This document shows positions 1-44,896 of a stretch of DNA of 44,896 nt, one piece after another (position 1 is the first letter of the stretch; each line of letters begins with the position of its first letter). Made by a program: the position numbers and the translations under genes. This DNA is from Planctomycetia bacterium (GTDB lineage Bacteria; Planctomycetota; Planctomycetia; Gemmatales; HRBIN36), in contig JAEUIE010000024.1 of the NCBI GenBank assembly GCA_016795155.1, positions 1-44,896 of the forward strand, given 5' to 3'. The notes beneath the pieces were generated by a model. The model was not told the origin of the DNA, did not search any database, and saw only the letters and a program-made list of their open reading frames with translations.

Positions 1-140
1 TCGTGGAGCGGACGTTCAACTGGCTCAAACGATACCGCCGTATCGCCACCAGGTACGAAAAAACTGGACAGAACTTCTTGGGGTTCTTCCAGTTAGGCTC
101 TGTAATGATGCTGCTCAGGTAATTTGTCAACACGCTCTAA
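1..140 (+). mobile_element. 3' end of an IS5-type insertion sequence
   Basis: The window opens inside an insertion sequence. The transposase reading frame ends at 122, and about 15-20 bases later the sequence becomes the coding sequence of a minus-strand RelE-like toxin. The boundary lies near 131-140, around a TTAGAGCGTGTTGACAAATT stretch (reverse strand) that is a plausible terminal inverted repeat. The other end is outside the window, so the inverted repeat and the target duplication cannot be verified. The IS5 assignment rests on the transposase C-terminus only. Confidence 0.7.
3..122 (+). CDS. IS5-family transposase, C-terminal fragment
   Basis: The frame is open from the window edge and ends in TAA at 120-122. 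Its 39 residues begin VERTFNWLKRYRRIATRYEK and end GSVMMLLR. The pattern E-R-x-F-x-W-L-x-x-x-R-R-I-x-x-R-Y-E, followed by a hydrophobic tail, is the C-terminal part of the DDE domain of IS5-group transposases, and it includes the catalytic glutamate region. The protein would cut and join the ends of its element. Only the 3' end is visible, so whether the element is complete is unknown. Confidence 0.85.
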   Translation: MERTFNWLKRYRRIATRYEKTGQNFLGFFQLGSVMMLLR

Positions 141-233
141 TTGAGCAAAGCAGCGTGCCAGCTTAGCAGCTAAAGACTGAACTGCATTGGCGTAAAAATC
201 AGTGGATTCTTCCGACAACACGACTTCATACAT
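93..233 (-). pseudogene. RelE/ParE-type toxin, truncated by an insertion sequence
   Basis: The start codon at 231-233 overlaps the antitoxin stop (GATGTATGA), an 8-base overlap typical of type II toxin-antitoxin operons. The first ~33 residues (MYEVVLSEESTDFYANAVQS, then a K-L-A-R-C-F-A-Q-L helix) match the N-terminus of RelE/ParE toxins, which cleave ribosome-bound mRNA or poison gyrase. Such toxins are usually 85-95 residues. Here the frame runs into insertion-sequence DNA after about position 135 and stops at 93, giving a 46-residue chimera that lacks the C-terminal strands carrying the catalytic residues. It is almost certainly inactive. Confidence 0.8.
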
Positions 234-444
234 CGTTTCTCACTTTACGCCAGTCCACACACTTGCCTTCAGCATAATCGCGTTTGGCTTTTTTCAGTCT
301 TTCTTCGATAGTGGGGTTACTGAGAAAATGAACATAGTCTGCAAGGGAGGATAGACGCTCTGGCGAAAGCTGATCAACTGCTTTCTTGATCGCATTTCGC
401 AAAGCCAGTGTCTTCTTGTGTTTTGCGATGTTGGTGGTCATCAT
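226..444 (-). CDS. Antitoxin of a type II RelE/ParE system
   Basis: This is a 72-residue protein when started at the ATG at 444, which has GGAG a few bases upstream. An in-frame ATG at 462 lacks such a site. The N-terminus is basic (KHKKTLALRNAIKKAV). A helical segment LSPERLSSLADYVHFLSNPT follows, and the acidic/basic tail ends WRKVRNDV, as in small antitoxins that pair with RelE-like toxins. The stop overlaps the start of the toxin gene, which is truncated. The antitoxin is therefore an orphan that may still bind its own promoter or a related toxin. Family assignment rests on gene order and general resemblance. Confidence 0.7.
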   Translation of the reverse strand: MMTTNIAKHKKTLALRNAIKKAVDQLSPERLSSLADYVHFLSNPTIEERLKKAKRDYAEGKCVDWRKVRNDV

Positions 445-489
445 TTTTCTCCAGGAACTCATTATATCATGGCAGAATTGCTGCCAACA

Positions 490-1647
490 TCACTTCCCTG
501 CGGCCTTCGCAGCTGCGTAACCCACGGCGTCGCCTCGGCGGATGCAGAGTTCAGCGAATGAAGCATAGTCGCCGCTGCGACGGGCCAACTCTGGAGCGGT
601 GGGGCAGGCGAGTTGCCGGGGGTTGGCCTGGGCCAGGTAGCGGCCCAATGCTGCCAATGCTTCCTGATGTCGGCCTAACTGCGAAAGCAAATGCACATAC
701 ACTTCAGCCGGGGCCGTTTGCTCAGCGGAGTTGTCCACATTCTCTGCTTTCATGCGGAAGTGGTTCAGTCCCTTTTCGGTATTGATGCCATTGAGGGTGC
801 GGTAGAAGGCGAGGTAATCCTTGTAGCCTTCTTCAAACGGCGGATCGTTGGCGGGTTGCAAGCGTGGTGACAGCATGCAGCCATACTGACAGAGTTCGAT
901 AACCTTCTTGGTCGTTTCTCCCGGGGGCAGTTCCAAAGCATATTGCACCACGGAAGAAAGGTGCGAGACATCAATGTGATAGCAATCATCTGACATGATG
1001 TTGTCACGGCCTTCGAGCAGTTGGGCAATCGAGGCATCATCTGCCGGTGTTTCTTTTTCGAGTTCCTTGATATGTGCAGCCAGGCTGTTACGCAGGTCGC
1101 GATAGATGGTATCTACCAGCAGGCCTACCGCTTTATGACGCACTTCGCCACTATGAGGAAAACTCTGTCCCATGGCAGTGATAGCATTGCACAGCCCATA
1201 CTTTTTCAGCATGAGTTCAAACCCACGCACCGGGTTGGCACCTTGCTGAATGGCCATTTCCAGGATGGAAGGGAAGGCTTCGTCATCTTCTTCGCGAGGT
1301 TCAAAGGTTTCCAGAGCTTTGGCAACCGGTTCCACTTCATTGATCATGCGGAAGTAAGGCCAGGCATTGAGCACATTTTTATCATCGAGAAAATGCTGGC
1401 CTACCGTTTTAGCTGCCTGTCGCACCTCGGTTTCATAGGCAGACTTTTGTTCCGCTGACAGTTCTTCGCCCGACTGGCTTAGGATGGCTGGCAAGCCAAG
1501 TTTCAGCCGGATTTGCAGCAGCATCGCTTCAAAGAGTGAGTGATAGTCGCCTTTGTTACGCAGCATTAGGCACAAGCGGTCGATGGCCTCTTTAGGTGTG
1601 CCACGTTCCAGGGTCTGGTCGATATCGATGAAGAGGGAGTTGTTCAT
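490..1647 (-). CDS. Conserved protein of unknown function, possibly TPR-like
   Basis: This is 385 residues from the ATG at 1647 (MNNSLFIDIDQTLERGTPKE). The frame stays open upstream to 1941, but that extension is low-complexity and overlaps the divergent permease gene, so it is rejected. The protein is helical, soluble and without a signal peptide. The first ~60 residues (EAIDRLCLMLRNKGDYHSLF) and the last ~90 (LLSQLGRHQEALAALGRYLA, ELARRSGDYASFAELCIRRG) look like tetratricopeptide-type helical pairs that could mediate protein binding. No catalytic motif was recognised. The divergent neighbour is an ABC-2 permease, with 144 bp between the start codons. Confidence 0.65.
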   Translation of the reverse strand: MNNSLFIDIDQTLERGTPKEAIDRLCLMLRNKGDYHSLFEAMLLQIRLKLGLPAILSQSGEELSAEQKSAYETEVRQAAKTVGQHFLDDKNVLNAWPYFRMINEVEPVAKALETFEPREEDDEAFPSILEMAIQQGANPVRGFELMLKKYGLCNAITAMGQSFPHSGEVRHKAVGLLVDTIYRDLRNSLAAHIKELEKETPADDASIAQLLEGRDNIMSDDCYHIDVSHLSSVVQYALELPPGETTKKVIELCQYGCMLSPRLQPANDPPFEEGYKDYLAFYRTLNGINTEKGLNHFRMKAENVDNSAEQTAPAEVYVHLLSQLGRHQEALAALGRYLAQANPRQLACPTAPELARRSGDYASFAELCIRRGDAVGYAAAKAAGK

Positions 1648-1791
1648 GGTGGGTGGTTTGGTCATAAGGTGGGTGATAACAGTCTCTGTTCCCAATTGTA
1701 GGGAAGATGCAAGAATGGTAGAGCAATCTTGCAGATGAATGCAGTGTACCGATAATGATAGTTCACTGAATGAACCGATGCCTGGAATAAG

Positions 1792-2592
1792 ATGACACGA
1801 TACCTGCGTTTGTATGCAGCCTTTGCCCGGTATAGTTTCACTCGCGAACTCAGCTTTCGAGGCAACTTTCTTGCCAAGATGTCGGTTGAGTTGCTTTGGC
1901 TTGGGTTGATGCTCGTTTTTTACAAGACCATCTTTCGGCAATCATCATCGGTGGCGGGGTGGAACGAAGCGGAGTATCTGTTTTTCGTCGGTTGTTATGT
2001 CACGCTGGAAGGCTTTATTGAAACGCTCTTCTTGGAAAATTGCCTGGGACTGGCGGAACTGGTTCGTACGGGTGAACTCGATTTCTACCTGATGAAACCC
2101 ATTGATGAGCAGTTCCTGATTACCTGCAAAAGCATCGATCTATCCACCATACCCAATATCTTCATGGGGCTGGTGCTGATGGGCATTTCGCTGAACGACC
2201 TGGGCTGGCCGCTGGACCCGGTACGCATCGTGTTATTTGTCATCACTTTTTTTGCAGGGCTAGCTATTGCCTACAGTTGTCTGCTGATGTTGTCAGCGAC
2301 CTCATTCTGGCTGACCCGCAATTCGAGCCTGATGGAAATGTGGTGGTTGTTCACTTCGCTGATGCGTTACCCGCGCGATATCTTTCGAGAACCCTGGGCG
2401 ATGCCGATCGGGTTCTTCTTCAGTTTCCTGGTTCCCGTGATGCTGGTGATTCATATGCCAGCCAGCGTGATGGTGAAGGCGATGGATCCCTGGTTTTGCG
2501 TGTATGTGATTATTGCAGCCATGGTGATGCTGTGGCTCAGTCGTGCCTATCTGCATCTGGCGATGAGCAGATATCGGAGTGCGAGCAGTTGA
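1792..2592 (+). CDS. ABC-2 type transporter permease (PF06182-like)
   Basis: This 266-residue integral membrane protein has about six hydrophobic segments (near residues 30-45, 62-80, 120-135, 145-170, 205-222 and 235-253). The segment RTGELDFYLMKPIDEQFLIT (93-112) is the conserved G-E-L-D-x-x-L-x-x-P-I motif of the ABC2_membrane_6 family, which forms the membrane part of exporters in which an ATPase supplies energy. Such permeases are normally encoded as a pair with an ATP-binding subunit beside them. No ATPase gene is adjacent on either side, so the partner must be elsewhere and the substrate is unknown. Confidence 0.8.
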   Translation: MTRYLRLYAAFARYSFTRELSFRGNFLAKMSVELLWLGLMLVFYKTIFRQSSSVAGWNEAEYLFFVGCYVTLEGFIETLFLENCLGLAELVRTGELDFYLMKPIDEQFLITCKSIDLSTIPNIFMGLVLMGISLNDLGWPLDPVRIVLFVITFFAGLAIAYSCLLMLSATSFWLTRNSSLMEMWWLFTSLMRYPRDIFREPWAMPIGFFFSFLVPVMLVIHMPASVMVKAMDPWFCVYVIIAAMVMLWLSRAYLHLAMSRYRSASS

Positions 2593-2599
2593 TGATTTT

Positions 2600-2677
2600 C
2601 CTGGCGAACTTGGCGCTGCTTGGCACCTTGGCGGTTAATTTTTTAAACCGCCAAGTCGCCAAGAAGACGCCAAGGAA
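2600..2677. repeat. Palindromic intergenic repeat / bidirectional terminator
   Basis: A perfect 10-bp stem (CTTGGCGGTT at 2627-2636 pairing with AACCGCCAAG at 2646-2655) encloses an AT-rich loop. Flanking copies of the word TTGGCG on the left and CGCCAAG on the right extend it into a ~75-bp imperfect palindrome. It sits between two convergent genes, where a bidirectional terminator is expected. The reiterated CGCCAAG words also suggest a dispersed repeat element. Confidence 0.6.
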
Positions 2678-2697
2678 ACAATGCTAAGGTGCTTTAC

Positions 2698-3561
2698 TTA
2701 CTTGACAGCGTCCCTCACTAGAATCGCTGTCACCGGAAAGTGATCCGAAGGCACTTTGCCTGCTTTGGTGGTATGGTCGATAGCTGCGTCTTTCACATGC
2801 AGATCGATTGAGCAGCCTATCCAGTCGATGCGTTCCTTATTTTTTACATCAGGCTTGAAGCCATTGAAGGTGCCTTCTTCTTTGCCTCGTAGTGGATGCT
2901 TGATTCGGAAAGTATCTATGATGCTGGCCGGTTTGCCTTGGCTGTTTGCGAAGAGTGCCTGATAGGGTTCGGTGCTTTCGCCTGTGTTGAAATCGCCAGT
3001 GACAATGATGGTGTGGCCGTTGCCCAATTCTTCCAGTTTCTGGCGAATGAGCAGGGCTGATTCCGTGCGTGCCTGCTTGCCCATGTGGTCGAAGTGGGTG
3101 TTAAGAAATAGCACGGGCTTGGCATCGTTGTGTTGTAGATCTTTCAGTTTGACCCACGTGGCAATGCGGGGCAGGGCTGCATCCCAGCCTTTGCTGCCGA
3201 CTATATCGGGAGTCGGGCTGAGCCAGAAATGCCCGCCTTCGATGAGGTTGAAACGGTCGCGACGGTAAAAGAGCGCTGCCATTTCCCCCTTCAACTTGCC
3301 ATCATCGCGACCAACGCCGAATGCCTCGAACTGGTTTAACTCTTTCAGAAGATAATCTCGCTGGAAGGCCAGCGTTTCCTGCGTGCCCAGCAGGTCGGGA
3401 TTGAACTTCTTGATGGTTTCGCAGAGGAATTCCTTCCGTTTGTTCCAGTGATTCTCCCCATCGTTGGCTGTGCCGTAGCGAATGTTGAAGCTCATCACTT
3501 TCAGGGAGGCATCGACTTTTGGTGCAGGCAGAAAGAGTGAGCAAAGCAGCAGGCAATACAT
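2698..3561 (-). CDS. Secreted endonuclease/exonuclease/phosphatase family protein
   Basis: This is 287 residues from the ATG at 3561, with a signal peptide (MYCLLLCSLFLPAPKVDA). A TTG at 3591 would extend the frame but leaves no room for a ribosome site. All EEP-fold motifs are present in order: MSFNIRYG (metal-binding Asn), LLGTQE (metal-binding Glu), FLNTHFDHMG (catalytic His), VTGDFNTGE (Asp and Asn), ERIDWI and SDHFPV (Asp and His near the C-terminus). The fold hydrolyses phosphodiester or phosphate ester bonds with Mg2+. Secretion and solo context suggest extracellular or periplasmic nucleic acid or sugar-phosphate hydrolysis, but the substrate is not predictable. Confidence 0.85.
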   Translation of the reverse strand: MYCLLLCSLFLPAPKVDASLKVMSFNIRYGTANDGENHWNKRKEFLCETIKKFNPDLLGTQETLAFQRDYLLKELNQFEAFGVGRDDGKLKGEMAALFYRRDRFNLIEGGHFWLSPTPDIVGSKGWDAALPRIATWVKLKDLQHNDAKPVLFLNTHFDHMGKQARTESALLIRQKLEELGNGHTIIVTGDFNTGESTEPYQALFANSQGKPASIIDTFRIKHPLRGKEEGTFNGFKPDVKNKERIDWIGCSIDLHVKDAAIDHTTKAGKVPSDHFPVTAILVRDAVK

Positions 3562-3710
3562 GATTAAACTCGGATGATGAAGGACAGGCAACTTCCCAAT
3601 AGCCTATGGAGTCTGCTTGGCGTGCAGCAGGAAAGTTTGCTACAATAAACCTGAATAACATGCCAGATAATCCTGCCTTGGGCATCGCCCAACAACCTGT
3701 AGAGTCAGCC

Positions 3711-6700
3711 ATGCGATTGATAGTAACCCTGGGTTGCCTTCTGTGTTCATGCATCATGGTGAATGCGGAAGAGAAATTGCAGTACAACCGTGATATCCGT
3801 CCCATTCTTGCCGAAAACTGTTTTGCCTGCCACGGCCCCGACAGCGCTGCCCGCAAGGGAAACCTGCGGCTCGATCAGCGTGAACTGGCTATCAAAAAGA
3901 AAGCCATCAAGCCGGGGGATGTCGCGGGTAGTGAAATGATCGAACGTATCATCACGGCTGATACTAGCGATTTGATGCCTCCGCCTGAATCACACAAAAA
4001 GCTGACCGATCAACAGAAAGCCATGCTGAAGAAATGGATCGAGCAGGGGGCAGAATATCAATCGCACTGGTCGCTGATTGCTCCGCAGCGTCCTGCTGTG
4101 CCCGCAGTCAGGTATCAGTCATGGATACGCAATCCCATTGATGCCTTCGTGCTGGCTGAGTTGGAGAAACAGAAGCTGAAGCCATCGCCCGAAGCAGATC
4201 GCCGAACGCTGGCCCGCCGGGTGAGTTTTGATTTGACAGGCTTGCCACCCACGCCGGAAGATGTGACTGCGTTCGTGAACGACACCAGCGCCAATGCTTA
4301 CGAAAAGTATGTCGACAAACTGCTCAGTTCAGTTCACTGGGGCGAACACCGTGGCCGCTATTGGCTTGATTACAGCCGGTATGCCGATACGCATGGCATC
4401 CATTTCGATAATTATCGCGAGATGTGGTCATACCGCGACTGGGTGATCAAGGCGTTCAATAATAACATGCCTTTCGATCAATTCACCACCGAGCAACTCG
4501 CAGGCGATTTGCTTCCGAATACCACACTCGACCAGCGCATTGCCACCGGCTTCAGCCGTAACAACATCACCACCAATGAAGGCGGGGCTATCGATGAAGA
4601 GTACCTGGTGCTCTACGCCCGCGATCGCACGGAAACACTCGGGCAGGTTTATTTCGGCATGACGACAGGCTGTGCGGTCTGCCACGATCACAAGTATGAC
4701 CCTTTCAGCATGAAGGATTTCTATTCCCTGTCAGCCTTCTTCAACAATACCTCGCAGCGGGCCATGGATGGTAACATCAAGGATACACCCCCGATCATCG
4801 TGGTGCCCATGGATGCTGATCGCCCGCGATGGGAAGCACTCTGCCAGGAGTTGAAGAAAATCGATGCCGATATTGCTGAACGGAAAAAGGCAGCACGGCC
4901 CAATTTTGACAAATGGCTGGCAGCAAGCAAACCAACCGACTTCTATAAAGCGATGCCGGTTAACGGGTTGCACTTTCAAACGTTGCTGGCGGAAGGCGCC
5001 GGCAACAGTATCAGTGCATTGCTGCAAGGTCAGTTACGTCATATCACTTCGGCTAAAAATCTGGCCTGGGAAGCAGGCCACCTGGCAGAAAAGGCTTTGA
5101 AATCACGAACCGATATGGAACTCGAGTTCGAAGATGCCGGTAATTTTGATACAAAGCAGCCATTTTCATTCGGTGCCTGGATCAACCCGCAGAAAACCAC
5201 CGGGTACGCCGCCATTATCTCCCGCATGGATGAAGCTAACCATTACCGGGGTTGGGATTTATGGATTGAAGATGGCAAAATTGGAACTCATATCGTCAGC
5301 AAGTGGATGGATGATGCACTGAAAGTGGTGACTTCCAATGCCGTACAACCCAAAACCTGGTCGCATATTTTTGTCACTTATGATGGCACAGGCAAAGCAG
5401 AAGGAGTGAAACTCTATATCAATGGAGTGTTGCAGGAAGCCCGCCAGGTAACAGCCAACAGCCTGAAAGGCAGCATTAAAACAACAGTTCCCCTGCGTAT
5501 TGGCCGACGTACCGGTGGTGCGGCATTGTCCAATCATGGCATTCAGGATATTCGCATTTATGATCGTGTGGTGAGTGCCGGCGAAATCGAGACGATCAAG
5601 CAGGCAGGCCGCACTGCCTGGATTCTTACCCGGCCTGCCGACAAACGCACTGATGCCGAAAAGAACGAAGTTTTTACCTGGTGGCTCCCGAGCAAAGATC
5701 ACGCCTTCAAATCGCTGATCGAAAAACACTCAGCATTGAAACAGGAAGAAGCTGCCATCAAGGGGCGAGGTACCGTGGCCCATGTGATGCAGGAAAAGCC
5801 TGAACAGGCTATGGCCTATATCCTCAAACGAGGCGAATACGACAAGCGGAGCGAACCGGTTAAGCCAGGTACACCAGCGATGCTGCCACCCATGCCCGAA
5901 AAGTTTCCCAGGAACAGGCTCGGGTTGGCCCAATGGCTGTTGCAGGCCGATCAACCGTTGACTGCGCGTGTTACGGTGAACCGGTTCTGGCAGGAAGTTT
6001 TCGGCAACGGCCTGGTACGCACATCAGGAGACTTTGGCATCAGTGGAGAGGTGCCTTCGCATCCTGAATTACTCGACTGGCTGGCAGTGGAATTCCGCGA
6101 ATCGGGCTGGGATGTGAAAAAGTTTTTCAAGATGCTGGTAATGTCGAACACCTATCGACAGTCAGCCCATATCACGCCGGAGCAACTGGAAAAAGATCCG
6201 TCCAATAAGTGGCTGAGCCGTGGCCCACGTTTCCGCATGGATGCTGAGATGGTGCGTGACAATGCCCTAGCAGTCAGCGGCTTGCTCGTTCGCAAGATCG
6301 GCGGGCCGAGCGTGAAGCCTTACCAGCCCATTGGGGTGTGGGAAGCCGTAGCGATGATTGGCAGCAACACCCGCGATTACAAGGCAGACAAAGGCGAAAA
6401 CCTCTACCGTCGTAGCATGTACACGTTCTGGAAACGTGCCGCCCCGCCCGCCTCGCTCGATATCTTCAATGCTCCGAACCGCGAAACGTGCGCCGTGAAA
6501 CGCGAACGCACCAACACGCCGCTGCAGGCCTTGGTCACATTGAATGATGTGCAGTTCGTGGAAGCTGCCCGCCACCTGGCAACCAATGCCATCAAAGCTG
6601 CAAAGACCAGCGATGAGCGACTGGAGTTCATCTCTCAGCGACTCCTTTCCCGCAGCTTCAAGCCAGATGAAAAGAAAGTCATCGAAGCCTCGCTGAAGGA

Positions 6701-6857
6701 ACTCACCGAGTTCTATCAGAAGAATGAAGCCGATGCGAAGAGCCTGGTTGCCGTGGGGGAATCGAAGGTTGACGCTTCGCTATCTCCGCAGGAACTCGCC
6801 GCCTGGACGATGCTGTGCAATGAGTTGATGAACCTGGATGAGGTGTTGAATAAGTAG
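3711..6857 (+). CDS. PSD1-type cytochrome protein with DUF1549, LamG and DUF1553 domains
   Basis: This is 1048 residues from the ATG at 3711, where a signal peptide begins (MRLIVTLGCLLCSCIMVNA). The frame also opens at 3606, but that extension is not signal-like. A planctomycete-type cytochrome domain carries the heme site CFACH (C37, C40, H41), with a candidate distal Met in DLMPPPES. DUF1549 follows at about 140-350, a LamG/concanavalin-like beta sandwich at about 470-630, and DUF1553 at about 735-990 (AQWLLQADQPLTARVTVNRF). Such proteins are exported and are thought to act on polysaccharides, but the reaction is unproven. They usually precede a DUF1501 gene. Here the next gene encodes a PEP-CTERM protein instead. 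Confidence 0.9.
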   Translation: MRLIVTLGCLLCSCIMVNAEEKLQYNRDIRPILAENCFACHGPDSAARKGNLRLDQRELAIKKKAIKPGDVAGSEMIERIITADTSDLMPPPESHKKLTDQQKAMLKKWIEQGAEYQSHWSLIAPQRPAVPAVRYQSWIRNPIDAFVLAELEKQKLKPSPEADRRTLARRVSFDLTGLPPTPEDVTAFVNDTSANAYEKYVDKLLSSVHWGEHRGRYWLDYSRYADTHGIHFDNYREMWSYRDWVIKAFNNNMPFDQFTTEQLAGDLLPNTTLDQRIATGFSRNNITTNEGGAIDEEYLVLYARDRTETLGQVYFGMTTGCAVCHDHKYDPFSMKDFYSLSAFFNNTSQRAMDGNIKDTPPIIVVPMDADRPRWEALCQELKKIDADIAERKKAARPNFDKWLAASKPTDFYKAMPVNGLHFQTLLAEGAGNSISALLQGQLRHITSAKNLAWEAGHLAEKALKSRTDMELEFEDAGNFDTKQPFSFGAWINPQKTTGYAAIISRMDEANHYRGWDLWIEDGKIGTHIVSKWMDDALKVVTSNAVQPKTWSHIFVTYDGTGKAEGVKLYINGVLQEARQVTANSLKGSIKTTVPLRIGRRTGGAALSNHGIQDIRIYDRVVSAGEIETIKQAGRTAWILTRPADKRTDAEKNEVFTWWLPSKDHAFKSLIEKHSALKQEEAAIKGRGTVAHVMQEKPEQAMAYILKRGEYDKRSEPVKPGTPAMLPPMPEKFPRNRLGLAQWLLQADQPLTARVTVNRFWQEVFGNGLVRTSGDFGISGEVPSHPELLDWLAVEFRESGWDVKKFFKMLVMSNTYRQSAHITPEQLEKDPSNKWLSRGPRFRMDAEMVRDNALAVSGLLVRKIGGPSVKPYQPIGVWEAVAMIGSNTRDYKADKGENLYRRSMYTFWKRAAPPASLDIFNAPNRETCAVKRERTNTPLQALVTLNDVQFVEAARHLATNAIKAAKTSDERLEFISQRLLSRSFKPDEKKVIEASLKELTEFYQKNEADAKSLVAVGESKVDASLSPQELAAWTMLCNELMNLDEVLNK

Positions 6858-7001
6858 GGGGAGTGAATTATCGCAAGTAGACACAAGTCAGGTATCACAT
6901 TCCATGTACACTGTGCCTTCGTCAGGATTATTTGAATTGAAGCGTTCGGCATGGTGATGAAGCTCAGAAAAGGCCACATATTTCTTTACTATGGTGATAA
7001 C

Positions 7002-7733
7002 ATGATTCAAAACAAAGTTGGAAAATCATTCATTTTGGTAATTCTGCTGCTATCAGCTCCCGCTTCACTGACTTGGGCCCAGATCAGCCTTGTTACAAGC
7101 CGACTTGCCTTGGGAGGTACTGACTTCATTGACTATAGTGTTCTCGGCCCTTCCGGAACGATTGTACCTAGTATTGTATCTGTGCAGTCAAACCAGGGAG
7201 CCACAGTGTTTATTTCTCAGGGTATGCAGTTCACGTTCTTGCGGCTTGACCAGGGCGATGGCTGGAATGGTAACTTCACATTTGGGGACCGGTTGTTGTA
7301 TACCAACCGAACAAATGCTGATATTAGAGCGTCGATCTCGTGGAGCTTCGACCGGCCATTGACCGCGTTTGGATTGAACATCCAACCGAATTTCCTAGAT
7401 TCCTTCGTCGCGCGTATTGACTTCTACAGTTCCCAAACCGTTGGTTTCATCGGTTCCGTTACGGCGGCTGGTACTTCCACAAATGCCGGTGACGGAAGCG
7501 CATTGTTCATCGGTGGCTTGAGCGGCAGTTCTGCTACCAATTTCACCTCGGTAGAGGTTCAATTGGTTGGCGTGGGATTTGGTCCGATCAGTAATTTTGC
7601 AGTTAACCAGACGGATTTTACGCGCACCGCTGTCATTCCTGAGCCGACTACCTTTGCTATGTTGGGAGTTACCATCTTTGCCGTTGTCGTTGTTCTCGTT
7701 TGGAGGCAGAGGTATCAGGAAGCAGAAAGATAA
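7002..7733 (+). CDS. PEP-CTERM sorting domain protein
   Basis: This is 243 residues from the ATG at 7002. An in-frame ATG at 6951 would add 17 residues ahead of the signal peptide. The N-terminus (KSFILVILLLSAPASLTWAQ) is an export signal. The body is a beta-rich, Thr/Ser/Gly-rich secreted domain of unknown function. The C-terminus has the sorting signal: VIPEPTTFAML, a transmembrane stretch (GVTIFAVVVVLVW) and a basic end (RQRYQEAER). In known systems an exosortase recognises Pro-Glu-Pro and processes the protein for surface or extracellular-matrix placement. No exosortase gene lies in this window. Confidence 0.85.
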   Translation: MIQNKVGKSFILVILLLSAPASLTWAQISLVTSRLALGGTDFIDYSVLGPSGTIVPSIVSVQSNQGATVFISQGMQFTFLRLDQGDGWNGNFTFGDRLLYTNRTNADIRASISWSFDRPLTAFGLNIQPNFLDSFVARIDFYSSQTVGFIGSVTAAGTSTNAGDGSALFIGGLSGSSATNFTSVEVQLVGVGFGPISNFAVNQTDFTRTAVIPEPTTFAMLGVTIFAVVVVLVWRQRYQEAER

Positions 7734-7822
7734 CTTTGGGCTTCAAGGTATCTCGGAAAATTGACGAGGTCTCAACAGTAAGGTACTTTTCGCTAGAGCA
7801 TAACTTTTAGCGGGAAAGTGCA

Positions 7823-8983
7823 ATGGGAAAAACTGCTGTCAAATCGGAGACAATGATTCGGTTCAGCTGCATGAAGTGTCACAAGTTACTGAAAGCACCA
7901 ACTCATCATGTGGGGGCAAGAACGAGTTGTCCGAAATGTGGCCTATCCCTCCAGGTTCCTGATAGTCATCCCGAACGGTCAACGTCTCAATCAGAAACTC
8001 TAGATACCGAATTCAATGAAGTTTCACCGATTTCTGAAAACCATCGTTCGTCAGTTGAATCTAATCGTGACACTGCTGTAAAGCCTCCACCGTTACCTCA
8101 AAGTACATCCAGTCCATCAGTTCCGCCTCCTTTGCCTAAGTCAGATAAAGCTGAATGGTTCTATTCCAAAGAAGGTAATCAACTTGGACCGGTTAGTGAG
8201 GGGCAGATTCAAGAACTGCTTCGAACTAATGCCATAACCAGAAATACACTGGTTTGGAAAAAAGGAATGAATGAGTGGGCCAAACTTGCGAACTGCAATG
8301 AACTTTCCATTGATTCATTTGCTCAAGTGGCTATTCAGATGGAAAACGAAGTGACGAGACAAGCAGCATGGCTATGGTCATTTGATGGAAGACCCTGGCT
8401 GATAGCCTTGGCGCCTTTGCTTGTAGTGTTCGTTGTCAACTTCCTTATCTTGAATGTTGTTGGTCTTATTCACTACCAATTGATGATTCTATTCGATGCC
8501 ATTTTTGTTTATGGGTTGCTCTACTATGACCGCATGATGCTCATTAAGGAAGGGCACAGTACCAATATCCTCGATAAGTATTTGTTCTTCATCATTGTCT
8601 TAGGTCCCATTGGTTATCTGTATGCCCGATCCAGGCAATTTGGATTTCAGCAAAAGCACTGGATTGTCAGTATTGCAATTGTGACGTTGTTTGTTTTGCT
8701 CAGCAGTACAATGACAGGCTTCAACTTTGGCCACTACTCCTTTGCTTCAATAGGTTCGAGTTCGAACTACACCAGAGAACAATTCAGGCAGTTGATTGTT
8801 GGTAAATCTGTCGAAAAAGTGAAAACACTGTTAGGCAAGCCCTCTTTGACACAGGATTTGTCGCCTTTTGTTTTCTGGTATTATGAAAATATCACCTACG
8901 ACCCTGTCTCAGGTAAACGTGATTTTCAAGTCCAACTATCGATAAAACACGGCATGGTTGAAAGTGTCAACTTCCTCTTCTAA
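7823..8983 (+). CDS. Zinc-ribbon, GYF_2 domain and BamE-like membrane protein
   Basis: This is a 386-residue mosaic. A zinc ribbon has C16/C19 and C36/C39 (SCMKCHKLL...SCPKCG). A Pro-rich linker follows, then a GYF_2 domain (EWFYSKEGNQLGPVSEGQIQ, with the W-x-K-G-M-x-x-W motif) at about 111-160. Four hydrophobic segments lie near 192-213, 216-238, 253-268 and 279-297. The C-terminal domain (about 316-386) has the YTREQFRQLIVGKSVEKVKT pattern and LLGKP of BamE/SmpA-like small lipoprotein domains. GYF_2 domains are protein-binding modules common in planctomycetes. The combination suggests a membrane-bound scaffold. An alternative ATG lies at 7853 (MIRFSC). Confidence 0.75.
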   Translation: MGKTAVKSETMIRFSCMKCHKLLKAPTHHVGARTSCPKCGLSLQVPDSHPERSTSQSETLDTEFNEVSPISENHRSSVESNRDTAVKPPPLPQSTSSPSVPPPLPKSDKAEWFYSKEGNQLGPVSEGQIQELLRTNAITRNTLVWKKGMNEWAKLANCNELSIDSFAQVAIQMENEVTRQAAWLWSFDGRPWLIALAPLLVVFVVNFLILNVVGLIHYQLMILFDAIFVYGLLYYDRMMLIKEGHSTNILDKYLFFIIVLGPIGYLYARSRQFGFQQKHWIVSIAIVTLFVLLSSTMTGFNFGHYSFASIGSSSNYTREQFRQLIVGKSVEKVKTLLGKPSLTQDLSPFVFWYYENITYDPVSGKRDFQVQLSIKHGMVESVNFLF

Positions 8984-9052
8984 CTAACCCAAGCACAGAG
9001 ATGAGTTTTCTGAAATTCCTGTCAGGGTGTCATGCATAATTTGGAGGTGATG

Positions 9053-9133
9053 CATGGCGTTCCAGCCATGGCCCCATGTCCACCCTGGAGCTTGGGGTGG
9101 GTATGGCATCCTTCACACCCAAAGAGACTTTGG
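9053..9133 (+). repeat. Three consecutive inverted repeats upstream of the glyoxalase gene
   Basis: CATGGC at 9053-9058 pairs with GCCATG at 9065-9070. CCATGTCCACCC at 9074-9085 pairs, with two mismatches, with GGGTGGGTATGG at 9095-9106. CCAAAG at 9119-9124 pairs perfectly with CTTTGG at 9128-9133. The region lies between a stop at 8983 and a GTG start at 9157, so it would be the leader of the glyoxalase mRNA. It may be a structured leader or a copy of a dispersed repeat. Neither can be decided from one copy. Confidence 0.35.
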
Positions 9134-9156
9134 AATAGGAGACAACAATTACTCAA

Positions 9157-9510
9157 GTGCAAGTCTCACACCGGTGGTATGCCAGGCCGGTGTTCTTTGT
9201 TGCCGACGTGAATCGGGCGCTGCATTTCTACCTCGACATGCTTGGCTTTGTGAAGCATTGGCATAGCGGTGACGGTACGGGCAAGGTGTGTCAGGTGAAT
9301 CGTAGCGACTGTGAAATCATCCTTTGCAAGGATGCCAAACGTACCGACAAGGCACGATTATTTGTCGAACTGACAGCTGAGGGGCTTGCTGATTTTCGCC
9401 GTGAACTTACAGGACGTTCGGTTCCCCAGAGCCACTCATGGTGGGGCTACGATCTCATCCAGATTCACGATCCAGATGGGAATGAACTGCTGTTTCCGAT
9501 TCCGGAGTGA
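9157..9510 (+). CDS. Glyoxalase/bleomycin resistance-fold protein (VOC superfamily)
   Basis: This is 117 residues from the GTG at 9157, with AGGAG at 9137-9141 upstream. The single VOC module shows the typical opening beta strand and helix (RPVFFVADVNRALHFYLDML), then GFVKHW and FVELTAEGLADFRRELTG. It ends with HDPDGNELLFPIPE, where D-P-D-G-N-E-L carries the metal-binding Glu. The family includes lyases, dioxygenases and drug-binding proteins, usually dimers, and the exact reaction cannot be named. The 3' end overlaps the convergent OsmC gene by 46 bp. Confidence 0.8.
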   Translation: MQVSHRWYARPVFFVADVNRALHFYLDMLGFVKHWHSGDGTGKVCQVNRSDCEIILCKDAKRTDKARLFVELTAEGLADFRRELTGRSVPQSHSWWGYDLIQIHDPDGNELLFPIPE

Positions 9511-9890
9511 AAAAGAGTTGCGTCGAAAGTAATATCGCTGCACAGAGTCTTCTTCACTGGGCATCGGCTGACTACGTCGTGTAACTGTTGTCGTTGCTCG
9601 CTGCTCAACTCGCCTTCCAGTGTCAGTGTGTAATTCATGATGTGGTGATCAGGATCAGTGCGATCCAGCTTCACTTCACAGATGACACTCTTGAGTGCAA
9701 GCTGATGTTTGTCAGCATACTTGCGAGCGGTGATGGTCATGCAGGTGGCGAGGGCTGCTTCCAATAGTTCATGTGGGCCAAAGCCTTCGCCTTTTCCACC
9801 TTTCTCCAGTGGTACATCAGCGAACGATGAATGGGTTCCATTCGTGAAGGGTGTCTGATACTCGATAGTCGCGGTGGTTGCACGAATCAT
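9465..9890 (-). CDS. OsmC family protein (organic hydroperoxide reductase-like)
   Basis: This is 141 residues from the ATG at 9890 (MIRATTATIEYQTPFTNG). A TTG at 9917 is an in-frame alternative. Family hallmarks are GFGPHELLEAALATCMTITA with the first reactive Cys, and VSRCPVKKTL with the second Cys. The two cysteines act as a peroxidatic/resolving pair that reduces organic hydroperoxides. The tail (DATLFHSGIGNSSSFPSGS) reads through the end of the convergent glyoxalase gene and could be a recent extension. The protein lies downstream of the DUF2252/membrane pair on the same strand. Confidence 0.85.
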   Translation of the reverse strand: MIRATTATIEYQTPFTNGTHSSFADVPLEKGGKGEGFGPHELLEAALATCMTITARKYADKHQLALKSVICEVKLDRTDPDHHIMNYTLTLEGELSSEQRQQLHDVVSRCPVKKTLCSDITFDATLFHSGIGNSSSFPSGS

Positions 9891-9969
9891 GAAAGTGTTG
9901 CGTTTCGGTAGTGCCAATGTACTGCCATTAAACTAGCAAGTTGATGTGCGACGTAGAGGGGTAAAGCTG

Positions 9970-11163
9970 CTAAAACACTGCACCAGCCAGCAGGCCGAGC
10001 AGCTTGTTGAGCGGGAATACCAGCAAGAGAAGGGGCAGGCAGGGAATGCTTGTCATGATGGCTAACTGGATCATGACACGCATGCTGAAAGGGACTACTT
10101 TCATATTGCGGATATACTCAAAACTGCTGCCGAGGTCTGCCAGCGACTGGATATCAGCAGTGCCCAGCAACTTCTCATCTGCAGGTGGTTTACCGTCAAT
10201 CCACTTGTCATGAAAGGCTCGGTTATATTGTGCTACGAACAGGCTGTATTTCCGGAGCCAGGCCAGGCGCGTACGAGAGAGCAGCGGCACGAAAACCAGT
10301 AAAGGCCCGAAGAAGACAGTTTGCACCAGGATCAGAACGACAACGAACTCCATTTTGAAAGACTCGATCTGGGCATCGTGAAAAACGATGAGGGAAGCGA
10401 CCTCGGCACTGAGGACACAGCTGAGTGCAAACGCCAGTATTCCAAACGCATTATGAGCTGATCCGAGAAATCCCAGACCACCAGCCTGATCGGCATGCGT
10501 AGCGACAAGGTTGAGGTTCATCCGGGAAACTGTCCAGAGAAAACGTGTCCAGATGATGAGCCGCCACAGCCAGCGGTAAAGGAAGAACTGGATAATGGGT
10601 ATGGCAACGATATGGTACCACAAGCCGGTGAGAGATTTGCCAAAGAAGAGGCTGTCATGCCTGTTGACCGAACGCCAACTGGCAATGTCGCTGCCATGAA
10701 ACGTCTCCGCAGTCAGAAACCATGCGCCCAACACCGCCAGGCCGATGATGACAGCTTCCGCCCACTTGGATTCACGCCATCTGACAACATTGGCGATGGC
10801 CTGATCGAAGGCAGGGTAGTCTTCCGGCCGTACATAGCCTCCTTGAATGAACTGTAAACCTGCAGACCGTAGCCTTGGGCCAATGACAATTTCTGCAACG
10901 ATCAACAGGGGAATGGCCAGGAAGAATCGGGTGAAGGTGCCAAAATCAAGCAGGAGAGAATGCCTGGGATCTGATCCGAGAGCTCGCCCCTCGAGCAATG
11001 CAAACATCAGTAGTGGAACCCAGGTGATGACGAGGAACGCGAGAATACGCGGACGGATGGATTTACCGATGTGCCAGTGCTGTACCAGTTGATGGGTGAA
11101 CCGATACGTCGGTCCGCCACTCTCAAAGTAAAGCTCTGCATCATTCTTCAGGGCAGGGTTCAT
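9970..11163 (-). CDS. Multi-spanning membrane protein of unknown function
   Basis: This is a 397-residue protein with about six to eight hydrophobic segments, including ILAFLVITWVPLLMFALLEG, FFLAIPLLIVAEIVIG, AEAVIIGLAVLGAWFLTAE, FVVVLILVQTVFFGPLLVFV and a C-terminal PCLPLLLLVFPLNKLLGLLA. Polar loops contain SWRSVNRHDSLFFGKSLTG and LNLVATHADQAGGLGFLGSA. No transport or enzyme family was recognised. The gene starts 15 bp after the DUF2252 gene on the same strand, so the two are probably co-transcribed and may work together. Confidence 0.65.
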   Translation of the reverse strand: MNPALKNDAELYFESGGPTYRFTHQLVQHWHIGKSIRPRILAFLVITWVPLLMFALLEGRALGSDPRHSLLLDFGTFTRFFLAIPLLIVAEIVIGPRLRSAGLQFIQGGYVRPEDYPAFDQAIANVVRWRESKWAEAVIIGLAVLGAWFLTAETFHGSDIASWRSVNRHDSLFFGKSLTGLWYHIVAIPIIQFFLYRWLWRLIIWTRFLWTVSRMNLNLVATHADQAGGLGFLGSAHNAFGILAFALSCVLSAEVASLIVFHDAQIESFKMEFVVVLILVQTVFFGPLLVFVPLLSRTRLAWLRKYSLFVAQYNRAFHDKWIDGKPPADEKLLGTADIQSLADLGSSFEYIRNMKVVPFSMRVMIQLAIMTSIPCLPLLLLVFPLNKLLGLLAGAVF

Positions 11164-11178
11164 GATTGATGTTCCGAG

Positions 11179-12603
11179 CTAATCCTGTTCTTCGATGAAG
11201 ACTTCGAGTTTTCCATCGCGAACGGCTTGGGTCAGAACTTGATAATCCTGTTCGCACTGATCGGCGTAAGCAATGGAAAAATCAGCGATGGCTCGATCGA
11301 ACTTATCGCTTTCTCCGAGGTAGCCAGTGATGATGGCAGGTTGGCCGGAGCGTGCATGAGCATGGGCCAGGGTCCTCCCACACAGCCCTGCGTACTGGTT
11401 CATGACACTGGCAGTAAACAACTCGACAAGTGGCTTGATCTTCATGTCTTTCATCTGACGGACATAGAAATGTCGTTCAGCCTGACCTTCTGTCCAGCCA
11501 AGGAAAATATCACTCGCTGATTGCATCATCCTGCAACCATGAACGATACGTTGACCTTGATTCGCATGCAGACTCTTGCCTGCATAGGCTTCGAGGACGG
11601 AGGGACGTGCATGTTTGAATTGAAGGAAGAGTGGGTCATGCTCACTGGCCATCAGGAGCATGATGCCGCAGAAGGTCCCAACACTACCCACGCCAACTAC
11701 TTTGTAGGCACAATCCATGACTTTGAACCGGTCGAGCAGTAGTTGCTTGTCTTCCTGAAGGGAAGCCCGGTAGCCAGCAAATGATTGCTGGAATTGACGT
11801 TGAATATCCTCAAGCCCCTTTTCCTGTTGATGAAAGATGAGTGGTGGGTTTTCCTTGATGACAGGATGAAGACCACCCGAGAGTGCAAGCTCCGGATACT
11901 CATGCTCCAGGACACTGCGTTCCCGGGCCTTGGCTAATCGCTTCTGCACTCGTTTGCGTGTTTGCTCATCTTCGATCTGCGTCATGATGTCCTTGACATC
12001 AATACTGTCGTACCAGATATCCATTACGGTCATTACGCTGTATTCCGCCATCCGTTTGCGATAGGATCGAACACAGCTTTGAACGGCATCTCTGGCGTTA
12101 TTATCACTGAGACTGTTATCACGGCAGGCCAGGACGAAACTGGCAGCAAGTCGTTTGACATCCCATTCCCAGGGGGCAGGCAGGGTTTCATCCAGGTCGT
12201 TGATATCAAAGATGATGCGGCGTTCCGGGGTGGCGTACGAACCGAAGTTCATCAAATGGCAGTCGCCACAGACCTGTACCCGTATACCAGTGGCGGGCAG
12301 GGTAGCCAGGTCTGCCGCCATATTAAGGGCAGCACCACGGTAGAACGTAAAGGGCGACTTCAGCATACGACCGTGCCGGACGGGGAGGAGTTGGGCCATC
12401 CGTCCCTTGTTTGATTCCAGCATCATACTCAGTGGATCGGCACGATTTACGGTAGCTTGCCAGTCTGCGTGTGAGTGGCGTGGAAACTTGTCGCGCAGGC
12501 TCTTCCCCATCGCATAGAGCTCATCCAGCGTAGGGTGTGCTTTCAGGGAAGGGCTCGTTTCGAGGCCCATTTCTTTGCTGGTGGCTTTGTGTCTTTTGCC
12601 CAT
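11179..12603 (-). CDS. DUF2252 family protein
   Basis: This 474-residue soluble protein carries the signatures of DUF2252: FYRGAALNMAADLA, VQVCGDCHLMNFGSYATPER, IIFDINDLDETLPAPWEWDV, KRLAASFVLACRD and VVGVGSVGTFCGIMLL. The GDxHxxNFG and DxNDxD motifs resemble the catalytic and metal sites of aminoglycoside-phosphotransferase/kinase-fold enzymes, so a phosphotransferase function is a reasonable inference, but no substrate is established. It is the upstream member of a minus-strand pair with a membrane protein 15 bp away and is divergent from the arylsulfatase. Confidence 0.85.
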   Translation of the reverse strand: MGKRHKATSKEMGLETSPSLKAHPTLDELYAMGKSLRDKFPRHSHADWQATVNRADPLSMMLESNKGRMAQLLPVRHGRMLKSPFTFYRGAALNMAADLATLPATGIRVQVCGDCHLMNFGSYATPERRIIFDINDLDETLPAPWEWDVKRLAASFVLACRDNSLSDNNARDAVQSCVRSYRKRMAEYSVMTVMDIWYDSIDVKDIMTQIEDEQTRKRVQKRLAKARERSVLEHEYPELALSGGLHPVIKENPPLIFHQQEKGLEDIQRQFQQSFAGYRASLQEDKQLLLDRFKVMDCAYKVVGVGSVGTFCGIMLLMASEHDPLFLQFKHARPSVLEAYAGKSLHANQGQRIVHGCRMMQSASDIFLGWTEGQAERHFYVRQMKDMKIKPLVELFTASVMNQYAGLCGRTLAHAHARSGQPAIITGYLGESDKFDRAIADFSIAYADQCEQDYQVLTQAVRDGKLEVFIEEQD

Positions 12604-12907
12604 AGAAGTAACAGCGAGTTAGAGAGTACCTGCCCTGTTAGGCAGTTGTTTCAGACGAGGCTATCCACATTATGCCGTAATGCAAAAAACTGTGAAAGCA
12701 TGTCAAGTACATTCGTGATGAATCAGACAAAACAATGCTGTTACAATCGGCTTCTCTTCCAAAGGTTCACAACTTGGGAAATTCCGTCATTAGTGCGTAT
12801 GCATTGTTATTACTTGCAAATTGAAGTCACACCGGTACAGTTGCCAGTGGCCAACTGTTTACGCTGTCACCAATATTCTCGTTTAATCACCTTTTTGGAG
12901 CTGCATC
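12604..12907. other. Divergent intergenic region, DUF2252 / arylsulfatase
   Basis: No convincing coding sequence is present in this 304-bp spacer between two divergent start codons. It must contain both promoters, but no clear -35/-10 pair stands out. The only structured site is an imperfect 22-bp palindrome at 12837-12858 (arms ACAGTTG and CAACTGT) about 50 bp before the arylsulfatase start, a possible operator. Confidence 0.5.
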
Positions 12908-15274
12908 ATGCGTGGTCGATATTTCCTTCCTGCGACGATTGTCGCGGTGGGTACCCTTCTCGGCTGGCTAGCTGCCACTCAGCAGTGGACGTCGCTCTTC
13001 GCCCAGGATGGAAAAGCTCAGGCAGGCACCCAGTTGCCTCAACCCGATCCCCTTTTCAAAGGCAAGATTGGCGAGACCTACAAGGACTCTACCCCCAACT
13101 TCCCGATGCCCCTCAAGGCTGCCAAGGATAGCCCGAATGTCCTGCTCATCATGCTCGACGACGTGGGTTTCGGCATGTGCTCTACCTTTGGTGGCCCGGT
13201 ACCTACCCCGCATATGGACAAGTTGGCCAACAACGGTTTGAAGTACAATCGCTTTCATACCACCGCACTCTGTAGCCCAACCCGCGGCGCTATACTTGCT
13301 GGTCGCAATCATCACACCATCGCCACCGGCGTCATCATCGAAATGGGCACAGGCTACCCAGGCTACACTGGCATCATCCCCAAGAGTACCGCTCTCGTCT
13401 CGCAGATGCTTCGCGACAATGGCTACGCCACCGGCATGTTCGGCAAATGGCACAACACCCCAGAGCCTGACATCAGCCCTGCTGGCCCCTTCGACCGCTG
13501 GCCTACCGGGCTCGGCTTCGACTACTTCTACGGCTTCAACCAGGGTGAAACGCACCAGTACTTTCCCACCATTTATCGGAACACTACCTGGGTACCACAG
13601 CCCAGGACACCCGAGCAAGGCTACCACTTCACCGCAGATATGACCGATGAAGCCATCGCCTGGACTCGCAACATCCGGGCTGCTGATCCTGAGAAGCCCT
13701 GGTTCAACTACTTCAGCACTTCGGGCGTTCACGCTCCACACCATGCTCCGAAAGAATGGCGGGAGAAGTATGTTGGCAAGTTCGATCATGGCTGGGATAA
13801 GCAGCGAGAACTGACGCTGGCGAAACAACAGGAAATGGGCATCGTCCCCGCTGGCACCAAGCTGACACCTCGGCCCAAGGAAATACCAGCCTGGGATACC
13901 CAGTCTGCTGATGCCAGGAAGGTCTACTGTCGGCTGATGGAAAACTATGCAGCCTACATGGCATACACCGATTTTGAAGTAGGTCGATTGATCGAGAGCC
14001 TGCGAAACTCTAGCGAGTTGGATAACACGCTGGTCATGTATGTCGTAGGTGACAACGGCGCCAGTGCTGAGGGTGGTTTGGAAGGCACCTTCAGCGAGAT
14101 CGCCAGCCTGATTGGTATTCAACTGGGTTTGGAAAGCACTATCAAACGGATGGATGAAATCGGTGGCCCTTCCAGTGAGCCCCACGTTCCCGTCGGATGG
14201 GCTTGGTCAATGTGTGCCCCGTTCCAGTGGACCAAGCAGGTCGCCAGCCACTTTGGTGGCACCCGCAACCCGATGGTGGTTCACTGGCCCAAGGGCATCA
14301 AGGCCAAGGGTGAGATTCGCAACCAGTTCCATCACTGCATCGATGTGGTACCTACGATTCTGGAAGCGTGCAAGATTCCTGAGCCCAAGGTGGTCAATGG
14401 CATCCCGCAGAAGCCGATTGAAGGCATCTCCATGGTTTACTCGTTTGATGATGCCAATGCCAAGGACCGCCGCACGACCCAGTACTTTGAACTAGCCACC
14501 AACCGGGCCATCTACCACGATGGTTGGGTAGCCTGCAGCAAATATGGTCTGCCTTGGGTAACGATGGGCCGAGGAGATGGGTTTCTCCAGGCACCATGGG
14601 AACTCTACAACGTCAATGAAGACTTCAGTCAAGCGGACAACCTTGTTGACAAGAACCCGGAGAAGCTGAAGGAGTTGCAAGCCAAGTTTGTGGAAGAAGC
14701 GACGAAGTACGGTGTCTTCCCGCTCGATCCCCGATTCTCGGAACGCATGGATCCGAGCTTGCGGATGTCCGGGACACCGAAAACCCAATGGATCTACTAC
14801 GGCAACAACGTTTGGCTGCCTGAACCGATTGGCCCACAGACTTTCCCTCGTCCCCACACCGTTACTGCTGAGCTTAACATCCCCAAGGGTGGCGCTGACG
14901 GTGTGATCACTTGTGCCGGTGCTTTCTCCGCAGGCTGGTCGCTCTATGTGAAAGGTGGCAAGCCGGTCTTCCACTATACCTTCTTTGAAATTGCTGACGT
15001 GACCATTCCGTGCACCGAAGCACTTCCCGAAGGAAAGGTAACACTGAAGACCGAGTTCATCCCCGATGGTAAACCAGAAGGCAGTGGTACCCTCAAGTTT
15101 TACATCAATGGCAAAGCGGCTGGTGAAGGGAAGATCATTCGCTCCTCTTTCCGACACGGTCTCGAACCCTTTGAAGTCGGTCGCGATTCGATTACTCCAG
15201 TCTCCCCCGACTACAAAACACCGTCACCCTTCACCGGGACGATCGACAAGATTACTTTTGAGTTGATCAAATAA
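12908..15274 (+). CDS. Arylsulfatase (type I, formylglycine-dependent)
   Basis: This is a 788-residue sulfatase with an N-terminal hydrophobic export or anchor segment (YFLPATIVAVGTLLGWLAAT). The alkaline-phosphatase-fold core begins NVLLIMLDDVGFGM (metal-binding D84 and D85). The signature CSPTRGAILAGR at 122-133 has C122 as the residue converted to formylglycine. VVGDNGASAEGG holds the second metal-site Asp and Asn. The C-terminal ~150 residues form a beta domain ending in a T-G-T-I-D-K-I-T-F-E-L strand. The enzyme hydrolyses sulfate esters, probably on algal or host glycans, but substrate specificity is unknown. A terminator follows at 15292. No maturase gene is in the window. Confidence 0.93.
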   Translation: MRGRYFLPATIVAVGTLLGWLAATQQWTSLFAQDGKAQAGTQLPQPDPLFKGKIGETYKDSTPNFPMPLKAAKDSPNVLLIMLDDVGFGMCSTFGGPVPTPHMDKLANNGLKYNRFHTTALCSPTRGAILAGRNHHTIATGVIIEMGTGYPGYTGIIPKSTALVSQMLRDNGYATGMFGKWHNTPEPDISPAGPFDRWPTGLGFDYFYGFNQGETHQYFPTIYRNTTWVPQPRTPEQGYHFTADMTDEAIAWTRNIRAADPEKPWFNYFSTSGVHAPHHAPKEWREKYVGKFDHGWDKQRELTLAKQQEMGIVPAGTKLTPRPKEIPAWDTQSADARKVYCRLMENYAAYMAYTDFEVGRLIESLRNSSELDNTLVMYVVGDNGASAEGGLEGTFSEIASLIGIQLGLESTIKRMDEIGGPSSEPHVPVGWAWSMCAPFQWTKQVASHFGGTRNPMVVHWPKGIKAKGEIRNQFHHCIDVVPTILEACKIPEPKVVNGIPQKPIEGISMVYSFDDANAKDRRTTQYFELATNRAIYHDGWVACSKYGLPWVTMGRGDGFLQAPWELYNVNEDFSQADNLVDKNPEKLKELQAKFVEEATKYGVFPLDPRFSERMDPSLRMSGTPKTQWIYYGNNVWLPEPIGPQTFPRPHTVTAELNIPKGGADGVITCAGAFSAGWSLYVKGGKPVFHYTFFEIADVTIPCTEALPEGKVTLKTEFIPDGKPEGSGTLKFYINGKAAGEGKIIRSSFRHGLEPFEVGRDSITPVSPDYKTPSPFTGTIDKITFELIK

Positions 15275-15291
15275 CATCGTGGATTAACGAG

Positions 15292-15317
15292 AGGCCGGTG
15301 ATCTGCACCGGCCTTTT
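15292..15317 (+). terminator. Rho-independent terminator of the arylsulfatase gene
   Basis: A GC-rich stem GGCCGGTG (15293-15300) pairs perfectly with CACCGGCC (15306-15313) across a 5-base loop. TTTT follows, 18 bases after the arylsulfatase stop codon. This is the clearest intrinsic terminator in the window. Confidence 0.85.
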
Positions 15318-15346
15318 GCTTCAGCACATGCTTCTGAGACTTTCAC

Positions 15347-15541
15347 CATGAATTCGCAACGTCTGTTGCTGGCAAGGAAGTCGCTAAGGGGCGCATCGAA
15401 CGGACGATTCCCATCCGTATTGCCCTGGATGAGACGCTTGATATCGGTGAAGACTGCGGCACACCGGTCAATCTCACTTACGATGTGTCCTTCAAGGTCA
15501 CGGGCAAGATCGAGAAGGTTACGATTGATCTAGGCAAGTAA
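15347..15541 (+). pseudogene. 3' relic of a second arylsulfatase gene
   Basis: A frame without a usable start, bounded upstream by an in-frame TGA, encodes about 57 residues from 15371: GKEVAKGRIERTIPIRIALD, then ETLDIGEDCGTPVNL, and finally FKVTGKIEKVTIDLGK before the TAA at 15539-15541. This is the C-terminal beta domain of arylsulfatases (the usual form is G-K-x-V-A-x-G-R-I-x-x-T, G-x-D-x-G-T-P-V and T-G-x-I-x-K-V-T). It is homologous to the end of the intact sulfatase just upstream, which ends FTGTIDKITFELIK. It is best explained as the remnant of a tandem sulfatase gene lost by deletion. An ATG-started 61-residue frame over the same DNA (from 15348) is a shadow. Confidence 0.8.
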
Positions 15542-15563
15542 AGCGAACTATAATCATGAACCT

Positions 15564-15585
15564 GCACGATACATTGCTATCGTGC
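15564..15585. repeat. Short perfect inverted repeat
   Basis: GCACGATA at 15564-15571 and TATCGTGC at 15578-15585 form a perfect 8-bp stem with a 6-base loop, 22 bases after the sulfatase relic stop. No T-run follows, so it is at best a weak terminator left from the lost gene. Confidence 0.4.
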
Positions 15586-15695
15586 GTAAACGCCAGCACG
15601 TTTCGTTGATGTTTCCGATATTGGTACGTTCCCGAAACACATTCAACTGGATTTTCTTTTGCGTGTTACGTTAGAATAAACTCACGAGGAAATGC

Positions 15696-15923
15696 ATGCT
15701 CAGCAAAGAAACCATTGAATGGTATCGCCAGATGACGCCGAGCGAACGGCTTCGTCTGACGTTGATCGCCATTCGCCAGAATAAGAAGTACCTCTACCGG
15801 GGCACGCCGGAAGAGATAGTCAGGCGGTTCGAGGTGATGAGTCGTAAAAAACGGGAAAGCAACGATGCATTGATGAAAGGGCTGATGGAAGCTGAGGCCA
15901 GAAGACATGAATTTGGATATTGA
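15696..15923 (+). CDS. Small conserved-looking protein of unknown function
   Basis: This is a 75-residue, strongly charged helical protein (MLSKETIEWYRQMTPSERLR ... ALMKGLMEAEARRHEFGY), preceded by GAGGAA about 6 bases before the ATG. It has no signal peptide, membrane segment or cysteine pair. The size and the charged helix resemble stand-alone antitoxins or small regulators, but no partner is adjacent (the flanking minus-strand frame is doubtful). Function is unknown. Confidence 0.55.
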   Translation: MLSKETIEWYRQMTPSERLRLTLIAIRQNKKYLYRGTPEEIVRRFEVMSRKKRESNDALMKGLMEAEARRHEFGY

Positions 15924-15942
15924 ACAGATGCTGATGATTTTG

Positions 15943-16164
15943 TTATAAGATACCGTTCCTGGATAATAATTTGCCAGTCAGACACAGTATCAAAAAAGTG
16001 CAGATTATTAAATGCAGTGTTAAACCTCGAGATCCCAATAGAAATCGCATAGAGATGCCGTTAAACTCAAGATTCTTCCTGTATGCGTAATGTGTGAGAT
16101 TCTTTGAAAAAATGATACAGAGTAAAAGAATAACAATACCTGCTATATCTATGACGTTCTGCAT
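15943..16164 (-). CDS. Possible small two-helix membrane protein
   Basis: From the ATG at 16164 this would encode 73 residues with two hydrophobic helices (VIDIAGIVILLLCIIF and LHLIICTFLILCLTGKLL) separated by a basic loop. The frame continues upstream to a TTG at 16335 directly after the XRE regulator stop, but those extra residues are not convincing. The ribosome site is weak and the DNA is visibly more AT-rich than its surroundings. It may be a transferred or decaying gene, or no gene at all. Confidence 0.3.
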   Translation of the reverse strand: MQNVIDIAGIVILLLCIIFSKNLTHYAYRKNLEFNGISMRFLLGSRGLTLHLIICTFLILCLTGKLLSRNGIL

Positions 16165-16335
16165 TGCCAGGGACTCGGGGATTTGCAGGAAGTTACCGTG
16201 TTGCACTGTCGCATAATCCTGTCTCCGCGATCTGCATTGCTCTGAGTACAGAGCAGTGCCACACAGCTTGCCATTTCGGGTTAGGTGGCCCTGCTTCACG
16301 TACTCGTTAAGCAGAGCTCTGGCCGAATTGTCCAA

Positions 16336-16698
16336 CTACACCAAGTGCAGTTCCGTAGGCAATGACCTTCCGGCATGGTTGTGCCGGTCATCAAACTGGT
16401 CGATCCGCACCGCGCCCTTGGGGAACCGGGCGATCACGTCCAGTTCGCCACCCAGAGCTGAGACGATCTTCCTCAGCGTGGAAATCTGCATGTCGGACTG
16501 GCTTTCCAGCTTGGAAAGGCTTGGTTGCTTGATACCCAGGGCGGCTGCAACCTCCCGCTGGCTCTTGCCGGCCAGTTTCCTGACCTCGCCAAGAAGTAGT
16601 TCGCCGAGTAGTTCCCGTGTGCGTAACGCTGCCCGCATGCGTACTCGCTTGCTTGTCATCCGTTTCACTAATCCGTCATAAGACTTGGACATGTCCAA
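16336..16698 (-). CDS. XRE-family HTH regulator, antitoxin-like
   Basis: This 120-residue protein has a Cro/C1-type helix-turn-helix at about residues 38-66 (GKSQREVAAALGIKQPSLSK). A short domain follows, QISTLRKIVSALGGELDVIA, then RFPKGAV. This layout matches HigA-like antitoxins encoded next to RelE/HigB toxins, where the toxin gene normally comes first. No toxin gene is found on the upstream side (next is the cytochrome-WD40 gene) and none is evident downstream, so it is an orphan. An in-frame ATG at 16692 is an alternative start. Two palindromes at 16736-16776 upstream suggest autoregulation. Confidence 0.8.
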   Translation of the reverse strand: MDMSKSYDGLVKRMTSKRVRMRAALRTRELLGELLLGEVRKLAGKSQREVAAALGIKQPSLSKLESQSDMQISTLRKIVSALGGELDVIARFPKGAVRIDQFDDRHNHAGRSLPTELHLV

Positions 16699-16735
16699 AC
16701 TTCAAGGTTGTTGCAACTTGCCACATTCTGAAATA

Positions 16736-16776
16736 ATAGCCTTATGGCTATGTTTTGGCAATAGCTTTAAGGCTAT
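16736..16776 (-). promoter_or_regulatory. Two operator-like palindromes upstream of the XRE regulator
   Basis: ATAGCCTTATGGCTAT at 16736-16751 (6-bp perfect arms) and ATAGCTTTAAGGCTAT at 16761-16776 (5-bp perfect arms) are near-identical palindromes with centres 25 bp apart. They end 38 bp before the regulator start codon. Paired sites of this type are what a dimeric HTH antitoxin binds to repress its own promoter. The second site lies next to the stop codon of the upstream cytochrome-WD40 gene (16778). Confidence 0.6.
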
Positions 16777-16777
16777 A

Positions 16778-18310
16778 TCACTTCGCCAGCGTCTTCAACA
16801 ACGTTCCATTCTGGCCATTGTAAATGCGTACGATGCCTTCTTCGCCGCCGGCGGCTACCAGGCTGCCATCGGCACTGGCGGCAACGGCTTGCAGAAAATC
16901 GTTGGCTCCGGCATAGTTGCGCACATTGCCGCCGTTGTCGATGTTCCATTGCCGCAGGCCCGCATCGCCACAGGCGCTGATGACCATCGGTGCGGTTTTC
17001 AGAACCGAAAGTCGGCTGATCTGCTTGGCATGTCCGCCGATGGTGCGAATCTGTTCGCCTTTGCCAAAGTCCCAGACCTTGAGCACGTTATCTGCACCGG
17101 CTGAAACGAGAACGTTGCCATCAGCACGCCAGGCGACATCGAGCACATGATGCGTGTGGCCTTCAAAACTGCGGAGTTGCTTGCCTGGCGAAACCAATGA
17201 CAGATCAATCGACTTCAGATAGTGCAGAGTTTCAAAGTCAGCACTGGCAGCAGCGGCGGGTGATGTCCAGGGGGTGAGCATGGAGGCAACTGCAGCGGTG
17301 GCATGGGCTACCGATTCAGGACGTAGCACTGGTTGCACTGCCCAGACTTTGACGAACTTGTCGGCACCTGCACTCGCCAGCATCTTACCATCCGGACTAT
17401 AACGGATGCCAAAGACGGTATCGCTGTGCGGCGTGGTCAGCGTGAGTGCTAGTGTGCCTTTCTGCAGATCGAAAATAATCACTTCGCCATCAGCAGTGGG
17501 TGCGCCGCCTGCGGTTGCAAGATACTTGCCGTCGGGGGAAAGATCGAGTGCAACCACGCGATCTGAAAAGCCTGTCAGCTTGCGAAGAACGGCACCTGTT
17601 TTGGTGTTCCACTCGACGACTTCCTTGTAGCCACCACTGTAGAGCTTTTCGCCATCGGCGCTGAACACCAATGCCTGTACCAAGTCCATTTGCGATTGTT
17701 TCACTGGCTGGTTCTTTTCATCTTTGAGTGCAGGGTCGATCAACTGTTTGAGAATGTCGCCTTTATCAACGTTGTAAAGCGTAATAGATGGGCCACGGCC
17801 AACCGCGAGAGTTTTCTTATCTGAAGTGAGTGCCATCGCAACGACGGGTTTAACGCGCTCTGCCATCTTCAGGAGTTTGATGCTTGCGGCTGGTTTTGTT
17901 GAAATTGCACCACTGCCCTTGGCCCCTTGCTGAATCCAGGCTTTAAGCAAAGCCAGTTCCTGAGGTGTCAGTGGCTCTTCATCGACTGGCGGCATGACCG
18001 GTTTCTGGGTGTGGCCTGAGAGCTTGATCAGCATGCTTTCTTCAGGTTTACCTGCGATGAAAACCGGGCCGTTCTTGCCACCCTTCTGCATGGCTTCGTA
18101 ACTGCTGAGGTCGAGCCGGCCTTTCTTGTTGGCACCGCTGTGGCAGGTGGTGCATTTGTTGTCGAGAATCGGCTCGACATGTGTAGCGTAATCGATAGCT
18201 CCACCCTGGTAAGAGACAACTGCAATCGGTTTGAGTTTGACATCCTGTTTGTCTTGTGCCTGAATGAGTGAACAGGATATGCAAAGAAGGAACAGCACAA
18301 GCCAGCGCAT
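16778..18310 (-). CDS. Planctomycete cytochrome domain fused to WD40 repeats
   Basis: This is 510 residues from the ATG at 18310, where a signal peptide begins (MRWLVLFLLCISCSLIQAQ). The extension to 18418 is rejected. A c-type cytochrome domain has the heme motif CTTCHS (C53, C56, H57) and the tail MPPVDEEPLTPQELALLKAW, as in PSCyt1 modules. WD40 repeats of a beta-propeller then follow to the end, for example VVALDLSPDGKYLATAGG, VFGIRYSPDGKMLASAGADK, VLDVAWRADGNVLVSAGADN and VAASADGSLVAAGGEEG. It is an exported protein; the propeller probably binds a partner or substrate. No physiological role is established for this family. Confidence 0.88.
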   Translation of the reverse strand: MRWLVLFLLCISCSLIQAQDKQDVKLKPIAVVSYQGGAIDYATHVEPILDNKCTTCHSGANKKGRLDLSSYEAMQKGGKNGPVFIAGKPEESMLIKLSGHTQKPVMPPVDEEPLTPQELALLKAWIQQGAKGSGAISTKPAASIKLLKMAERVKPVVAMALTSDKKTLAVGRGPSITLYNVDKGDILKQLIDPALKDEKNQPVKQSQMDLVQALVFSADGEKLYSGGYKEVVEWNTKTGAVLRKLTGFSDRVVALDLSPDGKYLATAGGAPTADGEVIIFDLQKGTLALTLTTPHSDTVFGIRYSPDGKMLASAGADKFVKVWAVQPVLRPESVAHATAAVASMLTPWTSPAAAASADFETLHYLKSIDLSLVSPGKQLRSFEGHTHHVLDVAWRADGNVLVSAGADNVLKVWDFGKGEQIRTIGGHAKQISRLSVLKTAPMVISACGDAGLRQWNIDNGGNVRNYAGANDFLQAVAASADGSLVAAGGEEGIVRIYNGQNGTLLKTLAK

Positions 18311-18672
18311 GAGCAACACTCCAACGGCGGGGAAAGCAGGCAGAAAACCGGCAGTAAAACTGGCAGATAACTTTAATATATCAGCATTTTCCGCAAGTGA
18401 TAGTGCCAGTCGCAACAAGTGCCATTTGAACTTGAATCAATCTGATGGAAACAAACGGTTTCTCTGGAAGTTTAGGCAAAACATTCGGATCGTAACGATG
18501 ATTCCGACTTGGGGAGGTAAGGAAAGCTTGCGCTTTCTATCAATCACTCCACCTTTTCCTGTCAGCTAGACGATATGGATTGCGAGGCTCTTGACATCTG
18601 TACGGTCAAGTAGCGCTGCTGCGCAACCGTTCGACGTTGGTTGCTTTGCAGGGAAAAAAGAGGGGTTTCACC
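18311..18672. other. Divergent intergenic region, cytochrome-WD40 / barrel protein
   Basis: This 362-bp spacer lies between two divergent start codons. Short frames inside it lack gene-like features. A 6-bp inverted repeat (CTTGAC at 18590-18595, GTCAAG at 18605-18610) lies about 65 bp before the barrel-protein start. The rest shows nothing recognisable. Confidence 0.45.
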
Positions 18673-20088
18673 ATGTCATCACGCTGGTTACACCTGGGCT
18701 TGCTGGTGGTTGTTGTCATACCTGGACAATGGGTCCTGGCACAATCGCCTCGAAGTGATCGCGACAGCGGTTTGCTTCCGCCGGTGGTGCAGGTGGTGGC
18801 ACGTGAGCCAATGGACGAAGTAGAAGTCGTGGTGGAACTCATCAAGGAGATGCCCCGTACGCGCGAAGAGCAGAAGCCCAAACAGGAACTGCCTGAGAAC
18901 TTCAAGGTCATCAAGGTGAAACGCGATAAGACTGATGAGCCAACCAGCATTGTCAGTCACGAGACCACCAAAACGGAAGTCAGCAAGACAGTCGAAAAGA
19001 AACCCGTCGTAACCAAAGTGCCCGTGGAAGCCAAGTCCAAGGAAGAACCGCTGCATTTTGTTCCTATCGAGAAGCAGAAAGCGGTCAATACTACACCCAC
19101 AGTTGCGATGGAACCGCAGCCCCGCCTGGTCAAGGTGCCAGTGAGGGAACATGCAAGCTATGAAATGACTCTGCCAGATCTGGCGGTTCCCGAACCCTGG
19201 TCGCCACAGGTGGCATTGCAGAACGGTGAGATTTGTACATCGTGCGTTCCGACCCTGGCAGATTCGAATATCGGTTGGATTGATTCAGCTATACCTGGAA
19301 CTAATGTGCGTTTGCGATTTGATGGACGCTGGCGCAATCGCTATCCCGATCGTGCTGAATTCTTCACCGCCCGCAGTAAGCAGTATTTCGATGGCACTAA
19401 CATTGATGGCCGTGGCTTTGAAGTGCCCGAAAGCAACATTGATATGATTGAAGCTGTGCCATATGTGGAATGGGCATTCAGCCAACGGGCGAGCGTATTC
19501 TTTGAAATGCCACTCCGCTACATGGATCCGCAGGAAAACCCCGCTGCATTCGGTGGTGGCGACTTCAACTTCGGTTTCAAGTTCGCATACTTCTTCATGC
19601 CTGAACAAGTACAGACGTTCCAGTTGCGATTGATCATGCCCACTGGCGCCGAAGGCCGGGGATTAGGAACGGGACATGCCGTGATTGAACCGAGCTTCCT
19701 GATGTGGCAACGACTGAGCGAGAAGTTTGTTCTGGAATCAGAATTCCGCAACTGGATTCCCGTGGGTGGCACCAATTACTCAGGCTACACGCTGCGATAT
19801 GCTTTGGGGTTGAGCTACGACTGGTACCAGGGTGACAACTGGTCGATCAAGCCAGTGACCGAGTTGATCGGTTGGTCCGTGCTACGAGGTTATCAGTCCG
19901 ACTTCATTGACAGTCTGCCGACCTTCCAGACAACGGGATCAGCACAGGGAACCATCATCGAATGGGCCTGGGGTGTGCGTGGGACAGCATATGCTAACTG
20001 TGACTGGTACTTGGGCTACTCTTTCAACGTGACCGACAAGAGCTGGTTCGAAGACAATATCCGGCTTGAGATGCGCTGGAGATTTTAG
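18673..20088 (+). CDS. Predicted outer-membrane beta-barrel protein
   Basis: This is 471 residues from the ATG at 18673, at the start of a signal peptide (WLHLGLLVVVVIPGQWVLAQ). Residues ~30-150 form a charged, Pro/Lys/Glu-rich linker that could span the periplasm. The remaining ~300 residues alternate polar and hydrophobic residues with many aromatic girdle residues (FFEMPLRYMD, FNFGFKFAYFFMP, YALGLSYDWYQGDNWSIKPV) and end with a C-terminal aromatic strand (IRLEMRWRF), as in outer-membrane barrels. The terminal Phe fits recognition by the BAM machinery. The family resembles uncharacterised planctomycete transporter-like barrels; the substrate is unknown. Confidence 0.7.
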   Translation: MSSRWLHLGLLVVVVIPGQWVLAQSPRSDRDSGLLPPVVQVVAREPMDEVEVVVELIKEMPRTREEQKPKQELPENFKVIKVKRDKTDEPTSIVSHETTKTEVSKTVEKKPVVTKVPVEAKSKEEPLHFVPIEKQKAVNTTPTVAMEPQPRLVKVPVREHASYEMTLPDLAVPEPWSPQVALQNGEICTSCVPTLADSNIGWIDSAIPGTNVRLRFDGRWRNRYPDRAEFFTARSKQYFDGTNIDGRGFEVPESNIDMIEAVPYVEWAFSQRASVFFEMPLRYMDPQENPAAFGGGDFNFGFKFAYFFMPEQVQTFQLRLIMPTGAEGRGLGTGHAVIEPSFLMWQRLSEKFVLESEFRNWIPVGGTNYSGYTLRYALGLSYDWYQGDNWSIKPVTELIGWSVLRGYQSDFIDSLPTFQTTGSAQGTIIEWAWGVRGTAYANCDWYLGYSFNVTDKSWFEDNIRLEMRWRF

Positions 20089-20111
20089 TCAATACTCAGT
20101 TAATAGGGGTG

Positions 20112-20161
20112 GTGGCACCGACATTCTTGTCGGTGCGCACAGACAGGAATGTCTGTGCCAC
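20112..20161. repeat. 50-bp near-perfect composite palindrome
   Basis: GTGGCAC at 20112-20118 pairs with GTGCCAC at 20155-20161. Inside lie two mini-hairpins (CACCGACA/TGTCGGTG and CACAGACA/TGTCTGTG) that are near copies of each other in inverted orientation. The whole can fold as one long stem or as a cruciform pair. It lies between convergent genes and could terminate both, but its structure looks like a mobile REP-like or MITE-like repeat. Confidence 0.6.
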
Positions 20162-20173
20162 ACGATACAGTGA

Positions 20174-21169
20174 TCAGGTAACTTTCAAAATCACCTTACC
20201 TACATGGCTGCCTGATTCGAGTCGGGCATGAGCTTGCGAAGCCTGGTCCAGCGGGTAACAGGTATCGATTACCGGTCGTATTTTTCCTGCCTTCACCCAC
20301 GGCCAGACGTGTTGCCTGACCTGTTCCACCAGGCGGGATTTCTCTGCAATGGATCGAGGCCGTAGCAGTGAGCCGGTAATTGTTAATTGCTTCCGCATCA
20401 TCATGCCGATGTCGAGTTCTCCATTGGCTCCGCCGCGGGTTGCAATCGTGACCAGTCTTCCCTGATAAGTGAGTGCGGCAAGGTTGCGTGATAGATAGCT
20501 GCCACCGACAATGTCGAGAATGACGTTCACACCCTTGTTAGTGGTGAACTCCATCAGTTTTTCCACGAAGTCTTCTGTCTGGTAATTGATGACGTGCGAT
20601 GCTCCCAATGACAGACACATACCACGCTTGTCATTTTTTCCTACGGTGCAATATACGGTGCAGCCATGCGTTTTCGCCATCTGGATTGCCGTGGTGCCGA
20701 TGCCGCTGGCTCCGCCGTGAATGAGGATTGATTCGCCGAGCTGCAGTCTGGCCAGTTCAAAAACATTGCTCCAGACCGTGCAGCAAGTTTCAGGGAGGGC
20801 TGCAGCCTGTTCGGGTGTTGCAGGCTGCATGGCTATCTCAGGCCAAGGTAAACACTGTCCCACGGGCACAGCTACATACTCAGCGTAGCCACCGCCACTT
20901 AATAACGCCGCTACCTTGTCGCCTCGTTTCCAGGATGTGACATCACCCGCAATAGCTTCAATGATGCCTGCCACTTCAAGCCCCGGTATTTCTGCCGAGA
21001 CACCAGGAGGCACAGGATATTTGCCTTTGCGTTGCAGCAGATCGGCCCCGTTGACTCCGGCAGCCTGCACCTTAATCAGCACTTCACCCGGTTGGAGTTC
21101 AGGCACCGGTCGTGGTTCGATCTTCAGCACATGTACATCACCCGGTTGAGTGATGATACAGGCTTTCAT
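20174..21169 (-). CDS. NAD(P)H:quinone oxidoreductase, zinc-independent MDR family (PIG3-like)
   Basis: This is 331 residues from the ATG at 21169 (MKACIITQPGDVHVLKIEPR). ATGs at 21184 and 21202 are possible but less typical. The medium-chain dehydrogenase fold shows AAGVNGADLLQRKGKYPVPP and GLEVAG in the catalytic domain, and a nucleotide-binding ILIHGGASGIGTTAIQMAKT motif. The sequence N-G-A-D-L-x-Q-R-x-G-x-Y-P-x-P is characteristic of the TP53I3/PIG3 subgroup, which reduces quinones with NADPH. No structural-zinc cysteine cluster is visible. It is convergent with the barrel gene and divergent from the DUF2617-like gene. Confidence 0.87.
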   Translation of the reverse strand: MKACIITQPGDVHVLKIEPRPVPELQPGEVLIKVQAAGVNGADLLQRKGKYPVPPGVSAEIPGLEVAGIIEAIAGDVTSWKRGDKVAALLSGGGYAEYVAVPVGQCLPWPEIAMQPATPEQAAALPETCCTVWSNVFELARLQLGESILIHGGASGIGTTAIQMAKTHGCTVYCTVGKNDKRGMCLSLGASHVINYQTEDFVEKLMEFTTNKGVNVILDIVGGSYLSRNLAALTYQGRLVTIATRGGANGELDIGMMMRKQLTITGSLLRPRSIAEKSRLVEQVRQHVWPWVKAGKIRPVIDTCYPLDQASQAHARLESGSHVGKVILKVT

Positions 21170-21319
21170 GGTAGTTGGGGGCATGATGCGGATTTCTGTC
21201 AAGAGGAGGACAATAATATTCTATCATTGCTCTTGCGAGAGTAATGGGTGTTTGGTACGCCAACGCCCGCATGGCAGAAGACGGTTTCATCCTGCTGCGT
21301 GCACAACTATAATGACGAC

Positions 21320-21886
21320 ATGCAAACGAAGCGTCCGTTAGTGAAAGAACTGGTGTTTCAGGCATACACCCGGCCACTGCATCCGGAGTTGTTTGAAATT
21401 CGTGCGCGCGAACGGGTACAGAAACTGGGCCACGATGTGACAGCACAGTTGACTGCAACGGGTCATGTGGTGATCTGGAAATCACAAGGCCGTTACCTGA
21501 CGGAAGTGTTGACCGCTTCAGATATTTTACTTCCAGCCCGTCGCTTACTTGAATATCGCGTGCTCTCTGGTTACGGGCCTGTCTACATGGAAGTGCCAGC
21601 GCGAGGCAACCAGCCTGGCTATCATTATCATGCCTGCTTTCAAAGCGAGGAGTTAGCCTGGCCCGATTTCTGCCGTGCTCACGATGAGATTGAATCGGAT
21701 GCAAGAAAGCGTGGCATGCTGGTGCGCTTGCCGGTGAAACGTGAACGATCCTATCCGCCGTTGGGATTCCTGGTTTTAGAAGGGCACCCAGAGTGCCTGC
21801 TTATCCATGCTTTCCACACTTTTCCAGATGAACGAAAAATCGTGAAATCACAATCGTTGATAGAATTCCAGAAGTCTGGTGAGTAA
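21320..21886 (+). CDS. DUF2617-like protein of unknown function
   Basis: This is 188 residues from the ATG at 21320 (MQTKRPLVKELVFQAYTRPL). The upstream extension to 21248 is not convincing. The protein is soluble and mixed alpha/beta, with YTRPLHPELFEIRARERVQK, ILLPARRLLEYRVLSGYGPV and EVPARGNQPGYHYHACFQSE as recognisable blocks. This agrees with the DUF2617 family found in planctomycetes and actinobacteria (recognition from memory). It lies 107 bp upstream of the signalling cluster on the same strand and could be co-transcribed, but a promoter in the gap cannot be excluded. Confidence 0.65.
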   Translation: MQTKRPLVKELVFQAYTRPLHPELFEIRARERVQKLGHDVTAQLTATGHVVIWKSQGRYLTEVLTASDILLPARRLLEYRVLSGYGPVYMEVPARGNQPGYHYHACFQSEELAWPDFCRAHDEIESDARKRGMLVRLPVKRERSYPPLGFLVLEGHPECLLIHAFHTFPDERKIVKSQSLIEFQKSGE

Positions 21887-21993
21887 ATGGTGAAGCAACC
21901 ATGAGTCTGTTCGATTATTTGATTCCCACCCCTTGACAGAGTCTGTTAGAATATTGACACTGAAATCTTTAGGTCTACTGTCAGGAACGGTGC

Positions 21994-23691
21994 ATGGTTC
22001 CCCTGTTTTGTCCGCGCTGTCAGCGGGCGAATCCTCCGGAAGCGTTGTTCTGCCATTTCGATGGCACGGGGCTTCGCACCGGAACCGATAGCAAGCAGGC
22101 AACGAACACTGCACTGGGCCGTGAGTTTGTTTTCCCATCTGGAAGACGTTGCCGATCATTCGATGAATTGATCAGTGCCTGTTCACTGGAATGGCCAGCT
22201 GCCCGCAGCATGTTACAGCAGGGTGGAATGCGACAATTTCTGGCCAGCATTGGTCGCATGGATCTGGCACAGCAGGCCGATAAGGCTGCAGCCCATATCG
22301 ATCCTGATCTGGGGCTTGATCAGTTGCTTGCCGCTTTTCCCTCTAAGGACGTTATTCAGCCCAAGCTCGATATTTCTCCTCGCCGACTGCATCTGGGGAC
22401 AGTGCGTGCAGGCGATTCGCGAGACATTCAGTTACAGGTGCTTAATCGAGGCGCAAGATTGCTGCACGGCATGCTGGAAGTGCGTGGCGAAGGATGGCTT
22501 CGTGCCGGTTCGGATGGTGGCGGCCCTCCGAATGGCAAAGTGCCCATCAAAACCGGGCAACAGCAGAACTGTCCACTGCATATTGAAACTCGCGGGTTGC
22601 CAGCCGGGCAGCAATATGCAGCAACCCTTGCAGTCATGACCAATGGTGGCACTGCAGAAATCCCCGTGACGTTTGATCTGGCATCAATTCCCTTTTCACA
22701 GGGAATACTGGCTGGTTGCGATTCACCAAAAGACCTGGCATCACGCATGAAGGATGCACCCAAGCAGGTTGCCCTCCTCTTGGAAAAAGGCGATGTCGAA
22801 CGCTGGTTTACCCAGAATGGCTGGCGTTATCCGGTACAGGGGCCGCCTGCACAGGGTGTTGCAGCAGTTCAACAGTTTTTCGAAGGCATGGGGCTATCCA
22901 AACCACCGGTTCTGAAACTGAATACGGATCATCTTGCACTGGAAGCCAGGTCTGGAGCTGTGGTGCAGGCACAGATCAAGCTGGAAACTTCTGCCAAGAA
23001 ATGGGTCTATGCCTTTGCTGAATCGAACGTCTCCTGGATACAGATTCTCACGCCCCTGACCTGTGGCGGACAATCATCAATACTGGATATCGTGGTTCAA
23101 ACCCGCGGGCTGGCTCCGGCAACTACGCACACCGGTACTGTCAATATCGTGGGCAATGGCGGACAACGTCTGCAGGTGAAAGTGACCGTAGCTATCACAG
23201 CAGCGCTGCCGGTGATGCAGAGATTTTTGCAGCCGGTCGTGGCCGGTTTTCTGGCTGGGATGATCGCCAGGCTGTTCTGCATCCTTCCCGATATGGCAGC
23301 ACGGTATGGGACATCGCTGCCCGTAAGCAGCTATGTTCAACGATTCACGCTTCTAACTTTCTGGATTGTCATTCTGATTTTCTGGTACGGTATCCGTCAG
23401 CAAGGGAAACTGCGTGATTATGTGTCTGCTGCCATCACGGGTGGTTTTGCAGGATTGATCGGCATGAGCACCTTGGCCCAGATGATGCTATTTCTGGATG
23501 AGTTAGCCTCATGGGGTGATTGGCCTGGTTCAGCGGTATTATCGTGGAGCCTGCTGGGTGCCGGTGTCGGGCTACTGATTTCATTGTGCGGACAGCGTGG
23601 CAGAGCCATGATGACCGCAGTCAGTGAGTCTCTGGGCAAACTGGCGGGATGGATCCGCTGGAAACCATTAGCTCATTTTTTGGGAGCTTAG
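21994..23691 (+). CDS. Zinc-ribbon, duplicated helical/beta-sandwich module, four-TM protein
   Basis: This 565-residue protein heads the signalling cluster. It starts with a degenerate zinc ribbon (C6, C9, C20, with D23 in place of the fourth Cys). Two tandem modules follow, each a short helical segment and a beta-sandwich: helical SFDELISACSLEWPAARSML then ISPRRLHLGTVRAGDSRDIQ, and helical DVERWFTQNGWRYP then the sandwich beginning LKLNTDHLALEARSGAVVQA. Four transmembrane helices lie near 415-432, 451-467, 480-502 and 513-533. The beta domains resemble Ig-like/ASPM-type sandwiches. It could be the membrane anchor or a target for the downstream kinase, but no enzyme motif is seen and its function is unknown. 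Confidence 0.75.
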   Translation: MVPLFCPRCQRANPPEALFCHFDGTGLRTGTDSKQATNTALGREFVFPSGRRCRSFDELISACSLEWPAARSMLQQGGMRQFLASIGRMDLAQQADKAAAHIDPDLGLDQLLAAFPSKDVIQPKLDISPRRLHLGTVRAGDSRDIQLQVLNRGARLLHGMLEVRGEGWLRAGSDGGGPPNGKVPIKTGQQQNCPLHIETRGLPAGQQYAATLAVMTNGGTAEIPVTFDLASIPFSQGILAGCDSPKDLASRMKDAPKQVALLLEKGDVERWFTQNGWRYPVQGPPAQGVAAVQQFFEGMGLSKPPVLKLNTDHLALEARSGAVVQAQIKLETSAKKWVYAFAESNVSWIQILTPLTCGGQSSILDIVVQTRGLAPATTHTGTVNIVGNGGQRLQVKVTVAITAALPVMQRFLQPVVAGFLAGMIARLFCILPDMAARYGTSLPVSSYVQRFTLLTFWIVILIFWYGIRQQGKLRDYVSAAITGGFAGLIGMSTLAQMMLFLDELASWGDWPGSAVLSWSLLGAGVGLLISLCGQRGRAMMTAVSESLGKLAGWIRWKPLAHFLGA

Positions 23692-23711
23692 GAGACTGTT
23701 GAATAGCCGTG

Positions 23712-23743
23712 GCAGGGTTATTCGGTATTCCGAATGACCCTGC
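23712..23743 (+). promoter_or_regulatory. Strong stem-loop between cluster genes 1 and 2
   Basis: GCAGGGTTATTCGG (23712-23725) pairs with CCGAATGACCCTGC (23730-23743) with one wobble in 14 and a TATT loop. It lies 20 bases after the stop of the membrane gene and about 165 bases before the VWA start. No T-run follows, so it may be an mRNA-processing or attenuation element rather than a full terminator. The word GCAGGGTCAT recurs at 23769. Confidence 0.5.
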
Positions 23744-23776
23744 TGGATTTGCAAAAAACCGGCAGTTTGCAGGGTC

Positions 23777-23794
23777 ATACATGAGTACATGTAT
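23777..23794 (+). promoter_or_regulatory. Operator-like palindrome upstream of the VWA gene
   Basis: ATACATG (23777-23783) and CATGTAT (23788-23794) form a perfect 7-bp inverted repeat with a 4-base spacer, about 115 bases before the VWA start codon. It is the right size for a dimeric repressor or activator site. No known consensus is recognised. Confidence 0.35.
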
Positions 23795-23908
23795 AACCTT
23801 GCCACATCTGTCGGCTTTTCATCAAACGACATGCACTTTTTTTTAAGCAAGATCAGCAGTGATAGAGCGAATAACGAAACGAGACATTTTCCAAGAAGAG
23901 GAATTGCC

Positions 23909-25189
23909 ATGCCTGCCAGGATACATCTAGAACGCATGCTCCATCGCAATAGTGTGGCGGTACGAGGCGATTCCATTGCCAGCTATGCTTTGGTTAAAGT
24001 GATCCCTGCGGGGGATGGCAGTGCACCGATGATGCCCGTCAATCTGGCCCTGGTGCTCGATGTTTCAGGAAGCATGTATGAAGAAGATGGAACGGGCATC
24101 AGCCGACTGAAACGAGTGCAGCAGGCGGCACTGGAAGCAATCCCCTTGTTGCGTCCTTCCGACACGCTGACCATCGTGGCCTTCGGGCATACTTCTGCGG
24201 TAGCATTGCCTCCCACGCCACTCACGCAACTGGCAGCAATCGAAAAGACCATCAACACTATTGACCGGTTTGAAATTGATCCGGGCGGCACGGCCATGGA
24301 CAAAGGTTTGCAACTGGCACTCGAACAGCTACGCGGCGTCAAAAAAGAGAACACGCTGACACATGTGCTGCTGCTCACCGATGGTGAAACTTCGGGTGAA
24401 CAGAATTGCCGGGAACTTGCCAAGTCGATGGCAGACAGCAAGGAACAGTTGACGGTGGTAGGAGTAGGCACCGAATGGAATGCATCACTCGTGAAAGACC
24501 TGGCGCAACTGAGTGCTGGAAAATGGTATTACGTGGATGAAGCCAGGAAGGATGATACGCAACGGGTCTTCCTGGAGGAGTTTGCCCATCTGCGATCCAC
24601 GGTCTTCCGCGATGTCAAACTGCACATCAAGCCGATGAAAGATATTCGCGTCAAGCGCTGCCGACTGGTGTTGCCTGAAATTCGTGAACTGACACTCGAT
24701 GGTTTGGAAGAACGTCATCTGATCGCAAACCTGGGCACGATGGAGCGTGACAAGCCGACACGATATGTGCTGGATTTAAGTCTGCCTCAGCGTCCCGATG
24801 GCCAGTATGTCATTGCCCAGATTGAAGTGAGTTATGTCACCTCGGAAGGCCCCGGTACGACAGGCCTAGTGCCATTGCAGATTACTTACAGTCTTGAATC
24901 GCCGAGCTATGTAAATGCTGAGGTAGCCAAGCATATCGATGAAGTGCAGATATTTGAACTCTCCAATAATCTTCAATCTGCACTGGAATCTTCCAATACC
25001 GATGAAGCCAAGCGACTGGCCCAGGCCATTGAGCGCAAGGCGACTGTGCTGGGGCCACGCGGAGCCAAGAAAACCATGCTGGCAAGGCAGGCCCTGGCCG
25101 AACTGGATGGCGGTGGCAAGGTTTCGAAAAAGACCATGCTGGCACTCGATGACAGTGCGCGACTTGCGGAAGAGATGCCAATACCTTAA
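23909..25189 (+). CDS. von Willebrand factor A domain protein
   Basis: This is 426 residues from the ATG at 23909, with AAGAGGAA 9-16 bases upstream. The frame is open to 23789 but that part is not domain-like. The VWA domain (about 44-220) has a complete MIDAS: LVLDVSGSM (D51, S53, S55), PGGTAM (T128) and LLTDGE (D158). A beta-rich domain follows (VKLHIKPMKDIRVKRCRLVL), then a helical region (DEVQIFELSNNLQSALESSN, DEAKRLAQAIERKATVLGPR). There is no signal peptide or membrane helix, so it is cytoplasmic. In TerY-type systems such VWA proteins bind metal and phospho-signalling partners. Here it lies between the membrane protein and the FHA protein. Confidence 0.9.
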   Translation: MPARIHLERMLHRNSVAVRGDSIASYALVKVIPAGDGSAPMMPVNLALVLDVSGSMYEEDGTGISRLKRVQQAALEAIPLLRPSDTLTIVAFGHTSAVALPPTPLTQLAAIEKTINTIDRFEIDPGGTAMDKGLQLALEQLRGVKKENTLTHVLLLTDGETSGEQNCRELAKSMADSKEQLTVVGVGTEWNASLVKDLAQLSAGKWYYVDEARKDDTQRVFLEEFAHLRSTVFRDVKLHIKPMKDIRVKRCRLVLPEIRELTLDGLEERHLIANLGTMERDKPTRYVLDLSLPQRPDGQYVIAQIEVSYVTSEGPGTTGLVPLQITYSLESPSYVNAEVAKHIDEVQIFELSNNLQSALESSNTDEAKRLAQAIERKATVLGPRGAKKTMLARQALAELDGGGKVSKKTMLALDDSARLAEEMPIP

Positions 25190-25236
25190 TCTGAGAACTA
25201 ACAGGACATCTAAAACACCACTGCGGAATTCGCTTC

Positions 25237-25866
25237 ATGATTACATGCCAATATTGTGCTTTCAAGAACGAAGATGGAACCCTGTTCTGCGAGCGCTGCA
25301 AATCGGATCTGCAACTTCAACCGGAGGGTAAGAACATGTCAGATGAAACGAGCGTACCTGTCACGGTACCTTTGAATGACATACCCATGGCAGAGCCGCT
25401 GACTGACACCAGCAGCTACGAAGCGGTGAAGACCCTCAATGTCGAACAGGCACAGCATCAGATGGAGACCAGCAGTTTCCCGCCGATGCAGGTTGAAGTT
25501 ACCGATACTATTCCGACTGCTGATCCTGTATCTGCTCCGTCTCTGACCACGCCGAAGCTGATTGTGATTCGCGGTCAGAAACTCAATGTGGAATATCCCA
25601 TCTACACGGGCGAAAACTACATTGGCCGTACCGATGAAAAGCCGGTCGATGTCGATCTGGAAGATCAGGAATCAACCGAGCGCATCTGGTGTTCCCGCCA
25701 GCATGCCCGCATTGTTTCCTCGGAAACCGGACTTAGCATCGAAGACCTGGGCAGCCAGAACGGCACCTTTGTCAATCGAGCCCGTATCTTCCCTGGCCAG
25801 GTCAGGCCGCTAGTCAACGGTGATGTCATCCAGGTGGGAACAGTGCAACTGAAACTGAAGATGTAG
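25237..25866 (+). CDS. Zinc-ribbon FHA domain protein
   Basis: This 209-residue protein has an N-terminal zinc ribbon (C4/C7, C18/C21: ITCQYCAFKNEDGTLFCERC). An acidic, Thr/Ser-rich linker (about 30-105) could be phosphorylated. A C-terminal FHA domain (about 107-209) has the phosphothreonine-binding residues: GR at 130-131, SRQHARI from 153 and NGTF at 175-178. FHA domains bind phosphothreonine, so this protein can dock on products of the kinase encoded next. It starts 47 bp after the VWA stop, and the kinase starts 2 bp after its stop, which indicates tight co-expression. Confidence 0.92.
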   Translation: MITCQYCAFKNEDGTLFCERCKSDLQLQPEGKNMSDETSVPVTVPLNDIPMAEPLTDTSSYEAVKTLNVEQAQHQMETSSFPPMQVEVTDTIPTADPVSAPSLTTPKLIVIRGQKLNVEYPIYTGENYIGRTDEKPVDVDLEDQESTERIWCSRQHARIVSSETGLSIEDLGSQNGTFVNRARIFPGQVRPLVNGDVIQVGTVQLKLKM

Positions 25867-25868
25867 TT

Positions 25869-27299
25869 ATGCCTATCCTGACGCGGTGCGAGCATTGCCA
25901 GAAATTGGCCCGGGTGGCTGACATTTTTGCTCAGCGTCAGGTACGCTGTCCGTTCTGTAAGCAGATATTCACGGCACGAACCACAGAAGATGAACTGCCC
26001 ACGGCAGTACGTCCGCAAGGCAGTACGCCACAACTTGCCAGTGGCGTGGTTCTGCCTCGCCCGGCTGATTCCTCGCAGCAGCTCACTGCACTCAATGGTT
26101 CAAGCTCTTCTATCCCAACAAGCTGTCCAACCTGCAAGATTGCGCTCAAGAATGGCAGTTGTTCGCAGTGTGGCTGGGTGCCACGTACCAATGGCGTATC
26201 GATTGATGCGGAAGAGCAGCCACTGATCTGTACCAACCCGGCTTGTGGCACTGCCAATTCCCGTCAGGCTCGGTACTGTGCCCGCTGTCAGGCCATGCTG
26301 CCCAGCCCGACTGGAACCGTACTTCATGATCGTTACCGGGTGGATAGACTGCTGGCAATTGGTGGTTTCGGCGGTGTCTACCTCGCTCACGATGTGAAAG
26401 CCAACCGGCCTGTTGCCATCAAAGATATGCTGGCAGCAGACCAGGCGGAGTTTGCAACGCGTTTGAACTTTTTCCGCCGCGAGGCAGAAATCCTGAGATT
26501 GCTCGAGCATTCGCCTATTGTTCCCAAAGTTTTCGACTTTATTGAAGATGGCCAGTCGGCACATCTGGTTATGGAGTACATCCCAGGCAAAGACCTGCTC
26601 AAGATTCTGGAAAGCCAGGGGCATCGTCCGTTTCCGGTTGATCTGGTGATCACCTGGGCCAAGCAGATTTGTGATGTTCTGACTTTGCTCCATTCCCAGC
26701 AGCCCAGCATCATTCACCGCGATTTGAAACCTGATAACATCATGTTGCTGGAGGATGGCACCAATATCCGGCTGATTGATTTCGGCACGGCACGGGAACT
26801 CGGCAAGACAGCCCGAAGCCGGGTTGCGGCCAAAACCAGGGTGTATACCGAAGGGTACGCTCCGCCGGAACAGGTCATTGGCAAGCCGGAATTACGCAGT
26901 GATTTGTTCGCATTAGCGGGGACACTTTACCAGCTTCTCACCGGAAAAGCGCCGGAAGGGCAGTACACAGCACTGGAATTGCGTGATATGCTTATGGCAC
27001 CGGAAGGGAAAATACCTCCGGAGCAGCGCTGGCTGTACGAAATGATCGCGACTAACCTGGCGGAAGATGCCAACGACCGGTACTTTTCAGCCAGGGAATT
27101 CAAGACAGATTTGCAGCGGCGTGCGGTGACCGTGTCTACAGCCTGCCCGGCTTGCAGACATGTCAACAAGGTGCGGGAGCCACATTGTACCCAGTGTGCT
27201 GCCCCTTTAACCGAGCCGATGCACGGTTGTGTCACTTGCGGGAAGGTGAATCGCCAGGGATCACGTTTCTGCACGCAATGCGGCGGTCGGCTGCGTTAA
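25869..27299 (+). CDS. Soluble Ser/Thr protein kinase with five zinc ribbons
   Basis: This is a 476-residue cytoplasmic kinase. Ribbons lie at C7/C10-C27/C30, C86/C89-C98/C101 and C121/C126-C137/C140 before the kinase, and at C426/C429-C440/C443 and C454/C457-C468/C471 after it. The kinase domain (about 154-415) is complete: glycine loop GGFGG (165-169), VAIK with K185, helix-C Glu near 205-207, HRDLKPDN with D285, DFG with D304, and APPEQ at 331-335. An activation loop rich in Thr/Ser/Arg lies between. It has no transmembrane helix or PASTA repeats, unlike many bacterial kinases. It begins 2 bp after the FHA gene and is followed 15 bp later by the phosphatase gene. Confidence 0.95.
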   Translation: MPILTRCEHCQKLARVADIFAQRQVRCPFCKQIFTARTTEDELPTAVRPQGSTPQLASGVVLPRPADSSQQLTALNGSSSSIPTSCPTCKIALKNGSCSQCGWVPRTNGVSIDAEEQPLICTNPACGTANSRQARYCARCQAMLPSPTGTVLHDRYRVDRLLAIGGFGGVYLAHDVKANRPVAIKDMLAADQAEFATRLNFFRREAEILRLLEHSPIVPKVFDFIEDGQSAHLVMEYIPGKDLLKILESQGHRPFPVDLVITWAKQICDVLTLLHSQQPSIIHRDLKPDNIMLLEDGTNIRLIDFGTARELGKTARSRVAAKTRVYTEGYAPPEQVIGKPELRSDLFALAGTLYQLLTGKAPEGQYTALELRDMLMAPEGKIPPEQRWLYEMIATNLAEDANDRYFSAREFKTDLQRRAVTVSTACPACRHVNKVREPHCTQCAAPLTEPMHGCVTCGKVNRQGSRFCTQCGGRLR

Positions 27300-27314
27300 T
27301 CACGAGGATATGCG

Positions 27315-29396
27315 GTGCCTACTTCCCCACAGAATGATCCTCCTCCCAGCCGGGGTGGCATCTGGAATCGTCTGTGGGCGCCTCGTCTTGAATCAAAGTC
27401 TGATGAAAATGCTGTACCGGGTTCCAGTGGTGATGTGGAAATACCCGCAGATGCACTCGCACCCATCTGGGATTCAGCAACGGATACCGCTCACCTGCAT
27501 CCGGTAGCATCGCCAACGGAAGCTCTGGAACCATCTGAGATTCCCATTCCTTCGATCCCGGTGCCGGTTTGTCCAGCCTGTTCTGCAACACTGGATGAGA
27601 AAGCGACCTATTGCCTGGAATGCGGCCTGGTCCTGCCGAAGGAAAAAATGGAACCGCTCCCCGCAGCGATAAGGGTGGAGCCTGCGCCAGACTGGCATGA
27701 ACGCTACAAGCCAGAACAGCCGCTTCCGAGTCGGCCCAGTGTGCAGCGGTGGCTGGCATTGGCGAGACAGGAAAAAAGTCCGAAGCAGGTTGAAGTTTAT
27801 TACTCGCTCAAACGCTCCGCTGTGACCGAGCAGGAAATCGCCACTCCGGAAGATGAAATGGTGAACCTGCAGGCACCGCTCAAGCAACTGCATAGTGGCT
27901 CAGCTCCGCTGCCTGTTTCCGCTGAATCGCTCCATTGGCCGGGAGCACACTGGCTTCACCAGATGATCCAGAAGTTGCCAGCAGTCATGCCAGCCATTCG
28001 GGAGTTTACCGAAGAAGAAGCTGCAGAAATTCTGGTGATTGATCCGCCAGAAGGAACCAATCTTTGGGATGCCTGGGAAAAATCGCCTACCCTGGTAGAT
28101 CGCTTCCGCTGGCTTGCCGAGATTGCAGAGTTGCTGCAGAAACTACATCAGCATAACGTGGTGATGGAGGCGCTCCGGCCTGAAATGTTTGTCGTCAATG
28201 CCGGTGGCCATATCGTGCTTGCCGATTTGACGGAACTGCTGCCTATACCTGTTCCCTCCATAGCACAGATGAAAGGTGCGTTGTCCACTGCGCCGGAACT
28301 GGTGCTGGCCCCGGAACTGGCTGATGCCAGCGTGGACTTGTATCCCTTCGGCGCTTTGGTTTACGCCCTGCATCATGGCAGGGAATTGACCGATCTCGAT
28401 TTTGATGCGTACGGAGTGCCTCGCTCGTTTGTCAGCATCTTTCCCGATGGACATCCCCTCTTTACCCAAGTGGTACTGAAGACGTTTACCCGTTTTGTCG
28501 AGCAGCGATACCCAACCCAGGAAGATGACCCTGACCAGACAGGGTTTACAGAACTGATCGCTCAATTGCGGGCAGGTGAACGTTCAGCCCAAGCGTTGCG
28601 CTACGATGCAGTAGGCTGGTCTTCCACGGGGCTGGCACGGGCCACAAATGAAGATGCCTTCGCAGTCTTTCATGCCAGTGCTTACGAGCAGGATCGCTGG
28701 GGTGACCAGACCATGGTTATCCTGGCTGATGGCATGGGTGGATGCAATGCCGGCGAAGTGGCAAGTGCGATGGCCATCAACACCATACGGCGTGAGCTTT
28801 GCAGCAGAGATCCGTGGAAGGTGTTCCACGATCAGGATCCCAGTCTGCCAGTGGTGGTTGAGGAAGAGAAAATTCTCGAGATGATGCACGACGCAATTGA
28901 GACCGCGAATTCCACCATTCACACGGCGGCTGAGCAGGGGGATGGTACGCAGATTGGCATGGGCTGCACCTGTGAAGTCGGTTTCCTCATGCAGGGTAGG
29001 CTGTACATGGGGCATGTGGGTGACAGTCGAACATACCTCTATCGCGAGGGCGCCATCCGTCAACTGACGCAGGATCAGACACTGGTCAATCGCCTAGTTT
29101 CGATGGGTGTTATCAATCAGGAAGAAGCAATCAATCATCCGCGTCGACATGAACTCGATCAGGCCTTGGGTTCATCACATCCGGTGCAGATACAACTCAT
29201 CAGTGAGCCGTTGGAGGTAGGCGATGCCCTCATTTTCTGTTCGGATGGCTTGACAACGCATGTCAATGATCGTTCCATCAGCGAAGTGCTGCGTAACACA
29301 GCATCGGCAGAAGCAGCAGCACGACGACTGGTCAACCTCGCCAATGCCCTGGGTGGCAGTGATAACGTGACGGTGGTAGTAGTGCGGGTGGCGTAA
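27315..29396 (+). CDS. Zinc-ribbon pseudokinase-PP2C phosphatase fusion
   Basis: This is 693 residues from the GTG at 27315, with GAGG just upstream. A zinc ribbon sits at C86/C89-C100/C103. Residues ~200-420 resemble a protein-kinase C-lobe in which key residues are lost: the HRD/KPxN loop reads MEALRPEMFVVN and the DFG position reads ADLTE, so it should be catalytically dead. Residues ~430-693 are a complete PP2C phosphatase: ATNEDAF, VILADGMGG (D472), GHVGDSR (D570), FCSDGLT (D644) and GGSDNVT (D683). It would remove phosphates placed by the neighbouring kinase, and the pseudokinase part may sense or dock. There is no membrane helix. Confidence 0.9.
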   Translation: MPTSPQNDPPPSRGGIWNRLWAPRLESKSDENAVPGSSGDVEIPADALAPIWDSATDTAHLHPVASPTEALEPSEIPIPSIPVPVCPACSATLDEKATYCLECGLVLPKEKMEPLPAAIRVEPAPDWHERYKPEQPLPSRPSVQRWLALARQEKSPKQVEVYYSLKRSAVTEQEIATPEDEMVNLQAPLKQLHSGSAPLPVSAESLHWPGAHWLHQMIQKLPAVMPAIREFTEEEAAEILVIDPPEGTNLWDAWEKSPTLVDRFRWLAEIAELLQKLHQHNVVMEALRPEMFVVNAGGHIVLADLTELLPIPVPSIAQMKGALSTAPELVLAPELADASVDLYPFGALVYALHHGRELTDLDFDAYGVPRSFVSIFPDGHPLFTQVVLKTFTRFVEQRYPTQEDDPDQTGFTELIAQLRAGERSAQALRYDAVGWSSTGLARATNEDAFAVFHASAYEQDRWGDQTMVILADGMGGCNAGEVASAMAINTIRRELCSRDPWKVFHDQDPSLPVVVEEEKILEMMHDAIETANSTIHTAAEQGDGTQIGMGCTCEVGFLMQGRLYMGHVGDSRTYLYREGAIRQLTQDQTLVNRLVSMGVINQEEAINHPRRHELDQALGSSHPVQIQLISEPLEVGDALIFCSDGLTTHVNDRSISEVLRNTASAEAAARRLVNLANALGGSDNVTVVVVRVA

Positions 29397-29584
29397 AGTG
29401 TTATGCATCGCCTGGTAATACATGAATCATGTAAGCAACTGTATTCCTTGACAATTCTTGGCATCAAGATGGTTAATTTGAATGTGAACCGCCAGGAAGC
29501 TCAGTTGCTGCATGGAATCATTCCTGCAGTTCGAACAACCCATGACTCCCAACAGTGTTCAGCTACACTAACTGGGTTGGAAAC

Positions 29585-30475
29585 ATGGGAAAACATATGT
29601 CGTATATAGCTAACAACCATCCTGGAGCCCTTTTGCGCCAGGCCTGGCAACAGGGCACCGTTCAAATCCCCGGTGTTTACAATCCGCTGGTGGCACGATT
29701 GGCTGAACAAGCCGGATTTCAGGCGATCTATCTATCGGGTGCAGCCCTCTCGGCATCGATGGGGTTGCCTGATGTGGGGCTGGTGACTCTTTCAGAGTTT
29801 GTCGATTTCGCACGTGGTATCACCACAGCCTGCTCGTTGCCACTCATCTCTGATGCTGATACCGGCTTTGGTGAAGCGCTGAATGTTGAACGAACGGTAC
29901 AGCAGTTTGAGGCAGCGGGGGTGGCAGGCATTCATCTGGAAGACCAGGTGATGCCTAAACGCTGCGGACATTTATCAGGCAAGAAACTCGTTAGCCTCGA
30001 AGAAATGGCAGCGAAGGTACGTGCAGCAGCAGGCAGTCGACGAAATCGAGATTTTGTGATTATCGCCCGCACGGATGCCCGTGGCGTGACTGATATGAAA
30101 GACGCCATTCAGCGGGCCATAGCTTACCGGGAAGCTGGTGCCGATGTCATTTTTGTGGAAGCGTTGAAATCGGAAGCAGAGTTTGCAGAGTTTGCCAAGG
30201 AAGTACCCGGGCCACTGCTGGCGAACATGACCGAATTTGGTCAGACGCCTCTGATGGAATTGAGCACTCTATCCAGGCTTGGCTATCAATTGGTAATCTA
30301 CCCGGTGACACTATTGCGGCTGGCATTGCAAAGCACCCGGGTGGCACTGCAAGCCATCAAGCAGGAAGGAACACAGAAAAACCTGATTTCCCAAATGCTC
30401 ACTCGGCAAGAGCTGTACGATCTGCTAGGCTACACGGGGTATGAAGCACGGGATCGTGCGTATTTTGGAAAGTAG
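29585..30475 (+). CDS. prpB: Isocitrate lyase/PEP mutase family, methylisocitrate lyase-like
   Basis: This is 296 residues from the ATG at 29585. Another ATG at 29597, preceded by GGGAAA, is equally plausible. The alpha/beta barrel shows IPGVYNPLVARLAEQAGFQA, ISDADTGFGEALNVERTVQQ, GIHLEDQVMPKRCGH (the active-site K-R-C-G-H variant of KKCGH), FVIIARTDAR and LLANMTEFGQTP, all typical of 2-methylisocitrate lyase. That enzyme splits methylisocitrate to succinate and pyruvate. It lies 147 bp upstream of a citrate synthase-like gene on the same strand, which supports a propionate role. Other members of this superfamily exist, so symbol confidence is moderate. Confidence 0.85.
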   Translation: MGKHMSYIANNHPGALLRQAWQQGTVQIPGVYNPLVARLAEQAGFQAIYLSGAALSASMGLPDVGLVTLSEFVDFARGITTACSLPLISDADTGFGEALNVERTVQQFEAAGVAGIHLEDQVMPKRCGHLSGKKLVSLEEMAAKVRAAAGSRRNRDFVIIARTDARGVTDMKDAIQRAIAYREAGADVIFVEALKSEAEFAEFAKEVPGPLLANMTEFGQTPLMELSTLSRLGYQLVIYPVTLLRLALQSTRVALQAIKQEGTQKNLISQMLTRQELYDLLGYTGYEARDRAYFGK

Positions 30476-30597
30476 CTACTAGCTATCAGCTGTTAGCTGT
30501 CATCTTTGTATGCTATTGATGAATGATGTTGGTTTTGATTGAACATGGTTCGGATGAATGAGAATTGATCATTCGCTGATAGCTGATAGCTGACAGC
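30473..30597. repeat. Imperfect inverted repeat of AGCTATCAGC-type words
   Basis: Words of the form AGCTATCAGCTGTTAGCTGTCA (about 30481-30512) lie after the lyase stop. The reverse-complement type CTGATAGCTGATAGCTGACAGC (about 30576-30597) lies just before the citrate synthase start. Together they could pair across about 65 bases. This looks like a dispersed intergenic repeat; no T-run suggests an intrinsic terminator. Confidence 0.5.
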
Positions 30598-30622
30598 GAA
30601 GAGCTTTGAAAGGATACTCTCC

Positions 30623-31762
30623 ATGAGTGCAACAACCAACCCTGCGAAGGAAACCTATTCACCAGGTCTGGAAGGGGTGATTGCAGGTGAATCAGCTATT
30701 TCTACCGTGACCGGTGGCTTGCGTTATCGAGGCTATCCCATTACGGAACTGGCGGATCATTGTTCCTTCGAAGAGGTGGGCTATCTCCTGCTTTACGGCG
30801 AGCTGCCGAAAAAGTCAGAGCTGGCTGCATTTCATGCCCGCATTGCCGAGGCCAGACAACTGCCCGATGCCCTGATCAGCCTGTTCAAGGCGATGCCGAA
30901 AAATGTTCCTGCGATGGATGCCTGCCGTACTGCCATCAGTGTGCTGGCACATTATGACCCGGAAGTGAATGACAATTCAACTGCTGCTAATCGCCGCAAG
31001 GCAGAACGTCTCATGGGGTCGATTCCGCTCGCGGTGGCGGCACATCATCGTATTGTCAATGGACAGGAACCGCTGCAGGCACAGGATGGCTTGCCAATAG
31101 CCTCCGAGTTTCTGCGTTTGCTTACTGGCAAGGTGCCCAGCCATGAAGACACCAAGGCATTTGATGTTTCGCTGATTCTCTACGCTGAGCATGAGTATAA
31201 TGCTTCGACATTTACGTGCCGGGTGGTCTGTTCCACCATGTCCGATCTGCATTCAGCCATCGTTGCGGGGGTTGGTGCACTGAAGGGGCCGCTTCATGGT
31301 GGAGCGAATGAAAAAGTGATGGACATTCTGCTGGCTACCGGCGGCCCGGAGAATGCGGAGAAGTGGACCTACGATGCCCTGGCACGCAAGGAACGGATCA
31401 TGGGTTTTGGCCATCGGGTTTATAAGACGGGCGATGTGCGGGCAGCGTATCTGAAGAAATATGCCCAGGAAGCAGCCAAGCGGGCAGGCACCGAGAAGTG
31501 GGAAGAAACTGCCGAGATCATGGAAACGATCATGGCGAAAGAGAAGAACATGTTCCCTAATCTCGATTGGCCCGCTGGCCGCTTGTATCACGCCATGAAC
31601 CTGGCAGTGCCACTCTACACGCCGATATTCGTCATGAGCCGTACCACCGGCTGGAGCGCACACTTCATTGAGCAGGCTGAGAACAATCGCCTGATTCGGC
31701 CACGTGGCTTGTACACCGGGCCGGATGTTCGCAAGGTGGTGGCGCTGGATCAGCGGGGGTAG
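30623..31762 (+). CDS. prpC: Citrate/2-methylcitrate synthase family protein
   Basis: This is a 379-residue type II citrate-synthase-fold protein without the N-terminal extension of large hexameric enzymes. It starts with YSPGLEGVIAGESAISTVTG and LRYRGYPITELA. The catalytic motifs are GPLHGGANEKV (His), IMGFGHRVYKTGDVRA (His) and LDWPAGRLYHAM (Asp, in LDWP). The FGHRVYK-x-x-D-x-R pattern is shared by citrate and methylcitrate synthases. Adjacency to a PrpB-like gene favours methylcitrate synthase (propionyl-CoA plus oxaloacetate). No prpD-type dehydratase gene is in the window, so the pathway assignment is provisional. Confidence 0.87.
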   Translation: MSATTNPAKETYSPGLEGVIAGESAISTVTGGLRYRGYPITELADHCSFEEVGYLLLYGELPKKSELAAFHARIAEARQLPDALISLFKAMPKNVPAMDACRTAISVLAHYDPEVNDNSTAANRRKAERLMGSIPLAVAAHHRIVNGQEPLQAQDGLPIASEFLRLLTGKVPSHEDTKAFDVSLILYAEHEYNASTFTCRVVCSTMSDLHSAIVAGVGALKGPLHGGANEKVMDILLATGGPENAEKWTYDALARKERIMGFGHRVYKTGDVRAAYLKKYAQEAAKRAGTEKWEETAEIMETIMAKEKNMFPNLDWPAGRLYHAMNLAVPLYTPIFVMSRTTGWSAHFIEQAENNRLIRPRGLYTGPDVRKVVALDQRG

Positions 31763-31792
31763 GCAGGAAAATTCGTTTCTGCAGGATGCAAT

Positions 31793-34336
31793 ATGCTTCA
31801 ACCTACGGTAAATCTGGTTGGCTTGCAGCCATTGCAGACGATATTGCTTTCCTGGTGGCAGGCACGTTTTCCCCAAGGCCCCACTGCCTGCCAGAAACTG
31901 GCCTGGCCTGCAATCTTCAATGGTCAGAACCTGTTGCTCACTGCGCCCACAGGCACAGGTAAAACCCTGGCCGCGTTGATTCCCATTTATCAGGAACTTA
32001 TCAATCGACCGCATCGCGATAATCGCGGCATTGCCTGCCTGTATATTGCTCCACTTAAAGCATTGAGCAACGATTTGCATGTTCGGCTACAGGATGATGC
32101 TGAAACACTGGCTCGATATGGCACTCTTCGCATGACTGTCGGCCTGCGTACCGGAGATGTCAGCACCGCTGCTCGTCGCCAACTGCTCGATGATCCGCCT
32201 GATATCCTCCTCACCACGCCGGAGAGCCTGTCGCTGATGCTGGTACATCCGGAATCTGCCAGGGTGCTGCAGGATGTTCGCTGGGTGATTGTAGATGAAG
32301 TACATGCTTTGGCGTGCAACAAGCGAGGTTCAGATTTATCCATTTCACTCGAACGGCTTGATCATCTGACTGCCAAACCAGCTCAGCGCATTGGTTTGTC
32401 AGCAACCTGTCATCCGCTCCAGAAAGTAGCGCGCTGGCTGGGTGGTTCAAAGCACGAGGTGGTGATTCGCAGTGTTCAAGATCAGATTCGCTGGCGACTC
32501 GATATCGTTGACTTAACCCAGGCTATGCTGGAACAGTCGTTCCTCCCTTCGCTGCAGCAGCGGTTGCAGCATCTGATTGAAAAACATCGAACCGTGCTGG
32601 TTTTTACCAATGTCCGCAGCCTGGCGGAACGCCTTGGCTGGTCGCTGAAAAGACGGCTGCCTCACTTGGCCGAACAGATCGGCGTACATCACGGATCGAT
32701 TGCTCGCCAGGAGCGGCATGAAGTTGAACGGAAGCTGCAACGTGGTGAATTGCGGGTTGTGCTCAGCAGCACCAGTCTGGAACTAGGAATTGACATCGGC
32801 TGCATCGATCATGTGGCATTCGTCCATGCACCCGGTGGCGCGGGCCGGTTGCTGCAACGCGTGGGGCGAGGCAATCATCGACCGGGATGCATCAAAACGG
32901 GCACACTTTTCGTCGGATCAGCCATCGAACTGCTGGAAGCGGTTGCCACCCGGGCAGCGGCAGAAGATGGTTTCCTCGAACCTCTACACATTCCAGCCGT
33001 GCCTTTGGATGTACTGTGCCAGCAACTGGTGGCGATGGCGGTGGTCAAGGACTATTCTGTCAGGCAGGCTTATGATCTGATCAGACGAGCTGCATGCTTT
33101 GAGCATCTGGAACTCATCGATTTTGTCCGCTGCCTGGAATATCTTTCCGGTGGCAACGCCCAGTTGAATATTCCGCCTCGCATCAGAATCAGGGATCATC
33201 GCCTGCTGGCTGGCTCTGGCATCATCCCCAGGCTGTACCGCACCAATGCAGGCACCATCAACGATGAGCCACATCGGCAGGTGTACTTGGAACAGCCCAA
33301 AAGCGATGAGCCGGCACGTTCACTTGGTTCGGTGCCGAACCACTTTGCAGACCGTCTGCTGGCGGGAGATCGGTTTTTGCTAAGCGGTAAGGTGTATGAG
33401 CTTTGTCGTCACGAACGGACCAGCGTGGTGGTGAAGGAGAGCGGTGGCCTGCCTGCGTTTACTCGCTGGCAGGGGGGGATTATGAACATGCCTCCGATTC
33501 TCGCGGAACGGTTCTGGACGTTGCGGGCCAGAATAGGCGATGCATTGATTGATTCCCCCGAACATGCCCGGCAGATTCTGCAGGAAGAATATCAGTTACC
33601 CGATGATGTGACAGAGCCGCTTATCGAGTGGATGAATAAACAAATTCAAGTCAGTGAAGTGCCTGATTCCGGTTTGCTGGTGGAAGCAGCGGCATCACCT
33701 GATGGTGAGCATGTGTCGTACAGTTTTCATGTGCCCTTGCCCGCTGCAGCTTGCGAAGGACTTGCCAGGGTGTTGAGTTGGCGAATCTGTGCGGGAACGC
33801 AGTATCCGATGGAGCCTGGCCCGCTTGGGTTCCTAATGACGCTGCCTGCTGATGTTGAAATTACACCTGGTCGATTGCGTATCTTGCTGTCGCCTGAAGG
33901 ATATGACATTGATCTGCAGCGGGTATTGGCAGGCAGTCCGGTGCTTGCCCGGCGATTCATAGAAACAGCACACAACGGTTTGATGCTTTTGCGTAAGCCG
34001 TTGCGAGGCAAGCATCGCCGGGTCGGCGGTACTTCATGGGCAGGCGATAAACTGATGAACTGGCTGCGTTTCGCCAACCACGACTTCCCACTACTTCACC
34101 AGGCGCAACGGGAAGCAGCGGAAGATTATTTTCAGTCAGAAGCGACGCAGGCTTTCCTGGAACGGTTGCAACTGGATGAGATTCGGTTACGATGGTTGTC
34201 GGAGCCTTCGCCCTTTGCAGCAGAGTGGTGGCCGCAAAGCAGTGTAGCTCCAAAGAACTCGGTGAGCAGCCTGGACCAGATGCTGCTTGCACTGGGAACC
34301 ACACAGCAGGAGGCAAATCATGTGGTATCAGGATGA
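31793..34336 (+). CDS. Ligase-associated DNA damage response DEXH-box helicase (Lhr-like)
   Basis: This 847-residue superfamily 2 helicase has motif I APTGTGKT (51-58), motif Ia YIAPLKAL, motif II VIVDEVHAL (DEVH 168-171), motif III GLSATC, and a second RecA domain with TSLELGIDIG and motif VI RVGRGNHRPG. The C-terminal ~400 residues match Lhr-type extensions, with a winged helix and a substrate-binding region. The family is the helicase of the four-gene ATP-dependent ligase, helicase, exonuclease and phosphoesterase DNA repair set. The next gene overlaps it by 17 bp and encodes the phosphoesterase, which supports the assignment. The ligase and exonuclease genes are not nearby. Confidence 0.9.
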   Translation: MLQPTVNLVGLQPLQTILLSWWQARFPQGPTACQKLAWPAIFNGQNLLLTAPTGTGKTLAALIPIYQELINRPHRDNRGIACLYIAPLKALSNDLHVRLQDDAETLARYGTLRMTVGLRTGDVSTAARRQLLDDPPDILLTTPESLSLMLVHPESARVLQDVRWVIVDEVHALACNKRGSDLSISLERLDHLTAKPAQRIGLSATCHPLQKVARWLGGSKHEVVIRSVQDQIRWRLDIVDLTQAMLEQSFLPSLQQRLQHLIEKHRTVLVFTNVRSLAERLGWSLKRRLPHLAEQIGVHHGSIARQERHEVERKLQRGELRVVLSSTSLELGIDIGCIDHVAFVHAPGGAGRLLQRVGRGNHRPGCIKTGTLFVGSAIELLEAVATRAAAEDGFLEPLHIPAVPLDVLCQQLVAMAVVKDYSVRQAYDLIRRAACFEHLELIDFVRCLEYLSGGNAQLNIPPRIRIRDHRLLAGSGIIPRLYRTNAGTINDEPHRQVYLEQPKSDEPARSLGSVPNHFADRLLAGDRFLLSGKVYELCRHERTSVVVKESGGLPAFTRWQGGIMNMPPILAERFWTLRARIGDALIDSPEHARQILQEEYQLPDDVTEPLIEWMNKQIQVSEVPDSGLLVEAAASPDGEHVSYSFHVPLPAAACEGLARVLSWRICAGTQYPMEPGPLGFLMTLPADVEITPGRLRILLSPEGYDIDLQRVLAGSPVLARRFIETAHNGLMLLRKPLRGKHRRVGGTSWAGDKLMNWLRFANHDFPLLHQAQREAAEDYFQSEATQAFLERLQLDEIRLRWLSEPSPFAAEWWPQSSVAPKNSVSSLDQMLLALGTTQQEANHVVSG

Positions 34337-35012
34337 TTGGCTCTTTACCGCTGAACGGGTTATTATTCATCAGCCTACTTCCACTGCGGTGCTGGCTGAT
34401 ATGCACTTGGGCTATGTCGCTGCCCGGCGTGGTGATGGCGAAGCGGTGCCCCACTTTGGAGAAACTGAGCGGCTTGACTATCTGGTGCGCATTCTGCAGC
34501 ACTGGAAGGTAAAGCAGGTAGTGGTGGCAGGCGACTTGGTGGAATCGGCCCGGCATGGCTACGAGGTGGCAAGCAACTGGGTGGCTGAACTGACCAGTCT
34601 GCAGATGGCCATACATCTGGTGCCCGGCAACCATGATCAGGGGCTGGGTGACATTGAAGGTCTGCAACTGCATCCTGAAGGTTTCACTTTGGGAGAGTGG
34701 ATTGTCTTGCACGATGCAGAGCTAGAAGATGAGCGGCGGATTGTTCTGGGACATGTTCATCCGAGCTTGCGCTGTGCTACACTGCCTGGTGAAGCTCCCT
34801 GTTATCTCTACACGGAGAATCGTTTGTTGCTTCCTGCCTGGTGCGAGCACGCAGCGGGAGTGAGCGTACTCGGCAAAACGGATTGGCATCAGGCGGAGTG
34901 TTACGGCATCGTGGGAACTCAGGTAATTCACTTGGGTCTGGTGGAGAAGCTATCCAAGCAATTACGAAGGCGACCTAGACCCTTTCGTATCGGCTTTGGA
35001 TTGACTACTTAG
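34320..35012 (+). CDS. pdeM: Ligase-associated DNA damage response metallophosphoesterase
   Basis: This is 230 residues from the ATG at 34320, with AGGAGG about 7 bases upstream. The frame is open to 34287 but that start lacks support. The calcineurin-like phosphoesterase motifs are all present: ADMHLGY (Asp and His), VVAGDLVESARH (GD), VPGNHDQG (GNHD) and LGHVHPSLR (GHxH). They bind two metals and hydrolyse phosphodiesters. The 17-bp overlap with the helicase stop indicates translational coupling. In related bacteria this enzyme belongs to the ligase-associated repair operon. Confidence 0.87.
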   Translation: MWYQDDWLFTAERVIIHQPTSTAVLADMHLGYVAARRGDGEAVPHFGETERLDYLVRILQHWKVKQVVVAGDLVESARHGYEVASNWVAELTSLQMAIHLVPGNHDQGLGDIEGLQLHPEGFTLGEWIVLHDAELEDERRIVLGHVHPSLRCATLPGEAPCYLYTENRLLLPAWCEHAAGVSVLGKTDWHQAECYGIVGTQVIHLGLVEKLSKQLRRRPRPFRIGFGLTT

Positions 35013-35021
35013 AGGCATCGC

Positions 35022-35633
35022 ATGGCAGACTGGCTGACCACTCTGGAGTCGTTTGTCACTTCACCTGAAGGTCGCTGGGCTGTCATTGGGTTAGTGGTCA
35101 TCCTGGTATTTCTGCTGATACTACAGAAATGTTTGAAGTACTGGAATCGCTCCCAAAGAAACATTGCCGATTCTGCCTTGCTGGAAGACCTGGCAACTTA
35201 TGCACCAGCTCCTCCAATGCCAGCAGATGCCAAGCCATTGGTCCTCTATGGTTTGCCGGTCCGAATCAGGTTGATGGTATTTGGGCCATTGGGGCATGAG
35301 GCAGGAACCATAGAGCCTGATGAGGTGGCATCCATCGTTGATCGAATTGTTCCTGGCATGTATGCCAGAGTGATGCAGGATGCTACCCGCATTCGATTGT
35401 GGCCGACACAGCTAAGTTATTCGGGGTTTATCGCGTCCTTTCGCAGACTGTCACAATTGCCTTTCGATGCAAATCGCCAGCAGCGCTGGGTGCTGGTGAT
35501 GGGGAAAGTAATTCGCAACGGCGCACCCATTGCAGTGGGCTTGGCGTTACAATCGACTGAGCCGCACACACTGGGGCCAGTCATGCTGCAGCATGCACAC
35601 CAGTGGATGGAAGTGATGCGGTTTGGATCCTGA
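35022..35633 (+). CDS. Membrane-anchored protein of unknown function
   Basis: This 203-residue protein has one N-terminal transmembrane helix (AVIGLVVILVFLLILQ, about residues 20-35), followed by a soluble domain (IRLMVFGPLGHEAGTIEPDE, RIVPGMYARVMQDATRIRLW, RRLSQLPFDANRQQRWVLVM). GAGG lies 8 bases before the ATG. It starts 9 bp after the phosphoesterase stop and is probably co-transcribed. The soluble part faces the cytoplasm or the periplasm depending on topology. No catalytic motif was recognised. Confidence 0.65.
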   Translation: MADWLTTLESFVTSPEGRWAVIGLVVILVFLLILQKCLKYWNRSQRNIADSALLEDLATYAPAPPMPADAKPLVLYGLPVRIRLMVFGPLGHEAGTIEPDEVASIVDRIVPGMYARVMQDATRIRLWPTQLSYSGFIASFRRLSQLPFDANRQQRWVLVMGKVIRNGAPIAVGLALQSTEPHTLGPVMLQHAHQWMEVMRFGS

Positions 35634-36374
35634 TCATACCACAGTGAGTGTGCGCCCTCGTGCAGAATAATAAAGAGCCTGGTAGCGTTTCCAGTCGATA
35701 AGTTTTGTCGTTTTCCAGTGTGCCAATGGATAGCCTGCGTTGCCGTTGAGCTGCAACAGGTTTCCCAGTGCAGTCAACCGCTCTTCTTCGTCAATCATGT
35801 CTTCTTCCTTCAGCAGTTCACCTGCTTCATCGAGTTGCTTCGCATCGAAAGCCTGCCACCAGCCGGCGTGTAACATTTTCTGCAGTTGCTCTATTGTGAC
35901 ATTGCGTGGCAGGAGCGGTGTAAATGCCTTGGGCTGATGACGCTGATTCAGCACGTCTTTATCATCGAGACGATGATCTGCCAGGTGCTGCGGGTTGCTG
36001 CAGTAACCATCGCGAGGCGTGCCACGGTAATCGAGGTTGTAAAAGAGCACATCGCCATCATGAAGGAGCAAGGCCAGGGAGTGGGTCTGCAACTGCTGGC
36101 TCAAGCGATTGGCCACATCTGCCAGGAAGGGAGTATCTTCTCGATCAGCAAAGGGTTGAATGAGCGTTGTCCAGTTGCCTTGCCTCGGGCCTAGCAGATA
36201 GCAGAGGTAACCAACGCCTTTATCTAAGTGAGATAGCATCACTCCGGGGCCATCAGGTGGTATGGGGTCGGAGTGGGTGTACTTGAATTTCCATTCAGCC
36301 AGCACTGTCGAAAGTGCCTTGGCTGCGGCTTTCTGTTCCACGCGATGTAGATGGATGAGCGCAACGCTGGACAT
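35634..36374 (-). CDS. Conserved soluble protein of unknown function
   Basis: This 246-residue protein starts MSSVALIHLHRVEQKAAAKA and has blocks such as DKGVGYLCYLLGPRQGNWTT, LLLHDGDVLFYNLDYRGTPR and GYCSNPQHLA. It ends with a helical part. The stop codons of this gene and the opposite-strand membrane protein are immediately adjacent (35631-35636), so the two genes converge with no spacer. It starts 2 bp after the deoxyhypusine-synthase-like gene and is probably in the same transcript. The layout suggests a globular alpha/beta domain plus a helical tail. Function is unknown. Confidence 0.6.
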   Translation of the reverse strand: MSSVALIHLHRVEQKAAAKALSTVLAEWKFKYTHSDPIPPDGPGVMLSHLDKGVGYLCYLLGPRQGNWTTLIQPFADREDTPFLADVANRLSQQLQTHSLALLLHDGDVLFYNLDYRGTPRDGYCSNPQHLADHRLDDKDVLNQRHQPKAFTPLLPRNVTIEQLQKMLHAGWWQAFDAKQLDEAGELLKEEDMIDEEERLTALGNLLQLNGNAGYPLAHWKTTKLIDWKRYQALYYSARGRTLTVV

Positions 36375-36376
36375 GG

Positions 36377-37345
36377 TTACCCGACTTCTGATGAAAGAGC
36401 AGCATGATAGAGTGCCGGTACCGTTAACCGATGATCCCCCTGAATGTAATAGCTTTCGCCACCATCAGCGACTGTGCGAACCAGAATGGTTTTCCAGGGC
36501 CGATAATAATAACGGGGGTCAGTCTTGGGTGCTTCGTGCGTCAAATCACCATCGAGCGGTATCAGATCGAACGCTGCAGTAGTGAAATGGCAAATCTGTC
36601 TGCCTAGCTGGTGGGCAAGATTGCGAGCCATCGTCAGCGCTTTCAGATAGACTTCCGGACCCATGACAGCGGTTCCGAAGTTCAACATGATGCCACCTTC
36701 GAGCGACTGGCATGCATGAGCAAAGGTAAGGAAATCGCGATAGCTGGTGGCACCCAGGGCTGCGCCATCGCAATTGGGGTGTTCGTGGATGATGTCATAC
36801 CCCACGCCTACGTGAACCGTCACTGGGACGTTTAACCGCGCTGCTGCGGCGAGCACGCTGATATCCTTATGGGGAAAATTACCTTCGAGAATAGTGCGTC
36901 CGATTGCCTCGCCGAGCCCCAGACCCTGTTGATGGCCCATGACGATGGCATCATTGATGCGGCCAGTTTCTGACCAGAGTCCAAATTCGCCGGTTCGCAC
37001 ATACTTGGCCACGCTTTCGGTGGTTGCACCAATTAATGCAAATTCCCAGTCATGAATCGGCCCGGCGCCGTTCATAGCGATGTGTGTAATCAGCTTTTGT
37101 TCCATCAAGTCAATGAGGTAGCGGCTCACGCCAGCTCGGAGCACATGGGCGCCCATCATCAGAATGGAGGATGCGCCTCTGGCCTTGGCCTGCCGCATGC
37201 GCTCGCCCAGTTTGGGCAACGCATCATGCTGAAAGCTGCTGCGGGGATGAAACAGTGGCAGAATCTGCGACAGGTTCAGGTCGTGCTGACGCTGAGCCAG
37301 TGGCTGTATCTTTAGCTGTGAACGGTCAAGAATGGGATAAGGCAT
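36377..37345 (-). CDS. Deoxyhypusine synthase-like protein
   Basis: This 322-residue soluble protein resembles deoxyhypusine synthases: SSILMMGAHVLRAGVSRYLI, DLMEQKLITHIAMNGAG, then IHDWEFALIGATTES. Those blocks correspond to the NAD-binding region where DHS has a Gly-Ala...His-Asp pattern. HVGVGYDIIHEHPNCDGAAL and LEGGIMLNFGTAVMGPEVYL follow. Bacteria lack eIF5A, and related enzymes make homospermidine or other aminobutylated products. The catalytic lysine could not be placed with confidence. It lies in a minus-strand run with a quinone reductase gene (13 bp upstream). Confidence 0.6.
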   Translation of the reverse strand: MPYPILDRSQLKIQPLAQRQHDLNLSQILPLFHPRSSFQHDALPKLGERMRQAKARGASSILMMGAHVLRAGVSRYLIDLMEQKLITHIAMNGAGPIHDWEFALIGATTESVAKYVRTGEFGLWSETGRINDAIVMGHQQGLGLGEAIGRTILEGNFPHKDISVLAAAARLNVPVTVHVGVGYDIIHEHPNCDGAALGATSYRDFLTFAHACQSLEGGIMLNFGTAVMGPEVYLKALTMARNLAHQLGRQICHFTTAAFDLIPLDGDLTHEAPKTDPRYYYRPWKTILVRTVADGGESYYIQGDHRLTVPALYHAALSSEVG

Positions 37346-37358
37346 AATGCTATGAACT

Positions 37359-38357
37359 TCAGGAAACCTGTATGACCACTTTGCCAGTCAGCGTGCCGGC
37401 GCCATGGAGTGTATTTTCTTCGAGCAACTGATGGGCTGCTGCGGTTTGATCGAGCGGAAACGTTTTGCCGATGCAGGCTTTCAGCTTGCCGGTTTTCATC
37501 CATTGGTTCATCTCGGTAGCGCAGACACGCTGTTCATCGGGAGTAGCGTTGAACATGGCGAAGCCTCGGATGCTGAGATCACGCACGTAAAAGATGCCGA
37601 AGGGCAGGGCAGGGCGGGCAGCCCGGCCAGCGATGACGACAACTCTGCCCCGTATTTTCATGAGCGGCAATATCATTTCAAAGTTGGGATCACGCTGCGT
37701 TTCATACCAGAGATCAACGCCCTGGTTGTTGGTGAAATCCTTGATAGCCTTGGCAAGGTCATCCGTCTTGTAGTTCAAAACCAGGTCAGCTCCCCACGAT
37801 TTGCACAGTTCCATCTTGGCCGAGTTTCCCGTGGTGGTGATAACTTTGCTGCCATGTGCCTTGGCCATCTGAATGACCATGGATCCAACGCCGCCGGTGC
37901 CACCATGAACAAATACCGTTTCGCCAGGTTGCAGTTGACCGGTGCGGAAAAGGCCCAGATGAGCAGTGATGCCTGTCAGGGCACAGGCTGCAGCATCGGC
38001 AGGCGAAACTGTTTCGGGCAATGGATAGGCCCAGTCTTCATTGAGAGATGCCAGTTCCGCAGCGGTTCCCTGGCGACCCATCATGCCCTGATTGCTGCCC
38101 CAGACTTTGTCCCCGATGCGAAAGCGGGTTACCTTGCTGCCAACCGCTTTCACTGTTCCTGCGAAATCGGCGTGGGGAATAAACGGGTTGGGCAGCGTGG
38201 CGTTGATGGTGCCTGCCCGGATGTACAAATCTATCGGGTTCAATGCGGAATGACTGATCTGTACGAGAATATCGTTAGGTTGCACCAGCGGTTCTGGCAG
38301 ATCACTGATCTTGATGACCTCGGGCGGGCCAGTATGGGTATAAGCTGCAGCACGCAT
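37359..38357 (-). CDS. NADPH:quinone reductase-like MDR family oxidoreductase
   Basis: This 332-residue MDR fold begins MRAAAYTHTGPPEVIKISDL, with LVQISHSALNPIDLYIRAGT, HADFAGTVKAVG and the nucleotide-binding motif VFVHGGTGGVGSMVIQMAKA. The final block GTLTGKVVIQVS is typical. The absence of a zinc-binding Cys cluster points to the quinone-reductase subgroup (NADPH-dependent reduction of quinones or alkenals). It is a distant paralogue of the PIG3-like protein at 20174-21169. It is the first gene of a minus-strand run with the deoxyhypusine-synthase-like protein and divergent from a membrane-anchored protein gene. Confidence 0.85.
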   Translation of the reverse strand: MRAAAYTHTGPPEVIKISDLPEPLVQPNDILVQISHSALNPIDLYIRAGTINATLPNPFIPHADFAGTVKAVGSKVTRFRIGDKVWGSNQGMMGRQGTAAELASLNEDWAYPLPETVSPADAAACALTGITAHLGLFRTGQLQPGETVFVHGGTGGVGSMVIQMAKAHGSKVITTTGNSAKMELCKSWGADLVLNYKTDDLAKAIKDFTNNQGVDLWYETQRDPNFEMILPLMKIRGRVVVIAGRAARPALPFGIFYVRDLSIRGFAMFNATPDEQRVCATEMNQWMKTGKLKACIGKTFPLDQTAAAHQLLEENTLHGAGTLTGKVVIQVS

Positions 38358-38466
38358 GTAGGTATCCAGTTGGCGAAGATAAATCTGTCGTATCTCTACA
38401 TCTTATCAAGCTGGAGCTTAACAGCAGGGGATGCACTTGCTATCAATGGAGTAACCGAATGGACTC

Positions 38467-39483
38467 ATGCCAATGACGGAACCAGACATCCAGCCAATTT
38501 CAGTAGAACCATCGGCGTCTGGTGAAGCCAATGCATCAGAACCAAACCATGCCGTGGTAAGTGAGCAGTCTCCAGAAACTACTCCTGCAGCTCCAACGGA
38601 AATGGCATTGAATACAGCATGGCCTGAGACCAGTCCTCGCCTGCGCCCTGATATATCGACTTCGCCCAGGAAATTGCCCGCCTCTCTTTGGCTGCTGGCG
38701 TTGCTGATACCCTATGCTGTCGTAGCCACCATTGCCGTGGTTTACTTACTGCAACAGCAGCAGCGCAGCCGCACGCCACATATTCTCGAAAGCATTCCCG
38801 ATCAGGGGTTGTATGAAGACTTTTTTGAAGGCAGACAACGAGTGGTGATGCCGCCACTCAAGCAGGCGAAAGATGTGACGGGTAATCAGAAGGTCATTTC
38901 GCCGACGGAATCTCTTGGCAAGGAATTGCCGCCGTTAAAACTGGGCGAAACACGAACGGTTGGTTCATTAAGTGTTCAGCCGGTCGCGGTCAAAGTGATT
39001 GATGCCAGCTTTGCTTTTCGTGATGGCCAAAAGGATGTACCATTAGGCAAAGCATTGCAACTGGAACTGCGAGTGAAAAATACGGGCAAGCTGATTTTTC
39101 ATCCCGATGATGTGACATTCAACCGCACTGGTGGGCAGGAAGGTAAACCGGTTTACACTTTTCTGGAATGGGGCAAGGAACGATTCTATGGCCCGGTGAC
39201 TGATCCTGCACTGGAGCAGTTGAACCAGTCATCATGCCCGGCATTGCTACCGGGTGAAGAGGGAACCATATTGGTCACTGCCTGGGCCAATCAGGATCAG
39301 AAGAAACAGGCAGTGGATGCGATTAAGGAAGGGCAGTCAGGTATCTGGCGCGTGCATCTGCGGCAGGGCAAAGAAGATATCCTGCTTACCAACAACCGCA
39401 AGCGAAGCGTCTGGGTGACTACTGTTGTGCCTGTGCAAATACAAGCGAGCGATATTAAGTCTGATGCGAGTGAGAAGAAATGA
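38467..39483 (+). CDS. Membrane-anchored protein with a DUF4352-like extracellular domain
   Basis: This 338-residue protein has a ~70-residue Pro/Ser/Glu-rich N-terminus, then one transmembrane helix (LWLLALLIPYAVVATIAVVY, about 74-93). A beta-rich domain (about 150-330) follows, with KVIDASFAFRDG, LQLELRVKNTGKLIFHPDDV and CPALLPGEEGTILVTAWANQ. The beta part resembles DUF4352/telethonin-like Ig domains often found in secreted lipoproteins. The outward face would be periplasmic. It is convergent with the MoaE gene, only 6 bp apart. Function is unknown. Confidence 0.65.
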   Translation: MPMTEPDIQPISVEPSASGEANASEPNHAVVSEQSPETTPAAPTEMALNTAWPETSPRLRPDISTSPRKLPASLWLLALLIPYAVVATIAVVYLLQQQQRSRTPHILESIPDQGLYEDFFEGRQRVVMPPLKQAKDVTGNQKVISPTESLGKELPPLKLGETRTVGSLSVQPVAVKVIDASFAFRDGQKDVPLGKALQLELRVKNTGKLIFHPDDVTFNRTGGQEGKPVYTFLEWGKERFYGPVTDPALEQLNQSSCPALLPGEEGTILVTAWANQDQKKQAVDAIKEGQSGIWRVHLRQGKEDILLTNNRKRSVWVTTVVPVQIQASDIKSDASEKK

Positions 39484-39489
39484 AGTTGA

Positions 39490-39909
39490 TTATTGGCCCA
39501 ATTCAGGGTGAATCCACGTGGTTTTCCCGTCGTTTGCATGATCCTGTTTCCAGATCGGAACTATTTCTTTCAAGCGATCAATCGCAAACCGGCAAGATGC
39601 AAACGCAGCATCCCGATGACCGGCGCTGATGACCACTGCGACACTGATTTCACCGAGTTCCAAATACCCGGTGCGATGCACCAGGATCACCTCGTGTACT
39701 GGCCATTGCTGGCGGGTTTCCTGTTCTACCTGGGAAAGCAGTTGTGGAGCCATCACTGGATGAGCTTCGTAAGTCAATGCTGCCGTTTGCTCGGCACCGG
39801 TAAATTCACGTACAGTACCGAGAAATAAGCAGACAGCGCCGCTGGCATGCGAGCGCACTGCTTCGGTCAGTGCATGATAATCGATAGGTTCAGATTGGAT
39901 GCGGATCAT
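39490..39909 (-). CDS. moaE: Molybdopterin synthase catalytic subunit MoaE
   Basis: This is 139 residues, the usual family length. Hallmarks are GAVCLFLGTVREFT, LTYEAHPVMAPQLL, VILVHRTGYLELGEISVAVV, ISAGHRDAAFASCRFAIDRL, and KEIVPIWKQDHANDGKTTWI with the conserved Lys residues of the active site. MoaE transfers sulfur from the MoaD C-terminal thiocarboxylate to precursor Z to make molybdopterin. The MoaD gene lies 20 bp upstream on the same strand, so they form an operon. Confidence 0.93.
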   Translation of the reverse strand: MIRIQSEPIDYHALTEAVRSHASGAVCLFLGTVREFTGAEQTAALTYEAHPVMAPQLLSQVEQETRQQWPVHEVILVHRTGYLELGEISVAVVISAGHRDAAFASCRFAIDRLKEIVPIWKQDHANDGKTTWIHPELGQ

Positions 39910-39929
39910 GTGGGTATCTTATAATGTTG

Positions 39930-40172
39930 TCAGCCACCACTCACGGGTGGCAGCAATGCAACTTCTGCCTGGTCGGGTATCAGGAAAGAATCGGGTACGA
40001 TCTGGTTATTGACAGCAAGTGTTGATCGCTGGAGCAGAACATCGATGGTTGGCCAGCGCTGCGTCAACTGGCTTCGTAACTGTCCTGCAGAAAGCCCTTT
40101 CTCCCATCGCCAGTCAATCTGAGATACCTTGGCTTGTTCACGCAATCCTGCAAAGAAATGTACCTGAATCAA
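39930..40172 (-). CDS. moaD: Molybdopterin synthase sulfur carrier subunit MoaD
   Basis: This is 80 residues from a TTG at 40172, whose TTGA overlaps the stop of the upstream oxidoreductase gene. AAGGAAA lies 8-14 bases before it, so this start fits better than the ORF open to 40301. The ubiquitin-like fold shows IQVHFFAGLREQ, LAVNNQIVPDSFLIPDQAEV and the C-terminus ALLPPVSGG. The terminal Gly-Gly is the thiocarboxylation site. It works with the adjacent MoaE. Confidence 0.9.
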   Translation of the reverse strand: MIQVHFFAGLREQAKVSQIDWRWEKGLSAGQLRSQLTQRWPTIDVLLQRSTLAVNNQIVPDSFLIPDQAEVALLPPVSGG

Positions 40173-43126
40173 TGAGGGTTTCCTTGTTTCAGTCTTTCCT
40201 GAAGTTGTGGCATTACACCGTATGCCAGTGCCAGCCATTGTACGGGATGCATGACCGTTTTGTTGCCTGCATGTTCCATCTGCAAGCGACAGGAACTGCA
40301 TTCACTCGAACCAAAATGGAGATCATCCTGAGCGAATCGGCTGAGCATCGGTTTGCCTGCTTTCAGTGATGACTGGTAATTTGCCTGCTGCAATCCATAC
40401 ACGCCAGCCATACCTGAACAACTGACATCGAGTGTCTTGATACGGTAGTTGGCAGCGCTGGTGAGCAGATCGGGGCCGAAGATACCTTGCTGCAAGGCTT
40501 TCACATGACAGGGTACATGGTGGCCCAGAGTAATTGCAGGCGTGTTGCTCGGTATCGCAGGCAGTCGGCCTTGCTCCTGCAATTGACTAAGGTAGCTCAT
40601 TAATTCCACAGTATGTCGAGCAATCTGTGCGGCACCTGGATCATCCACCAGGGCAAGGTAATCCTGCTGGAACATCAGTGCGGTGGTGGGTTCACTGCAG
40701 AGAATGGTGAAACCTTCACGAGTCAGCGGTTCCAGCGTATTGATGTTGCGTTTGGCCAACCGCTTGGCGCGTTCGACATGTCCAACCGAAAGTGATGCGG
40801 CACCGCTTTGCAGAGCTTCCGGTGGTACGAACACCTGCACATTCGCCAGTTGCAACACACGTACCGTGGCTTCAGCAATATCAGGATCGAAGTACTGGGC
40901 ATAGGTATCAGCAAAATAAAGAACACGCGGTCGATCCGTTGCGACTGGTTTCTCTGTCCAGCCGAATCTTTTAGCTCGTTTTGCAAAGATATCAGAATGC
41001 AGAGCAGGCAGCCGTCGATGCCGAGTGATGCCAAAGCATTTTTCGATAACCCAACGGGTGGCTCTGTTTCGAAGCAGGCGATTCACGAGCCAGGCACCCC
41101 GACTGCCCCATCGAGCCCAGGTGTCAATGTGTGATACAGTCCAGTCACGCCATCGCAACCCCTGTTCCCTGGCAAACTGTGCTTTAGCTTCCAGCATGAG
41201 TTGCGGGATAGCAACACGCGATGGACACTCGATCGCACACATCTTGCAGTTAACGCAAAGGTCTGCAACCTCACGCAACTCTTCTGAACCCAGGGTGAGC
41301 GACTTGTCGGGGTGCTGCAACATATCACGCAGAAGATTTGCCTTGGCTCGTGGGCTGGCAGCTTCGGTTTTCTGGGAATGGTAAATCGGGCACATGCGGG
41401 TTTCGCTCACCGTCGTTCGACAGGCACCGCAACCGTGGCAGGCCTCTGCTGATGCAAGTGGCGATTGCCCTGCCCAATGCATTTCCCATTCGATGATCGG
41501 CAACGTAAATGCTCCATCTTTTTTGGAGACAGCATTTTCTTCCTTGCTGGTAGCTGGTGTTGGTGCAGCCAGGGTGCGGAACACTTCGTATGGCGATTCA
41601 GAACCGCCCAGTATTTTTCCACGGTTGTAAATGCCTGTTGGATCAAACAGAGTTTTTACTTGCCTGAACAATTCCGTGAGCGGGCCAACCTGTTGCGCCA
41701 TCCAGGGAGTGCGTGCCAGCCCCACTCCATGCTGTGCACTAATCGTTCCACCAACACGGAAAACCTCGGCATACACATCATGGGTGAAAGATTTCAGCCG
41801 ATCAATGTCTGCGGAATCGTGGAGATCGTACAACGGCCTGATGTGAACGATGCCCGCACCTGCATGGCACAAAATGCTTGCAGTCGTTTCGTGCCTGGGC
41901 AACAGTTTCTGTACATGATCGAGAAAACCGGTGAGTGCATCGGTAGGCACCGCAATATCTTCGAGGAATGCAACCGGCATGCGCCGGGCATTGGCATAGA
42001 GTGCGGGCAACGCCAGGCTGCGGAACGACCAGAGGTGCTGGGCTTCCGCAGGTTCCAGGGCCAGTCGCTCGACAATTGGATGTGCCTGTTGCCTGAGAAG
42101 TGCTGTCCCTTTTTCGATCATCGGCAGAACGGTCCCGTTCTCCATGCCCTCCCATTCAATCAGCAGGGCAGACTGCATGCTGGGGCTGAGCCAGCGTTTG
42201 AACACCGGATCGGCTTCGCAGGCCATGGTGATAAGGCGTCTATCCAGCATTTCGATGGCTGCCGGTCCACTTTCCATGAGGTAAGGGACTGCTTCGGTTG
42301 CCTGTTGCATTGAAGTAAACCCTAGCAGCAGCACAGCCCGTTCCACTGGCAAAGGCACCGTTCGTAGGGTAGCTTCCGTGATAAAACCCAGTGTGCCTTC
42401 GGAACCGATCATCACTTTCTGCAACTGGATCAGCTTGTCCCGCTCCAGATCGTGTAGCAGATAACCAGCGCGATGAAATGGCGTTTTGGGCAGACACGTT
42501 TGAATGAGGTCACGATTCTTGTCGATGAGTTGATGCAGCACCTGCGCCAGTTGCGACTCCGCAGTAATGGGCAGGCGGGGTAAGTGCGTATGCGGCAACA
42601 AGGTGACTGATTGGCCGGTGCCTATGATGGCTTGAATCGATTCGACATATTGCCTCAGGTAGCCATACTTCATGACGCGAGAGCCGGAAGCATTGGTAGC
42701 CAGCATGCCACCCATCGTGCACGATGATTCACTGGCAGAATCGATGGCAAGCCTGCGACCGATGGGCAGGAGAGCCTGATTCACCTTGCTCGCCACTACT
42801 CCAGGCTGAACACGAACCGTTTCAGGACCGATTTCCAGAATCTTCTGAAAATGCTGTGTCAGATCGACAACCAGTTCGCTGGTGAGGCTTTCCCCTGCCA
42901 GGCCTGTCCCACCACCGCGAGGCGTGAGACCGAGTTTCTTCTCGTTAGCATATTTCACCAGTGCCAGCAGGTCTTCCTGATCCAGCGGTGTGGCAACTCC
43001 TAGAGGCAAAACGCGAAACAGACTGGCATCAGTCGCAAACATCCGCCGCGTCGCTTCATCAAATTGAAGCGAACCGCGAAAGTGGTTGCGCAATTCTTCA
43101 CGAATGGTTTTGGGGGATAACGACAC
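40169..43126 (-). CDS. FAD/Fe-S oxidoreductase of the GlcD/YdiJ type
   Basis: This 985-residue fusion has an FAD-binding PCMH-type domain (RGGGTGLAGES at 70-80) and a FAD-linked oxidase C-terminal domain to about 510 (GTISAQHGVG, IYNRGKILGG). A ferredoxin-like region has two 4Fe-4S motifs: C563/C566/C569/C579 and C624/C627/C630/C634. CCG-like cysteine domains follow at the end (DVSCSGMAGVYGL, SSECSSCRLQMEHA). The architecture matches D-2-hydroxyacid or D-2-hydroxyglutarate dehydrogenases (YdiJ-like), which oxidise 2-hydroxyacids and pass electrons to the quinone pool. The exact substrate is unknown. MoaD follows, overlapping its stop codon. Confidence 0.9.
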   Translation of the reverse strand: MSLSPKTIREELRNHFRGSLQFDEATRRMFATDASLFRVLPLGVATPLDQEDLLALVKYANEKKLGLTPRGGGTGLAGESLTSELVVDLTQHFQKILEIGPETVRVQPGVVASKVNQALLPIGRRLAIDSASESSCTMGGMLATNASGSRVMKYGYLRQYVESIQAIIGTGQSVTLLPHTHLPRLPITAESQLAQVLHQLIDKNRDLIQTCLPKTPFHRAGYLLHDLERDKLIQLQKVMIGSEGTLGFITEATLRTVPLPVERAVLLLGFTSMQQATEAVPYLMESGPAAIEMLDRRLITMACEADPVFKRWLSPSMQSALLIEWEGMENGTVLPMIEKGTALLRQQAHPIVERLALEPAEAQHLWSFRSLALPALYANARRMPVAFLEDIAVPTDALTGFLDHVQKLLPRHETTASILCHAGAGIVHIRPLYDLHDSADIDRLKSFTHDVYAEVFRVGGTISAQHGVGLARTPWMAQQVGPLTELFRQVKTLFDPTGIYNRGKILGGSESPYEVFRTLAAPTPATSKEENAVSKKDGAFTLPIIEWEMHWAGQSPLASAEACHGCGACRTTVSETRMCPIYHSQKTEAASPRAKANLLRDMLQHPDKSLTLGSEELREVADLCVNCKMCAIECPSRVAIPQLMLEAKAQFAREQGLRWRDWTVSHIDTWARWGSRGAWLVNRLLRNRATRWVIEKCFGITRHRRLPALHSDIFAKRAKRFGWTEKPVATDRPRVLYFADTYAQYFDPDIAEATVRVLQLANVQVFVPPEALQSGAASLSVGHVERAKRLAKRNINTLEPLTREGFTILCSEPTTALMFQQDYLALVDDPGAAQIARHTVELMSYLSQLQEQGRLPAIPSNTPAITLGHHVPCHVKALQQGIFGPDLLTSAANYRIKTLDVSCSGMAGVYGLQQANYQSSLKAGKPMLSRFAQDDLHFGSSECSSCRLQMEHAGNKTVMHPVQWLALAYGVMPQLQERLKQGNPH

Positions 43127-43230
43127 ACGGATCGCCTGAAGGAGAGTGTTCCCTCCAGCTTAACGAGTATCAGCCTGAAATCCAAACAGTGAACTGTGGA
43201 AACAGGTGTGAAAAAGGTCTGAAACTACAG

Positions 43231-43256
43231 ACAAGCTGGAGAAACCTCCAGCTTGT
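43231..43256. repeat. Perfect 11-bp stem-loop downstream of the PDZ gene
   Basis: ACAAGCTGGAG (43231-43241) pairs with CTCCAGCTTGT (43246-43256) across an AAAC loop. It lies between the PDZ gene and the FAD/Fe-S oxidoreductase gene, both on the minus strand. There is no T-run, so intrinsic termination is not proven. A repeat-type palindrome lies next to it at 43266. Confidence 0.6.
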
Positions 43257-43265
43257 ACCGGTTTT

Positions 43266-43296
43266 ACTCCCCTCTCCCCTTGGCGGGAGAGGGAGT
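43266..43296. repeat. CCCTCTCCC-type palindromic repeat
   Basis: CCCTCTCCC (43270-43278) pairs with GGGAGAGGG (43285-43293), extended by ACTC on the left and AGT on the right with one bulge. The flanking AGTTGGGGGTGA tail makes this resemble a class of dispersed intergenic repeats seen in many bacteria (recognition from memory). It lies 20-50 bases past the stop of the PDZ gene. Confidence 0.6.
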
Positions 43297-43313
43297 TGGG
43301 GGTGAATCGGGCT

Positions 43314-43694
43314 TTAGTACGAATATGCCGAGAGCGTTACGCCGATGTGTCCGTTGGTAGGGTAAACCCTCACGTCGCGGATGCGTCCAGAGCGGGCATC
43401 GCGAACGGTCAACACCCCCCGCATACCCGTGCGGTGCAAGGCCTCGTGCAGTTGTTCCGGATGCCTGACATCGCGGCCATCCACTTCGAGAATGATGTCG
43501 CCTCGTTCCAACCCTGCATAGAAAGCTGGTGATCGCCAGGCAACTGAGTTGATTCGCAAGCCATGTCGTTGATGGATATGACGATAGCCTGAATGCCAGC
43601 CATGGCGATAAGGTGGATCGAATGCCTGTGAAGCACTTGGAATGGCAAAGGTACACAGGGAAGCAAGAGCAAGAGATAAAAGTCGCAGTTTCAT
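43314..43694 (-). CDS. Small secreted PDZ-domain protein
   Basis: This is 126 residues from the ATG at 43694, preceded by AAGGAG. A TTG two codons upstream is rejected because it falls too close to that site. A signal peptide (LRLLSLALASLCTFAIPSAS) is followed by a His/Tyr-rich stretch (YRHGWHSGYRHIHQRHG). A PDZ-like fold comes next: INSVAWRSPAFYAGLERGDI, ILEVDGRDVRHPEQLHEALH and GVLTVRDARSGRIRDVRV. PDZ domains bind peptide ends, and the His-rich part could bind metal. There is no protease domain. Its binding partner is unknown. Confidence 0.75.
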   Translation of the reverse strand: MKLRLLSLALASLCTFAIPSASQAFDPPYRHGWHSGYRHIHQRHGLRINSVAWRSPAFYAGLERGDIILEVDGRDVRHPEQLHEALHRTGMRGVLTVRDARSGRIRDVRVYPTNGHIGVTLSAYSY

Positions 43695-43869
43695 GGGCAA
43701 CTCCTTGGTATGAACGCATCCGTCGCTGGATGCACCCCAGAGACGATCACATCCGGAGAGGTTGCGCGGATTTCATGGGATTATCATCAAAAACAAAAAA
43801 TGTCATGGAGCGGTGTGGTTTGACATGAGCTACGCCTTCGGGTAGTGTTCATCCATGTCAATCTGATGA

Positions 43870-44649
43870 ATGCTTATAGGGTCAAGACTTATGTCTCATC
43901 TGGCAATGATAGCTGGTGTGCTGTTGAGTCTGTTTTCTGGTGCATGTGCATTTGCCCAAACGGTCGTTGTGCCGCCTTCACGTGCCAATAGTGAAGGCAA
44001 TACAGGACTTCAATACACCACTACAGGTGGTTCCATATTCCAACAACTGTACGGCTCCTCGTTGCTCAGTGGCTTTCCCATTGGCAGTCAAATCACAGCC
44101 ATGCAGGTTCGCCTGAATGGCGGAGACCCGTCTGGTCCTTCCGAAGTTCTCAGCACTCCGAACTTTGACATTTACCTGGGACCGTCGAATTTCACTGTTG
44201 GATCGTTAAGTTCTAGCGTAGCAGCCAATCAGGGTCCAGGCACGGTGCAGGTGCGCAATGGACCACTGTCATTCGGCATCAACAGTTACCCAGGTGGTGC
44301 GACACCGAATGCGTTTGGCCCGGTCATCAACTTTTCGACGCCTTACATCTATACCGGCGGCGACCTGTTGATGACAATCACTTGGAGTCACGCACAGGCC
44401 TTCACCTTTATCCGATGGGACTTTGACAATGCCATCGTAGGCGCTCAGTACAGGGAGAATGGCTTTTATAACGATCCAGTCGTTCCAAATAATGTCACCA
44501 ATGGCGCGTTAATTGTGCAATTCCAGTATGCTGCAGTCCCTGAACCAACCACGCTGGCATTCACCGGTTGTGCAAAATTGGTTGCAGGTGCATGGTACTA
44601 TCGTAGGCGACAGAACCGCTTGGCAATTCTCGACCAGCTTTCAGAGTAG
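43870..44649 (+). CDS. PEP-CTERM-like secreted protein
   Basis: This is 259 residues from the ATG at 43870. An ATG at 43891 (MSHLAMIAGVLLS) is an equally good start. An export signal (LAMIAGVLLSLFSGACAFAQ) is followed by a beta-rich, Gly/Ser/Thr-rich domain. The C-terminus has AAVPEPTTLAFTG, but the following hydrophobic stretch (LAFTGCAKLVAGAWYY) is short and contains Lys. The sorting signal may therefore be degraded. A basic end follows (RRRQNRLA). The general type matches PEP-CTERM proteins sorted by exosortases; no exosortase gene is in the window. Confidence 0.75.
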   Translation: MLIGSRLMSHLAMIAGVLLSLFSGACAFAQTVVVPPSRANSEGNTGLQYTTTGGSIFQQLYGSSLLSGFPIGSQITAMQVRLNGGDPSGPSEVLSTPNFDIYLGPSNFTVGSLSSSVAANQGPGTVQVRNGPLSFGINSYPGGATPNAFGPVINFSTPYIYTGGDLLMTITWSHAQAFTFIRWDFDNAIVGAQYRENGFYNDPVVPNNVTNGALIVQFQYAAVPEPTTLAFTGCAKLVAGAWYYRRRQNRLAILDQLSE

Positions 44650-44734
44650 CAGATATGCCCGTGGATGGATTGGTAAATCATACTGATCGATGGCAGTGCT
44701 GTTGAAAATGACACTTTGCAAGAAGGTGATGCTT

Positions 44735-44896
44735 ATGTCTCGAACGGCAATTATTACTAGAGCATTTTCAGTTCCATTCTTGCGGCGCATATCCTGCATG
44801 TCGGAGGTAGTTGGCGCATTCATTAGGCGAGAACCAGTCGAGGCACTGGCCGCAGAGTTGATCACATGCTTCCTTGGTGCGTGGCTTGCGTTTGCG
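44735..44896 (+). CDS. 5' part of a gene cut by the window edge
   Basis: An ATG at 44735, with GAAGG about 8 bases upstream, opens a frame of at least 54 codons that continues past the window. The residues start MSRTAIITRAFSVPFLRRIS and run to a hydrophobic stretch (ALAAELITCFLGAWLAFA). The opening is compatible with a membrane protein beginning, but too little is visible to name a family. Confidence 0.4.
   Translation, partial: MSRTAIITRAFSVPFLRRISCMSEVVGAFIRREPVEALAAELITCFLGAWLAFA

Follow-up and report, generated by a model that had tools for sequence, protein, structure and literature searches.

The five-gene locus

The window, a stretch of 44,896 nucleotides from a Planctomycetia bacterium of the order Gemmatales, contains five co-directional open reading frames, here named MEM, VWA, FHA, KIN and PPK (Table 1). 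The positions and domains proposed for them in a sequence-only reading were borne out by open reading frame, Pfam and motif analysis, and only the start of VWA was changed: its frame is open from 23789, but ATG 23909 is the most probable start codon, because similarity to relatives begins there and the purine-rich AAGAAGAGGAA lies upstream. With this correction, the intergenic gaps from MEM to PPK are 217, 47, 2 and 15 bp. The cluster sits amid housekeeping genes, and central-carbon genes (PEP mutase/isocitrate lyase family and citrate synthase) lie nearby; the latter are not kept around the loci of relatives.

Table 1 Features of the cluster in the window
Feature	Position	Strand	Description
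MEM	21994..23691	+	565-aa membrane protein
Interspersed double-hairpin repeat	23698..23816	.	~118 bp, between MEM and VWA
VWA	23909..25189	+	426-aa VWA protein; start corrected
FHA	25237..25866	+	209-aa zinc ribbon + variable linker + FHA domain
KIN	25869..27299	+	476-aa Ser/Thr kinase, catalytically complete
PPK	27315..29396	+	693-aa zinc ribbon + pseudokinase + complete PP2C phosphatase

The VWA, FHA, protein kinase and PP2C domains all scored above the curated Pfam cut-offs, and a regular-expression motif search revealed that all catalytic and binding residues of the cluster are intact. VWA has the full MIDAS that had been claimed for it (DVSGS/GGT/TDG; D51xSGS, T128, D158), followed by a beta-rich middle and then a conserved C-terminal region, in which T389, S406 and T409 are invariant in all 40 VWA proteins compared. 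FHA joins a zinc ribbon (C4, C7, C18, C21) and an FHA domain in one chain, invariant in 17 aligned relatives, and retains the phosphothreonine-binding residues GR, SRQH and NGT. The linker between them is Pro/Ala-rich and highly variable, with no conserved Ser/Thr column in 39 relatives; phosphorylation of the linker, a target suggested by the sequence-only reading, is therefore unlikely to be the main event, and from these alignments the VWA C-terminal region appears the better candidate.

KIN is complete in its motifs (VAIK, HRDLKPDN, DFG), and its zinc ribbons, three N-terminal and two C-terminal, comprise 20 Cys that are conserved in 89–94% of 18 relatives. PPK has one four-Cys zinc ribbon and the PP2C motifs NED, DGMGG, GDSR, SDGL and DNVT. 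Its kinase-like part lacks VAIK, HRD and DFG, yet the PPK profile aligned to protein kinases at ~1e-13 over residues ~230–420, so the label ‘pseudokinase’ is right, and the proposed pairing of a complete Ser/Thr kinase with a PP2C fused to a degenerate kinase holds. Zinc ribbons had been noted in four of the five proteins, and we found one each in FHA and PPK, five in KIN and a degenerate one in MEM, where three Cys and an invariant Asp-Gly remain (CxxC...CxxDG; C6, C9, C20, D23).

The duplicated module described for MEM is supported by an AlphaFold model (mean pLDDT 81.9, with residues 41–400 mostly >90), in which a helical plus Ig-like unit occurs twice, at residues ~56–230 and ~245–402, ahead of ~5 membrane helices at residues ~407–553. 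Judged from the model, the Ig-like modules are of the ASH/HYDIN/SPD-2 type. The double-hairpin repeat in the MEM–VWA spacer (z = −5.0) is one of ~29 copies in the genome (~28 besides the window copy), and since it separates MEM from VWA, MEM may be a transcription unit of its own. MEM is also missing from many loci; the core of the cluster is VWA–FHA plus KIN–PPK, not MEM.

Conservation in Gemmatales and sister cassettes

With the VWA alignment as query, we located the VWA protein in 40 of 102 Gemmatales genomes, one per genome, whereas a single PPK sequence searched against the genome contigs gave no match. FHA comes after VWA in 38 of 39 named loci, PPK usually directly follows KIN, and conservation of gene order is far above chance. 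The sequence-only reading had staked its proposal of a self-contained phospho-signalling cluster on gene order being kept in relatives, and the proposal is supported by this result.

Broad recurrence among the loci is limited to six protein families; further recurring neighbours were considered as cluster parts and rejected, being confined to one group of close relatives or to a handful of loci. The fullest cluster has eight genes, namely FHA3, MEM, VWA, FHA, MEML, FHA2, KIN, PPK, of which FHA3, MEML and FHA2 are missing from the window cluster. MEML is a receptor-like MEM paralogue with one membrane helix and predicted outside beta-domains, and FHA2 is a membrane FHA protein; together they occupy the middle of the fuller clusters, and their presence adds to the support for the membrane link that had been proposed. 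The MEML ectodomain has no match in the window genome, and FHA2 has only a distantly FHA2-like protein elsewhere in it. A fold comparison of the MEML outside domain returned only generic beta-sandwich proteins (polysaccharide lyase 5nok, TM ~0.2), and we therefore claim no ligand.

The VWA, FHA, kinase and pseudokinase–PP2C core is also present on plasmids of Tolypothrix, Trichormus, Gloeothece and Nostoc and on Deinococcus megaplasmids, the latter exemplified by DRA0331–DRA0334. These clusters have the same four core proteins as the window, with the VWA and pseudokinase–PP2C proteins recognisable by profile, but their gene orders differ, no MEM family is annotated in them and the C-terminal parts of their kinases are of other kinds (TPR or membrane helices). 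Pfam detected no zinc ribbon in the two Deinococcus/cyanobacterial PP2C proteins scanned. Profile–profile comparison of the Gemmatales with the cyanobacterial/Deinococcus families gave E = 4.7e-37 for VWA and E = 3.2e-48 for PPK. The VWA relationship holds in both directions: run on the window genome, the profile of the cyanobacterial/Deinococcus VWAs gave 114.5 bits for the window VWA and 31 bits for the next-best place. The matching D. radiodurans genes DRA0331, DRA0333 and DRA0334 are co-induced, ~4-fold, when oxyR is mutated (PMC2225504); the open-access literature searched did not yield an account of the cluster as a characterised system. A VWA–FHA–KIN–PPK set without MEML or FHA2 also occurs independently in Zavarzinella (locus L126), which, with the comparable Deinococcus and cyanobacterial cores that lack an annotated MEM, indicates that the four-gene core can stand alone.

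ArnA–ArnB and the alternatives

TerY-P triads and type VI secretion had been offered as comparisons, but among systems with experimental data the closest is a pair from the archaellum regulatory network of the archaea Sulfolobus acidocaldarius and Saccharolobus islandicus, ArnA (zinc ribbon + FHA) and ArnB (VWA). As in the window, adjoining genes encode a protein with zinc ribbon, linker and FHA domain and a MIDAS VWA protein with a C-terminal extension, and a Hanks-type kinase and a Ser/Thr phosphatase serve the pair. Experiments on this pair show that unphosphorylated ArnB is held by the zinc finger of ArnA; once the kinase ArnC has phosphorylated the ArnB C-terminal bundle, the FHA domain makes the complex tighter, and PP2A takes it apart (PMC12852372, PMC7472852, PMC6509490). 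The window cluster differs in being bacterial, in encoding its kinase and a PP2C-type (rather than PP2A-type) phosphatase within the cluster itself, in the pseudokinase fused to that phosphatase and in its attached membrane proteins; descriptions of the arn locus do not place kinase and phosphatase next to arnA–arnB.

The full-length FHA-family profile matched ArnA best in the PDB (5a8i, 5.7e-22; 8s05_C, 6.6e-22), with OdhI next at 8.5e-14. This lead arises because zinc ribbon and FHA share one chain; the FHA domain alone is nearer OdhI/GarA (1.2e-11) than ArnA (7.8e-10), if slightly, and is thus not specifically related to the FHA domain of ArnA. Against the ArnB chain 8s05_A, the Gemmatales VWA profile scored 4.4e-7 and the cyanobacterial/Deinococcus one 6.2e-13; with the Gemmatales profile, BatB-type VWAs outscored ArnB. 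In ArnB, the VWA domain is accompanied by a split beta-sandwich and a C-terminal four-helix bundle that bears the phosphothreonines. The region after the VWA domain, taken from the cyanobacterial/Deinococcus profile, had no ArnB match and no relevant relative in the PDB. An ArnB-type TRxIS motif occurs in cyanobacterial VWA tails and is absent from Gemmatales tails. The two-part architecture is present, with zinc ribbon and FHA in one protein and a MIDAS VWA encoded alongside in those same 38 of 39 loci, but on these sequence comparisons the window cluster is not established as a strict ArnA/ArnB member.

The FHA domain type and intact phosphothreonine site are also those of GarA, OdhI and FhaB (NCBIfam, too, lists FhaB and OdhI), and central-carbon genes lie beside the window cluster. 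KIN might accordingly phosphorylate a Thr in the N-terminal tail of FHA, which would fold back and free or inhibit a metabolic enzyme, leaving VWA an accessory. We consider this unlikely: no phosphothreonine motif is conserved in the tail and its variable linker ahead of the FHA domain, the central-carbon genes are not kept beside the loci of relatives, and it is VWA rather than an enzyme gene that invariably accompanies FHA. The GarA/OdhI/FhaB regulators are not known to have a zinc ribbon or a VWA partner. An account centred on the membrane, in which MEM/MEML and FHA2 form the core as receptor and phospho-dependent scaffold and VWA–FHA is only the cytoplasmic output, would fit the central place of MEML and FHA2 in the fuller clusters, and their loss would leave the window module vestigial or rewired. 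That the window proteins keep every catalytic and binding residue, and that the four-gene core stands alone elsewhere, makes this account similarly improbable.

A TerY-P triad is defined as VWA, PP2C and a kinase with a C-terminal zinc ribbon (PMC11090510), which the window proteins match, and some conflict systems carry TerY-P-like triads (PMC7159879). The cyanobacterial versions, moreover, are plasmid-borne, beside VWA and GTPase genes. A metal-sensing or defence-associated phospho-switch with FHA and membrane parts added is nonetheless quite improbable. The TerD family (PF02342) is absent from the genome, although the same search was positive in two controls; defence models match only by general kinase-domain and PP2C similarity, the PADLOC hits to PD-T4-6 and mad6 being of the kinase-domain sort, with no match to VWA or FHA; and the cluster occurs once per genome amid housekeeping genes, with FHA as a near-constant part, a long C-terminal extension on VWA and a pseudokinase on its PP2C. 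Kinase, PP2C and FHA also make up the type VI regulator set PpkA/PppA/Fha1, and the genome encodes VipA/VipB. The earlier statement that Ter and type VI genes are absent thus holds genome-wide for TerD, whereas type VI genes do occur, on another contig. VipA is found in 16 of the 40 cluster carriers against 17.6 expected among 102 genomes (Fisher p = 0.54), and no annotated type VI genes lie near the cyanobacterial/Deinococcus plasmid cassettes; control of type VI secretion by threonine phosphorylation is very unlikely to be the role of the cluster.

A proposed phospho-switch

We give an even chance to the reading that the cluster encodes a phospho-switch in bacteria operating along the lines of archaeal ArnA–ArnB, with its own kinase and phosphatase in the same cluster. 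From the intact kinase, PP2C, phosphothreonine-binding FHA and MIDAS, the kinase-like fusion, the gene order and the shared core, all of which are observed, we infer the following steps. The FHA zinc ribbon would make a loose contact with the VWA protein. The activity or location of KIN would be set by a membrane component, MEM in the window or MEML (with its predicted extracytoplasmic domain) and FHA2 in fuller clusters, and KIN would phosphorylate the VWA C-terminal region, with T389, S406 and T409 as candidate sites. The FHA domain would then bind the VWA phosphothreonines and lock the two proteins tightly together, possibly as an oligomer; this complex would be the output state, ‘on’ or ‘off’, until PPK, steered by its pseudokinase domain, strips the phosphates and releases it.

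More broadly, and more tentatively, at somewhat below even chance, this may be a widespread bacterial module: an ArnAB-like VWA/FHA switch that comes together with its kinase and a PP2C steered by a pseudokinase, wired in Gemmatales to a transmembrane receptor family of zinc ribbon and ASH-type Ig modules. We found no name for the bacterial cluster in the open-access literature searched. How the archaeal pair ArnA–ArnB generates its output is unsettled, and a cassette in which the genes for kinase, phosphatase, reader and substrate are neighbours allows the entire circuit to be expressed and tested, also in Deinococcus radiodurans, whose sister cluster responds to OxyR loss. The switch reading would account for a gene cluster that stays constant in many uncultured Gemmatales genomes and assign a function to the pseudokinase–phosphatase fusion; if the broader reading is true, archaeal ArnAB would be one branch of a switch architecture found also across Planctomycetota, Cyanobacteria and Deinococcota.

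Conserved proteins and a recurring gene order in Gemmatales

All five ORFs proposed by the sequence-only reading were real and located as given there (table), with the VWA protein start placed at 23909 by comparison with relatives. In Pfam searches of the window proteins, the VWA, FHA, protein kinase and PP2C domains were all well over curated cut-offs, and the membrane protein (MEM) weakly matched DUF5717_N. Intact residues comprised the MIDAS of VWA, GR, SRQH and NGT of FHA, VAIK, HRDLKPDN and DFG of the kinase (KIN), and the phosphatase motifs NED, DGMGG, GDSR, SDGL and DNVT of PPK, whose kinase-like part had no catalytic motif yet aligned with kinases in profile comparison. The 20 cysteines of the five KIN zinc ribbons are all conserved; in the MEM ribbon, three cysteines are joined by an invariant Asp. 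AlphaFold modelled MEM as two successive helical and Ig-like units, the Ig folds being of ASH/HYDIN/SPD-2 type, then ~5 C-terminal helices; its N-terminal ~400 residues form a module that recurs with several different C-termini within single genomes.

The VWA family was present, in single copy, in 40 of the 102 genomes of the order. A named-genome scan returned 40 contigs, 39 with a true VWA, labelled Gemmatales, Gemmataceae or other Planctomycetota; the few exceptions were MAG contigs, probably mislabelled. The recurrence of gene order in planctomycetes that had been put forward as a check was borne out, FHA lying next after VWA in 38/39 loci. The recurrent order was VWA-FHA-MEML-FHA2-KIN-PPK (MEML, a MEM paralogue; FHA2, a membrane FHA protein), preceded by FHA3-MEM in five loci (L108, L109, L110, L111 and L127); some genomes divided the set, with VWA-FHA-MEML apart from FHA2-KIN-PPK, and Zavarzinella formosa (L126) had the four-gene core VWA-FHA-KIN-PPK alone. 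Unbiased neighbour clustering found only six broadly recurring families (VWA, FHA, MEM/MEML, KIN, PPK and FHA2), all others being limited to one close-relative group or a handful of loci.

The window arrangement is MEM-VWA-FHA-KIN-PPK. The MEML ectodomain had no match anywhere in the window genome, and the only FHA2 counterpart there was a distant, solitary FHA2-like gene away from the cluster, adjoining a gene for a protein that fuses sigma-70 regions 2/4 to a DUF2807 head. MEML is a large receptor-like family whose members combine a zinc ribbon with Ig modules, a single membrane helix and predicted outside beta-domains bearing the motif DTxIGxNDGVPFTxPG; they matched no Pfam family at its cut-off. 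One Gemmatales genome duplicates the MEML-FHA2 pair in tandem.

The cluster's surroundings are not a defence island; its neighbours are housekeeping genes (zinc-dependent dehydrogenase, DUF2617, PEP mutase/isocitrate lyase family, citrate synthase and Lhr-type helicase). MEM may be transcribed separately from VWA onward, because an interspersed ~118-bp repeat of two strong hairpins sharing GCAGGGTTAT lies in the gap between them; this repeat, with 29 matches in the window genome (75–100% identical; ~28 besides this copy), also accounts for a spurious longer VWA ORF.

Features in the window and compared loci
Feature	Position
MEM	21994-23691 (+)
Double-hairpin repeat	23698-23816
VWA	23909-25189 (+)
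FHA	25237-25866 (+)
KIN	25869-27299 (+)
PPK	27315-29396 (+)
Solitary FHA2-like gene	G000:C5:127264-128169 (L137 9264-10169)
VipA, VipB	G000:C60:21597-22055 (L162 9553-12165)
MEML family	L044 7041-9650; L086 6190-8805; others
Tandem MEML-FHA2 pair	L104 12335-19871
Split zinc-ribbon/FHA gene, Deinococcus	L154 6441-7384
Beta-helix protein gene, Deinococcus	L154 9277-12240
Genes 5' of cyanobacterial cassettes	L155 1076-5254; L156; L157; L160

Sister cassettes on plasmids

When plasmids were searched at the protein level, genes for VWA, FHA, pseudokinase-PP2C and kinase proved to be neighbours both on plasmids of cyanobacteria and on megaplasmids of Deinococcus, D. radiodurans among them. Profile comparison joined the Gemmatales and cyanobacterial/Deinococcus families for VWA (E = 4.7e-37) and, across pseudokinase and PP2C, for PPK (E = 3.2e-48); the PP2C part alone had equally good matches elsewhere in the window genome. 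Judged by sequence profiles, the kinship exceeds mere domain sharing, because the cyanobacterial/Deinococcus VWA profile singled out the window VWA (114.5 bits; runner-up, 31) among 21 VWA matches in its genome.

The sole expression evidence found was the 3.7–4.3-fold induction of DRA0331, DRA0333 and DRA0334, equated with the D. radiodurans cassette genes by annotation and order, in an oxyR mutant (PMC2225504). In the annotation of D. radiodurans DRR11 plasmid 3, the zinc-ribbon/FHA gene is broken into two abutting parts (225 and 88 aa), probably through a frameshift or sequencing error; it is unbroken in Deinococcus sp. QL22. Immediately after the Deinococcus cassette lies a gene for a zinc ribbon-kinase-SH3-beta-helix protein, annotated just as beta-helix. 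Plasmid-borne genes 5' of the cyanobacterial cassettes (extra VWA, serine hydrolase, ARC6/PARC6-like and GTPase) may form a larger conflict-type system.

A proposed ArnAB-like switch

The sequence-only reading had noted neither Ter nor type VI genes. TerD was indeed absent from the window genome; type VI secretion genes, among them those for the tail-sheath proteins VipA and VipB, do occur there, but on another contig. VipA was found in 45/102 genomes of the order, and the cassette showed no association with type VI genes across the 102 (VipA in 16/40 cassette carriers, 17.6 expected; p = 0.54).

The full-length FHA profile ranked ArnA, the zinc-ribbon/FHA protein of the Sulfolobus phospho-switch, top among all solved structures (5.7e-22), and VWA profiles matched the ArnB chain of the ArnA–ArnB complex structure. 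Unphosphorylated ArnB in Sulfolobus is held by the zinc finger of ArnA; once the kinase ArnC has phosphorylated threonines of the ArnB C-terminal bundle, tight binding by the FHA domain follows and higher complexes assemble, which the phosphatase PP2A takes apart (PMC12852372, PMC7472852, PMC6509490). Candidate acceptors T389, S406 and T409 were invariant in the C-terminal region of Gemmatales VWA (40/40 proteins), whereas no conserved phospho-acceptor was found in the FHA linker, which disfavours a switch of the GarA/OdhI type. OdhI and GarA slightly outscored ArnA against the FHA domain by itself. Cyanobacterial VWA tails carry TRQIS/TRKIS strings resembling the TTRRIS/TRKIS of ArnB. Strict ArnAB membership is not established, because of that FHA-domain ranking, because the post-VWA-domain region of the cyanobacterial/Deinococcus profile had no sequence match to ArnB, and because BatB-type domains scored over ArnB for Gemmatales VWA.

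In open-access full texts, we found no paper describing this cassette or any bacterial equivalent of ArnAB that brings its own kinase and phosphatase; in a 2026 ArnAB paper, VWA proteins of bacteria appear solely as structural look-alikes. The domain make-up, the intact residues, the order of the genes and the sister cassettes are established here. On the profile matches, the Arn mechanism and the distribution of candidate acceptors, we propose that the cassette works as an ArnAB-like switch, whose substrate, complex and direction of output we infer: KIN would write phosphates, FHA would read them and PPK would erase them, with membrane input arriving via MEM, or via MEML/FHA2.
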